Shown here: in pieces, positions 1-45,283 of the stretch
Numbering within the stretch: position 1 is the stretch's first letter
Layout: every line of letters begins with the position of its first letter
From: Elusimicrobiota bacterium
GTDB lineage: Bacteria; Elusimicrobiota; Elusimicrobia; UBA1565; UBA9628
Direction: 5' to 3'
Assembly (NCBI GenBank): GCA_030696455.1
Contig: JAUYSH010000129.1
Coordinates: 1 to 45,283 of the forward strand
DNA: 45,283 nt
The notes under the pieces: generated by a model
What the model was told of the DNA's origin: nothing
The model's database searches: none
Seen by the model: only the letters and a program-made list of their open reading frames with translations
Program-made: the position numbers and the translations under genes

Positions 1-2462
1 AAGCGGCGCAGCGAGAACGCGCCGGTCTCGCCGGAAACCACGACCCACTGACGTCCCGTCAGGTCGCGGTGGAAGCCGTGCGAGAAGAATTCGGCGGGAG
101 GCCCCGCCGGCTCGGTCCGCGTCGAGCCCGCGAGGGAATAAACGGAGAGCTTGAGGCCCGCGTTGTAGGCGCGCACCCGCGCGGTGTACTCGACGTCGGG
201 GTTCAGGCCCGTGACTTCAAAGCTCGTGCCCTTGAAGGCCGCGCCGACGGCCACCGGCGTGCTCACGTCGGAGACGAAGCCGTCGGCCGAGATCGTCAGC
301 TCGTAGCCCGCGTCGCCGGTGTTGCCGCCGCTCGGCCAGGACCAAGTTATGCGGTCGGTTCCCACGGTTGAGGCGATAGGCTCGCCGGGCGTCGCGGGAT
401 CGGCGTCGGCGAAGGCGCAGGCGTAGGGCTCCACGGCCTCGTCGCCCGCCGCGGCGACGCACAGCCGCCGGTTCTGGGCCGGCGCGAGGCCTTCATCTAT
501 ATAGGATGTAGTGCTCACGGAGGCGAACGGGGCGGTGAACGTGGACGTCGCCAGGAAGTAGGCGGTAGCACCCGGCACCGCACTCCAGGACCAGGCGATC
601 GAGGACACGCCGAGGGCCTGGCCGCTCAGATCGGCGGGCGGCGGCTGGCCGCCATCCCAGGTGAACGAGGTCTCGGCCTCGGAGGTGTTGCCGACGTTGT
701 CGAAGGCGAGGGCCAGGACGCGGTAGCGACGGCCCTGCACCAGCCGCTCGTCGAGGCGGCCGAAGTTGGTCTGCGCGCTCGAGGTCGCCACCGACCATTC
801 CACCGAGTCCGGCGGCCCGGCGAAATCGGTGTACGCGGAACCGTATAAGGGCGAGGCGGAGACGGTCCAGGCCCCTGCCGAGGTGTCCCACCAGAGGTTC
901 GCGTCGAGGTCCAAGACGGCGAGATCGACTTCGCCGACGCCGTTCGCGTCGGACGCGACGCCCTCGATGACCGGCAGGGCCGCGATCGTGGAGCCCGAGA
1001 CGGGGAAGGTCACGGAGACGAGGGGGTCCACGGTGTCGAGCGCGATCGTGAAGTCGATGCCGGAGGCCAAGCCGCCGGGGGCCAAGGAGACCGGCGCGAA
1101 ACCCCGATAGAAGCCGATCGGCGTGGAGAAGTCGATGAGTTCCGGGTCGTCTCCGAGGAAGGCGCCGATCGCGTAGTCGCCGGGCGTGGGGACCGCGAGG
1201 GAGAACGGGACCGACGCGCCGCCGGTGGAGACGACGGTCTCGAGGACCGTGGCCTCGTCGAAGCCGTCGGACGAGGCGATGATCGACACTTTCGCGCCTT
1301 CGGGCGCGCCCCCGTCGACGATCACCGAGCCGGAGAGCGTACCCGCGGGGGACTGGGCGCAGGCCGGCACGCCCGCGGCGCCCGCGACGGACTGCGCGCC
1401 GACAAAGGCGGCGGGTGTCGAGCCGTACACGACCCAGGCAACGTCGCCCGCGTCGAGCGCGAGGCTTTCGGAGAAGAGATTCGCGTCGGTGCGGGGATAG
1501 CCCGCCAGCAGTTCGCCGAAGCGGTCGTAGGACCAGACCGCCGCCGCGTCCGCCGATTGGCCGAGCACCCACAGTCCGCCGTCGGAGGCGAGCGCGATGC
1601 TCCGGGAGTTGGAGGCGGTCTGCGCGGAGTTGTGCCAGTAGCGCTGGAGCTCGACGTTGCCGCTCGCGTCGAAGCGGAACAGAGCCTGCTGCTTGTCCGC
1701 GCAGCCGGAGAACAGCTGGGAGGACGCGACCCAGGCCTTCCCGCCCGGCGTGATCGCGAGGGCGGCGTCGAGGTCGTCGAGGGTGGCGAACGCCGAGCCG
1801 CGGTAGACCGGGAAGCCCTCGCGCAGTACTCCCGAGGGGCTGAACCGCCACAGCGCCAGGTCGTAGGCCGCCGCGGCGGGATTCGAGCTGACGCCCGCCG
1901 ACCAGACGTCGCCGGCGTCGTCCAGCGCGATCGAGAGCCCGCCGTCGAAGACGCCGGCCTCGCGCCGGTGGGCGACGGGGAAGCCGGAGGATAAGGAGCC
2001 GTCTTCCTCGAAACGCCACAGGGCGAACCGGGCGCTGAAGGTCGAGTCGAGCACCTCGACGCCGGCGATCCAGGCCCGGCTCGAGGCGTCCACCGCGACG
2101 CCGCCCATGTAGATGTCGAAGCCGCCGTAGATCGCCGCGGAGCTGATCAAGGTCTGGCCGTCGGCGGAGACGCGCCAGACACCGAGACCGACGGGACCGC
2201 CGTCGCTCGTTCCCCCGGCCACCCAGGCGTCGCCGTCCGGGCCGGAGGCGATCTTGAAGCCGGTGTCGGGGGCGGCGCTCGACAGGGAGACCTCGCCGAG
2301 CAAGGCGCCGCCGGAGTCCAGGCGGCGCAGCCGGAAGGAATCGTTTTGGTCGGAGACGACGACCCATTGGCGCCCGGCCAGGTCGCGGTGAAAGGCTTTC
2401 GCGTTGTCGTCGGCGCGCGCGGACCCGGCGAGGAACAAAAGCAGGGACGCGAAAAAAGCCAG
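1..2462 (-). CDS. Giant modular secreted protein (propeller / Ig-like / FN3), partial
   Basis: Reads on the minus strand and stays open to base 1, so the C-terminal part lies outside the window; about 820 codons are visible. A hydrophobic segment ending in GSARADD looks like a secretion signal. Next come about six repeats of a WVAG-type motif (DAWVAGG, RAWIAGV, DVWSAGV, KAWVASS, GLWVLGQ), suggesting a beta-propeller; then a carboxypeptidase-regulatory-like segment (GTLSGSVIVDGG), an Ig-like region (residues about 450-560) and two FN3-like domains with ITWSWPSGG. The last visible codons repeat the mature N-terminus almost exactly (FHRDLTGRQWVVVS against FHRDLAGRQWVVVS), so a second propeller module begins at the edge. 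The start is unsettled because no in-frame ATG or GTG precedes the signal. CTG at 2462 follows a G-rich Shine-Dalgarno-like run; an ATT at 2552 follows a -10-like TATACC; a conventional caller would take TTG at 2438. Probably a cell-surface or secreted protein; function unknown. Confidence 0.75.
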   Translation of the reverse strand, partial: MAFFASLLLFLAGSARADDNAKAFHRDLAGRQWVVVSDQNDSFRLRRLDSGGALLGEVSLSSAAPDTGFKIASGPDGDAWVAGGTSDGGPVGLGVWRVSADGQTLISSAAIYGGFDIYMGGVAVDASSRAWIAGVEVLDSTFSARFALWRFEEDGSLSSGFPVAHRREAGVFDGGLSIALDDAGDVWSAGVSSNPAAAAYDLALWRFSPSGVLREGFPVYRGSAFATLDDLDAALAITPGGKAWVASSQLFSGCADKQQALFRFDASGNVELQRYWHNSAQTASNSRSIALASDGGLWVLGQSADAAAVWSYDRFGELLAGYPRTDANLFSESLALDAGDVAWVVYGSTPAAFVGAQSVAGAAGVPACAQSPAGTLSGSVIVDGGAPEGAKVSIIASSDGFDEATVLETVVSTGGASVPFSLAVPTPGDYAIGAFLGDDPELIDFSTPIGFYRGFAPVSLAPGGLASGIDFTIALDTVDPLVSVTFPVSGSTIAALPVIEGVASDANGVGEVDLAVLDLDANLWWDTSAGAWTVSASPLYGSAYTDFAGPPDSVEWSVATSSAQTNFGRLDERLVQGRRYRVLALAFDNVGNTSEAETSFTWDGGQPPPADLSGQALGVSSIAWSWSAVPGATAYFLATSTFTAPFASVSTTSYIDEGLAPAQNRRLCVAAAGDEAVEPYACAFADADPATPGEPIASTVGTDRITWSWPSGGNTGDAGYELTISADGFVSDVSTPVAVGAAFKGTSFEVTGLNPDVEYTARVRAYNAGLKLSVYSLAGSTRTEPAGPPAEFFSHGFHRDLTGRQWVVVSGETGAFSLRR

Positions 2463-2560
2463 GGTCCCCCCTCTCGGGGCGGACTCGGCGTGCGCGGTGC
2501 GTACGGCAAACGGCTTACTCGGCGTGATTTCGGTTCTCGGCGCGACAGAAATCCTAAGCT

Positions 2561-2629
2561 GGTATAGCCTACCGCATGAATCTAACGGGAAACTAACGGA
2601 GTGACGGGGCTGTGACGGTTTTACGACGG
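2561..2629 (-). promoter_or_regulatory. OmpR/PhoB-type direct repeats upstream of the giant gene
   Basis: On the plus strand the tetramer ACGG recurs at 2585, 2596, 2604, 2615 and 2626, within CTAACGG, CTAACGG, GTGACGG, GTGACGG and ACGACGG. Spacings are 11, 8, 11 and 11 bases. Direct repeats of about 7 bases every 11 bases are the usual target of OmpR/PhoB winged-helix regulators. Read for the minus-strand gene, the repeats end where a -35 would lie relative to a -10-like TATACC at 2566-2561, the class II activator arrangement. The regulator encoded immediately next door is the obvious candidate. The repeats are seen; their function is inferred. Confidence 0.55.
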
Positions 2630-2672
2630 AGAAATATCGGGCGCCGCGGCCGCTTGGGCCTTGACAGTATTT

Positions 2673-3368
2673 CTACGGAAGGAGCCGGTAGCCGCAGCCG
2701 CGGATGGTCTCGAGGCGGGAGGCGCGGTCGCCGAGCTTGCGGCGCAGGGTGCAGAGGCGGCTCTCGAGCGTGTTGCGCGGGCTCTCGCCCTGCCCCCACA
2801 CCGTCTCGTGGATGAACGCCGCCGAATGGATGACGCCGGGGCGGCGCAGGAAGATCGCGAGGATCTCGGCCTCCTTGCGCTCGAGGTGCTCGACGCGGCC
2901 GTCGATGAAGAGGCGGCCGTCGGCGGCATCGAGCTGCAGTCCGGGGCGGCCGAGCAAAGCGGGCCTCCCGTCCGTCCGGTTGAGACGCAGGGCGGCGAAC
3001 AGGCGCGCGCGAAACATCTCCATCGTGCAGGGCTTGGCCAGGTAGTCGTCGGCTCCGTTTCGTAGGCCGGAGATGACTTCGTGCTCGGCCTTGCGTCCGC
3101 TGAGGATGAGCACCGGGAGGTCGCGCGTTTCCTTATTAGATCGTATGGAGCGCAGGAGCTCCACCCCGTCGCCGTCGCCGAGGATGCGGTCGAGGATCAC
3201 GGCGTCGAAGGAGGCGCGCGCGAGCTCGCGGCGAGCGGCGGCCAAAGAGAGGGCCGGGACGGAGTCGACCGCGGGCGCGGGGATGCCGGAAAGCCAGAGA
3301 CGGATCAGGTCGTTGTTCGGCGGATCGTCATCGACCACGAGGACTCTCAGTCGCGGAGGGGGCGGCAC
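2673..3368 (-). CDS. OmpR-family two-component response regulator
   Basis: 231 residues. An N-terminal receiver domain (about 7-125) carries the acidic pocket VVDDD (D13-D15), phospho-acceptor D60 in VILDRILGD, S90 in the Thr/Ser switch position and K112 in LAKP. A C-terminal winged-helix DNA-binding domain (about 135-231) ends in the typical TIRGCGYRLLP. The start codon is GTG at 3368, six bases after a good -10, so the mRNA is probably leaderless. The gene lies just downstream of the rhodanese gene but has its own promoter. No kinase is directly adjacent; the kinase at 4339-5259 is nearest. The direct repeats at 2582-2629, just past its stop codon and ahead of the giant surface-protein gene, are its most likely target. 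Family assignment is firm; the regulon is inferred. Confidence 0.93.
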   Translation of the reverse strand: MPPPPRLRVLVVDDDPPNNDLIRLWLSGIPAPAVDSVPALSLAAARRELARASFDAVILDRILGDGDGVELLRSIRSNKETRDLPVLILSGRKAEHEVISGLRNGADDYLAKPCTMEMFRARLFAALRLNRTDGRPALLGRPGLQLDAADGRLFIDGRVEHLERKEAEILAIFLRRPGVIHSAAFIHETVWGQGESPRNTLESRLCTLRRKLGDRASRLETIRGCGYRLLP

Positions 3369-3374
3369 GTCATG

Positions 3375-3403
3375 AGTGTAAGCATCCCCGGGGGCGCTGT
3401 CAA
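3375..3403 (-). promoter_or_regulatory. Promoter of the response regulator (leaderless)
   Basis: Minus strand: -35 TTGACA at 3403-3398, 17-base spacer, -10 TACACT at 3380-3375. The GTG start codon follows after exactly six bases, so transcription should begin at or next to the start codon. Confidence 0.8.
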
Positions 3404-3434
3404 TCCCCCGATCGACGCGAAGAATGCAAACGAA

Positions 3435-3459
3435 GGATAGTAATGATAATTATAAATAG
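3435..3459. promoter_or_regulatory. AT-rich Fur-box-like sequence
   Basis: TAATGATAATTATAAAT (3441-3457) matches the classic GATAATGATAATCATTATC Fur box at about 13 of 19 positions and stands out in this GC-rich DNA. It lies after the rhodanese stop codon and about 40 bases upstream of the response-regulator -35. It also contains GGATAGT, a heptamer shared with the palindromes at 9617-9638 and 11917-11973. It is an operator or a worn palindromic element; which of the two is undecided. Confidence 0.35.
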
Positions 3460-3468
3460 ATTGGTTGC

Positions 3469-3819
3469 TTACAAGGTATTTGTCCAGGGGCCGGCGTTCA
3501 CGACCACGCGGAAGCCCCGGCTCTTGAGGATTCCCGCCGCCATCGCGCTGCGGGTTCCCGACGCGCAGCAGACGATGACGGGCTTGGACGCGTCGAGCTC
3601 CTTGGCCCGGTCCGCGAGCGCTCCCAACGGGATGTTGAGGCTGCCCGGGCGCGCCCCGGCGGCGTACTCCTCCGGGCCGCGCACGTCGACGACGACGGCG
3701 CCGCGGCGCAGAAGCTCGGGCAGGCGCGCCTTCACCGCGCGGAACTTGAGGAAGCGCCAGCCGAGCCAGGCGGCGACGAGCGCGGGCACGATGTACGGCT
3801 GCAGGGCTGAGGCGTCCAT
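3469..3819 (-). CDS. Membrane-anchored single-domain rhodanese
   Basis: 116 residues. ATG at 3819 overlaps the stop of the OsmC-like gene (TGATG), so the two are translationally coupled; longer in-frame extensions are shadows of that gene. One N-terminal membrane helix (residues about 8-24, YIVPALVAAWLGW) is followed by a rhodanese domain with VVDVRGPEEY (about 43-52) and the active-site loop CASGTR, with catalytic Cys at residue 85. The family moves sulfane sulfur between donors and thiol acceptors. Pairing with an OsmC-like thiol protein suggests a role in sulfide, persulfide or peroxide handling at the membrane; that role is inferred. Confidence 0.88.
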   Translation of the reverse strand: MDASALQPYIVPALVAAWLGWRFLKFRAVKARLPELLRRGAVVVDVRGPEEYAAGARPGSLNIPLGALADRAKELDASKPVIVCCASGTRSAMAAGILKSRGFRVVVNAGPWTNTL

Positions 3820-4214
3820 CAGGAGGCTTCGGTCACGATCTCGAACGCGGGCGGGTTCGTGATGTGCTTCTTGACCGTGCACAGGTTCGCCGTCGAGATC
3901 ACGCTGTCGCGGTACTTCTCGGGAAAGCCCTTGGGCAATTGGATCTTGAGCGTGATCTTCGAGACGCGGTGCGCGGCGTCGTCCCACTCGGCGGTCTGGG
4001 TCAGCTCGAGGCCCTCGGTCGGCAGGTCGCGCTTGCGGCAGAAGCTCAGGACGAAGATGCCCGCGCAGGCGCCGAGCGAGGCGAGGAACAGCTCGAAGGG
4101 CGCCGGGGCGCTGCCGTCGCCGCCCGCCTCCTTGGGCTGGTCGGTGGTCACGGTGAAGCCGTCGAACTCGGCGGTCACCTTCTTGTTGCCCGCAAAGCGG
4201 ATCTTCATTTCCAT
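3819..4214 (-). CDS. OsmC/YhfA-family protein
   Basis: 131 residues from the ATG at 4214, which is preceded by a purine-rich AGGGGAGA at good spacing; the longer frame upstream lacks such a site. OsmC-fold features are clear: PFELFLASLGAC with Cys50, a central helix and a second conserved Cys at about 112 in ANLCTV. The two cysteines are the redox pair that OsmC/Ohr proteins use to reduce organic hydroperoxides. The KKHI segment after the second Cys and overall length fit the YhfA-like branch, whose substrate is not well defined. First gene of a two-gene unit with the rhodanese. Confidence 0.87.
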   Translation of the reverse strand: MEMKIRFAGNKKVTAEFDGFTVTTDQPKEAGGDGSAPAPFELFLASLGACAGIFVLSFCRKRDLPTEGLELTQTAEWDDAAHRVSKITLKIQLPKGFPEKYRDSVISTANLCTVKKHITNPPAFEIVTEAS

Positions 4215-4317
4215 AGGTGTTCTCCCCTTCTCTTGAGATGCTCGGGGCCGGAAAAGGATTCGCGCTCGTCCGGGCATGGGCTCACCCGCGCCATAAGCAA
4301 CGGAAAGGCCACGGAGT

Positions 4318-4334
4318 CCGCCCGGAGCGGGCGG
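4318..4334 (-). terminator. GC hairpin after the sensor kinase gene
   Basis: CCGCCCG-gag-CGGGCGG, a 7-bp stem with a 3-base loop, starting five bases past the kinase stop codon. No U tract follows, so it is only a possible terminator. Confidence 0.4.
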
Positions 4335-4338
4335 CGCG

Positions 4339-5259
4339 CTAGACGAACAGCGCGAGGAAGGAGTTGAAGCGGCGGGCGACGTCGAGCAGGAGGCCGTGGA
4401 GCTGCAGCGGCTCGGCGTAGACCTCGACCGGCCGGACCATGTCCACGGGCGCTATCGGGATGGTGAAGCAGAAGGTGGAGCCCGAGCCCTTCCAGGACTC
4501 GGCCCAGATGCGGCCGCCGTGGAGCTCGACCATCGCGCGTGCGAGCGTCAGGCCGAGGCCGGTGCCCTGCGCCTGGCGGGCCTGGGAGCCGCCGGCCTGC
4601 TCGAACATGCCGAAGATCTTCTCGAGCTCGTCGTGGGCGATGCCGCAGCCGGTGTCCTTGACCTTGAAGAGCAAGGTTCCGGCGTGCTCGTACTTGCCCT
4701 CGGCGACGGTGATGGTCACCGAGCCGCGGGTCGGCGTGAACTTGATCGCATTCGAGATCAGGTTCATCAGGACCTGCACGACGCGGCGGCTCTCCGCGGC
4801 GCAGCGCGGCAGCAGCGGCGCGAAGTCCTTGCTGATCTTCACGCCCTTGGCGGTGGCCATGGCGCGCAGCGAGTCGGCGGCGTCGTCGACCAAGGTGCGG
4901 GCGTCACAGGGTTCCTTGACGATCGCGAGCTTGCCGGCCGCGATCTTGCTGTAATCCATGATGTCGTTGACGAGCCCTTCGAGCCTCATCGTGTTGCGGA
5001 TCGCCAAGGAAAGCATCTGCTTCTCGTCGGCCTGGAGCTTGGTCTCGATCTGCTCCGAGAGGATCTCGAGGCCGAGGCGGATCGAGGTGACCGGCGCGCG
5101 CAGCTCGTGGGCCAGGTAGGCGGCTTGGACCTTCGAGTCGGGGCGGCGGAGGCTCGTCGCGGGGACCTGGGGCTTGGGGCAGGGCTTCGCGGGCGCCAGC
5201 TCGAAAGCCGGGGCCTCGCGGATCACCAGGTCCTCCCACTGCGGCTGTGCCGCGTCCAT
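4339..5259 (-). CDS. Soluble sensor histidine kinase
   Basis: 306 residues, with no membrane helix and no recognisable sensory domain. The HisKA helix carries phospho-acceptor H51 in AYLAHELRAPVTSIR. The HATPase domain shows the N box LMNLISNAIKFT (about 165-176), G1 box DTGCGI and G2 box GTGLGL. The first ~45 residues are Pro/Ala-rich. The last ~35 residues after the ATPase fold (from PVDMVRPVEV) match nothing I know. The gene is divergent from the ECF sigma gene, sharing a 59-base intergenic region, so it could be co-regulated with that stress system. The ATG at 5259 lies six bases from a TATATA -10. The partner regulator is unknown; the response regulator at 2673-3368 is the closest. Confidence 0.92.
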   Translation of the reverse strand: MDAAQPQWEDLVIREAPAFELAPAKPCPKPQVPATSLRRPDSKVQAAYLAHELRAPVTSIRLGLEILSEQIETKLQADEKQMLSLAIRNTMRLEGLVNDIMDYSKIAAGKLAIVKEPCDARTLVDDAADSLRAMATAKGVKISKDFAPLLPRCAAESRRVVQVLMNLISNAIKFTPTRGSVTITVAEGKYEHAGTLLFKVKDTGCGIAHDELEKIFGMFEQAGGSQARQAQGTGLGLTLARAMVELHGGRIWAESWKGSGSTFCFTIPIAPVDMVRPVEVYAEPLQLHGLLLDVARRFNSFLALFV

Positions 5260-5263
5260 GACG

Positions 5264-5320
5264 AGTATATACCCCCCTCGTGTTACGCCGTTATTACGGG
5301 TAAACTTACATCGGGGGTAT
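5264..5320. promoter_or_regulatory. Divergent promoter with flanking inverted repeat (kinase / ECF sigma)
   Basis: ATACCCCC at 5269-5276 and GGGGGTAT at 5313-5320 form an inverted repeat across the region between two divergent genes. Inside, TTACGCCGT-TATT-ACGGGTAA (about 5283-5302) is a second imperfect dyad. TATATA at 5271-5266 lies six bases before the kinase ATG. TAAACT at 5301-5306 is a weak -10 candidate for the sigma operon. This may be a shared operator. Confidence 0.45.
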
Positions 5321-5900
5321 GCAACTTTTTGACCCCCTCAATCGTATGGTAGGTAGGATGATCGACAAAATGGACTGGGACGCGCTGATAGACGCCAACG
5401 CCAACAAGGCCTATTGCTTCGCGATGGGGCTGTGCGGCAACGAAGACGACGCCAAGGAGCTGGTGCAGGAGGGCTTCGCCAAGGCCATGGAGCGCATCGA
5501 GACGCACGACCCGTCCCAGCCCTTCGAGGCCTGGTTCTTGACCGTTTTGAAGCACCTGTACCTGGACGGCATGAAGAAGTACGAAAGGCGCCACGGCCAG
5601 TCGCTGGACGAGCCGTTGGATGAAACGGGCCTGACGGTCGCCGACGCGGTCGGCGACCACCGGGAATTGGCGCTGCTCGACCGGCTGGAGCGCCAGGAAA
5701 GCTCGAAGCTCGTGCGCCGCGCGATGCGGGTGCTGACGCCGGACGCGCGGGCGGTGCTGCTGATGATCGATTTGCAAGGGCTCGGTTATGAAGAGACGGC
5801 CGCGGTGATGGGCTGTCCACTCAACACGCTGCGTTCGCGCATAGTCCGCGCCCGCGCCGCGCTGAAGCAACGACTGCTGGCCCTGGAGGTCTCCTTATGA
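5319..5900 (+). CDS. ECF-type RNA polymerase sigma factor
   Basis: 193 residues if started at 5319. Sigma2 region: AYCFAMGLCGNEDDAKELVQ and AFEAWFLTVLKHLYLD-type residues (about 35-95). Sigma4 helix-turn-helix: VLLMIDLQGLGYEETAAVMG, then LNTLRSRIVRARAALK (about 140-185). The start is uncertain. ATG 5319 falls inside the GGGGGTAT repeat, ATG 5346 has no ribosome site, and ATG 5370 (176 residues) has AGGA about ten bases upstream and would still include all of sigma2. Its 3' end overlaps the next gene by ATGA. With the downstream one-helix protein and an RseB-like protein it resembles an RpoE-RseA-RseB envelope-stress module. The regulon is unknown. Confidence 0.92.
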   Translation: MQLFDPLNRMVGRMIDKMDWDALIDANANKAYCFAMGLCGNEDDAKELVQEGFAKAMERIETHDPSQPFEAWFLTVLKHLYLDGMKKYERRHGQSLDEPLDETGLTVADAVGDHRELALLDRLERQESSKLVRRAMRVLTPDARAVLLMIDLQGLGYEETAAVMGCPLNTLRSRIVRARAALKQRLLALEVSL

Positions 5901-6244
5901 ACGAAGACGACGACGCCCGATTGGCGAAAGCCGCGATGAAGTCCCTGCACGTGCCCGCGCCGGAAAGCCTGGTGGCCGACCTCAAGCGCCTGGCGCGCAA
6001 GCCCGCGCCCTCCTTGTGGGAGCGGCTGCGCGTATACGCCGAAGGCGACTCGGCCTGGGCGTACGGCGCCGGGGCCGCGTTCGCCGCCGCCGGGGTCGGG
6101 GTCATCCTCCTGCGCGCGGCGCCGGAGCGTCCGGCCGCGCCGGGCGTCGCGGAGCGTCCGGCCCTCAGGATCGAGGCCGCCCCGCCGCAGGCCTTGGCGG
6201 ATCTGTGGTCGGACGACGATGGAGGCGACAATGACGAGATATAA
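5897..6244 (+). CDS. Putative one-helix anti-sigma factor
   Basis: 115 residues; the start overlaps the sigma stop codon as ATGA. The N-terminal ~50 residues are charged and predicted cytoplasmic (DDARLAKAAMKSLHVPAP). One membrane helix follows (about 52-75, WAYGAGAAFAAAGVGVILL), then a short acidic, Pro/Ala-rich tail that could be periplasmic. I see no zinc-binding HxxxCxxC motif. The anti-sigma role rests on position and topology, as for RseA, not on sequence similarity. The last 14 bases overlap the next gene. Confidence 0.6.
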   Translation: MNEDDDARLAKAAMKSLHVPAPESLVADLKRLARKPAPSLWERLRVYAEGDSAWAYGAGAAFAAAGVGVILLRAAPERPAAPGVAERPALRIEAAPPQALADLWSDDDGGDNDEI

Positions 6245-6953
6245 GCTGGCGGTTCTGCTCGTCCTGGCGGCCCTGCCCCTGCAGGCCAAGCCGCGCACGG
6301 CGCGGCCCGGCGCCGACGCCCTGATCCTGAAGGCCTTGGCCGGGCCCGCGACGGGTTATGCCGCCGTGGAGCGGGTGCAGGTCTTCCTTCCCGGGAAGAA
6401 GCCGAAGGCCCTCAAGGTCAACGTGACCGCCCTTCCCTCGGGTCGGGTCCGGCGGGAGGTCCTCCCGCTCAGGAAGAAGGCGGCGTCGCTCGTCGAGGTC
6501 CGCGACCCGGAAAGGCCCGAGGCGGGACTCGCCCGGCTGCGGTCGGTCTACGCGATCTCGGTCTCCACCGGCGGCGTCGTGGCCAAGCGAAAGACCTGGA
6601 AGCTCGAGCTTCGGCTCAAGTCCGGCGTGCTGCGCCGCGCATGGTGGGTGGACCGGGACAGCGGCCTGTTGATGAAGCGCGAGACCTATCGGGACGACGG
6701 CACGCTGCGGCGGCGGGAGCGGATCGTGAAGCTCGAGCTGCCCGCCCCGGCCCCGGCTTCGTTCAAGCTCGCGCCCGTCGCCGGGCCGTGGTCTCCGGAG
6801 GGCTTCGCGTTCGCCGGCGGCGGCGGCGGGACGCGGCGCTTCACCAACGGTCTCGAGAGCTACGAGGTCGCGGAGGCGGGCGGAAAGCTCGTCGTGACGG
6901 GCGACCTCGCCGAGGACGACGCGGCGCGCGTCCTCGAGGCGCACGGGAAATGA
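6231..6953 (+). CDS. RseB/MucB-like periplasmic protein
   Basis: 240 residues from ATG 6231, which has GGAGG six bases upstream; an ATG at 6219 has no ribosome site. Signal peptide: KLAVLLVLAALPLQAK. The central part has the RseB/LolA-fold pattern: a series of beta strands, then RRAWWVDRDSGLLMKRE and YRDDGTLRRRER, close to the MucB/RseB signature of a Trp/Asp-rich strand followed by the sugar- or lipid-independent 'GLLLKSE' type strand. The C-terminal ~45 residues (TRRFTNGLESYEV onward) resemble the small second domain of RseB. The family binds RseA in the periplasm and senses mislocalised lipoproteins or LPS. This fits its place right after the sigma/anti-sigma pair. Remote similarity only. 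Confidence 0.65.
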   Translation: MTRYKLAVLLVLAALPLQAKPRTARPGADALILKALAGPATGYAAVERVQVFLPGKKPKALKVNVTALPSGRVRREVLPLRKKAASLVEVRDPERPEAGLARLRSVYAISVSTGGVVAKRKTWKLELRLKSGVLRRAWWVDRDSGLLMKRETYRDDGTLRRRERIVKLELPAPAPASFKLAPVAGPWSPEGFAFAGGGGGTRRFTNGLESYEVAEAGGKLVVTGDLAEDDAARVLEAHGK

Positions 6954-7525
6954 CGATCATGGATCCTGAGCGTCCGCGCGAAAAGCTGGCCCGCCGCGGG
7001 CCCGAGGCGCTGACCGACGCCGAGCTGGTGTCCGTGATCCTCGGGGTCGACGCCGAGCGGGCCGCGTCGATCGTCAAAGAAGGCTCGGGACGCGGGCGGG
7101 AGGGCGCTTTGGAGGAGTACGCCAAACGCCGCCGCGCCTTCGACCCGCGCCCGGTGGTGGACGGGGCGCGCGCCGCCGCGGGCCTCGTGCCCGCCGAGGC
7201 GCGCTGCGCGCGCAAGGAGCACTTCCTCGTGCTGTGCCTCAACGCCCGCCGCCAGCTCCTGCGCATCGAGACGGTCTCGGTCGGGACCTTGTCGGCGAGC
7301 CTCGTGCACCCGCGAGAGGTGTTCGCCCCCGCCATCTCCCACGGGGCGGCCGCCGTCGTCGCGGTGCACAATCACCCCTCCGGCGATCCCTCCCCTTCGG
7401 CGGAGGACCGGGAGGCGACCCGCCGACTGCAGCGCGCCGGCGAATTGCTGGGAATCCCTTTGGCGGATCATGTGATCGTGTCGGAGTCCTCGTTCTTCAG
7501 TTTCCGCGAGAGCGGGTTGCTTTGA
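6950..7525 (+). CDS. radC: RadC-family JAB/MPN protein, short form
   Basis: 191 residues; ATG 6950 overlaps the previous stop (ATGA), with a second ATG at 6959. The N-terminus keeps the RadC signature RPREKLARRGPEALTDAELV. The metal site HNHPSGDPSPSAED (about residues 141-154) has both His and the Asp of the JAMM motif, and the domain ends in SFFSFRESGLL. The usual middle helix-hairpin-helix region (GIG-type motif) is absent. It is replaced by a short Arg/Glu-rich segment, which makes the protein about 30 residues shorter than normal. The biochemical role of RadC is unsettled. Linkage to a stress sigma factor would fit a DNA-damage or envelope-stress regulon, but this is inference. Confidence 0.88.
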   Translation: MTIMDPERPREKLARRGPEALTDAELVSVILGVDAERAASIVKEGSGRGREGALEEYAKRRRAFDPRPVVDGARAAAGLVPAEARCARKEHFLVLCLNARRQLLRIETVSVGTLSASLVHPREVFAPAISHGAAAVVAVHNHPSGDPSPSAEDREATRRLQRAGELLGIPLADHVIVSESSFFSFRESGLL

Positions 7526-7604
7526 CTGTTTCCAGAAACAGTCGCTATTGATAATCACGAACGGATGGTCTTCGACTATTCCCGGGAATAGTGATTATCA
7601 GTAG
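7524..7604. repeat. Nested palindromes between radC and a lipoprotein gene
   Basis: Three dyads are packed together. GACTGTTTC-CA-GAAACAGTC (7524-7543) begins at the second base of the radC stop codon. ACTATTCCCGGGAATAGT (7575-7592) is a perfect 18-base palindrome. CTATTGATAATCAC (from 7545) pairs with GTGATTATCAGTAG (7591-7604) at 13 of 14 positions. The first could end radC transcription although it lacks a U run. The outer pair resembles Fur-like GATAATCA half-sites and lies directly upstream of the next promoter. Confidence 0.6.
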
Positions 7605-7624
7605 TGATCGCGAAGAGCTAGAAT
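7595..7624 (+). promoter_or_regulatory. Candidate promoter of lipoprotein operon
   Basis: TTATCA (7595-7600), an 18-base spacer and TAGAAT (7619-7624). The ATG is ten bases after the -10, giving a leader of only a few bases. The -35 overlaps the palindrome arm at 7591-7604, so a bound repressor could block it. Confidence 0.45.
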
Positions 7625-7634
7625 CATTGAACCG

Positions 7635-8453
7635 ATGACCTCCGCCCGATTCGCCGTTCTGGCCGCCGCCGCCCTCCTCTCGGGCTGCGACACCTATCAT
7701 TACCTGTCGGGCACCATTCAGGAGGACGCCCGCCGCCCCGTCCAGGCAGTGAAGCAGTACGAGAAATTCCTGGCGTCGCGGCCGAAGGATCCCCGCGCCT
7801 GCGAGGTGCGCCTGCGCGCCGCCGAGCTGTACCGCACCTTTTTCGCTCGCTGCGACGAGGCCCGCGTTCATTATGAGGCCGCCGCCAGGGACTTCCCCAA
7901 GCACGCCACCTGCTTGGAGCGCGCCAAGACCGGGCTCCTGCGCTGCCCCGACTACTTCCCGACCGACACGGGACGCACCTGGGTGTACGTGGACAGCGCC
8001 AGCGGCGGCAAGGCCATGCGCCTGGAGTGGGAGGCGCGGGCGTCCTCGGGGACGGTCGGCTCGATCGTCTCGGCGCTGTACGCGGGCGACCGGCGCATTC
8101 AAGCCAAGACCGAGTATTACCAGAAGGCCGACTGGGCCGTGTGGCGCGTGGACAAGGACGGGCGCGAGGCGATCCTGCGCTACCCTTACAACGAGGCGAT
8201 GGCCTGGAGCGCCAAGCGAGGCAAGACGACGGTCGAGTATCTCGTCGTGTCGGCCTCGACCACGGTCAAGGCCGCCGCCGGGACCTTCACCGGCTGCCTC
8301 AAGATCCGCGAGAAGGACTCCGCGTTCAAGACCTCCTGGCGCTACGACTATTACTGCCCGGGCGTGGGCCGGGTCAAGACGACCATCGGCGGCCCGGGCT
8401 TCGAGAACCCGAACACCGAGCTCAGCCGCTACGACGGACATTTGGTAAAATAG
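7635..8453 (+). CDS. Lipoprotein with N-terminal TPR-like repeats
   Basis: 272 residues. The signal peptide ends in lipobox LLSGC (Cys about 18). Residues about 30-100 are Ala/Arg-rich helical repeats with the TPR look (AVKQYEKFLASRPKDPRA, then ARVHYEAAARDFPKHATC), like periplasmic YbgF/BamD-type scaffolds. The C-terminal ~160 residues form a beta-rich domain opening with FPTDTGRTWVYVD, a pattern seen in many uncharacterised secreted proteins. Four Cys in the N-terminal half (RACEVR, FARCDE, HATCLE, LRCPDY) may form disulfides. No ribosome site is evident, consistent with a very short leader. Function unknown; probably anchored to the outer or inner membrane facing the periplasm. Confidence 0.8.
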   Translation: MTSARFAVLAAAALLSGCDTYHYLSGTIQEDARRPVQAVKQYEKFLASRPKDPRACEVRLRAAELYRTFFARCDEARVHYEAAARDFPKHATCLERAKTGLLRCPDYFPTDTGRTWVYVDSASGGKAMRLEWEARASSGTVGSIVSALYAGDRRIQAKTEYYQKADWAVWRVDKDGREAILRYPYNEAMAWSAKRGKTTVEYLVVSASTTVKAAAGTFTGCLKIREKDSAFKTSWRYDYYCPGVGRVKTTIGGPGFENPNTELSRYDGHLVK

Positions 8454-8458
8454 CGACG

Positions 8459-9598
8459 GTGAATCTTCCCCGCCCCCTGTCCCACTCGTCGATCACGCTC
8501 TACAACGAGTGCCCGCAGAAGTTCAAGTTCAAGTACGTCGACAAGATCCCCGAGAAGCCCAAGCATTTTTTCTCATATGGACAGAGCGTGCACCTGGCCC
8601 TCGAGTTTTTTTATGGGGCCAAGGAACCCAAAGCACCGAGCCTCGAGGACCTGCTGAAGCATTTCCGCGAGATCTGGGTGAAGACGGGCTATCGCGACGA
8701 GAACCACGAGGCCGAGCTGTTCGAGGAGGGCCGCCAGCTCCTGGCGCGCTTTCACGACAAGCACGCGAAGTCCTACCACGTCCCGTTCTCGGTCGAGTAC
8801 GGGTTCACGTTCGAGCACGAGGGCATCCCGCTGACGGGAAAGGTGGACCGGATCGACAAGCTGCCCGACGGCCGGCTGTCCATCCTCGATTACAAGACAG
8901 GCAAGAAGCTCGCAGCCGGGCGGCTCGACCTCGACGCCCAGCTCACCATGTATCAGTTCGCCTGCGAGAGCCAGCTCGGCGCCGAGGTCGGCGAGCTGAT
9001 CTTCTACCACCTTCCGACGCTTAAAGAGCACCGCACCGTGCGCCGCGGCGCGCCGCTGGTCAAGGAGCTGACGACGCGCATCGTCGCGACGGCCGAAGGC
9101 ATCACGAAGGAGCGCTTCGACCCCAAGCCCACCGAGAACGCCTGCCGCTGGTGCGACTACAAGCCGCTGTGCCCGATCTACAAGGACCAGTACGCGGGCA
9201 TGCCCGCCGTCGCGGCGAAGGCCTCCGGCGAGCCGGAGCTGGCGGCGCTCGTGGACGCGTACGGCGACGCGCTGGCCAAGGCCGCCGCCGCCAAGGCCGA
9301 GGCGGACGCCGCGGCCGCGGCCCTCTCCGCCTCGCTCAAGAAGAAGAACTACGTCCGCGCCTTCGGCGAGCGCTTCGAGGTTTCGTCCTCCCCCGCGGTG
9401 AAGTGGGAGTTCCCGGACAAGAAGAAGGTGCTCGACCTGCTCAAGACGGCGGGCCTGTACGAGAAGGTCCTGGCGCCCTCGGCGCCGCTCGTCAACAAGC
9501 TCGTCGAGGACAAGGCCCTCGACGCGGACCTGCGCGCGCGCCTGACCGAGCTCGGCGAGCGCGTGGAATCGACGGACCTGAAGCTCAAAGGTTTATGA
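8459..9598 (+). CDS. PD-(D/E)XK nuclease, Cas4/AddB type with Fe-S cysteines
   Basis: 379 residues from GTG 8459, five bases after the lipoprotein stop; longer in-frame extensions are shadows. N-terminal SHSSITLYNECPQKF gives the first cluster Cys. A His in SVHLALE, Asp in GKVDRID and the core ILDYKTGKK provide the D...D-x-K nuclease site (about residues 125-150). Three more Cys, in CRWCDYKPLC (about 230-240), complete a probable 4Fe-4S cluster as in Cas4 and AddB/RecB C-terminal nucleases (PF12705 type). After residue ~255 there is an Ala/Lys-rich helical stretch and a ~100-residue C-terminal region that I do not recognise. No AddA/AddB helicase or cas gene is near, so it is a stand-alone nuclease, likely for DNA repair. 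Confidence 0.85.
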   Translation: MNLPRPLSHSSITLYNECPQKFKFKYVDKIPEKPKHFFSYGQSVHLALEFFYGAKEPKAPSLEDLLKHFREIWVKTGYRDENHEAELFEEGRQLLARFHDKHAKSYHVPFSVEYGFTFEHEGIPLTGKVDRIDKLPDGRLSILDYKTGKKLAAGRLDLDAQLTMYQFACESQLGAEVGELIFYHLPTLKEHRTVRRGAPLVKELTTRIVATAEGITKERFDPKPTENACRWCDYKPLCPIYKDQYAGMPAVAAKASGEPELAALVDAYGDALAKAAAAKAEADAAAAALSASLKKKNYVRAFGERFEVSSSPAVKWEFPDKKKVLDLLKTAGLYEKVLAPSAPLVNKLVEDKALDADLRARLTELGERVESTDLKLKGL

Positions 9599-9616
9599 CC
9601 GCCCGCGGGCCGATGC

Positions 9617-9638
9617 GAGCTATCCATGAGGATAGTTA
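9617..9638. repeat. Short palindrome, TATCCTCA-family member
   Basis: CTATCC-ATGA-GGATAG (9620-9635). Its reverse complement, AACTATCCTCATGGATAGC, is nearly identical to AACTATCCTCAAGGACATAGC at 11916-11936. It lies between the nuclease stop and the kinase start, about 27 bases before the kinase ATG. Confidence 0.6.
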
Positions 9639-9662
9639 TGTCGTAATCTGGGAGTCCGTGAT

Positions 9663-11138
9663 ATGAAAACTCGCGACCTGCTCCTGGCGCTCGATCAGGG
9701 CTCCTCCTCCTCGCGCGCGGTGCTTTTTGATCTAAAGGGCCGCATCGTGGCGCTCGCGCAGCGTCCCGTGCGCACCAAGCGCCCCAAGGCCGGCTGGGCC
9801 GAGCACGATCCGCTGGAGCTCGCCCGCACGCTCGAGGCCTCCATCGACGAGGTGCTTAAGAAGCTCGGCCCGAAGGACCGCGTGCTCGCCGCCGGCCTCG
9901 CGGTGCAGCGCTCGACCATCGTGTTCTGCGAGAAGGGCACCTTCAAGCCCGTCGCCCCCGCCCCGTCCTGGATGGACGGCCGCGCCGCCGAGTTCGTAGC
10001 ACCCCTTCAGGAGCGCCAGGGCGAGGTCCACGGCCTCTCGGGGCTTTACGCGACGCCGTATTATTCCGCGCCGAAGATCCGCTGGTTCCTCGATCATGAT
10101 AAGAAGGTCCGCGCGCTGGCCGACGCCGGCCGCCTGCTGTGCGCGCCGGTCTCCACCTTCCTCGCCGCGCGCCTGACCAAGGGCGCCGTCGTCGCCGCCG
10201 ATCCCACGTGCGCGCAGCGCACCTTGCTGATGGGCCTCGACTCGGCGGCCTGGGACCCCGGCCTGCTGGCCCTGTTCGGCCTGTCCGCCGAGATCCTCCC
10301 CTCCATCCGCTCCTCGGCGGGCGACTGGGGCCTCATCGAGCGCGGCGGCCGGACCATCCCCTTCCTCGCCACCGTCGGCGATCAGCAGTCGGCCGCGATC
10401 GGCCTGGGCGCCGCCAACGAGGGCGACGCGGTCGCCAACTACGGCACCGGCGCCTTCCTGCTGCGCCATACCGGGCCCCGCCCCGAGCGCGCGCCGGGGC
10501 TGCTCGCCTCGGCGGCGGCGACCGTCGGCGACCTGCGCGGCTACTACCTCGAGGGCACCGTCCACGCGGCCGGCACCTCGTTCGAGTGGCTGAAGGATAA
10601 TCTGGGTCTCATGAAGGACGCCAAGGCGATCGACGAAGCGTTCAAAAAATCAAAAAAGCGGGTGCTCATGCTTCCGGCGATCGGCGGCCTCGGCGCGCCG
10701 CGCTGGGATTATAAGACCAAGACGGCTTTCTTCGGCCTCGATTCTCAGACGACGAATCACGACCTGGTCCGCGCCACGGCCGAGGGCCTGTGCATGCTGC
10801 TCGCCGACGCGGCCGCGGTGATGACGGCGTCCGGTTCGCCGGTGACGCGGGCGCGCGTGGCGGGCGGCCTCTCGCGCTCGGACGCGATGATGAGCTTCCA
10901 GGCCGACGCGCTGGGCGCCGTGCTCGAGCGGCGCAAGGAGGTCGAGGCGACCGCCTTGGGCGCGGCGATCCTCGCGGCGAAGGCGGCGGGCCTGCCCGAC
11001 CCGGAGAAGATGGCCGACGCGCGCGTGGAGAAGACCTTCGCGCCGAAGTCGGATGAGCAGGCGCGCTCCCGGCGCCGCGCGGAGTGGACCGGCTTCGTCG
11101 AGTCGACCCAGCGGCTCAGCCGCGAAGTGGTGCTATAG
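9663..11138 (+). CDS. FGGY-family carbohydrate kinase (glycerol-kinase-like)
   Basis: 491 residues, close to the usual ~500. N-terminal phosphate-binding motif LALDQGSSSSRAVLFD; lid and sugar region AVQRSTIVFCEKG and SWMDGRA; catalytic-base motif TVGDQQSAAIGLG (Asp about 239) matching GDQQAAL of GlpK; ATP-site glycines in VAGGLSRSD. It aligns with glycerol kinase along its length. However, the glycerol-binding Arg-Glu pair (NQRET in GlpK) reads QRST here, so the Glu is lost. The phosphorylated polyol may therefore not be glycerol. GGGAG lies about nine bases upstream of the ATG. No glycerol facilitator or dehydrogenase is adjacent. Confidence 0.85.
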   Translation: MKTRDLLLALDQGSSSSRAVLFDLKGRIVALAQRPVRTKRPKAGWAEHDPLELARTLEASIDEVLKKLGPKDRVLAAGLAVQRSTIVFCEKGTFKPVAPAPSWMDGRAAEFVAPLQERQGEVHGLSGLYATPYYSAPKIRWFLDHDKKVRALADAGRLLCAPVSTFLAARLTKGAVVAADPTCAQRTLLMGLDSAAWDPGLLALFGLSAEILPSIRSSAGDWGLIERGGRTIPFLATVGDQQSAAIGLGAANEGDAVANYGTGAFLLRHTGPRPERAPGLLASAAATVGDLRGYYLEGTVHAAGTSFEWLKDNLGLMKDAKAIDEAFKKSKKRVLMLPAIGGLGAPRWDYKTKTAFFGLDSQTTNHDLVRATAEGLCMLLADAAAVMTASGSPVTRARVAGGLSRSDAMMSFQADALGAVLERRKEVEATALGAAILAAKAAGLPDPEKMADARVEKTFAPKSDEQARSRRRAEWTGFVESTQRLSREVVL

Positions 11139-11161
11139 GGCCCTGAAAAAACCGGGCCTTT
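11139..11161 (+). terminator. Weak hairpin after the FGGY kinase
   Basis: GGCCC (11139-11143), a ten-base A-rich loop, GGGCC (11154-11158), then TTT. It starts one base after the stop codon. Only a 5-bp stem, so a possible weak terminator. Confidence 0.4.
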
Positions 11162-11199
11162 AGACCTAAGATTCTTTCGCCGCTCTTTTCGGAGCGTGC

Positions 11200-11205
11200 T
11201 ACAAT
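11200..11205 (+). promoter_or_regulatory. -10 box TACAAT before an ATT-start lipoprotein
   Basis: TACAAT ends seven bases before the ATT codon at 11213, the same geometry as the other leaderless genes in this window. No convincing -35 is visible. Confidence 0.5.
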
Positions 11206-11212
11206 AATCCGC

Positions 11213-11854
11213 ATTAACCGCCGATCCCTCCCCCTCGTCGCCGTTCTCATCGCCGTCGCCGGATGCGATTTCAAAGAAACGCGTTCCGGACAGATCACCC
11301 TGACCGCCGGCACCGCCGGCATCCCCCTGAACGGGAAAGCCGGCGCCGCCACGCTCGTCGCGGGCTCCGCCGAGGTCACGTTCAAGAAGGGCTCCGCCGA
11401 CAAGTCGATCGCGATCCGCGTCAAGCAGAGCGGCCGCCCCGACGTCGAGCTCGAGGCGACCGTGTCCGGCGACTACCGGACCGGCAACTTCACGCTGAAG
11501 GGCTCCGAGATCGGCCAGCCCGTGGACATGGCCAGCGCCCGCTCCTTCGCGATCACCGGCCCCAACCAGCGCTGGTCGAACTGGGAAGACCAGGGCAGCC
11601 AGACCTGCATGGTCGAGGTCACCTACGACCCGTGCGACGAGAACTGGAACGTGGCGTTCCGCTCCGTCGCCGGCGCCGAGCTCGGGTCCTTCTCGTCCCG
11701 GAAATACACGACCTGCAACGAACGCCGCAGCGTCGCGTTCTGCCGCCCCAACCACCGCGAGCCGCGCGTCCCCGACTTCCCTCGCGGCGGCCGGCGCAAC
11801 GTGATCTTGGAGGAGGCCGCCGCGATCGATCCCGCGAACTTCAAGTTCGATTAA
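11213..11854 (+). CDS. Lipoprotein, apparent ATT start
   Basis: 213 residues. From the ATT at 11213 the frame reads (M)NRRSLPLVAVLIAVAGC, a textbook lipoprotein signal with lipobox VAGC (Cys 18). No in-frame ATG, GTG or TTG exists between the upstream stop and this point; the first GTG (11462) would remove the whole signal and 83 codons. A -10 TACAAT sits seven bases upstream. The mature protein is beta-rich and Gly/Thr-rich at first (QITLTAGTAGIPLNGKAG), then has four Cys (TCMVEV, DPCDEN, TTCNER, AFCRPN) that may make two disulfides. No family recognised. A strong terminator follows. Either a rare start codon or a sequencing error explains the N-terminus. Confidence 0.72.
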   Translation: MNRRSLPLVAVLIAVAGCDFKETRSGQITLTAGTAGIPLNGKAGAATLVAGSAEVTFKKGSADKSIAIRVKQSGRPDVELEATVSGDYRTGNFTLKGSEIGQPVDMASARSFAITGPNQRWSNWEDQGSQTCMVEVTYDPCDENWNVAFRSVAGAELGSFSSRKYTTCNERRSVAFCRPNHREPRVPDFPRGGRRNVILEEAAAIDPANFKFD

Positions 11855-11870
11855 CGACGAGCCCGCAAAA

Positions 11871-11903
11871 GAAGGCCGGCGCCGCAGTGCGGCGCCGGCC
11901 TTC
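11871..11903 (+). terminator. Strong hairpin terminator
   Basis: Perfect 15-bp stem GAAGGCCGGCGCCGC / GCGGCGCCGGCCTTC with loop AGT, preceded by AAAA and followed by GCTTTGTT. It lies between convergent genes, 16 bases after the lipoprotein stop codon, and could act in both directions. Confidence 0.8.
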
Positions 11904-11916
11904 GCTTTGTTGCGGA

Positions 11917-11973
11917 ACTATCCTCAAGGACATAGCCGTCCGGTTAACCGACGGCTATGTCCTCAAGGATAGT
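11917..11973. repeat. Long near-perfect palindrome with TATCCTCAAGGA cores
   Basis: 24-base arms 11917-11940 and 11950-11973, with two mismatches, around CGGTTAACC. Each arm contains TCCTCAAGGA in the same orientation, itself nearly palindromic. It sits 18 bases past the HAD gene stop. It may terminate the minus-strand operon, but without a U run it looks more like a REP/MITE-type element. Related copies: 9617-9638 and 17110-17122. Confidence 0.75.
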
Positions 11974-11990
11974 CGCCGGGTTCGGCGATA

Positions 11991-12647
11991 TCAGCGGCGC
12001 AGGCGCGCGATGAGGCGCTCGTAGTCGAGGCCGGCGAAGCTGCCCAGCTCGAAGTCGGCGGTGGACAGGTCCTGGCCCTCGTTGTGCGCGGTGCGAAAGG
12101 CCGCGACCTTCATCCCCGCGCGCTTGGCGGCGAGCAGGCCGATGGAGCTGTCCTCGATGGCCAGGCATTCGCCGGGCGGCAGGTCGAGGCGCGAGGCCGC
12201 CTCGAGGTAGATGTCGGGCAGGGGCTTGGTCCTGCCGCCCACGTCGTCGGCGGAGACGACGGCGTCGAGCAGGGGCGAGAGCTCGAAGCGCTCGACGACG
12301 ATCCGGATCCAGCGCTCGGGCGAGGAGGAGGCGATGGCCGTGCGGATGCCGCGGTGCTTGAGGTGGCGCGCCAGCTCGAGGAAGCCCTCGGAGCAGTCCA
12401 CGCGGTCGCGGTACACCTTGAGCGCGGACACGTCGCAGTGGGCGAGGAACTCGACCTTGCCCATCGTCAGGTCGAATTCCTTGACGAGGAAGCGGTGCAG
12501 GTCCTCGACGCCGAGGCCGGTGATGCGGTCGTTGTGCTCGTCCTTCCAGCCGGTCACCGTCGCGCGGAAGAACTCCGCCTCGACGGCCTTCCACTGCGCC
12601 TCGCTGTCGACGATGACGCCGTCCATGTCGAAGATGACGGCCTTCAC
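11991..12647 (-). CDS. HAD-superfamily phosphatase/phosphomutase (beta-PGM-like)
   Basis: 218 residues. GTG 12647 overlaps the ABC transporter stop codon. Motif I is VIFDMDGVIVDSE at the N-terminus (catalytic Asp 8 and 10), motif II is IASSS, motif III Lys is in GGRTKPLPDIYLEAA, and motif IV is AIEDSSIGLLAAKRAG. The helical cap after motif I marks the HAD-IA subfamily with beta-phosphoglucomutase and sugar- or nucleotide-phosphatases. Substrate cannot be told. Last gene of a three-gene unit with an aminotransferase and an ABC exporter. Confidence 0.9.
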   Translation of the reverse strand: MKAVIFDMDGVIVDSEAQWKAVEAEFFRATVTGWKDEHNDRITGLGVEDLHRFLVKEFDLTMGKVEFLAHCDVSALKVYRDRVDCSEGFLELARHLKHRGIRTAIASSSPERWIRIVVERFELSPLLDAVVSADDVGGRTKPLPDIYLEAASRLDLPPGECLAIEDSSIGLLAAKRAGMKVAAFRTAHNEGQDLSTADFELGSFAGLDYERLIARLRR

Positions 12648-14395
12648 GAGGCCTCGGGCGCTTCGAGCTGCTGGTAGCGGGTGAGCGTGGCGTAAACGCC
12701 GTTTTTCGCCATGAGCTCGGCGTGGCTGCCGCTCTCCTCGACGCGGCCGTGGCGCATGACGACGATGCGGTCGGCCTTCTGCACCGTGGAGAGGCGGTGC
12801 GCGATCATGACGACGGTGCGTCCGGGGTAGAGGCGCTCCATCGCGTTCTGCACCGCGCGCTCGCTTCCCGCGTCGAGGTTCGAGGTCGCCTCGTCGAGGA
12901 TGAGGAGCTTGGGGTCCTTGAGGACGGCTCGCGCGATGGCCAAGCGCTGGCGCTGGCCGCCGGAGAGGCGGGCCCCGCGGTCGCCGAGCGGCGTGTCGAG
13001 GCCCTGCGCCATCGCGCCGATGAACTCCGCGGCGTCGGCGATCTCGAGGGCCTTCTGCACCTCGTCGCGGCCCGCCCCTTCGCGGCCGATGACGACGTTG
13101 CCGAAGACCGTGTCGTTGAATAGGATGGTCTCCTGGGAGACGAGGCCTATGCGCAGGCGGATCTCGTGAGAGGACATGTCTTTGAGATCGACGCCGTCGA
13201 TGAGGATGCGCCCTTCGGTCGGGTCGAACAGACGTAAAAGCAGATGAACGAACGTCGTTTTTCCGGAACCCGATGGACCGGCCAACGCGACGACCTCGCC
13301 CGGTTTGATCGTCAGCGTAACGTCTTTTAACGCCCACAGATCCCGGGATGGGTACTTGAAAGAAACGTTTTCGAACACCACGCCTTGCGTCAATGAAGGG
13401 AAAGGCAACGGATGGAGCGGCTCGACGACGGACGGATTCTCATCCAGGATCGAGAAGATTCGTTCGGCGGCAGCCAATCCCAGCTGTAAGGTCGAGTTCA
13501 TCTGCGCCAGATTCTTTATCGGGCCATACGCCATGAAAAAAGATCCGATGAATACCGCGAACTGCGGCGCGGTCATGTGTCCCGCCCCGATGGCGCTGCC
13601 GCCGAGCCAGACGATGGCGGCCATGATCAAGGACCCCAGGAATTCCATCAGCGGGCCGGAGAGCGCGGTCGCGCGGAAATAGCGCATCATCTGGTGGAAG
13701 AACTCGTCGTTCTCCACGCGGAACTTCGCGATCGAGCCCTTCTCGTAGTTGAACGACTTGACCACGAGCATGCCCTGCAGGCTTTCCTGGAAGCGGTGGT
13801 AGATCTCCCCCATCACCTCCTGGCCGCGGCGCCCCGACGAGCGCAGCTTGCGGCCGAGCACGCCTAAGACCCCGCCCGCCATCGGGATGACGATCAGGGC
13901 GACCAGCGCGAACTTCGGGTTGGTCGTGATCATGATCGCGAGGACGACGACGATGGTCAGCGAGTCCCGGATGGCATAAAGCGGGACGAACTGCAAAGCG
14001 GACTGCAAAGCGGTCATGTCGTTGGTGAGCTTGGACAGGACCTCGCCGGCCTTGGACTTCCAGAAGAAGTCCATCGAGAGGGCGTGCAGGTGGGTGAACA
14101 GGTCCTCTCGGATCTCCTGCGTGACCTTCTGGCCGAGCCAGGACATCAGATAGCTTTGCGTATACTGAAATACGAGCTTGAGGAAGAAGATGACGGGGAT
14201 CATCAGCGCCACGCGCTTGAGCTGCACGGGGTCGGAGTCGATGAACAGGCTGTTCGTGATGGGCCCGAGGACCTTCACGAGCGTGCCGTTGAGCGCGGCG
14301 ACGCAGACCATGACGCAGGTCGCCTGGAACAGGCGGACGCGGTGCGGCCTGACGTAGGTCAGGAGGCGGTCGAGCGACCGCCGGTCCGCGCTCAC
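12644..14395 (-). CDS. ABC exporter, MsbA/lipid-A type half-transporter
   Basis: 583 residues, a single polypeptide with about six membrane helices (residues 20-310) fused to an ATPase. Walker A GPSGSGKTT, Q-loop LVSQE, signature LSGGQRQRLAIARA, Walker B LLILDEATSNLD and H-loop IAHRLSTV are all intact. Length and coupling-helix sequence (FTHLHALSMDFFWKSKAGEV) fit MsbA-like lipid or drug exporters that work as homodimers. GTG 14395 overlaps the aminotransferase stop (GTGA), and the 3' end overlaps the HAD gene. The substrate is not predictable from the neighbours. Confidence 0.92.
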   Translation of the reverse strand: MSADRRSLDRLLTYVRPHRVRLFQATCVMVCVAALNGTLVKVLGPITNSLFIDSDPVQLKRVALMIPVIFFLKLVFQYTQSYLMSWLGQKVTQEIREDLFTHLHALSMDFFWKSKAGEVLSKLTNDMTALQSALQFVPLYAIRDSLTIVVVLAIMITTNPKFALVALIVIPMAGGVLGVLGRKLRSSGRRGQEVMGEIYHRFQESLQGMLVVKSFNYEKGSIAKFRVENDEFFHQMMRYFRATALSGPLMEFLGSLIMAAIVWLGGSAIGAGHMTAPQFAVFIGSFFMAYGPIKNLAQMNSTLQLGLAAAERIFSILDENPSVVEPLHPLPFPSLTQGVVFENVSFKYPSRDLWALKDVTLTIKPGEVVALAGPSGSGKTTFVHLLLRLFDPTEGRILIDGVDLKDMSSHEIRLRIGLVSQETILFNDTVFGNVVIGREGAGRDEVQKALEIADAAEFIGAMAQGLDTPLGDRGARLSGGQRQRLAIARAVLKDPKLLILDEATSNLDAGSERAVQNAMERLYPGRTVVMIAHRLSTVQKADRIVVMRHGRVEESGSHAELMAKNGVYATLTRYQQLEAPEAS

Positions 14396-15576
14396 TTCGC
14401 GGCGACCGCCGCTAGTTTAGGCAAGGCCGCCTTCATCGAGGCCAGCGCGGTCTCGATGTTCTCCACGGAGTTGGCGTAGGAGAAGCGCAGGTAGCCCTCG
14501 CCCATGGCGCCGAAGGAGGTGCCGGGAAGACAAGCCACCCCCGCCTGGGCCAGCAGGGCGTCGGCTAAGGTCTTCGACGTTAATCCGGTGCCTTTGATGC
14601 TCGGGAAGACGTAGAACGCCGCCTTCGGCGTTTTGCACGTCACGCCGGGAAGAGCGTTCAGCCCTTTCACGATCACGTCGCGGCGGCGCTTGAACTCGGC
14701 GACCATGGCGGTCACGGAATCCTGCGGGCCGGTCAGGGCCTCGATCGCGGCGTACTGCGAGAACGCGGGGACGCAGGAGTGGTCGTTGGTCGAGAGCTTG
14801 GCGATCGCGTCGATGAGCCATTTGGGGCCGACGCCATAGCCCAGGCGCCAGCCGGTCATGGCCCAGGTTTTTGAAAAGCCATCCAAAAGGATGGTGCGTT
14901 CCTTCATGCCCGGGTAGGTCAGCAAAGAGAGGTGCTTGCCTTCGTAGACGATGCGCGAGTAGATCTCGTCGGCGAGCAGCATCGCGCCGGGGAACTTGGC
15001 CAGCGCCTTGGCCACGCGGTCCATCGTCTCCTGGGTCATCACGCCGCCGGTCGGGTTGGCCGGGGAGTTCAGGATGACGAGCTTGGTCTTCGGCGTGAGC
15101 AGCTTCTCGAACTCCGCGGCGTCGAAATCCCAGTCGAGCTCCTCGCGGATGGGCAGGGGCACGGGCTTGCCGCCGACGTAGTTGATCATGGACTCGTAGA
15201 TCGGGAAGCCGGGGTTGGGGTAGATGACCTCGTCGCCGGGCTCGACCAAGGCGAGGATGGTGAAGAAGATGATGGGCTTGCCGCCGGGGACGATGACGGT
15301 CTCTTCGGCGGCATAGGAGACGCCGCGGGACTTGCTCACGTACTCGGCGATCGCCGCTCTGGTGTCGGGCAGGCCGGCGGAGGGGCCGTAGTGCGTGTGG
15401 CCCGCGTCGAGCGCCTTCTTGGCCGCGTCGCGGATGTTCGCCGGGGTGTCGAAGTCGGGCTCGCCGATCTCAAGGTGCACGATCTTGCGTCCCTGGGCCT
15501 CGAGCGCGCGCGCGCGGGCGAGGACCTCGAAGGCGGTTTCGGTTCCGAGGCGGGAGAAGCTTTTAGCGAGTCTCAT
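14392..15576 (-). CDS. Class I/II PLP aminotransferase (aspartate family)
   Basis: 394 residues, the usual length. NSPANPTGGV (about residue 170), VLADEIYS-type strand (LLADEIYSRIVYEG) and the PLP lysine in DGFSKTWAMTGWRLGY (about 235) define an Igamma aspartate/aromatic aminotransferase. The C-terminal FRFSY-like motif appears as YLRFSYANS with the carboxylate-binding Arg. The start ATG 15576 is six bases after a TAATAT -10, so the transcript is probably leaderless. First gene of the operon with the exporter and HAD protein. Confidence 0.93.
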   Translation of the reverse strand: MRLAKSFSRLGTETAFEVLARARALEAQGRKIVHLEIGEPDFDTPANIRDAAKKALDAGHTHYGPSAGLPDTRAAIAEYVSKSRGVSYAAEETVIVPGGKPIIFFTILALVEPGDEVIYPNPGFPIYESMINYVGGKPVPLPIREELDWDFDAAEFEKLLTPKTKLVILNSPANPTGGVMTQETMDRVAKALAKFPGAMLLADEIYSRIVYEGKHLSLLTYPGMKERTILLDGFSKTWAMTGWRLGYGVGPKWLIDAIAKLSTNDHSCVPAFSQYAAIEALTGPQDSVTAMVAEFKRRRDVIVKGLNALPGVTCKTPKAAFYVFPSIKGTGLTSKTLADALLAQAGVACLPGTSFGAMGEGYLRFSYANSVENIETALASMKAALPKLAAVAAK

Positions 15577-15582
15577 GACGGG

Positions 15583-15588
15583 ATATTA
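15583..15588 (-). promoter_or_regulatory. -10 box TAATAT (leaderless aminotransferase)
   Basis: TAATAT on the minus strand ends exactly six bases before the ATG at 15576. The -35 is not clear. A run of seven A residues lies just upstream on the minus strand. Confidence 0.5.
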
Positions 15589-15609
15589 ACCTTTTTTTGC
15601 CCTGGAGAT

Positions 15610-16098
15610 TCAGGCCGCCCTTCCTAAAATACGGCGTTGGTCGGAATCGCCGAGGACCATGAAGCGGCCGTCCGCGTAGGCGTAGACGACGTGGTCGGGG
15701 CCGCTGAGGGTGCCCTCGAGGAGGACCAGGCGGTGGCGCTCCCGGATCAGGCGCGTCTCGACGAGCATGGTGGCACCCAGGGGCACGCCCTTGCGGAACT
15801 CCGTGGTCAGGCGCGCGGTCATGACGGGACGGCCGGCGAGCCAGGCCGCCGCGCCCAGCGCCTCGTCGAGCGCGGTCAGCAGCGCGCCGCCGTGCACCAG
15901 GCCCGGCGCGCCCTCGGACAGGGCGCCGAACTTCGCGGTCGCGACCAGGGAGCCGTCCTCCCGGCGGTAATACTTGAGGAGGATGCGCCCCTCGGTGCCC
16001 GTCATGCCCGCGAAGGCGCCTCGCGCCTCGGCGAAAGGGAACGGCTGGACGGCTTCCCAGCCGGGAAGCGGCCAGGGCGAGGCGTGGGGCTCTTTCAT
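15610..16098 (-). CDS. PaaI-like hotdog-fold thioesterase
   Basis: 162 residues; ATG 16098 overlaps the peroxidase stop (ATGA). The hotdog helix motif LVHGGALLTALDEALGAAAW (about residues 67-86) includes the Gly-Gly and Asp/Glu of PaaI/THEM4-type acyl-CoA thioesterases, followed by strands MTARLTTEFRKGVPLG. It would hydrolyse an acyl- or aryl-CoA in the cytoplasm. Its partner gene, an exported peroxidase, gives no metabolic hint, but the phenylacetate-like operon starts about 200 bases beyond the peroxidase. Confidence 0.83.
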   Translation of the reverse strand: MKEPHASPWPLPGWEAVQPFPFAEARGAFAGMTGTEGRILLKYYRREDGSLVATAKFGALSEGAPGLVHGGALLTALDEALGAAAWLAGRPVMTARLTTEFRKGVPLGATMLVETRLIRERHRLVLLEGTLSGPDHVVYAYADGRFMVLGDSDQRRILGRAA

Positions 16099-17102
16099 TC
16101 CGGCATTTTAGGAAATTTGACGGCCACCGGGTCGCCGTTCAGCGCGTCCATGAAGGCCACGAGGTCCTTCTTCTCCTGCGCGGTCAGGCGCAGCGGCTTC
16201 ATGCGCCCGTCGAGATGCGGGTTGGCGAAGCCGCCCCGGTCGTAGTAGTCGATCACCGCCTCCAAGGTCGTCTCGGAGCCGTCATGCATGTAAGGGGCGG
16301 TGTATCTGAGGTTGCGCAAAGTCGGGGTTTTAAAAGCGCCGGTATGATTCGGGTCCTTGGTCTGACCGAAGCGGCCGGGGTTCGGCTTCTCCGCCGCCAT
16401 GCCCACGCCGATGTTGTGGAAGTCGGAGTTGGAGAAGTTGAAGCCGTCGTGGCAGATCGCGCAGTTGCCCTTGCCGTGGAACACGTGGTGGCCGCGGATC
16501 GCCGACTCGCTCATCGCCTTCTTGTCCCCCGCCTGCCAGCGGTCATAGGGCGAGTTCCCCGTCAGCACGGTGCGCTCGAAGGTCGCGATGGCCTTGGCCA
16601 CGCGGTCGATGTCGATGCCTTCGTCGCCGAAGGACTCCTTGAAAAGCGGGGCGTAGCCCTTGATCGTCTTTAGGAGAGCGACGGCCTCGGCGTGCGTGAA
16701 GCCCATCTCGAGCGGGTTCTCGATCGGGCCCTTGGCCTGCTCCTCGAGGCTCGGAGCGCGGCCGTCCCAGAACTGGAACTCCATGTAGGCGGAGTTGAGC
16801 ACGGTCGGCGCGGAGACGCCGCCCTTCTGCCCCTTGATGCCGGTCGACACCGGGGCCTGGTCGGTCCAGCCCTTCTCCGGGGCGTGGCAGGTCGCGCAGG
16901 ACACGGTGCCGTCGCGCGAGAGGCGCTTGTCGAAGTAGAGCCGCTTGCCGAGGTCCACCTTCGCGTCGGTGATGGGGTTGTCCGCGGGAACGTCGGGAGC
17001 CTTCAGGCCGAGCGGGACCGGATACGGATAATCGGGGCCGTCGAAGGCGAGGGCGGGCGCGGCGCAGGCGGCGAGCAGGACGGCGGCGAGCAGGCGGATC
17101 AT
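16095..17102 (-). CDS. Di-heme cytochrome c peroxidase (CcpA/MauG family)
   Basis: 335 residues. The signal peptide ends ...AAPALAFD. Two c-type heme motifs, CATCH (about residue 70) and CAICH (about 215), each bind a covalent heme. Conserved surroundings include LGKRLYFDKRLSRDG, NSAYMEFQFWDGRAPSLEEQA, FKTPTLRNL and PYMHDGS with a Met/His heme-ligand candidate. It reduces hydrogen peroxide in the periplasm with electrons from a small cytochrome or similar donor. AAGGAG lies five bases before the ATG. The promoter is strong and overlaps an AT-rich dyad suggestive of Fur/PerR control. Co-transcribed with the thioesterase. Confidence 0.94.
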   Translation of the reverse strand: MIRLLAAVLLAACAAPALAFDGPDYPYPVPLGLKAPDVPADNPITDAKVDLGKRLYFDKRLSRDGTVSCATCHAPEKGWTDQAPVSTGIKGQKGGVSAPTVLNSAYMEFQFWDGRAPSLEEQAKGPIENPLEMGFTHAEAVALLKTIKGYAPLFKESFGDEGIDIDRVAKAIATFERTVLTGNSPYDRWQAGDKKAMSESAIRGHHVFHGKGNCAICHDGFNFSNSDFHNIGVGMAAEKPNPGRFGQTKDPNHTGAFKTPTLRNLRYTAPYMHDGSETTLEAVIDYYDRGGFANPHLDGRMKPLRLTAQEKKDLVAFMDALNGDPVAVKFPKMPE

Positions 17103-17109
17103 GGGCGCT

Positions 17110-17167
17110 CCTTGAGGATAATAATTATTACCAGATAATTATATCCTTAAGGCTTCTGAGCTGTCAA
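17110..17167 (-). promoter_or_regulatory. Strong promoter and AT-rich operator of the peroxidase gene
   Basis: Minus strand: -35 TTGACA at 17167-17162, 18-base spacer, -10 TATAAT at 17143-17138. The leader is about 29 bases. Overlapping the -10 and leader is a large dyad: CCTTGAGGATAATAATTAT (17110-17128) with ATAATTATATCCTTAAGG (17135-17152), including the perfect palindrome TAATAATTATTA (17119-17130). The AT-rich GATAAT half-sites resemble Fur/PerR boxes. The end nearest the gene holds the ribosome site and a TATCCTCAAGGA core shared with other palindromes. Confidence 0.7.
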
Positions 17168-17240
17168 GCCTTGGCTACCTGGCCGCAACAGACCGGCCGG
17201 AAGGCTGACAGAGGCGCGCTGTAGGACTACCCCGGAGCGC

Positions 17241-17294
17241 GTTTATCTCAAGATAAACATGCGGCGTTGACGCCTCCGAATTTGGTTGAATAAT
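17241..17294 (+). promoter_or_regulatory. Operator-like palindrome and promoter of the catabolic operon
   Basis: GTTTATCT-CA-AGATAAAC (17241-17258) is a perfect dyad eight bases upstream of -35 TTGACG (17267-17272). AATAAT at 17289-17294 is the -10 (16-base spacer). A ribosome site GGAGG at 17316-17320 precedes ATG 17325. The palindrome is a likely operator for a TetR- or GntR-type regulator not encoded in this window. Confidence 0.55.
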
Positions 17295-17324
17295 CGCCAG
17301 CCGTCGACGAGACCCGGAGGACGA

Positions 17325-18830
17325 ATGAGCACCGCCACGATGCCCGAAGTTCACCCCCTTCTCAAGGATTTCCTGTCGCGCAAGGTCCACAAGCTCCTGA
17401 TCGACGGCAAGCCCGCGGACGCCGCCTCCGGCAAGACCTTCGCCGTCGTGAACCCGGCCACCGGCGAGCCGCTCGGCGCCGTCGCCGAGGCGGACTCGGC
17501 CGACGTCGACCGGGCGGTATCCTCCGCGCGCGCGGCCCTCGAGGGTCCGTGGTCGAAGCTGTCGCCCGCCGAGCGCGAGAAGGTGCTCCACAAGGCCGCC
17601 GACCTGCTCGAGGCCCGCGCCGAGGCCTTCGCCCAGCTCGAGAGCCTCGACAACGGCAAGCCGATCCGCGAGGCCAAGAACGGCGACCTGCCCCTGGCCG
17701 TCGGCCTCCTGCGCTACTTCGGCGGCTGGCCCACCAAGATCCACGGCGAGACCACGCCCGTCTCGGTGCCGTATTTCCCGGGCGCCAAGTTCCTTCATTA
17801 CACGGTGCGGGAGCCCGTGGGGGTGGTGGGCGCCATCATTCCGTGGAACTTCCCTCTTCTGATGGCGGTCGAGCGTCTCGCCCCGGCCCTGGCATGCGGG
17901 AACGCGATCGTCCTTAAGCCCGCCGAGCAGACGCCGCTCAGCGCTCTTTGGCTGGGAGAACTTCTTCTCGAGGCGGGCGTGCCTCCGGGCGTCGTGAACG
18001 TGGTGCCGGGCTTCGGACCCACGGCCGGGGCGGCGATCGCCCGGCACTTGCAGATCGACAAAGTGACCTTCACCGGCTCCACCGAGGTCGGCCGCGAGGT
18101 CGTCAAGGCCTCCGCGGGAAACATGAAGCGCATCTCGATGGAGCTGGGCGGCAAGTCCCCGAACATCGTGTTCGCCGACGCCGACCTCGACGCCGCCGCG
18201 AAGGGCATCTTCATGGGCATCTTCTACAACCAGGGGCAGTGCTGCTCCGCCGGCTCGCGGGTCTTCATCGAAAGACCGGCCTACGAGAAGATGGTCGCGG
18301 CGCTCGCCGAGCGGGCGAAGACGGTCAAACAAGGAAACCCTTTGGATCCCAAGACTCACATGGGTCCGTTGGTTTCCAAGGAGCAGCGCGATCGCGTGCT
18401 CTCCTATATCGAGTCCGGTAAAAAAGAAGGCGCCCAATTGCTTTCCGGCGGCGCAGCCGCCGAAGGTCCGGGGTTTTTCGTCCAGCCGACGGTGTTCGGC
18501 GGCGTGAAGGACGAGATGAAGATCTCCCGCGAGGAGATCTTCGGGCCCGTGGTCGCCGTCATGCCGTTCGATTCCCTCGACGAGGTCATGGCCCGCGCGA
18601 ACTCCAGCGACTACGGCCTCGTGGCCGCCGTCTGGACCAAGGACGTCAAGAAGGCCCATCAGGCCGCCGCCAAGCTCAAGGCCGGCACGGTCTGGATCAA
18701 CTGCTACCACTTCGTGGACGCGGCGGCGCCGTGGGGCGGCGTCAAGCAGTCGGGGTACGGAAGAGAGAAGGGGCAATACGCGTTGGAAAACTACACCTCC
18801 CTCAAATCGGTGTGGGTGGATCTCAATTGA
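17325..18830 (+). CDS. NAD(P)-dependent aldehyde dehydrogenase (ALDH1/2-like)
   Basis: 501 residues from ATG 17325, four bases after GGAGG; a frame extension to 17286 is not needed. Catalytic Cys in NQGQCCSAGSRVF (about 306), Glu in MELGGKSPN (about 272), Asn in IPWNFPLL and cofactor motif FTGSTEVGR are present. The sequence is of the mammalian ALDH1/2, betaine- and phenylacetaldehyde-dehydrogenase type. It oxidises an aldehyde to the acid. As first gene of an operon with two crotonases and a PaaA-like protein, phenylacetaldehyde or another aryl/alkyl aldehyde is a reasonable guess. Its stop overlaps the next start (TGATG). Confidence 0.93.
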   Translation: MSTATMPEVHPLLKDFLSRKVHKLLIDGKPADAASGKTFAVVNPATGEPLGAVAEADSADVDRAVSSARAALEGPWSKLSPAEREKVLHKAADLLEARAEAFAQLESLDNGKPIREAKNGDLPLAVGLLRYFGGWPTKIHGETTPVSVPYFPGAKFLHYTVREPVGVVGAIIPWNFPLLMAVERLAPALACGNAIVLKPAEQTPLSALWLGELLLEAGVPPGVVNVVPGFGPTAGAAIARHLQIDKVTFTGSTEVGREVVKASAGNMKRISMELGGKSPNIVFADADLDAAAKGIFMGIFYNQGQCCSAGSRVFIERPAYEKMVAALAERAKTVKQGNPLDPKTHMGPLVSKEQRDRVLSYIESGKKEGAQLLSGGAAAEGPGFFVQPTVFGGVKDEMKISREEIFGPVVAVMPFDSLDEVMARANSSDYGLVAAVWTKDVKKAHQAAAKLKAGTVWINCYHFVDAAAPWGGVKQSGYGREKGQYALENYTSLKSVWVDLN

Positions 18831-19618
18831 TGACGAGCATCGCTGCCGAGGTGATCGTCGAGACCGAAGGCGCGGTTGGGATCGTCACGCTCAATCGTCC
18901 GTCGGCCTTGAACGCGTTGTCGATCGCCGTGATGGACGCCGTGGTGGAGGCCTTGGGCGGGTTTGATCGAGATCCAGGCATCCACGCCATGGTCTTGGCC
19001 GGTTTGCCCAAAGCGTTCGCCGCCGGCGCCGATATCGGCGAAATGAAAAACATCACCGGCGGCGGAGCCGCCGAACAGCAGCTGGCGAATCACCTGTCGC
19101 ATTGGGACAAGATCGGGAACCTGAAAAAGCCGGTCATCGCCGCCGTTTCCGGATTCGCCTTGGGCGGCGGGTGCGAGTTGGCGATGGCGTGCGACATGAT
19201 CGTCGCGTCCGAAACCGCCGTTTTCGGCCAGCCGGAGGTATTAATCGGCGTGATGCCCGGAGCGGGTGGAACGCAGAGGTTGACCAAAGCCGTGGGCAAG
19301 CAGCTGTCCATGGAGATGAACCTCACGGGCCGAAAACTGGCGGCGCGCGAGGCCCTGTCATTTGGTTTGGTGAATCGAGTCGTGCCCGTCGAATCATTTT
19401 TAAGCGAAGCCAAAAAATTGGCGCATACGATCGCGGCCCAACCGCCGCTCGCCGTGCAGGCCGCGAAAGCTTCAGTCCGCGAAGCGTTGGATTCGAAGTT
19501 GTCGGAAGGTCTTTCATTCGAGCGCCAGTCTTTTTTTCGTTTATTCGATTCTCAGGACCAGAAAGAGGGCATGACCGCCTTTTTCGAAAAACGGAAGCCC
19601 GTTTGGAACGGCAAATAG
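18830..19618 (+). CDS. Enoyl-CoA hydratase (ECHS1/PaaF-like)
   Basis: 262 residues; ATG 18830 shares a base with the previous stop. Crotonase fold with oxyanion-hole motifs KAFAAGADI and GFALGGGCELAMACD. Both catalytic glutamates of true hydratases are kept: Glu in GGCELA (about 122) and in FGQPEVLIGVMPGAGGTQRL (about 142). It should hydrate trans-2-enoyl-CoA to 3-hydroxyacyl-CoA. Codons here are visibly richer in A/T than in neighbouring genes (AAAAAATTGG, TTTTTAAGC), perhaps a sign of separate origin. Followed after one base by the second crotonase. Confidence 0.92.
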   Translation: MTSIAAEVIVETEGAVGIVTLNRPSALNALSIAVMDAVVEALGGFDRDPGIHAMVLAGLPKAFAAGADIGEMKNITGGGAAEQQLANHLSHWDKIGNLKKPVIAAVSGFALGGGCELAMACDMIVASETAVFGQPEVLIGVMPGAGGTQRLTKAVGKQLSMEMNLTGRKLAAREALSFGLVNRVVPVESFLSEAKKLAHTIAAQPPLAVQAAKASVREALDSKLSEGLSFERQSFFRLFDSQDQKEGMTAFFEKRKPVWNGK

Positions 19619-19619
19619 A

Positions 19620-20405
19620 ATGGATCTCCTGAACGAGCAGAAAGACGGAGTGCTCACGCTCACGCTGAATCGCCCCGACGTCCTCAACGCGTTGACCTTG
19701 GACATGATGAAGGGCATCCGTGAAGCCCTGAAAAAAGCGTCCTCGGACAAAGCCGTCAAGGCCGTCATTCTAACCGCGAGCGGCCGCGCCTTCTGCGCCG
19801 GCGCCGACCTCGGCGATCTGCAGCGCCGCCAAAAGGCCTCGGCGTTTTCCCTCGGTGACGAGCTCCGCGACCATTTCAACCCCCTCGTCGCCCAGATCCG
19901 TCGTCTCGAGAAGCCGGTGATCGGCGCCATCAACGGCCTCGCGGCCGGCGCCGGCGCCAGCATAATCCTCTCGACGGATCTGAAGGTGTGCGCCGAGAAT
20001 GCGACCTTCCTCAACGCCTTCGTCCGCGTCGGCCTCGTCCCCGACTCCGGCATGACCTACTCCCTGCCCCGCTTCCTCGGCTATTCGAAGGCGCTCGAGC
20101 ACATGTGGCTCGCCAAGCCCGTCACCGCGGAGCAGGCGCTCGCCTGCGGCCTGGTCAACAAGGTCGTCCCCGCCGAGTCCGTCCTCGTCGAGGCGCAGAG
20201 GATCGCCGCCGAGCTCGTGAAGATGCCGCCGCTCGCCTTGGCCTTGACGAAGCGCGCCGTCAACCGCTCGTTGGAGGCCCCGTCGCTCGACGAGCAGATG
20301 GAATACGAAGCCCAGCTTCAAGAAATATTGGGAAAGACGAAAGATCATGCCGAAGGCGTCGGCGCCTTCCTCGAGAAGCGCCCCGCTCAGTTCAAAGGAG
20401 AATGA
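19620..20405 (+). CDS. Crotonase-family isomerase (PaaG-like)
   Basis: 261 residues. Crotonase motifs GRAFCAGADLGDL and NGLAAGAGASIILSTDL are present, but the first hydratase glutamate is replaced (AGASII), and the second region reads GLVPDSGMTYSLPRFLG. The Asp in VPDSG matches the catalytic Asp of PaaG, the ring-1,2-epoxyphenylacetyl-CoA isomerase, so an isomerase rather than a hydratase is likely. The C-terminus (FLEKRPAQFKGE) is the family's usual ending. AAAGGAG for the next gene sits in its last codons. Confidence 0.86.
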   Translation: MDLLNEQKDGVLTLTLNRPDVLNALTLDMMKGIREALKKASSDKAVKAVILTASGRAFCAGADLGDLQRRQKASAFSLGDELRDHFNPLVAQIRRLEKPVIGAINGLAAGAGASIILSTDLKVCAENATFLNAFVRVGLVPDSGMTYSLPRFLGYSKALEHMWLAKPVTAEQALACGLVNKVVPAESVLVEAQRIAAELVKMPPLALALTKRAVNRSLEAPSLDEQMEYEAQLQEILGKTKDHAEGVGAFLEKRPAQFKGE

Positions 20406-20407
20406 CC

Positions 20408-21235
20408 ATGACCCTCGAACCGAACCGCATCCGCGAAGAGAAGCTCCTCGCGAAAATCGCCAAAGGCCAGAAGATCACCGAGCTCTCCGAGATGAGCGAC
20501 GAGTACCGCGAGCACCTCACGAATCTGATGTCGATGCAGGCCGACTCCGAGCTGGCCGGCGCGTTCGGCTACGTGCCGTGGATCCAGAAGTCCCCCGACA
20601 TCAAGGAGACCTTGCAGGTCGCGCAGATCGTCAAGGACGAGGTCCGCCACGCGCGGGTGATGTACCGCCTCCTCGAGGGCATGGGCGTCGACGTCGACGA
20701 GTACTACAAGACCCACAACTTCAACCTCCGGGTCGACGCCGACGACATCGGAACCCTCCGGGCCGCGGACGATAAGCGCGTCAACATCTTCTACTACCCC
20801 ATCGACACCTGGTACGACTTCATCATGTTCAATTTCTGCATGGACCGCGGCGCGGGCCATCAGCTCGAGGACTCCCTCGACTGCTCCTACAAGCCTTGGT
20901 GCGACGGGATGGAGGGCATCTTCAAGGAAGAGGAGATGCACATGGCGCACGGCGACCAATGGGCCAAGAAGCTCTCCGAGGACCCGAAGACGCACGACGA
21001 CCTGCAGGCGGCGTTCGACAAATGGTATCCGCGGACGATGAATATCTTCGGACGCGCGAATTCTCCTAAAAACGTGATTTATCGCAAGTACGGCCTGAAG
21101 AAGCGCGACAACGACGAGGTCCGCCAGGCCTTCGCCGCCGACATCAAGGACAAGGCCGCGAAATTCGGCCTCAAGGTCCCCGCCTGGACGCCGGTGGCGG
21201 CGAAGATGTCCGAAGAGCCTTTCATCCCCGGATGA
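20408..21235 (+). CDS. PaaA-like di-iron acyl-CoA oxygenase subunit
   Basis: 275 residues from ATG 20408, which has AAAGGAG seven bases upstream; ATG 20402 is too close to that site. Ferritin-like four-helix bundle of the PaaA/PaaC family. Helix 1 ADSELAGAFGY gives Glu48; KDEVRHARVMYRLLEGMG gives Glu78 and His81; KEEEMHMAHG gives Glu175 and His178. These match the di-iron ligands of catalytic PaaA (SEIVG, DEAGH, EESFH in E. coli). PaaA epoxidises phenylacetyl-CoA but normally needs PaaC as scaffold and PaaE as reductase; none of PaaB, C, D, E or K is here. It may act on another CoA ester with partners encoded elsewhere. Confidence 0.85.
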   Translation: MTLEPNRIREEKLLAKIAKGQKITELSEMSDEYREHLTNLMSMQADSELAGAFGYVPWIQKSPDIKETLQVAQIVKDEVRHARVMYRLLEGMGVDVDEYYKTHNFNLRVDADDIGTLRAADDKRVNIFYYPIDTWYDFIMFNFCMDRGAGHQLEDSLDCSYKPWCDGMEGIFKEEEMHMAHGDQWAKKLSEDPKTHDDLQAAFDKWYPRTMNIFGRANSPKNVIYRKYGLKKRDNDEVRQAFAADIKDKAAKFGLKVPAWTPVAAKMSEEPFIPG

Positions 21236-21909
21236 CGGCGGGTCTTCTCCTCACCGAGGTCCGCGACCGCGCGCTGGCGCGTCCGTGGCTGCTCGCCCCC
21301 CCGCTGCTGGGGATGCTCGGCCAGAACGTCCTGTCCCTGCTCTCTCCCGGCGCGCCCGGCGCGATGGCGATCAAGTCCTTGCTCGCCGTGGCGCTGACGG
21401 TCGCCGTGACGGCGCTGTTCGCCGAATTGTGGCTCGGCGACGGCCGCAGCGTGGACCCCAAGCGCCTGGTCGCGACCGGGGCGTTGTACGCGATCCCGTA
21501 TCCGCTTCTGCTCGTTTTCGGCGTGCTCACCACGCCGGTCGCGTACTGGCTGCTGCGGGCGGACGTGCCCCAGTCCGCCTCGATGGGAGGGCTCTATCTC
21601 ATGCTCGCCGCGGGCAAGCTCGCGGCCTTCGCGTTGGGCGCGGTCTCCTCGATCGCCGCGGCCCGCCGGAGCGAATCCGCGGGCGCCCTCGGGGCTCTGC
21701 TGCTCGGCGCGCGCGTGCTGGGCGCGAACGCGCTCTTCTTCTTTCTCGCGCTGGCCGGGTTCTGGGCGTTTCAGGAGATGTGCGTGATTCTCACGCGCGC
21801 CCTCGCCCCCGGCATGCTCTCGGGGTTCTTCACGACGATCGTTCCCCTGCTCGGCTGCGTGGCGTTCCCCATCGAGGCCTGGCGCTCAGGCCGTCTGAAG
21901 CAGCCATGA
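21232..21909 (+). CDS. Polytopic membrane protein, unknown
   Basis: 225 residues; ATG overlaps the PaaA stop (ATGA), and its own stop overlaps the next start. About five hydrophobic segments: around residues 18-38, 45-66, 80-105, 120-145 and 155-215. The pattern resembles Yip1-type bundles (LLTEVRDRALARPWLLAPPLLGM at the N-terminus), but I cannot assign a family. Its place between a catabolic block and a glycosyltransferase suggests it belongs to the envelope half of the operon. Confidence 0.7.
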   Translation: MTAGLLLTEVRDRALARPWLLAPPLLGMLGQNVLSLLSPGAPGAMAIKSLLAVALTVAVTALFAELWLGDGRSVDPKRLVATGALYAIPYPLLLVFGVLTTPVAYWLLRADVPQSASMGGLYLMLAAGKLAAFALGAVSSIAAARRSESAGALGALLLGARVLGANALFFFLALAGFWAFQEMCVILTRALAPGMLSGFFTTIVPLLGCVAFPIEAWRSGRLKQP

Positions 21910-23162
21910 ACGCGGCCGCCGCCGAGCGCCGAGCCTCCTGGTCGATCTTCGTGACTGCCTTGGCCGTGCGCGCCGTCTTCGCATGGCGGAAGGGACTTCC
22001 TCCCCTCGTCGCCGACGCCGCGGAATACCGGTTTTATGCCGCTAGCCTCGTCGAGACGGGGAGCTACCTCGGGCCTCAAGGCGAATTTGCGGCCCGCATG
22101 CCGGGCTACCCCTTGTTTCTGGCCGCCGTCCGCGCCCTATTCGGTGATTCATTGATCGCCGTGATCGCGGCGCAGTGCCTGCTCGGGGCTGCGACCTGCC
22201 TGCTTCTGTACAAGCTGGCCAAGCGCATATTACCCGGGCCGTGGCCGCTGGCCGGCGGAGTGCTGAGCGCCGTCTACTTCGGACTCGTCGAGCCTGTCTC
22301 CTTGGTGCTCAGCGAAAGCCTCTACAGCTTCTTTCTCGTGCTGTCCGCGTGGGCGCTTTTCCATCCGCTTTGGCGTCCCGCCGTCCGCGCCGCCGCGTTC
22401 GGCGTCCTGGCCGGTTTCCTCTATCTCGTCCGCCCCGAGCCCTTGCCCTACATACTGGCCACGATCGCGCTCATGCCGATTCTATGGCCGAATTTCGGCC
22501 GCAAGGAGATCGCCGCGGCGCTGGCGGGCCTGGCGTTGGTCACCGGCGTCTGGATCGGCCGCAATTTCGCCCACTTCGACCGCTTCTTGCCCGCCAGCAC
22601 GGCGGGCAAGAGCGTCGTCTACATCTCGCTCTACCTTCCGGCCGCCCGCCACGGCCTGGCGCCCGAGGGCCGATGGTTCGCTCCCGCAGGCATGGGCGAA
22701 CTGGAAAGCGAGGAACAGTTCGCGGAGCGTTTCAGGGAGTTGGCGGCGCGCATGACCTGGCGCCAGCTCGCGAGCGCTTACCTGTTCAATTTCGCGAGCA
22801 TCCTTTATCCTTTCCTGCCGGGGTACGACTGGACCTACATGCTCGTGCTGCCGTTCGCTCTGATCGGGCTTGCCTCCGCGGTCAAACACAAGGAGCTGAG
22901 GCCTGCGGCGATGTCGGTCGTATTTTCCGTGACGATCTTCACCTTTTGCGGCGGTTGGGCCTCGCGTTACCGCCAGGGCGTGGCGCCGTTCATCATACTC
23001 CTGGGCGCCGCCGGGATGATGGCCGTCGATAAATGGGCGGGGCGCGCGCGATTTCTGGCGGGAGCCTCGGCTTGGCTCGCCTTCAATCTGCTAATCTGGG
23101 CGGGTCAGGCGCAGGTTCGCCAGTTGGTGCTATGGCTCAGAGCCCTGGCATGGGGACATTGA
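21906..23162 (+). CDS. GT-C glycosyltransferase (GT39/ArnT-like)
   Basis: 418 residues from ATG 21906. The family motif DAAEYRFYAASLVETGSY (Asp-Glu after the first helix) and RMPGYPLFLAAV are those of dolichyl- or undecaprenyl-phosphate sugar-dependent glycosyltransferases. About ten membrane helices follow. A periplasmic loop with HGLAPEGRWFAPAGM lies around residues 245-275. It would transfer a sugar from a polyprenyl carrier to a lipid or protein on the outer face of the inner membrane. Ends two bases before the methyltransferase. Confidence 0.82.
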   Translation: MNAAAAERRASWSIFVTALAVRAVFAWRKGLPPLVADAAEYRFYAASLVETGSYLGPQGEFAARMPGYPLFLAAVRALFGDSLIAVIAAQCLLGAATCLLLYKLAKRILPGPWPLAGGVLSAVYFGLVEPVSLVLSESLYSFFLVLSAWALFHPLWRPAVRAAAFGVLAGFLYLVRPEPLPYILATIALMPILWPNFGRKEIAAALAGLALVTGVWIGRNFAHFDRFLPASTAGKSVVYISLYLPAARHGLAPEGRWFAPAGMGELESEEQFAERFRELAARMTWRQLASAYLFNFASILYPFLPGYDWTYMLVLPFALIGLASAVKHKELRPAAMSVVFSVTIFTFCGGWASRYRQGVAPFIILLGAAGMMAVDKWAGRARFLAGASAWLAFNLLIWAGQAQVRQLVLWLRALAWGH

Positions 23163-23164
23163 AA

Positions 23165-23941
23165 ATGACGAGCCAAACGAGTCAGCGCGAATGGAATTAC
23201 CTGTGGACCACGCTCGAGGACAAAGACGAGTGGCTTTTCCGCGCCTGGATACATCCCAACACTCCCGAGAGCTTCGCGGGCAAGACCGTTCTGGATGCGG
23301 GCTGCGGGCCGGGCCATCACGCGCGCCTCTCGGCCGGGTACGCGAAGCGAGTCGTCGGCGTGGACCTCAACACCGCCCCGATCGCGAAGGAGAAGCTCAA
23401 GGACCTACCGAACGTGGAGGTCGTCGCGGGAGACATCGCCAAGTGGGACAGCGGGGAGCGCTTCGACGTGGTGTACTCCGTCGGGGTCGTTCACCACACC
23501 CAGAACCCTGACGCCACGTCGGCGCACCTCAAGACCTTGGTCAAGCCGGGAGGACGGATCATCTTCTGGCTCTATTCCCGGGAAGGCAACGGCTTCGTGT
23601 ACTGGGTCCTGGAGCCGCTGAAGAAATATTTCCTCGATTATCTCCCGCGCGGCGTGGTCATGTTGCTGAGCCACATTCTGACGGTGATCGGGTCCGTTCT
23701 CATGCATACCTTTTACCGCCTGCCGCTGCCTGAGAGCTTCCCTTACTACACCTACTGCAAGAATCTGCGAGGGTCGACGTATCAAAGAAGATTGTTGAAC
23801 GTCTTCGACAAGCTCAACGCCCCGACGACCCATTTGATCACCGAGGCGCAGGCCCGCTCTTGGGTGGCGGGCTGGAAGGCAACGCACGTGGATTTCTACG
23901 TGGGGACTTCGTGGCGTGTCTCCGGGACCAAGCCGGAATGA
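23165..23941 (+). CDS. SAM-dependent class I methyltransferase
   Basis: 258 residues from ATG 23165; ATG 23150 in frame would overlap the previous gene. SAM-binding motif I VLDAGCGPGHHARL (about residue 42), acidic end of strand 2 VVGVDLN, motif with VVYSVGVVHHTQNP and KPGGRIIFWLYSREGN. The C-terminal half, with a long hydrophobic stretch (VVMLLSHILTVIGSVLMHTF), may sit at the membrane or form a substrate lid. Substrate unknown; a glycan or lipid made with the neighbouring glycosyltransferase is possible. Its stop overlaps the caspase start (ATGA). Confidence 0.83.
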   Translation: MTSQTSQREWNYLWTTLEDKDEWLFRAWIHPNTPESFAGKTVLDAGCGPGHHARLSAGYAKRVVGVDLNTAPIAKEKLKDLPNVEVVAGDIAKWDSGERFDVVYSVGVVHHTQNPDATSAHLKTLVKPGGRIIFWLYSREGNGFVYWVLEPLKKYFLDYLPRGVVMLLSHILTVIGSVLMHTFYRLPLPESFPYYTYCKNLRGSTYQRRLLNVFDKLNAPTTHLITEAQARSWVAGWKATHVDFYVGTSWRVSGTKPE

Positions 23942-25752
23942 GGCTTTTGGCGGCGCTGCCGCTGCTCCTCATTCTCTCCGGCTGCCGGAACCCGAAGCCC
24001 CTGCGAATCGACGCCGCGCCGGCGCTCTCCGAGGCGCCCGCGCAGGCGCCCTCAGACGGCTGGCGAGCCATCGCGCGTCTCCCAAGGCCCCTCGCGACGA
24101 AAGCGATCGTCGCGCTCGACGGTGTGCTTTATTTCTTCTCCGGCGCATATGCCGAGGGTCCCACCAACGATGTGACGGCTTATGACCTGTCTTCGCGCCG
24201 TTGGACCGTCAGGGCGCCCATGCCTCAATCGCACTACAATCAGGACGCGGTCGCGCTCGGCGGCAAGATCTATATGGCCGGGGGCTGCGTCCGCTCCGAC
24301 TGCTCCCTTCCCAGCGGAGCCGCTTATTCCTATGACCCCAAGGAGGATTTTTGGACCGTACTTCCTGCTTTGCCCGAAGGGATCTTCGACGGCTCGAGCG
24401 CGGCGATCGACGGACGCTTCGTCGTCATCGGTGGAGTCGCGAATCGAGAGACGTCGCGGCGCGTTTATGCGTATAACCCGGGGCGGCGCACCTGGGCGCG
24501 CTTGGCCGACCTTCCGTCTCCTCGCAGTCACGCGGGCGGCGCGATGTTCGGCGGACTCTATTACTTGACCGGCGGCTGCAAGGGCGGGCAACCCGGCCGG
24601 TATTGCGACCAGATCGCCGAAGATGTTTTCATATACGACCCTAAGAAGAACGCCTGGTCTTCCGGACCGCCTCTGCCGACGGCTATTCACGGTCACGGCG
24701 CCGCCGTCGACGGCGGCAGGCTCATCATCGCCGGCGGCGTTTGCGGGCCTTCTCGCGTCGCGGATTGCGGCGCGTTCATGCTCAAGAGCCGCGGCCACGG
24801 TTGGGCGCCTATCTCGGACATTCTTCGAACGCGCTTCGGCGCCCGGCTGTTCGCGTTGCCGCGCGGCGTCGGGCTGTTCGGGCCTAACTATCGGAACAAT
24901 GCGGATGATCTCGTGGAAGCCTTGGGTTACCCGGGGCCCTATGTTGATCCCGGCCAGCCGTCGATCCCCGTTCCGGCGCCTCCTTCTCGAATCCAGGCTC
25001 CGGTTTCTGATCCCGAACATCCGAGAAATCTGCCTCTCGCCGCCGCGCCGAACGCGCGGGCCCACGCCGTCGTCATAGGAGTCGAGCGATACCGCGAGAA
25101 CCTTCCCCGGGCCGATTTCGCCGCGAGCGACGCGAAACTAGCGGCCGAGTACTTTCGGCGGGTGCTGGGAGTCTCCGAAGAGAATTTGGCGTTGCTCCGG
25201 GATGAGCGCGCGACCAAGAGCGATTTCGAAAAGTATTTCGAGCGGTGGCTGCCCAATCGCGTGGAAAGCGGCGACGAGGTGTTCGTTTATTTCTCAGGCC
25301 ACGGCGCGCCGAATCCTCGCTCGGGAGAGTCCTATCTCGTGCCTTACGACGCCGATCCGACCTACATCGAGCAGACAGGCTATCCTCTCAGTAGAGTCTA
25401 CGAGCTTCTGAGCAAGCTCCCGGCCAAGCGTGTCCTGCTGGTCTTGGATTCCTGCTTTTCCGGCGGCGGGGGCCGCTCCGTGCTCGCCAAAGGCGCGCGG
25501 CCTTTGGTCAGCGTCGTTCCAAGCAAGGTTCCGTCCGGGCTCACTGTGATTTCAGCATCCGCCGGAGACCAGATCAGCAACAGTTACCGGGATAAGCAAC
25601 AAGGGCTTTTCACGTATTACTTTCTCAAAGGCCTCAAGGAAAAGGGCGGAGACTTGCGAGCGGTTTTCGATTACCTGAAACCGCGGGTCTCCCGCGTGGC
25701 GCGGCGCGAGTACAACTCCGATCAGGTCCCCCAGTGGAGCAAGGGCAAGTGA
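23938..25752 (+). CDS. Kelch-repeat / caspase-like (C14) lipoprotein
   Basis: 604 residues. Signal peptide with lipobox LILSGC (Cys 16). Residues about 45-330 hold kelch repeats (IYMAGG, RFVVIGGVAN, LYYLTGG, RLIIAGG, each followed by a YNPGRRTW- or YDPKKNAW-type strand), a beta-propeller. A Pro-rich linker (about 345-370) leads to a caspase p20-like domain: HAVVIGVERYRENLP, His about 455 in VYFSGHGAPNP, Cys about 505 in LLVLDSCFSGGGG. The His-Cys dyad is intact, so it is a likely active orthocaspase, which in bacteria usually cut after Arg or Lys. Lipidation puts it in the envelope. It is the last gene of the eight-gene chain that begins with the aldehyde dehydrogenase. Confidence 0.93.
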   Translation: MRLLAALPLLLILSGCRNPKPLRIDAAPALSEAPAQAPSDGWRAIARLPRPLATKAIVALDGVLYFFSGAYAEGPTNDVTAYDLSSRRWTVRAPMPQSHYNQDAVALGGKIYMAGGCVRSDCSLPSGAAYSYDPKEDFWTVLPALPEGIFDGSSAAIDGRFVVIGGVANRETSRRVYAYNPGRRTWARLADLPSPRSHAGGAMFGGLYYLTGGCKGGQPGRYCDQIAEDVFIYDPKKNAWSSGPPLPTAIHGHGAAVDGGRLIIAGGVCGPSRVADCGAFMLKSRGHGWAPISDILRTRFGARLFALPRGVGLFGPNYRNNADDLVEALGYPGPYVDPGQPSIPVPAPPSRIQAPVSDPEHPRNLPLAAAPNARAHAVVIGVERYRENLPRADFAASDAKLAAEYFRRVLGVSEENLALLRDERATKSDFEKYFERWLPNRVESGDEVFVYFSGHGAPNPRSGESYLVPYDADPTYIEQTGYPLSRVYELLSKLPAKRVLLVLDSCFSGGGGRSVLAKGARPLVSVVPSKVPSGLTVISASAGDQISNSYRDKQQGLFTYYFLKGLKEKGGDLRAVFDYLKPRVSRVARREYNSDQVPQWSKGK

Positions 25753-25763
25753 CGACGCCCGGC

Positions 25764-25798
25764 TTGACATGGTTTCTCGACGGGGCTACCCTTAATAG
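25764..25798 (+). promoter_or_regulatory. Promoter of the radical SAM operon
   Basis: -35 TTGACA (25764-25769), 17-base spacer, -10 TACCCT (25787-25792). The ATG at 25805 is 12 bases on, so the leader is only about five bases. A TAATAG at 25793-25798 lies exactly six bases before the ATG, but is 23 bases from the TTGACA. Confidence 0.65.
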
Positions 25799-25804
25799 GA
25801 CGAC

Positions 25805-27319
25805 ATGAAAATCTGCCTCGTCCGGCCGCCGTCGATCGTCAACCCCGTCTCGTACATCGCGTCCCTGACCCCCCCCATCGGACTCGCCTACGTCGCCGCC
25901 GCCCTACGCCAGGCGGGCCACGAGGTCGTCCTGATCGACGGCATCGGCGAGAATCCGCTTCAATCCGTCCCGATCGCTCACAACCTGGTCCTTCGCGGCC
26001 TGACCTTCGACGAGATATGTGAACGCATACCCAAGGATGCGGGTCTCATCGGAGTGTCCGGCATGTTCTCCTCGGAGTGGGTGCATATCCGCGAGCTCAT
26101 CAATCTGATTTCGAAAACGCGGCCGGGCATCGCCCTGGCCGCCGGCGGAGAGCACTTCACCGCCGAGCCCGCCGTGAGCATGCGCCAATGCCCCGGCTTG
26201 TCCATCTGCGTCGTCGGCGAGGGCGAGGAGACCATCGTCGAGCTCGTCGACGCGCTGGAGAAGGGCCGCGACCTCTCGCTCGTGACGGGCCTGGCCCTGC
26301 GCGACGGGGACGGCGTCCGGACGACGGGCGCGCGCGCGCGCATCCGCTCCATCGACGAGATCGCCAAACCCGCCTGGGACCTGATCCCGCTCGAGGCCTA
26401 CTGGGATAACTCCCTCTCGTACGGCGTCAACCGCGGCAAGAGCATGCCGATGCTCGCCTCGCGCGGCTGCCCGTATCAGTGCACGTTCTGCTCGAACCCG
26501 GTGATGTGGACCACGCGCTGGATCGCGCGCTCGCCGAAGCTGGTCCTCGACGAGATCGAGGACTACAAGAATCGCTGGGGCATCCAGAACGTGGACTTCT
26601 ACGATCTGACCGCGATCGTCAAGCGCGACTGGATCCTGGAGTTCGCCAGGGGCCTCGTCGAGCGCAAGCTCGGCATCACCTGGCAGCTGCCCAGCGGCAC
26701 GCGCTCGGAGGCCATCGACGCCGAGGTCTCGAAGTGGCTGTACGCTTCGGGCTGCCGAAACATGAACTACGCTCCCGAGAGCGGCTCGGAGGACAGCCTC
26801 AAGCGCATGAAGAAGAACGTCAGCATCCCGAGGCTCACCGCTTCGCTGCGGGACGCCGTGCGGGAGGGCCTGAACGTCAAGATCAACATCATCATCGGCA
26901 TGCCCGACGACACCCACCTCGACACCTGGAAGACGCTGTGGTTCCTCGTGAAGATGTCCTGGCATGGCGCCCATGACGTCTCCCCCGGCGTCTTCTCCCC
27001 CTATCCCGGCTCGGAACTGTACGCGCGGCTGGTCAAGGAAGGCAAGATCCGCCACGACGACGACTACTTCGACAAGCTCGCCTATGTGGACATCACGGAG
27101 ACCGTCTCTTACACTGACCACATCTCGAGCGGGTGGCTGCAGTTCTACAACTGGCTCGCTTTCGCCCTCTTTTACGGTACCAACTATCTCTTCCGCCCCT
27201 CGCGTCTCTTCCGCACTTTGCGCAACCTCCGGACGGGCCGTCACGAGTCGCGCGGCGAGATGGCCCTGAGCGGCATCCTCAGCCGCCTGAAGCTCGCGCC
27301 CCCGGTCAAAAAGGTTTGA
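25805..27319 (+). CDS. B12-binding-type radical SAM protein
   Basis: 504 residues. N-terminal Rossmann-like domain of the cobalamin-binding type (MKICLVRPPS, TPPIGLAYVAAALRQAGHEV, IGVSGMFS, VVGEGEET; residues 1-170), though the DxHxxG cobalamin-loop motif is not apparent. The radical SAM core has the cluster motif CPYQCTFC (about 222-229), then PESGSE and IIIGMPDDT. C-terminal ~100 residues include a hydrophobic hairpin (FYNWLAFALFYGTNYLF) that may touch the membrane. This layout is like BchE/HpnR/methyltransferase-type enzymes acting on lipids or tetrapyrroles. The product is unknown; linkage to the glycosyltransferase-methyltransferase pair hints at a lipid. Confidence 0.85.
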   Translation: MKICLVRPPSIVNPVSYIASLTPPIGLAYVAAALRQAGHEVVLIDGIGENPLQSVPIAHNLVLRGLTFDEICERIPKDAGLIGVSGMFSSEWVHIRELINLISKTRPGIALAAGGEHFTAEPAVSMRQCPGLSICVVGEGEETIVELVDALEKGRDLSLVTGLALRDGDGVRTTGARARIRSIDEIAKPAWDLIPLEAYWDNSLSYGVNRGKSMPMLASRGCPYQCTFCSNPVMWTTRWIARSPKLVLDEIEDYKNRWGIQNVDFYDLTAIVKRDWILEFARGLVERKLGITWQLPSGTRSEAIDAEVSKWLYASGCRNMNYAPESGSEDSLKRMKKNVSIPRLTASLRDAVREGLNVKINIIIGMPDDTHLDTWKTLWFLVKMSWHGAHDVSPGVFSPYPGSELYARLVKEGKIRHDDDYFDKLAYVDITETVSYTDHISSGWLQFYNWLAFALFYGTNYLFRPSRLFRTLRNLRTGRHESRGEMALSGILSRLKLAPPVKKV

Positions 27320-27323
27320 GCCG

Positions 27324-28400
27324 ATGATCCAGCGCGTGGCGGTCGTGGGGGCGGGCACGATGGGGTTAGGCATCGCTCAGTTGTGCGCCCAATCCGGGTT
27401 TTCGGTGAAGATCCACGATGCCGTGCCCGCGGCCTTGGCGGCCCTTCCGGCCAAGCTGAGAAAATCTTTCGATACGGCCGTCCTCAAGGGAAAGCTCTCG
27501 ACGCAGCAGGCGGAGCGGGCGTTTCATTCGGTCTCGGCGGTGGCGGACATGAACGAGCTCGCGGGGGCGGATCTCGTGATCGAGGCGGCGCCCGAGGTGT
27601 TGGGGCTCAAGCAAGACCTTTTTAAACGGCTGTCCGAGATCTGCCCGGACGCGCTGCTCGCGACGAACACCTCGTCGCTGTCGGTGGCGGCGATCATGGC
27701 GCACGCCGTCTCGCCGGAACGGACCATGGGGGTGCATTTCTTCAATCCCCCCGTCGCGATGAAACTGGTCGAGATGATAAGAACCGAAAAAACCTCGCCG
27801 GAGGCGTTTCAAGCGGCTTGGGAATTCCTTTTAATGGGCCTGCGGCGGACGCCTGTCGATGTGAAAGACGTGCCGGGGTTCATCGTGAACCGCGTGATGA
27901 GGCCTTATTATGTCGCGGCACAGCGGATGGTCAACTCACGGACGAGCTGCGCCGCCGTTGACGAGGGGGCTCGGGGCATAGGCGGCGTGCCTATGGGGCC
28001 TTTCGAACTCATGGATTTGATCGGGTTGGACACGAACCTGGCCATTACGACGGCCATATACGAGGCTCTGGGAAGACCGGAGCGGTTTGCGCCGCCCGCC
28101 CTCCAGAAGAAGCTCGTCGGGGCGGGCGAGCTTGGGCGGAAAGCGGGGAAGGGGTTTTATATTTACGACGACGGCAAAAAGATCGGGGAAAACCCGTCGG
28201 CGCTGAACGACCTCGCGCGGGGAAACGGATTAACACCAAAGGATATTTGGAGCAACCTTGCGGGGGCCATCATACTGGAAGCTGAACGACTTGTTTCTGA
28301 GGGTACCGCCGGCAAATCGGACATAGACACCGCGGTCAGGCTGGCTATGAATTTCCCCAAAGGACCTTTTGAATGGCAAAAAGAAAGCACGGCGGCGTAG
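27324..28400 (+). CDS. 3-hydroxyacyl-CoA dehydrogenase (PaaH/FadB-type)
   Basis: 358 residues, four bases after the radical SAM gene. N-terminal NAD-binding VAVVGAGTMGLGIAQLCA, catalytic HFFNPP (His about 139), Ser/Asn in NTSSLSV, and VKDVPGFIVNRVMRPYY. A C-terminal second helical domain (GKGFYIYDDGKK) is followed by a partial repeat (ILEAERLVSEG, AMNFPKGPFEW), as in long-form PaaH. It oxidises 3-hydroxyacyl-CoA to 3-ketoacyl-CoA and would follow the hydratase encoded at 18830-19618. No thiolase is in the window. Confidence 0.92.
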   Translation: MIQRVAVVGAGTMGLGIAQLCAQSGFSVKIHDAVPAALAALPAKLRKSFDTAVLKGKLSTQQAERAFHSVSAVADMNELAGADLVIEAAPEVLGLKQDLFKRLSEICPDALLATNTSSLSVAAIMAHAVSPERTMGVHFFNPPVAMKLVEMIRTEKTSPEAFQAAWEFLLMGLRRTPVDVKDVPGFIVNRVMRPYYVAAQRMVNSRTSCAAVDEGARGIGGVPMGPFELMDLIGLDTNLAITTAIYEALGRPERFAPPALQKKLVGAGELGRKAGKGFYIYDDGKKIGENPSALNDLARGNGLTPKDIWSNLAGAIILEAERLVSEGTAGKSDIDTAVRLAMNFPKGPFEWQKESTAA

Positions 28401-28597
28401 CCGTTAAAAAGAAGCTCCCGACCTTGCTCGAGCTCCTTAAAAAAGACCAGGCGCGGGTGATGAGCGTGCTGCATAAGCACGGCGTTTATTTCGACGCCGG
28501 CACCTACATCACCTTGATCGCGAGGCTCGACAAGGTCGCGGCGTATCACGCGGTGCCCAACCGCAAGAAGTTCTTCGCGGACCTGCTCGGCCGTTAG
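28373..28597 (+). CDS. Small basic protein, unknown
   Basis: 74 residues, overlapping the end of the dehydrogenase gene by 28 bases in another frame. The N-terminus is Lys/Arg-rich (MAKRKHGGVAVKKK), followed by helices LPTLLELLKKDQARVMSVL and ITLIARLDKVAAYHA. Not recognised. Codon use and GC fit the genome, and the overlap style matches other genes here. No ribosome site is obvious. Could bind nucleic acid, but only charge suggests it. Confidence 0.55.
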   Translation: MAKRKHGGVAVKKKLPTLLELLKKDQARVMSVLHKHGVYFDAGTYITLIARLDKVAAYHAVPNRKKFFADLLGR

Positions 28598-29331
28598 CGG
28601 CGGAAGTCCTTGATGCGGTGGACGCCGGCGAGGAGCTCGACGGGGCGTCCGGAGTGCTTGGTCTCGAGCAGGAAGTGGCGGCCCTTCGGGAAGCGCTCGA
28701 CGAACATGTTCACGTGCGCGGGCTCGTTCTCGAAGGAGCCCACGACCTCCCCCATTTCCGCGATCTTGTGCAGGGCCTCGTTCTTGAAGGCGAAGTCGGG
28801 CGTGTCGAAGCTCGGCTTGAGCACGAGCGTCGCTCCTTTGCCGTCGGGCTCGGGAAAGCGGTGGCGCAGCAAGGAGGCCTCGGTGCCTTCGCGCATGCCC
28901 TCGTCGCGGCCCGTCATGTAGAAGGCCTTGCCCCCCCGCGCGATCACCGCGTCAGCGTACTCCGGGCCGCCGGCGATGATCGAATCCTCGAGCAGGTAAG
29001 GGTTCTTGAAGAAGCGCGCGAACCAGAAGTCGCGCAGGTCCTTGCCGAGCCTTTCCTCGAGGCCGTGGTCCTTGGCGGTGTCGGCGATCGAGTAGCGCAG
29101 CTTCTCGCGCGCGATCGCGCGCAGGACCCCGGCCGCGCGGGCGTCCTGCGTCTCGATGGCGGCCGCGAACTCGGCGAGGATGCGCAGGTGGCGGTCGGCC
29201 GTCGAGAAAAGGGTGTCGTCGAGGTCGAAGACGACGATGGCGGTCCCGCGCCGGGCGGACGCCTCGACCTCGGCCAACAGCCCATCGAGCAGGTCCTTTT
29301 GCGTCACATGACCGGTAGATTGAGGAATCAT
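28594..29331 (-). CDS. HAD-superfamily hydrolase
   Basis: 245 residues from ATG 29331; an upstream ATG at 29355 would overlap the divergent MFS gene and its promoter. Motif I VVFDLDDTLFSTADRH (about residues 33-48), motif II FYMTGRDEG, motif III Lys in the LKPSFDTPDFAFKNEA region and motif IV VGSFENEP with an acidic residue. A helical cap lies between I and II (residues about 60-130). Substrate unknown. The start is six bases from a TACAAT -10, so probably leaderless. It converges with the small basic gene, and the stop codons overlap by four bases. Confidence 0.82.
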   Translation of the reverse strand: MIPQSTGHVTQKDLLDGLLAEVEASARRGTAIVVFDLDDTLFSTADRHLRILAEFAAAIETQDARAAGVLRAIAREKLRYSIADTAKDHGLEERLGKDLRDFWFARFFKNPYLLEDSIIAGGPEYADAVIARGGKAFYMTGRDEGMREGTEASLLRHRFPEPDGKGATLVLKPSFDTPDFAFKNEALHKIAEMGEVVGSFENEPAHVNMFVERFPKGRHFLLETKHSGRPVELLAGVHRIKDFRR

Positions 29332-29337
29332 GGTTCT

Positions 29338-29347
29338 ATTGTATGAT
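29338..29347. promoter_or_regulatory. Back-to-back -10 boxes for divergent leaderless genes
   Basis: Minus strand TACAAT (29343-29338) is six bases before the HAD ATG (29331). Plus strand TATGAT (29342-29347) is six bases before the MFS ATG (29354), with TTGAGG (29320-29325) as a -35 at 16 bases. The two start codons are only 22 bases apart, so the two polymerases must compete for the same DNA. Confidence 0.65.
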
Positions 29348-29353
29348 TTCTCC

Positions 29354-30796
29354 ATGGATTATCCGAAACACTCCGCCGAGTACCGCTTTCGCCGCGCCCT
29401 CAATTGGGTCCCGATGGGGCTGGCCTACGCCTTCCTTTACATGGGGCGCTACAACCTGACCGTCGCCAAGAGCGCGCTCGGCGACACCCTGATGACGAAG
29501 GCGCAGTTCGGGACTATCTTCGCCGTCGGCGCGTGGGTGTACGGCTTCTCGTTCCTCGCTTCCGGGCCCCTGACCGACAAGCTCGGCGGGCGCAACGCGA
29601 TGCTCGTCGGCACCGGCGGCGCGCTGATCGTCAACGCGATCATGGGCCTGGCGCTGTACGGCATGGGCAACTGGGGCTGGAACATCTCGCTGTTCTGGAT
29701 GTTCACCATCCTCTACGCCGTGAACATGCACTTCCAGAGCTACGGCGCCGTCGCCATCGTGACCGTCAAGGCCCCGTGGTTCCACGTGCGCGAGCGCGGG
29801 ACGTTCTCGACGATGTTCGGCATCATGATCTCCATGGGCATCCTCTTCGCCTTCGACTGGGGCTTCGCCATCGTCGAGGCGACGCGCGCTGCCTTGCCCG
29901 CGACGCTCGGCGTGTGGGCGAGCGTCGCCCACTTCTTCCTGCCGAGCAATACCGGCGTGAACCAGAACTGGTGGCTTTTCTTCGCCCCGGCGTTCCTGAT
30001 GGCCGTGACCTGGGTCGTCATGTACAAGTACCTCTGCGACTCCCCGAGCGAGGCCGGCTTCAAGGACTTCGACACCGGAGAAGAGGCGCTCTCGCACGAC
30101 GGCAAGCGCCTGCCGGTGATGCAGGTGTTCAAGAAGATCGTCACCCATCCGGTGCTCATCGTCGTCTGCGGCATCGAGTTCTGCTCGGGCATCCTGCGCA
30201 ACGGGATCATGCATTGGTATCCGCTGTTCGCGGCCGAGGTCGGGTTCAAGAAGACCTTCTGGGTGCCCCAGAACTGGGGCATGGTCCTGTTCCTCGCGGG
30301 CGTGACCGGCGCCATCTTGACGGGTTGGGGCTCGGACCGGCTCTTCCAGTCGCGGCGCGCGCCGATGGCGGGCGTGCTCTACGGCGTGATGGCGCTCTGC
30401 GCGGTGCTTCTCGCCTTCACCCTCGACGGCAACCTGTGGTGGGCGGGCGGCGCGGTGATCGTGATGTCGATGGCGGTCATCGGCGTGCACGGCATCCTGT
30501 CGGGCACCTCGACGACGGATTTCGGCGGCGCCAAGAACGCGGGCGCGGCCGTCGGCATCGTCGACGGCATGGTGTATCTCGGCACGGGCCTGCAGTCCGT
30601 CATCATCGGCTCGATCACGCCGACCGGCGATGCGGCGAAGATCGCGTCGAACTGGTTCTGGTGGCCGATCTTCCTCGTGCCGTTCGCGCTGATCGGCTTC
30701 GCCCTCTCGCTGAAGATCTGGCACGCGGTGCCGAAAAAGCGTCAGGCGCCGGCGGCTCAGCTCGTCAAAGGGAAGGATCCCGAGCTTCAGCCCTGA
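29354..30796 (+). CDS. MFS transporter, organophosphate:phosphate antiporter type
   Basis: 480 residues, 12 predicted helices. The N-terminal YAFLYMGRYNLTVAKSAL is the OPA (GlpT/UhpT) signature, and GPLTDKLGGRNAML is the MFS loop 2-3 motif. A cytoplasmic loop (SEAGFKDFDTGEEALSHDG) divides the halves, and GSITPTGDAAKIASNWFWW lies near the last helices. OPA carriers exchange glycerol-3-phosphate, hexose phosphate or similar for phosphate across the inner membrane. Substrate not predictable; its 3' end overlaps that of the convergent second MFS gene by 32 bases. Confidence 0.87.
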   Translation: MDYPKHSAEYRFRRALNWVPMGLAYAFLYMGRYNLTVAKSALGDTLMTKAQFGTIFAVGAWVYGFSFLASGPLTDKLGGRNAMLVGTGGALIVNAIMGLALYGMGNWGWNISLFWMFTILYAVNMHFQSYGAVAIVTVKAPWFHVRERGTFSTMFGIMISMGILFAFDWGFAIVEATRAALPATLGVWASVAHFFLPSNTGVNQNWWLFFAPAFLMAVTWVVMYKYLCDSPSEAGFKDFDTGEEALSHDGKRLPVMQVFKKIVTHPVLIVVCGIEFCSGILRNGIMHWYPLFAAEVGFKKTFWVPQNWGMVLFLAGVTGAILTGWGSDRLFQSRRAPMAGVLYGVMALCAVLLAFTLDGNLWWAGGAVIVMSMAVIGVHGILSGTSTTDFGGAKNAGAAVGIVDGMVYLGTGLQSVIIGSITPTGDAAKIASNWFWWPIFLVPFALIGFALSLKIWHAVPKKRQAPAAQLVKGKDPELQP

Positions 30797-31970
30797 GCCA
30801 GGCCAGCGCGAGCGAGGCCGCCGCGCCGAACAGGCTGAAGGGGAGGAGCACCGCGGTCCAGGAGCCCCAGCCGCCGCGGTCGACGAGCGCGCCCACGAGC
30901 GGAATGGCGAGGCCTCCCGCGGCGTGATGGACCCCGTCGAGCAGGCCTGAGACGGCCCCCGCGGAGCGGCGTCCGCCGGCGTCCATCGCGGCCGCGCCGC
31001 TGAGCAGGGCGTGCACGCCGAACGCCGCGCCGCAGGCGGCGCCGAGGAAGGCCACGGCCGTCGCGGGCTCCAGCGCCCGGCCGAGCCCGGTCAGCGCCGC
31101 GGCCATGATCGCGAAGAGGACGAAGGCGGCGGGCGCGCGGCGCGCGCCGAAGGCCTTGTCCGACAGGAGTCCCCCCAGCGCGGGCCCCAGGCAGGCTCCG
31201 GCCGCGGCCGAGGCGAGCGCCGGAAGGAACAGCGGCCCCCCGGGCCGGATCTGGTGCACCTCGCTCAGGAATTGCGCCGACCAGCCGAGCAGGCCCCAGC
31301 GCACCGCGCCGGCGCAGCCCGCGAGCGCCGCGGGTATCAGGACATACGCGCGTCCTGCCAGAACACGCAGCTCGCCGAGCCCGGCGCCCGGCCCCTCGTC
31401 GCGCGCCTCTTCGGGTCCCAGGCGAGCCGCCGCGAGGGCGAGAAGGGCGGCCATCGCCGGAAGGAAGACGACGGCCGGGGCGGGCAGGCGCGCGCCGAGC
31501 CAGAGTCCCACGGGCAAGGCGAGAAACTCCGCCGGGAAGGCGAGCGCGCCGTAGAGCCCGGCGTGGCGGCCGCGGAGGCCGGGCTCGAGGCGGGCGGCGT
31601 TGAGCCTCGCCGCGGCCGGCCCCGCGAAGGCCGCGAAATAGCACACAACGGCGTGCAGGATAGCGACGGCGACGAACATCCCTCCTTCCCCCCCGCCGAG
31701 GAACAGCGCGCCGAGCCCGGCCGCCGCGGCGGCGGCGCCCGCGGACGCGTCTCGCAGGGCGCGCCTCGCGCCGAAGCGGTCGACGAGCGCGCCGGCGAAT
31801 CCGGACGCCAGGGCGCGCGTCCACAGGCCGAGACCGAGCGCCAGCGCGAGCCGCCCCTTCGAGAGCTCGAGGCTCATGCCCGAGGCCGCCGCCGCGGGCA
31901 GGGATCCGGCGGCCAGGCCGAGGCCCAGCCCGGCGAGCCCGAGCGCCGCGGTCCCGAGCGCAGATCTCAT
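30765..31970 (-). CDS. MFS transporter, Ala/Gly-rich
   Basis: 401 residues; ATG 31970 overlaps the phospholipase D stop (ATGA). Twelve predicted helices, very rich in Ala, Gly and Leu. MFS loop motif GALVDRFGARRAL (about residues 60-72) and the repeated motif GGLLSDKAFGARRAP in the second half. The C-terminal GAVSGLLDGVHHAAGG resembles the corresponding segment of the OPA-type carrier at 29354-30796 (GAAVGIVDGMVYLGTG), suggesting a distant common origin. Last gene of the long operon that starts at trxB. Substrate unknown. Confidence 0.8.
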   Translation of the reverse strand: MRSALGTAALGLAGLGLGLAAGSLPAAAASGMSLELSKGRLALALGLGLWTRALASGFAGALVDRFGARRALRDASAGAAAAAAGLGALFLGGGEGGMFVAVAILHAVVCYFAAFAGPAAARLNAARLEPGLRGRHAGLYGALAFPAEFLALPVGLWLGARLPAPAVVFLPAMAALLALAAARLGPEEARDEGPGAGLGELRVLAGRAYVLIPAALAGCAGAVRWGLLGWSAQFLSEVHQIRPGGPLFLPALASAAAGACLGPALGGLLSDKAFGARRAPAAFVLFAIMAAALTGLGRALEPATAVAFLGAACGAAFGVHALLSGAAAMDAGGRRSAGAVSGLLDGVHHAAGGLAIPLVGALVDRGGWGSWTAVLLPFSLFGAAASLALAWLRAEARDPSL

Positions 31971-33151
31971 TTCTTGGGCTTCGGGTAAGCTTTGAGGATA
32001 TCCAAAGGCTCGGCGTAAGCCGAGCCCCAGAGGCGGGCGTGGATCTTGGCGGCGCGGAAGGACAGCGCCTCGTCTTTGACCACGAGCTCGAGGTTTCGCG
32101 AGGTGTCGAGGTAACCGCCCGCCCAGTTGCTCGTGCCAAGCCACGTCGTCTTGCCGTCAGCGACCATGTACTTGGAATGGATCACGCGGGCGAACGGTAT
32201 GTGGCCCTGCTTGGCCGCGGGGACCGTCAGGACCTTGACCTCCACGCCGGGCACCAGCGCCAGGCTTTTCAGATGGGCGACCGAGTGCTCATCGGTGTTC
32301 CAGTGGGAGACGAGGAGCTTGATCTTGACGCCGCGCACGGCGGCGTCGCGCAGCGCGTTGTCGATGGGGCTGTAGAAGCGCTTGGGCCGGGCGTACGTGG
32401 TCGGATTGTAGTCGAGCAGCTGGATGGCCAGGTCCGCCTTGGCCTCGCCGATGAGCCGGACGAGCTCCGACTCGGAGTCGCCGACTCCGTTCGGGTTCCT
32501 CCGCCAGGGGCTGGCGACGAGGTAGGCGCGCCCGGCGCGTTCGAAGTGCGGCTCCCGCTGCTCGTCGAGCGTGAGGCTGCCAGGCTCCGCGGTCAGCGCC
32601 CAGTCGTGGTCGAACACGCGCTGGACATCGCGGACGACGGGCGCGTCGTTGATCCTCAGGCCCAGCTCGTGGATGTGCTTGAGGGCGCGCCAGTCGAAGT
32701 TCTGGCTGCCGACGAAAGCCTCCGTGGAGTCCACGACGAAGAACTTGGCGTGGACGATCCCGTCGCCGTTGACCTTCGACCAGTCGAGTATGCGCAGCTC
32801 GAGGCCGGGGATGGCCTTCAGGCGCGCGATGCCGTCGAGGGAGTTCTTCTCGAATTTCTGCTCGAGGATGACGCGGATCTTGACGCCCCGCGCGGCGGCG
32901 CGCTCCAGCGCCTGGAGGGACGGCTCGAGGGGCTCGCCGGTCGACGGCGTCACGTAGAACTGCTCGATGTCGATCGTCTTCTTCGCCGCGTCGAACATCG
33001 CGGGCCAGACGTCCTGGGCGAGGCGGAGGTCGGGCTCCGCCAGAGACGTCTCCACGGGATACGAATAGACGAGCTCGAAGCCGGGGACGGAGAACTCCGC
33101 GCGCGCGGCCGTCGAGAGAAGAGCCAACAGCAACGAAGCGTGTCTTATCAT
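31967..33151 (-). CDS. Exported phospholipase D-family protein, PLD3/PLD4-like
   Basis: 394 residues from ATG 33151, which overlaps the pentapeptide gene stop (ATGA). Signal peptide MIRHASLLLALLSTAARA. Two HKD motifs: HAKFFVVD (H134, K136, D141) with GSQNFDWRAL, and HSKYMVAD (H325, K327, D332) with GTSNWAGGY. Around them the sequence follows the eukaryotic PLD3/PLD4 group closely: DIEQFYV near the start, HELGLRI after motif 1, RFYSPIDNALRDAAVRGVKI and LLVSHW between motifs, IPFARV before motif 2. PLD3/4 are 5'-exonucleases and lipid transferases; the bacterial activity is unknown. Exported, so it would act on envelope lipid or extracellular nucleic acid. Confidence 0.88.
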   Translation of the reverse strand: MIRHASLLLALLSTAARAEFSVPGFELVYSYPVETSLAEPDLRLAQDVWPAMFDAAKKTIDIEQFYVTPSTGEPLEPSLQALERAAARGVKIRVILEQKFEKNSLDGIARLKAIPGLELRILDWSKVNGDGIVHAKFFVVDSTEAFVGSQNFDWRALKHIHELGLRINDAPVVRDVQRVFDHDWALTAEPGSLTLDEQREPHFERAGRAYLVASPWRRNPNGVGDSESELVRLIGEAKADLAIQLLDYNPTTYARPKRFYSPIDNALRDAAVRGVKIKLLVSHWNTDEHSVAHLKSLALVPGVEVKVLTVPAAKQGHIPFARVIHSKYMVADGKTTWLGTSNWAGGYLDTSRNLELVVKDEALSFRAAKIHARLWGSAYAEPLDILKAYPKPKK

Positions 33152-33744
33152 GAGTCCTCCAGGATTATGCCGAGGCCGGGAAGCAGCGCGACGGCCTCGG
33201 GCAGGGAAAAGCGGGCCTTCTTGATCTTGGTGCGAAAGGCGTCTATGTCGTAGGAGAACGAGCCGCGTAGATCGGCGCCCGTCAGATCGGCGCCGAAGAA
33301 GCGTGCGCGCGCCAGGTCGCAGCGGACGATCGCCGCCGAGCGCAGATCCGCCTCGGAGAAGTCCGCCTCGCGCAGGCGGCAGTCGTCGAGCGTGAGCCGC
33401 GGCAGCTTGGCTCCCGCGAAGGTTCCCTGATCGAGCAGGCAATGGACGAAGTCCAGATCGTCGAGCGAGGACGCGGCGGCCCAGTTGGCGCCGCCCGCCC
33501 GGCAGTCCTTGAAGGATGCCCCCCTCAGACGCGAGCCGGTGAACCGGGCGGCCGTGAAGTCGCAGCTCTCGAAGGCGCAGTCGGTGAAGCGCGCGCGGCG
33601 CAGGGCCGCGCCGGCGAAGGAGCAGGCGATGAAGCGGCAGGAGTCGAACTCGACGTCGACGAGCTCCAGCCCCTTCGCGGCGAGCTCCCGGAAATCGGAG
33701 TCGCGATGCGCCGAGCCGGCGCTCAGCCGCTCAGGCGCGAGCAT
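33148..33744 (-). CDS. Pentapeptide-repeat protein
   Basis: 198 residues; the start overlaps the lipB end by 14 bases. About 25 pentapeptide units of A(D/N/R)LxX or CxF type (FDSCRFIACSFAGAALRRAR, FTDCAF, ADFSEADLRSA, GADLTGADLRG), which fold as a right-handed quadrilateral beta-helix. The last ~30 residues (TKIKKARFSLPEAVALLPGL) form a capping helix. Cytoplasmic. Some relatives mimic DNA and protect gyrase; nothing here shows that. The repeats include unusually many Cys. Confidence 0.88.
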   Translation of the reverse strand: MLAPERLSAGSAHRDSDFRELAAKGLELVDVEFDSCRFIACSFAGAALRRARFTDCAFESCDFTAARFTGSRLRGASFKDCRAGGANWAAASSLDDLDFVHCLLDQGTFAGAKLPRLTLDDCRLREADFSEADLRSAAIVRCDLARARFFGADLTGADLRGSFSYDIDAFRTKIKKARFSLPEAVALLPGLGIILEDS

Positions 33745-34360
33745 CGTTCCTCGCCATGCGCCCGAAGTACTGCAGCAGCGCCTCGCCGACGGCCTTGCTC
33801 ACGGCATGCTCGTCGACGGAGGCGCCGAGCGCGCGCGCCATCGTCGTCATGACCTCGCTCTCGAGCCGGCAGGGGTGGATCAGGTTGAAAGGGGCCGTGG
33901 TGTTGTTCATGTTCAGCGCGAAGCCGTGGTAGGAGACCCCCGCGCGCACCGCGACGCCGATGGATGCGAGCTTCTTGCGCCCGACCCACAGTCCGGTGAA
34001 CCCTTTGACCGTCGTCGCCTTGATCCCGAACGGGGCGATCGCCTCGATCAGCACCGCCTCGAGGGCGGCCAGGTACGACCGCGGCCTGAGCCCGAGCCCG
34101 GGCAGGTGGAAGATCGGGTAGCCGACGAGCTGCCCCGGCCCATGCCAGGTGAGGTCTCCCCCGCGCTCGACCTTGTGCACGGGATAGGGCAGGGCCTTGG
34201 GCACCGGCTGCTTCGAGGACCGCCCGATGGTGTAGACCGGGTGGTGCTGGCAGAGAAGGACCGTGTCCGGAATCTTCCCCTCGCCGCGCTCGAAGACGAG
34301 CTTGCGCTGGAGATTCCAGACCTCTTCGTAGTCCTTGAGGCCCAGGTCCCGGACGAGCAT
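33731..34360 (-). CDS. lipB: Lipoyl(octanoyl) transferase LipB
   Basis: 209 residues. Family motifs in order: CQHHPVYTIGRSS (about 48-60), RGGDLTWHGPGQLVGYPI (about 78-95), the catalytic Lys region WVGRKKLASIGVAVRAG (about 126-142) and HGFALNMNN. The Cys normally found near residue 170 falls in NLIHPCRLE (PCG in most LipB). It moves octanoate from acyl-carrier protein to lipoyl domains, the step before LipA. It lies three bases after lpdA in the same operon, with the dehydrogenase whose E2 it would modify. Confidence 0.93.
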   Translation of the reverse strand: MLVRDLGLKDYEEVWNLQRKLVFERGEGKIPDTVLLCQHHPVYTIGRSSKQPVPKALPYPVHKVERGGDLTWHGPGQLVGYPIFHLPGLGLRPRSYLAALEAVLIEAIAPFGIKATTVKGFTGLWVGRKKLASIGVAVRAGVSYHGFALNMNNTTAPFNLIHPCRLESEVMTTMARALGASVDEHAVSKAVGEALLQYFGRMARNDARA

Positions 34361-34363
34361 CGC

Positions 34364-35788
34364 TTAGGAGAAGACGGGCGCCTCGCGCTTGATCTGAAGC
34401 ATGTGCACGGGATGCCCGAGCGCGACCTCGCAGGCCTCCGCGAACGTCTCGGTCAGGGTCGGATGCGGATGGATGGTCCGTGCTACCTGCTCGAGGGTGA
34501 CGCCGACGGACACCGCGAGGCAGGCTTCTCCGATGAGGTCGGAGGCGTTGGTCCCGACGAAGCCGGCGCCGAGTATGCGGTGCGTGGCCTTGTCGGCGAC
34601 GACCTTGCAGAAGCCCTCGGTCTCGCGCACGGCCATCGCGCGGCCGGAGGCGGCGAACGGGAATTTGCCGGTGACCGTATTGAATCCGGAGGCTTTAGCC
34701 TCCGGATCCGTCATGCCGACCCAGGAGATCTCAGGGTCGGTGAAGACGGCCCAAGGCACCTGTCCGCGGGTCTCGAGGGGCTCGCCCGCGATCGACTGCG
34801 CGGCGAGGATGCCCTCGCGGCTGGCCTTGTGGGCCAGGTAGGGCTGGCCGACGAGGTCGCCGATCGCGTAGATGTTGCCGACCGAGGAGAGCATCTCGGT
34901 GTCGACGACCACGTGCCCGCGCTTGTCGAGCTCGACGCCGAGCTTCTCGAGACCGAGGCCCTTGGAGCGCGGCGCCCGGCCGACCGCCATCAAAATCTTG
35001 TCGCAGGCGACCTTCCGGGCGCCTTCCGGGGTTTCGACGACCAGTTCCAGGCGCTTCCCCTTCTTGGCCCAGGAGGTCGCCTTCGAAGAAAGAAGAACCT
35101 CGACGCCGAGCTTGGTCAGATTGCGCGCGACAGGAGCGACGAGATCCTTCTCGATCACCGGCAGCAGCGCGTCGGTGAACTCCACGACCGTCACCTTCGT
35201 GCCGAGCTTGGCGAAGAAGGTCCCGATCTCGAGGCCTATGACGCCGCCGCCGACCACGACGAGGGCCTCGGGCGGGTTTTGGAGGTCGAGAGCCTCCTTG
35301 GAGCCCAGGATGTCCTTGCCGTCGATGCCGAAGCCCGGGATCGAGACGATCTCGGAGCCGGTGGCGATGATCGCGTGCTTGAACTCGACCTCCTCGGCCG
35401 TGCCGTCCGCCCTCGTGACGACGGCGGTGTGGGCCGTCGTGAACCGTGCTTCGCCCTGGATGTGCTCGCCCTTGTTCCCCTTGATCAACGTGCCGATGTT
35501 CTTGACGAAGCCGCCGACCATCTGGTCCTTCCACGCGACGACCTTGGTCCAGTCGAGCTGATGCTTGGGGTCGTCGAAGCCGGCGTCCTTGGTCTTCTTC
35601 GACTTGTGGGCGTGCCCCGCGGCGGCGATCAGGGCCTTCGAGGGGATGCAGCCGTAGTTGAGGCACTCGCCGCCGAGCTTGTCTCGGTCCACCAGGAGGA
35701 CCTTCTTGCCGAGCTGCCCGGCCTTGATGGCGGCCACGTAGCCTCCGGGTCCGCCGCCGACGATGAACACGTCCGTTTTGATCGCCAT
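34364..35788 (-). CDS. lpdA: Dihydrolipoamide dehydrogenase (E3)
   Basis: 474 residues. FAD-binding VGGGPGGYVAAIKAGQLG, redox disulfide GGECLNYGCIPSKAL (Cys about 42 and 47), NAD-binding VVVGGGVIGLEIG, second FAD motif YAIGDLVG and the active-site His-Glu in HPHPTLTE at the C-terminus. It re-oxidises the dihydrolipoyl groups of E2 with NAD. A perfect 24-base palindrome lies inside the gene at 34684-34707 without changing the protein's normal alignment. Nine bases follow the E2 stop codon. Confidence 0.96.
   Translation of the reverse strand: MAIKTDVFIVGGGPGGYVAAIKAGQLGKKVLLVDRDKLGGECLNYGCIPSKALIAAAGHAHKSKKTKDAGFDDPKHQLDWTKVVAWKDQMVGGFVKNIGTLIKGNKGEHIQGEARFTTAHTAVVTRADGTAEEVEFKHAIIATGSEIVSIPGFGIDGKDILGSKEALDLQNPPEALVVVGGGVIGLEIGTFFAKLGTKVTVVEFTDALLPVIEKDLVAPVARNLTKLGVEVLLSSKATSWAKKGKRLELVVETPEGARKVACDKILMAVGRAPRSKGLGLEKLGVELDKRGHVVVDTEMLSSVGNIYAIGDLVGQPYLAHKASREGILAAQSIAGEPLETRGQVPWAVFTDPEISWVGMTDPEAKASGFNTVTGKFPFAASGRAMAVRETEGFCKVVADKATHRILGAGFVGTNASDLIGEACLAVSVGVTLEQVARTIHPHPTLTETFAEACEVALGHPVHMLQIKREAPVFS
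34684..34707. repeat. Perfect hairpin inside lpdA
   Basis: ATCCGGAGGCT-TT-AGCCTCCGGAT, 11-bp arms and a 2-base centre. It encodes DPEAKASG of E3, where other E3 proteins have no gap or insertion, so the protein is unaffected. Confidence 0.7.
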
Positions 35789-35797
35789 GGGGTCCTC

Positions 35798-37564
35798 TTA
35801 GAGAAGGGTCTGCGGATTCTCGAGATGCTTGATGATGGTGTTCATGAAGCTCGCGGCGTCGGCCCCGTCCACGATGCGGTGGTCGAAGGACAGCACCAGG
35901 TTCATGACGTCCCTCGCAACGACCTTGCCGTCGCGCACCACGGGCCGCTTGGCGAGCTTCATCAGGCCGAGGATCGCGACCTCGGGGTGGTTCACGATCG
36001 GGGTCGCGAACAGGCCTCCGATCGGTCCGATGTTGGTGATGGTGATGGTGCCGTCTTGCAGGGATGAGACTTCGATCGTCTTGGCGCGCACCTTCTCCGC
36101 GAGCGTCGAGATATCAACGGCCAGGGCCCAGACGTCCTTGTCCTGGGCGGACTTGATGTTGGGAACGACAAGGCCCTGCGGCGCGGCGACGGCGATGCCG
36201 ACGTTGTGGCGGCGCTTGATGACGATCTCTCCTGCGGCCTCGTCCAACGACGAGTTGAACATTGGGAATTCGGACAAGGATTTAGACAAGGCGCGAACGA
36301 TGAACGGCAAGAAGGTGAGTTTTATCCCCTTCTTCGCGGCTTGAGGCTTCAGGGACTCGCGCAAGGCGAGGACCGCCGTCATGTCGCATTCATCAACGTG
36401 CGTAACGTGCGCGACGGTCCGCTTCGACTGCTGCATTTTCTCGGCAATTTTTCGGCGTATACCGGTGAATGGAACCGTCGTGTCGCCGTTCTGCCGTTGT
36501 ATCGACACCGGAGGGTACCCGGATGCAGTCGTGGATGCAAGAACGGGTTCTTGTCGCGATGTCGTTGCCTTAGCCGTCGCCGTCGGCGCCGAAGGCGCCA
36601 ACGCCGTCTTCGCGCGAACGTCGGTCTCGGATATCCGCCCGCCCGGGCCCGTTCCCGTGATCCTCGACAGATCCACTCCAAGGTCCGTCGCGAGCTTCTT
36701 AACGGCCGGCGTCGCGTTCGCTCCCGAATTATCATAAACGCCGCCCGACTTGTACCCCTTCAAATCAGCCTCGAGCACCCGTCCCTGCGGTCCGGTCCCC
36801 TGAACCTGACCGATATCGATCCCCTGATCCTTCGCCATCTTCCTCACCATCGGAGTGGCCAGCACCTCGGAGGCGGGCTTGGACGGCCGCGGCGCCGCTT
36901 GCGCGGCGGCGGCCTTAGGAGAATCGGAATCAACGGCAACGGATGGAGCGCTCGTTACACCGGACCCTTTGACGCCCGCGTATGTGACGAGAGGGCCGTG
37001 AACCTTGATCTTTTCGCCGGGTTTGGCGTGGAGCTTGGCGATGGTGCCTGTCTTCGGCGAGGGGATCTCGACCTCCGCTTTATCGGTCAATACCGCGGCG
37101 ATCGCTTGATTCTCCTCGACCTTCTCGCCTTCCTTCACGAACCACTTGACCAGTTCCCCTTCGACGAGCCCCTCCCCGATATCGGGCAGGTTGAACACGA
37201 AGCCGCCGGACGCGGGCGCGGGACGCTCCACGACCGCGGCGGCTGAAGCTTGCGGCGCCTTCGGCGCCGCGACGGCGTTCTTAACGGCAACGTTTTCTTT
37301 CTTCTTCGGGGCCTCGGCGGCCGCGCCGCCGACCTCGATGGTCGCCAAGGGCGTGTGCACCTTGATCTTCTCGCCCGGCTTCCCGTGAAGCGCCACGATC
37401 TTCCCCGCCTTAGGGCTCGGAATCTCCACCTCGGCCTTGTCCGTCAGGACGGCCGCGATCGGCTGATGCTCCGCCACGGTCTCGCCCACCTTCACGAACC
37501 ACTTCACGATCTCGCCTTCAACGAGTCCCTCACCGATATCCGGCAGATTGAATTCGAAGTTCAT
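35798..37564 (-). CDS. 2-oxoacid dehydrogenase E2 with two lipoyl and two E3-binding domains
   Basis: 588 residues. Two lipoyl domains (1-80 and 120-196), each with TDKAEVEIPSP; lipoyl lysines K43 and K162. Then two peripheral-subunit-binding domains, 236-270 (ATPMVRKMAKDQGID, GTGPQGRVLEADL) and 284-317 (ATPAVKKLATDLGVD, GTGPGGRISETDV). Ala/Pro/Thr-rich linkers join them. The catalytic acyltransferase domain (about 365-588) has DHRIVDGA with the active-site His. The LPDIGEGLVEGE start is typical of pyruvate or branched-chain E2, so the substrate is either. Two binding domains are unusual. A 99-base spacer with a big inverted repeat separates it from E1beta. Confidence 0.94.
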   Translation of the reverse strand: MNFEFNLPDIGEGLVEGEIVKWFVKVGETVAEHQPIAAVLTDKAEVEIPSPKAGKIVALHGKPGEKIKVHTPLATIEVGGAAAEAPKKKENVAVKNAVAAPKAPQASAAAVVERPAPASGGFVFNLPDIGEGLVEGELVKWFVKEGEKVEENQAIAAVLTDKAEVEIPSPKTGTIAKLHAKPGEKIKVHGPLVTYAGVKGSGVTSAPSVAVDSDSPKAAAAQAAPRPSKPASEVLATPMVRKMAKDQGIDIGQVQGTGPQGRVLEADLKGYKSGGVYDNSGANATPAVKKLATDLGVDLSRITGTGPGGRISETDVRAKTALAPSAPTATAKATTSRQEPVLASTTASGYPPVSIQRQNGDTTVPFTGIRRKIAEKMQQSKRTVAHVTHVDECDMTAVLALRESLKPQAAKKGIKLTFLPFIVRALSKSLSEFPMFNSSLDEAAGEIVIKRRHNVGIAVAAPQGLVVPNIKSAQDKDVWALAVDISTLAEKVRAKTIEVSSLQDGTITITNIGPIGGLFATPIVNHPEVAILGLMKLAKRPVVRDGKVVARDVMNLVLSFDHRIVDGADAASFMNTIIKHLENPQTLL

Positions 37565-37583
37565 GGTCTCTCTCTCTGGATCT

Positions 37584-37661
37584 TGGTGTCAGGCCTAACG
37601 GTAGTGACGGTATTTTCTGCTGCCCGGCTGAATACTGTCATTAACGTTAGGCCTGACACCA
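37584..37661. repeat. 31-bp-stem inverted repeat inside the dehydrogenase operon
   Basis: Outer arms TGGTGTCAGGCCTAACG (37584-37600) and CGTTAGGCCTGACACCA (37645-37661) are perfect. Inner arms TAGTGACGGTATT (37602-37614) and AATACTGTCATTA (37631-37643) pair with two differences that would be G-U in plus-strand RNA. A 16-base loop contains GCTGCCCGGC. The element fills the space between the E1beta stop and the E2 leader. It looks like a REP/MITE-type insertion; it could also lower downstream expression. Confidence 0.85.
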
Positions 37662-37663
37662 TA

Positions 37664-38671
37664 TTAGAAGCTTAAAGTCTTTCTCGCGGCCATGACGACC
37701 CGGTCCGCGTCGGGGATGTAATACTGCTCCAATCGGAAAAGAGGCATGCGGATGTCCCAGCCGCCGACGCGGGCGACGGGGGCCAGGAGGCGCAGGAGGC
37801 CGCGCTCGGCGAGGAGGGCTGACAGTTCCGCCGCCCAAGATCCCGTGTTCGGCGCCTCGTGGGCGATGACGCAGCGTCCGGTCTTGCCGACCGAAGCGAG
37901 CACCGCCTCGAGGTCGAGCGGGGCGAGCGTGCGCAGGTCCAGGATCTCGACGGAGACGCCGTCCTCCTTCTCGAGGCGCTCGGCGGCTTTCTCGCAGGTC
38001 ACGGTCATCGCGCCCCAGGTCAGCAAGGTGATGTCCTTTCCCTCTTTGACGAGGCGCGCCTTGCCGATCTCGACCGTGTAATGTCCCGAGGGGACCTCGC
38101 CCTTGGCCGAACGGTAGAGGAGCTTGGGCTCGAAGAACACGACCGGATCCGGGTCTTCGATGGCCGCGATCAGGAGGCCCTTCGCGTCATAGGGAGTCGA
38201 AGGAATGACGACCTTGATGCCCGGCGTGTGGCAGAAATAGGCCTCCGGGCTCTCCGAGTGATGCTCGGGGGCGTGGATCAGGCCGCCGTGCGGGGCGCGC
38301 AGGACGAGCGGCACGGACATCCTGCCGCGGGAGCGGGAGCGGATGCGGCCGAGGTGGCAGACCACCTGGTCGAACACGGAGGGCATGAAGCCGTCGAACT
38401 GGATCTCGGCCACCGGCCGGTATCCCGTGATGGCCAGGCCGATGGCCGAGCCCATGATGCCGATCTCCGCCAGCGGCGTGTCCACGACGCGATCGTCGCC
38501 GTACTTCTTCCACAGGCCCTCGGTGGCGCGGAACACGCCGCCGTTGACGCCGACATCCTCGCCCAGGATCATGACGCGCTTGTCCTTGCCCATGGCGACG
38601 TCGAGCGCCTCGTTGACCGCCTGCACGAGGTTCAAGGTCCGGACGGCGGCGGACTTCGGGGCGGTCTTCAC
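37664..38671 (-). CDS. 2-oxoacid dehydrogenase E1 beta subunit
   Basis: 335 residues from GTG 38671, which overlaps the E1alpha stop (GTGA). Transketolase-like pyrimidine and C-terminal domains: NEALDVAMGKDKRVMILGEDVG, DTPLAEIGIMGSAIGLA, PVAEIQFDGFMP, RAPHGG, HHSESPEAYFCHTPG, VFFEPKLLYR. It forms the alpha2-beta2 E1 with the upstream gene and decarboxylates pyruvate or a branched-chain 2-oxoacid on thiamine diphosphate. The stop TAA lies three bases before the inverted repeat. Confidence 0.95.
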   Translation of the reverse strand: MKTAPKSAAVRTLNLVQAVNEALDVAMGKDKRVMILGEDVGVNGGVFRATEGLWKKYGDDRVVDTPLAEIGIMGSAIGLAITGYRPVAEIQFDGFMPSVFDQVVCHLGRIRSRSRGRMSVPLVLRAPHGGLIHAPEHHSESPEAYFCHTPGIKVVIPSTPYDAKGLLIAAIEDPDPVVFFEPKLLYRSAKGEVPSGHYTVEIGKARLVKEGKDITLLTWGAMTVTCEKAAERLEKEDGVSVEILDLRTLAPLDLEAVLASVGKTGRCVIAHEAPNTGSWAAELSALLAERGLLRLLAPVARVGGWDIRMPLFRLEQYYIPDADRVVMAARKTLSF

Positions 38672-39795
38672 GGGAACCTCCCTTCCGTCGGAGGCAATTC
38701 CATCAAGATCTTCGCGCCGCCTTTGAACTTGAGCAGCTCTTCCAGTTCCGCCCGTTGCTCGATCAAGTGCCACGGTGCCGCGGAGTAATTGTCGGCGAAC
38801 ATGTTCAACGGATTGGGTGCCGGGAATTCCTCATACGCCTTCACTTCCTGATCGATCCAAGCGTTCGTGGTGGTCTTAAGAGTCCCCTCTTCTTTGTCGT
38901 TCCAAATCTTTTTCGCCGTTAGGAACTTCTTGAACCGCGAGATCGGGTCCTTCTTCTTCCAACTCTCGACCTCTTTGTCCTCTCGATACCTCGTCGCGTC
39001 GTCCGCCGTCGTGTGATGCCCCATGCGGTAGGTCTCGCACTCGATCAAGGTCGCGCCGTCCCCTTTGCGAGCCCGCGCCACGGCCTCGACCGTCGCCGTG
39101 TACACCGCGAGCGCATCGTTGCCGTCGACCTGGACGCCGTGCACGCCGTAGCCCCACGCCTTCTGCGCCAAGGTCTGCGACGCCGCCTGGCGCTTGCGCG
39201 GCACCGAGATCGCCCAGCCGTTGTTCTCGATGATGTAGATCGCGGGGAGCTTGAACTGGCCCGCGAAGGTCAGCGCCTCGTGCAGGTCTCCCTTGGAGGA
39301 GGTGCCGTCGCCGCAGTAGGTCAGCGCCACGCCGCCTTGGCCTTTGAGCTTCTGCCCCCAGGCGAGGCCCGCGACCTGGGTCAGGTGCGTGCCGACGGGG
39401 ATGGAGAATATCATGTCACAGTTTCCGTCAGGAAACTGTGTGCCGCGGTCGTCGCCGGCCCAGTACAGCAGGCCGTAGCGCATCTGCATGCCGCGCGCGA
39501 AGTACACGCCGCCGCCGCGGTACGTGGGCACCACCCAGTCGGAGGGCTTCAGCGCCAGCGGAGGCACGCACTGGGTCGCTTCCTGACCGGTGATCATGGG
39601 ATACGTTCCGAGGCGCCCGGAACGTTGGAGGAGGATCGCGCGTTCGTCGAAAGCCCTGATCTGGAACATCAATCGGTACATCTCGAGAAGCAATTTATCT
39701 GAGACCTTCGGCATGAGCGCCTTGTCGACCTTGCCGTCGACTCCGAGGATCTCCAGGCGCTTGATGTCGAGCGAAGCGATCGTTTTAAGGGGCAT
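38668..39795 (-). CDS. 2-oxoacid dehydrogenase E1 alpha subunit
   Basis: 375 residues; the start overlaps the lipA end by 11 bases. Thiamine-diphosphate motif GDGTSSKGDLHEALTFAGQ ... IIENNGWAIS (about 165-195), phosphorylation-loop-like YRMGHHTTADDATRYR (about 260-275), and RSGRLGTYPMITGQEA near the N-terminus, all as in PDH/BCKDH E1alpha. The sequence is of the branched-chain/Gram-positive pyruvate type. A 10-bp hairpin (39417-39440) is formed by codons for GTQFPDGN. Confidence 0.95.
   Translation of the reverse strand: MPLKTIASLDIKRLEILGVDGKVDKALMPKVSDKLLLEMYRLMFQIRAFDERAILLQRSGRLGTYPMITGQEATQCVPPLALKPSDWVVPTYRGGGVYFARGMQMRYGLLYWAGDDRGTQFPDGNCDMIFSIPVGTHLTQVAGLAWGQKLKGQGGVALTYCGDGTSSKGDLHEALTFAGQFKLPAIYIIENNGWAISVPRKRQAASQTLAQKAWGYGVHGVQVDGNDALAVYTATVEAVARARKGDGATLIECETYRMGHHTTADDATRYREDKEVESWKKKDPISRFKKFLTAKKIWNDKEEGTLKTTTNAWIDQEVKAYEEFPAPNPLNMFADNYSAAPWHLIEQRAELEELLKFKGGAKILMELPPTEGRFP
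39417..39440. repeat. Perfect hairpin inside the E1alpha gene
   Basis: CACAGTTTCC-GTCA-GGAAACTGTG, 10-bp arms, 4-base loop. AT-rich for this gene. It lies mid-coding with no effect on known motifs. Confidence 0.65.
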
Positions 39796-40672
39796 GAGTC
39801 TCCAGGTGTCCCTTCATGAAAAGTTCGGCCGCCCGATATGAAGACCGCACGAAGGGCCCCGACGCCACATAGAGGAAGCCGTGCCTCTTCGCGATCTCGC
39901 CATATCTTTTGAAATCGTCGGGATGCACAAACCTTTCTACCATGAGGTGATGACGCGATCCGGAAGGCCGTAGATATTGGCCGAGCGTCAATATGTCGAC
40001 CCCGACCGAGCGAATGTCCTTGAACGCTTGGATGAGTTCCTCTTCGGTCTCGCCCAGGCCCAACATCAACGATGTCTTGGTTGGAGTCTTCGGCAGGTAC
40101 TCCTTGGCATGGGCCAGGACGTCCAGGGATTGCCGGTATCCCGCCTTCGCGTCGCGAACGGTCCCGGTCAAGCGTTCAACGGTTTCAACGTTATGAGCCA
40201 CCACATCCGGACCGGCGTCGAGAACCGTCTCAAGAAGCCCCTTATCAGCCCGGAAATCTTGAAGCAGCATCTCGAGCTTTAGGCTCGGATTGACCTTCCT
40301 GATCTCGCGTATGCACTCCGCGAGATGTCCGGCGCCCTGATCAGGAAGGTCGTCGCGGCAGACCGTTGTGAGAACGGCATAGTCCACCGACATTTCCTTT
40401 AACGTCAACGCCAATTTTTTCGGTTCCTCGAGGTCGGGCGCCGGCGGCTTCGCCGCCGTGGCGACTGAACAGAAACGGCAGCCGCGTGTACACGTATCGC
40501 CCATCACCATAAAGGTGGCGGTTCCACCGCCCCAGCATTCAGCCAAATTAGGGCAGCGAGCTTCCTCGCACACGGTCGAAAGGCCCCGAGAACGCGAGGC
40601 GTCCTTGAGGCGCGCGACGACCGGCCCGGTGGGAAGCTTGACCTTCAGCCATGGCGGAAGGCCCGTGGCCAT
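39785..40672 (-). CDS. lipA: Lipoyl synthase
   Basis: 295 residues. Both Fe-S clusters are visible: the auxiliary cluster ligands in CEEARCPNLAECW (Cys about 36, 41 and 47) and the radical SAM motif CTRGCRFC (about 62-69). Also VDYAVLTTVCRDDLPDQGA, HNVETVERL, TSLMLGLGETEEE and a C-terminal RSSYRAAE that supplies the conserved Ser ligand. It inserts two sulfurs into octanoyl-lysine on E2. Start ATG 40672, four bases after trxB. The two reductases and lipB nearby make a complete de novo lipoylation set. Confidence 0.96.
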   Translation of the reverse strand: MATGLPPWLKVKLPTGPVVARLKDASRSRGLSTVCEEARCPNLAECWGGGTATFMVMGDTCTRGCRFCSVATAAKPPAPDLEEPKKLALTLKEMSVDYAVLTTVCRDDLPDQGAGHLAECIREIRKVNPSLKLEMLLQDFRADKGLLETVLDAGPDVVAHNVETVERLTGTVRDAKAGYRQSLDVLAHAKEYLPKTPTKTSLMLGLGETEEELIQAFKDIRSVGVDILTLGQYLRPSGSRHHLMVERFVHPDDFKRYGEIAKRHGFLYVASGPFVRSSYRAAELFMKGHLETHAP

Positions 40673-40676
40673 TGTA

Positions 40677-41612
40677 TTAGTGCGTTCCCTTATCCGCGAG
40701 CCAGCGTTCCGCTTCTAATGCGGCCTTGCAGCCGTTGCCCGCGGCGGTGATCGCCTGGCGGTAGCGGTGGTCCATGACGTCTCCCGCCGCGAACACGCCC
40801 TCGACCGAGGTGCGGGTGCGGTCGTCCGTGACGAGGTAGCCGTTCTCGTCCTGCTTGAGCTGGCCGCCGAGAAAGCCCGTGGTCGGCTCGTGGCCGATGG
40901 CCATGAACACCCCGCCGGTCTTGAGCTCGGTCACCGCGTTCGTCTTGAGGTTCTTGAGCTTGACGCCGTCCACGTGGCCGTTGCCCAGGATCTCCTCGAT
41001 GGCCGAGTCCACGACGAAGGTGATCTTGGGGTTCTTCTTCGCGCGGTCGAGCATGATCTTCGAAGCGCGGAAGGTGTCGCGGCGATGGACGAGGGTCACC
41101 TTCGACGCGAACTTGGTGAGGAAGCTGGCCTCCTCCATGGCGGTGTCGCCGCCCCCGACGACGACGACCTCCTTGCCCTTGAAGAAGAAGCCGTCGCAGG
41201 TCGCGCAGGCGGAGACGCCGTGGCCCATCAGGCGCTTCTCGCTCTCGATGCCGAGCCACTTCGCGTTGGCGCCGGTGGCGATGATCAGGGCCTGGGCCGA
41301 GGCGGCGGTGCCCTCCGAGGTCTCCACGTAGAAGGGGCTGCCGTTCTTGAGGTCGACCTTGGTCACGTACTCGTTGACGATCTTCACGCCCAGGCGCTGC
41401 ACCTGCTTCTGCATGCGCTCCATGAGCTCGGGGCCGGCGATGGGCTCGGGGAAGCCGGGGAAGTTCTCGACGTCGGAGGTGATCATCAGCTGTCCGCCCA
41501 TGGAGACGCCGCCGAAGACGAGAGGATCCATGTTCGCGCGGGCCGAGTAGATGGCGGCGGTGTACGCGGCCGAGCCGGAGCCGATGATGACGACTTTCTT
41601 GGATTCTGCCAT
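40677..41612 (-). CDS. trxB: Thioredoxin reductase
   Basis: 311 residues from ATG 41612. FAD motif VIIGSGSAAYTAAIYSARA, redox CATCDG (about residues 138-143), NADPH motif VVVGGGDTAMEEA, and the C-terminal FAAGDVMDHRYRQAITAAGNGCKAALEAE. It keeps thioredoxin reduced with NADPH. It heads the lipoylation/dehydrogenase operon. The TATAAT -10 lies exactly six bases before the ATG and no ribosome site exists, so the long operon mRNA is probably leaderless at its 5' end. Confidence 0.95.
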   Translation of the reverse strand: MAESKKVVIIGSGSAAYTAAIYSARANMDPLVFGGVSMGGQLMITSDVENFPGFPEPIAGPELMERMQKQVQRLGVKIVNEYVTKVDLKNGSPFYVETSEGTAASAQALIIATGANAKWLGIESEKRLMGHGVSACATCDGFFFKGKEVVVVGGGDTAMEEASFLTKFASKVTLVHRRDTFRASKIMLDRAKKNPKITFVVDSAIEEILGNGHVDGVKLKNLKTNAVTELKTGGVFMAIGHEPTTGFLGGQLKQDENGYLVTDDRTRTSVEGVFAAGDVMDHRYRQAITAAGNGCKAALEAERWLADKGTH

Positions 41613-41618
41613 GGCGCG

Positions 41619-41694
41619 ATTATAACATTTCACCCCCTTCCGGCAGGGATCACGCAACAACGGGAGGTCTGACCCCTCCCGGCATTGCTAGACT
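41619..41694. promoter_or_regulatory. Divergent trxB / folB promoters with central dyad
   Basis: Minus strand TATAAT (41624-41619), extended by an upstream TGT, six bases before trxB. Plus strand TAGACT (41689-41694), seven bases before folB. Between them CGGGAGG (41661-41667) and CCTCCCG (41675-41681) form a 7-bp dyad over the folB -35 region, a possible operator. Confidence 0.65.
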
Positions 41695-41701
41695 ATCCCG
41701 G

Positions 41702-42061
41702 ATGTCCGACATGATCTGGCTCAATGGGGTCGAGTGCCGCGCGAAGATCGGGGTTCCGGCCGCCGAGCGCGCGCGCCGTCAGAAGCTCCTTGTGGACGCC
41801 GGGCTCGAAGTGGACGTACGGGCGGCGGGCGCGCGGGACGACTTCCGGCTGGCGGTGGACTACTGGGCGGTGGAGAAGCTCATACGCGCCGAGGCCGAGT
41901 CCAAGGAATGCGCCCTGATCGAGACCTTGGCCGAGCGCCTGGCCGCGGCCGTGCTCAAGGCGAACCCAGCCGCCGCGGCGGCGACGATCCGCGTGCATAA
42001 GACCCCGGCCGTCATGCCCAAGACCCGAGAAGTCGTCGTCGAGATCCGGAGGACGAGATGA
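41702..42061 (+). CDS. folB: Dihydroneopterin aldolase
   Basis: 119 residues, the usual FolB length. LNGVECRAKIGVPAAERARRQ contains the active-site Glu region; DYWAVEKLIRAEAESKECALIETLAERLAAAVL follows, with the substrate-anchoring Glu in LIETLAE; the catalytic Lys region VHKTPAVMP is near the C-terminus. It cleaves or epimerises dihydroneopterin on the folate route. The stop overlaps the next start (ATGA). FolX (triphosphate epimerase) is an alternative within the same fold. Confidence 0.87.
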   Translation: MSDMIWLNGVECRAKIGVPAAERARRQKLLVDAGLEVDVRAAGARDDFRLAVDYWAVEKLIRAEAESKECALIETLAERLAAAVLKANPAAAAATIRVHKTPAVMPKTREVVVEIRRTR

Positions 42062-42687
42062 TCATCCGAAAGCTGTACCGCTTCGAGGCGTCGCACATCG
42101 TGCGCAACTGCTCCTCCGACCGCTGCAAGTACTCCGTCCACGGCCACAGCTTCCGCTGCGAGCTCCTGCTCACCGCCGACCGTCTCGACGGCGGCCAGAT
42201 GGTCTACGACTTCGGCCTGCTCAAGGGCGGCGTGAAGGATTTCCTCGACGGCTTCGACCACGCCGCGCTGTTCTGGGACAAGGAGGCGCCGGCTTACGTC
42301 AAGGCGATGAAGGACCACTCCAAGCGCTGGGTCTCCCTGCCCGTCTCTCCCACGGCGGAGCAGCTCACGCGCGTGATCTTCGTCGCCGTCCAGGCGATGC
42401 TCGATAACACGGTGAAGACCAACGGAGACGACACCGCGCGCGTGCACTCCGTCATCCTGCATGAGACCGAGACCGGCTACGCGCAGTGCTTCCGGTCGGA
42501 CGCGTACGACGCCCAGATGGGCGAGATCGCCCTCGAGAAGGTCGTATTCTCCCCCCAGGTGAAGTCCGAATGGGCCGATCCGCGGATGTGGGACAAGCTC
42601 TTGAAGGGAACGAAGTTCGTCAATCCGAAGGTCGAGACCCAGATCGCCGCGCCCTTCTCCGGCAAGCGCGGGCCCCGCGCCCGCTGA
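42058..42687 (+). CDS. 6-pyruvoyl/6-carboxy-tetrahydropterin synthase family (QueD/PTPS)
   Basis: 209 residues, longer than the ~120-140 of E. coli QueD. Zinc ligands: His in RFEASHIV and the pair in VHGHSF. Candidate catalytic Cys: CKYSVHGH or the earlier NCSSD. The Cys-x4-His spacing differs by one from QueD (CGRLHGH). YDFGLLKGGVKDFLDGFDHAALF carries the Asp-His pair, and HETETGYAQC the terminal Glu. The last ~60 residues (PQVKSEWADPRMWDKLLKG) extend the core. Being coupled to folB and beside a pteridine-reductase-like gene, it may serve folate or another pterin rather than queuosine. Confidence 0.83.
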   Translation: MIIRKLYRFEASHIVRNCSSDRCKYSVHGHSFRCELLLTADRLDGGQMVYDFGLLKGGVKDFLDGFDHAALFWDKEAPAYVKAMKDHSKRWVSLPVSPTAEQLTRVIFVAVQAMLDNTVKTNGDDTARVHSVILHETETGYAQCFRSDAYDAQMGEIALEKVVFSPQVKSEWADPRMWDKLLKGTKFVNPKVETQIAAPFSGKRGPRAR

Positions 42688-43425
42688 TCAGGCGATGAGC
42701 CGGCCGCCGTCGACCGTGAGCTCCGCACCCGTCGAGTAGTCGGCCGACTCGGCGAGGTAGAGGCAGGCGCGCGCGACGGCGTCGGGGGTGCCCAGGCGCT
42801 TGAGCAAGGTCGCCTCGGCGACCTTCTTCTTCTCGGGCTCTCCCATCGCCTCCGGCGCCAGGACGGGCCCCGGCAAGATAGCGTTGACGCGTATTTCGGG
42901 GGCCAGCGATTTCGCGAGCAGCTTATTGACGCACAGCAGCGCGGCCTTCGACGCGCAATACGGGCCGAAGTCGGCGTACGGGCGATGCCCGGCCCAGTCG
43001 GCGATGTTGACGATGCAGCCGTCGCCCGAAGCCTTGAGCCACGGGGCGCAGGCCTGGGCGAGGTAGTACGGCGCGCGCGCGTTGACGGCCATGTGCCGGT
43101 CCCAGTCCTCCGGCGTCGCCGTCGCGAACGGCGTGCGCTCGTACAGCGAGGCGGAGTTGATCAGGACGTCGATGCCGCCGAATCGCCGGGCGACCGCCTC
43201 GGCGAGCTTTTGCGGGGCGGCGGCTTCGAGCAGGTTGGCGCGGAACACGTCGGCGTCGGCGCCGGAGAGCGACTTCGCGCCGGCGACGAGCTTGCGGGCC
43301 TCTCCGGCGGAGGTGTGGTAGTGCGCGGCGATCCGCGCCCCCTTGGCGGCGAAGGCGAGCGCGATCACGCGCCCGACCCGGCGCGCGGAGCCGGTGACGA
43401 GGACGACCTTGCCCTTGAGGTTCAT
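42688..43425 (-). CDS. SDR, pteridine-reductase (FolM/PTR1)-like
   Basis: 245 residues. Cofactor motif TGSARRVGR (the Arg-Arg form favours NADPH and is typical of pteridine reductases), NSASLYERTPF, and the active site: Asp/Ser region VNIADWAGHRPYADFGPYCASKAAL, with Tyr-x3-Lys YCASK (about 150-154). LPGPVLAPEAM follows. It would reduce dihydrobiopterin- or dihydrofolate-type pterins. It converges on the QueD-like gene with stop codons back to back (TGATCA), so it is not co-transcribed with it, but both handle pterins. ATG overlaps the previous stop (ATGA). Confidence 0.86.
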   Translation of the reverse strand: MNLKGKVVLVTGSARRVGRVIALAFAAKGARIAAHYHTSAGEARKLVAGAKSLSGADADVFRANLLEAAAPQKLAEAVARRFGGIDVLINSASLYERTPFATATPEDWDRHMAVNARAPYYLAQACAPWLKASGDGCIVNIADWAGHRPYADFGPYCASKAALLCVNKLLAKSLAPEIRVNAILPGPVLAPEAMGEPEKKKVAEATLLKRLGTPDAVARACLYLAESADYSTGAELTVDGGRLIA

Positions 43426-44543
43426 TTCCTCGATTCCGGAGGGGCCTGCGGCTTGGGCATCGCGATGCCGGCGCTCATCATGCGCATCACGAGGCCTTGG
43501 ATCTTCATCATCTTAGCCTGCTGCTCCGCCGGCGAGGTGATCGTGTTCGCGGCGGCGTCGGCCTTGAGCTGCTGGATCATCCCGATGAGCTCGGCGTAGT
43601 CGGCCTTCTGCTGGGGTCCCATGTTCTGGGTGATCGCGGGATTGCTCAGCATCGGCGTGATCGAGTCGAGCATGGCGACCATGCTCCGGTTCGCCGCGTC
43701 GCCCTGCGCGTTGAGCTGCGCCAGCTGCTGCATCTCGGTGGGACGCGCCTCGGGCGCTTCCCCGCTGGCGGGTCCTCGCAGCAGGTCCAAGCTCGAGCCC
43801 CCGGGCGAGCCGCCGCCCTGCGGCGCCGCGAGCGCGGGCGTCTGGAGCGCGAGCTCCTGCACCTGCTGCATCTGCCTCTGCAGCTCGGCCATCTGCTCCG
43901 GGCTGGGGGCGGCTTGCGCCGCGGTGGCGGCCATGCGGGCGGCGTCCGAGTAGCGTGCCACGACCCTTCCCGCCCCGTATTGGAGGCCGAGCACGACCGC
44001 GGCCAGCACGGCGCAGACGCCGCGCGCGGCCCAGGGGTTCGCCTTGAACAGTACGCCGAGGCCGCACGCGCAGATCCACGCGGCCAGCATGATCGGCGCG
44101 GGCCAGGCCGCCGGGACCCAGCGCGCGAGCGCGTGGACGGGCGCGGCCGCCAGCGCGAAGGCCGCGATCAGCAGAGCCCGGTCGAAATCCCCTCCGGAGC
44201 CCAGCGCCCGGCCGAGGCCGTAGATCAGGCTCGAGCCGAGCAGGTAAAGCGACGCCCAGGCGCCGAGGCCCACCACGCCGACGACGGCGATCTGCCACGG
44301 GGGGTAGGACTGAAGGAGCGCCGGGCTCGACAGCGCGACATGGACGAGGTTGAGCGCGAAGAACAGGGCTCCCCAGGCAAGGGCCGCGACCGCCGCCACG
44401 CCGGGGCCGGGCACGGGGCGCGCGTCGAGCTTGGCGAAGGCGCCCGGGGCGTTGACGAGAGCCGTCAGCGACAGCTCGAGCAACTCGACGAGCCCCGGCG
44501 CCGGGACAGGGGCTTCGACCTTCTCGGGGGCAGGCTCGCTCAT
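43422..44543 (-). CDS. Yip1-like membrane protein with Gln/Met-rich tail
   Basis: 373 residues; ATG 44543 overlaps the kinase stop. Residues about 15-190 hold roughly five membrane helices with the Yip1-domain look (LLELSLTALVNAPGAFAKLD, then LAWGALFFALNLVHVAL, YLLGSSLIYGLGRALGSGGDFDRALLIAAFALAAAPV). After this comes a ~170-residue soluble tail rich in Gln, Met and Ala, with helical segments (PEQMAELQRQMQQVQELAL, MQQLAQLNAQGD), probably coiled-coil. Function unknown. Between a kinase and a reductase in an overlapping gene chain. Confidence 0.72.
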   Translation of the reverse strand: MSEPAPEKVEAPVPAPGLVELLELSLTALVNAPGAFAKLDARPVPGPGVAAVAALAWGALFFALNLVHVALSSPALLQSYPPWQIAVVGVVGLGAWASLYLLGSSLIYGLGRALGSGGDFDRALLIAAFALAAAPVHALARWVPAAWPAPIMLAAWICACGLGVLFKANPWAARGVCAVLAAVVLGLQYGAGRVVARYSDAARMAATAAQAAPSPEQMAELQRQMQQVQELALQTPALAAPQGGGSPGGSSLDLLRGPASGEAPEARPTEMQQLAQLNAQGDAANRSMVAMLDSITPMLSNPAITQNMGPQQKADYAELIGMIQQLKADAAANTITSPAEQQAKMMKIQGLVMRMMSAGIAMPKPQAPPESRK

Positions 44544-45283
44544 GGTCGTTGCTCCGCGCGGCGTCCGGCCCAGGTTGAATCCTCGAGGCGGATCTTCGGC
44601 AGCTCGCGCTCGAGGGGCACGACGAGCAAGGCGGCGGTGTAGCCGCCCTTGCTCTTGATCCTCAGGCCGCCGCCGATGCGCTCGAGGAAGCGCCGGGACA
44701 TGGACAGACCGAGCCCCAGGGCGTGCGAGCCGCGGCGGGCCGAGAGGAACGGCTCGAAGAGGGAGACCTTGTCCGTCTCGGAGACCCCGCCTCCGTCGTC
44801 GGAGACCTCGATCTCCGCGTCGGCCCCCTCGCGGCGGACGAACACCGTCACCGCCCCCCCGCCGCGCAGCACGCAGGCCTCGAGAGAGTTCTGCAGCACG
44901 GCGAGCAGGGCCAGCTCGATGGAGCGGCGGTCGGACTGCACCGGCGGCGGCGCGCTCTGCACGAGGACGCAGACCCGCACGCCGTCGGGCGCGAACGCCT
45001 CCCGGCACTCGTCGACGCAGGCGCGGACCAACTCCGGGAGGTCCACCGCGGCCGCGCCGGGCGGGCGCGCCGTGGTCAGCGCGCTCTGGTCGCCGAGCAC
45101 GCGCCCGAGCTTGACGCCGAGCTCGCCCGCGGCCTTGCGCAGACGCTCGACCCGGTCGGCCTGCTTGGGGTCGTCCTTCGGCGCCAGCGCGATCGCCTCG
45201 GCCAGCGAGACGATCGTGATCACGTAGTCTCGCAGCTGGAACAGGGCATAGGACAGGTACTCGCCGACCTGGGCGGCGCGCAG
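44540..45283 (-). CDS. Histidine-kinase-like protein, 5' part missing
   Basis: The frame is open past the right edge; the last 247 codons are visible. HATPase domain: N box LLAVLQNSLEAC, G1 VSDDGGGVSE, G2 GLGLSMSRRFLE. The preceding two-helix region (EYLSYALFQLRDYVITIVSLAEAI) has no His where a phospho-acceptor would be expected (Gln-Leu-Arg in its place). The visible part may therefore be an ATPase without autophosphorylation, or the His may lie further upstream. The stop overlaps the Yip1-like start by ATGA. Confidence 0.82.
   Translation of the reverse strand: MRAAQVGEYLSYALFQLRDYVITIVSLAEAIALAPKDDPKQADRVERLRKAAGELGVKLGRVLGDQSALTTARPPGAAAVDLPELVRACVDECREAFAPDGVRVCVLVQSAPPPVQSDRRSIELALLAVLQNSLEACVLRGGGAVTVFVRREGADAEIEVSDDGGGVSETDKVSLFEPFLSARRGSHALGLGLSMSRRFLERIGGGLRIKSKGGYTAALLVVPLERELPKIRLEDSTWAGRRAEQRP

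Follow-up and report, generated by a model that had tools for sequence, protein, structure and literature searches.

Discussion of caspases in bacteria mostly centres on cell death or defence. The closest described systems to the protein analysed here are the orthocaspases and bacterial metacaspases (MEROPS C14B, PF00656), which likewise combine a His-Cys dyad with p20 and p10 regions and are expected to hold two Asp residues in the S1 pocket. Modelling of cyanobacterial orthocaspases placed a pair of conserved Asp residues in the substrate pocket, and orthocaspases cut after positively charged residues (PMC6426788). Known orthocaspases often carry WD40, TPR or Sel1 as partner domains, whereas kelch was not mentioned in the 2012 metacaspase survey, which also listed Elusimicrobia as lacking a metacaspase (PMC3501461). 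The same survey assigned 98 of 671 prokaryotic metacaspases to a membrane class, mostly by means of an N-terminal helix that is possibly a signal peptide (PMC3501461); an exported bacterial caspase is thus less unusual than a sequence-only reading of the present DNA had claimed. A second relevant system is the SPU-type microcompartment locus, which carries DeoC, TIM, acylating aldehyde dehydrogenase, PduL, BMC and EutN genes (Axen et al. 2014, PMC4207490) and has been predicted to serve DNA catabolism (PMC4207490, PMC8156839).

Herein, a 45,283-nucleotide stretch of an Elusimicrobiota genome (contig JAUYSH010000129.1 of assembly GCA_030696455.1), referred to as the window, was analysed around a gene for a kelch-caspase (Table 1). 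Compared with orthocaspases, its product has a lipobox and a C-terminal protease placed behind a kelch propeller. The novelty lies in the modular family of putatively exported caspases to which it belongs and in the link of that family to microcompartments, for which no report was found in the literature searched. Searches joining orthocaspase with kelch retrieved no work, nor did those joining bacterial microcompartment with peptidase C14; papers on microcompartment and caspase were seemingly unrelated among the matches listed.

Table 1. Features of the kelch-caspase gene and its two neighbours, in window positions.
Feature	Position	Strand	Basis
Class I methyltransferase (ORF from 23033), context	23153..23941	+	annotation, congener comparison
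Kelch-caspase CDS, predicted lipoprotein (604 aa)	23938..25752	+	ORF, translation, Pfam kelch and C14
ATGA overlap, gene start within end of upstream methyltransferase gene	23938..23941	+	sequence
Signal peptide with lipobox LSGC, Cys16, Arg at +2	23938..23985	+	sequence pattern
Six-bladed kelch beta-propeller (residues ~49-314), three close Cys pairs in loops	24082..24879	+	Pfam, AlphaFold, Foldseek
Pro/Ala-rich linker, S-D-P-E at 357-360	24880..25029	+	alignment
Peptidase_C14 (caspase, p20+p10) domain	25030..25749	+	Pfam, AlphaFold
Asp398, aligned with metacaspase ND Asp of S1 pocket	25129..25131	+	alignment
Catalytic His455 (SGHG)	25300..25302	+	sequence, alignment
Asp504-Ser-Cys506, second S1 Asp and catalytic Cys (DSCFSG)	25447..25455	+	sequence, alignment
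Intersubunit loop SGGGGRSVLAKGARPL, residues 508-523, candidate autoprocessing loop	25459..25506	+	conservation, pLDDT
3' end CAGTGGAGCAAGGGCAAGTGA, like caspase/eutN junction CAGTGGAGGCAGGGCAAATGA	25732..25752	+	sequence comparison
B12-binding radical-SAM protein, context	25805..27319	+	annotation, congener comparison

Architecture and predicted export of the kelch-caspase

The open reading frame runs from an ATG start to a TGA stop, and the kelch plus C14 architecture of its product was confirmed far beyond chance. Kelch_1 (PF01344) matched in five stretches (E 2.5e-30; 104 bits against a cut-off of 20.1), and Peptidase_C14 (PF00656) matched residues 375-602 (E 4.9e-17; 62.8 bits against a curated cut-off of 21.4). 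The profile for the EACC1-associated caspase (NF047832) gave 77.2 bits, below its NCBIfam cut-off of 140. An AlphaFold model built with 62 related sequences contained a beta-propeller at residues ~54-314 and a caspase fold at ~370-604, with pLDDT mostly above 90. By Foldseek, the propeller resembled six-bladed designed propellers and the kelch propellers of KLHL/KEAP1 (E down to 6e-22; 1e-18 to 1e-20 for KLHL/KEAP1); unlike the latter proteins, the kelch-caspase has three close Cys pairs and a predicted export signal, and it lacks BTB and BACK domains. For the protease part, the model of a 69%-identical paralogue from the same genome matched AtMCA4, the plant type II metacaspase 4 (6w8s), better than any other chain (Z 22.5 over 210 residues, rmsd 2.5 Å). 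Identity to plant, yeast and trypanosome metacaspases is ~21%, and those enzymes are eukaryotic and not lipidated.

The catalytic residues described in the sequence-only reading proved to be a stable property of the family. His455 is present in 100% and Cys506 in ~98% of 109 aligned members, so that loss of the dyad in orthologues, which would have counted against an active enzyme, did not occur. Asp398 (100%) and Asp504 (99%) are likewise conserved; when solved metacaspases from plants, yeast and trypanosomes were aligned, these residues fell on the conserved ND Asp and on the Asp of DSC, respectively. Because both match the acidic S1 residues of metacaspases, an acidic pocket is likely, and with it, judging from these two positions, a specificity for Arg/Lys.

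Two further conserved segments may bear on activation. The loop at residues 508-523 (GGRSVLAKGARPL) is nearly invariant in the family and was modelled with low confidence in both the kelch-caspase, where pLDDT falls below 50 at residues 508-518, and the paralogue L003 from the same genome; by analogy with the p20/p10 linkers of metacaspases, it may be a self-processing site. The second segment, S-D-[VI]-D, lies just before the caspase domain, within the Pro/Ala-rich linker, in ~85% of the 109 paralogues. It is degenerate in the kelch forms, reading S-D-P-E in the kelch-caspase, and activation may therefore differ from that of the relatives. Since model confidence climbs across this segment in L003, it may cap the fold in an ordered state instead of acting as a free linker. 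A role as a caspase-like Asp cleavage site was not adopted, given its ordered appearance in the paralogue model and an S1 pocket expected to accept Arg/Lys.

The protein starts with MRLLAALPLLLILSGC, followed by R, which together provide an n-region, a hydrophobic core and, by pattern, a textbook lipobox, from which lipidation is inferred. The lipoprotein signal is widely conserved, being recognised in 78 of the 109 family members, and Asp occurs at +2 in none of them. In E. coli, lipoproteins without Asp at +2 are sorted to the outer membrane, a rule that may not hold in this phylum. By this rule, the kelch-caspase is probably anchored in the outer membrane. In addition, its eight cysteines consist of Cys16, the propeller-loop pairs 117/122, 214/223 and 269/277, and Cys506, and exactly one Cys is found in 96 of 98 family caspase domains. 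This distribution of single-Cys caspase domains and close propeller pairs suits an oxidising compartment and was counted in favour of export. Altogether, there is good support for the earlier picture of an exported and probably active caspase whose propeller serves recognition.

A modular caspase family and its operons

This genome has nine C14 matches, and most of its relatives likewise carry several C14 genes. When the full-length protein was searched, matches were obtained in 51 of 58 relatives, many of them to the protease domain alone. Across the phylum, C14 was found in 74 of 336 genomes, and the multi-copy genomes, in which up to eight copies were scored so that the highest counts mean at least eight, belong nearly all to this order. 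The N-terminal parts of the family members fall into unrelated clusters, among them ankyrin, PDZ with Sel1, WD40, kelch and unnamed lipoprotein domains. On this comparison, the kelch-caspase is part of an order-wide modular family, mostly predicted to be lipidated, in which the protease domain is constant and the N-terminal domain exchangeable.

Within this family, the kelch-C14 fusion is rare, though not unique to this genome. Six such genes were found in the order, namely the kelch-caspase, L010 (G008), L182 (G012), L184 (G009), L186 (G017) and L189 (G230), and the five further genes rule out a fusion occurring only here, one of the two outcomes that the sequence-only reading had named as a refutation. 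The last four form a separate clade far from the kelch-caspase in the tree, which argues for at least two origins of the fusion and against a single one; two or three of these four have seemingly plain signal peptides, not lipoboxes. No close donor of the propeller was found in 341 genomes of the phylum, the best match reaching 37% identity. The caspase at L182:391-3156 carries ten kelch stretches, probably amounting to two propellers.

The nearest relatives by caspase domain (60-79% identity) are found mostly in one conserved microcompartment operon with the order 5'-nucleotidase-like (ushA-like), HAD, tpi, pduL, BMC-H, acylating aldehyde dehydrogenase, BMC-T, caspase(s), eutN, eutN, deoC, Zn-ribbon, BMC-H and pilT. 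The enzyme set fits the DeoC-type (SPU), to which the relatives add putatively exported caspases between BMC-T and eutN. Of 56 genomes of the order, 46 carry EutN genes; in nine of these, a caspase directly adjoins eutN (within 2 bp), five others have one at a distance of up to 1.2 kb (14 in total), and in the remaining ones it is absent beside eutN or the locus could not be judged. In several loci, the caspase stop codon overlaps the eutN start codon as ATGA, with GGAGG in the C-terminal codons of the caspase. One or two caspases with export signals between BMC-T and the eutN genes were seen in L060 (G000:C3:20000-36000), L068, L069, L071, L072, L075, L078, L080, L081, L089, L090 and L096. 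Three microcompartment loci also contain a degenerate caspase with a lipobox between the active caspase and eutN (L017:8723-9853, L018:8708-9844 and L077:5536-6720), and neither SGHG nor DxC was found in these three.

A second caspase clade is found in pyrimidine-degradation operons of seven genomes, including the present one (contig C136). These operons encode a nitrilase-superfamily amidohydrolase, an NCS1 transporter, a dihydropyrimidinase, an aldehyde dehydrogenase and an aminotransferase. Caspases with lipoprotein signals beside the dihydropyrimidinase and NCS1 transporter genes were observed in L066, L087, L101, L107, L116, L121 and L129. The other caspase paralogues of this genome have unrelated neighbours, and the nucleic-acid theme is therefore suggestive rather than general.

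Ancestry and present site

In this genome, the BMC and EutN genes lie on contigs C3 and C77, and the kelch-caspase gene itself stands outside the microcompartment operon. Most likely, it left such an operon, as judged from three observations. In the tree, it is nested among caspases of microcompartment loci (support 97/77). Its 3' end resembles the caspase/eutN junction (Table 1), yet no eutN follows, and it looks like a relic of the caspase/eutN overlap. Furthermore, L009 (G015) and L010 (G008) group with it, at a modest FastTree support of 0.887, and are likely its orthologues: the former is 78% identical and abuts eutN, its N-terminal part being lost at a contig end, and the latter is the third of three tandem caspases and begins with the same codons as eutN. 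These start codons (ATGAAGCTCGCCCGCGTC, L010:2606-2640) are those of the eutN that follows caspase B elsewhere, hinting at how new caspases may enter the operon.

The operon position at the present site is not conserved, contrary to what the sequence-only reading had suggested, and only this genome has a caspase there. Four congeners (G001, G003, G016 and G010) have the methyltransferase and radical-SAM genes (82-90% identity) as direct neighbours, separated by 41-55 bp that hold no caspase. The earlier proposal of an operon tie to glycan and lipid enzymes was rejected on these grounds. When the site was compared with that of G003 and G016, the addition proved to comprise little more than the ORF itself, placed at the stop codon of the methyltransferase gene. 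Because the site is empty in the four congeners, the kelch-caspase gene at this position is an insertion, seen only in this genome. Its ATGA overlap likely allows translational coupling with the upstream methyltransferase gene. No second caspase gene at this site was found among the congeners compared, and there is accordingly no sign of selection on the copy in its new place. A synteny search for window genes at the caspase loci of relatives had shown nothing of note and was superseded by the congener comparison. Around the methyltransferase/radical-SAM pair, at 17286-21235 and 27324-28400, the window contains phenylacetaldehyde-dehydrogenase-like, PaaG-like (enoyl-CoA hydratase), PaaA-like and hydroxyacyl-CoA dehydrogenase genes, a cluster that looks like aromatic catabolism.

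Possible functions

Six-bladed kelch propellers are a protein-interaction fold. We consider it probable, while allowing for substantial doubt, that the protein acts as an exported, propeller-targeted cysteine protease similar in type to metacaspases and orthocaspases. Through its lipobox, the enzyme would be placed in the envelope, where the propeller would dock a protein partner or substrate and the C14 domain would then cut the docked protein after Arg/Lys, perhaps following self-processing in the loop at residues 508-523. Its ancestor, as the tree and the 3' end suggest, would have been a caspase of a DeoC-type microcompartment operon, a copy of which was later inserted between the methyltransferase and radical-SAM genes.

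Regulated proteolysis in the envelope, with the propeller sensing a ligand or partner, the caspase cutting a membrane regulator and the signal tuning the neighbouring catabolic operon, is the strongest of the alternatives and still unlikely. The presence of family members in substrate-specific operons (SPU microcompartment and pyrimidine degradation) and the varying N-terminal domains on a constant protease would agree with it, but the neighbourhood count found no recurring anti-sigma or membrane regulator beside the caspases. Nucleoprotein scavenging, in which exported Arg/Lys proteases would free extracellular DNA of basic proteins and thereby supply the DeoC microcompartment and pyrimidine pathways with nucleotides, appears distinctly improbable for the kelch-caspase. 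It draws on the two caspase clades in operons for the breakdown of DNA parts (ushA-like/deoC/tpi/pduL/pilT and NCS1 transporter/dihydropyrimidinase) and on the DNA catabolism predicted for SPU microcompartments; however, the kelch-caspase gene lies outside such operons, as do the paralogues with unrelated neighbours, and most microcompartment loci of the order have no caspase beside eutN. That the gene is a recent insertion heading for decay, with no function of its own, is very unlikely. Its restriction to one genome and its degenerate S-D-x-D motif would suit such a fate, whereas the 604-codon frame is intact, the dyad and the S1 Asp residues are kept, the gene is apparently coupled to its upstream neighbour, and the likely orthologues L009 and L010 are intact as far as sequenced. 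Least credible, with a very slim chance, is a role in cell death or phage defence of the sort played by other caspases of bacteria. A weak PADLOC 'caspase' match (E 9.1e-16) speaks for such a role, but this hit reports the C14 fold only; the protein carries an export signal, the neighbours are catabolic, and no defence gene was recognised among the annotated neighbours of the genes examined.

Beyond the propeller-targeted protease itself, a broader proposal concerns the whole family and is speculative, its chances being poor on present evidence. Envelope-anchored caspases with interchangeable recognition domains would serve as accessory proteases of nucleic-acid catabolism in one Elusimicrobiota order, built into DeoC-type microcompartment and pyrimidine operons, and copies such as the kelch form would have been transferred to other operons while gaining a different recognition domain. 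What makes the family significant is that caspases with export signals and exchangeable domains are tied to metabolism throughout an order by operon structure, including genes that overlap a microcompartment shell gene. Substrates, if found, would show that caspase-fold proteases can have housekeeping or nutritional roles and would explain why a constant protease is paired with changing recognition domains. The family also extends beyond Elusimicrobiota, as four related caspase genes lie close together in an uncultured delta-proteobacterium (L021).
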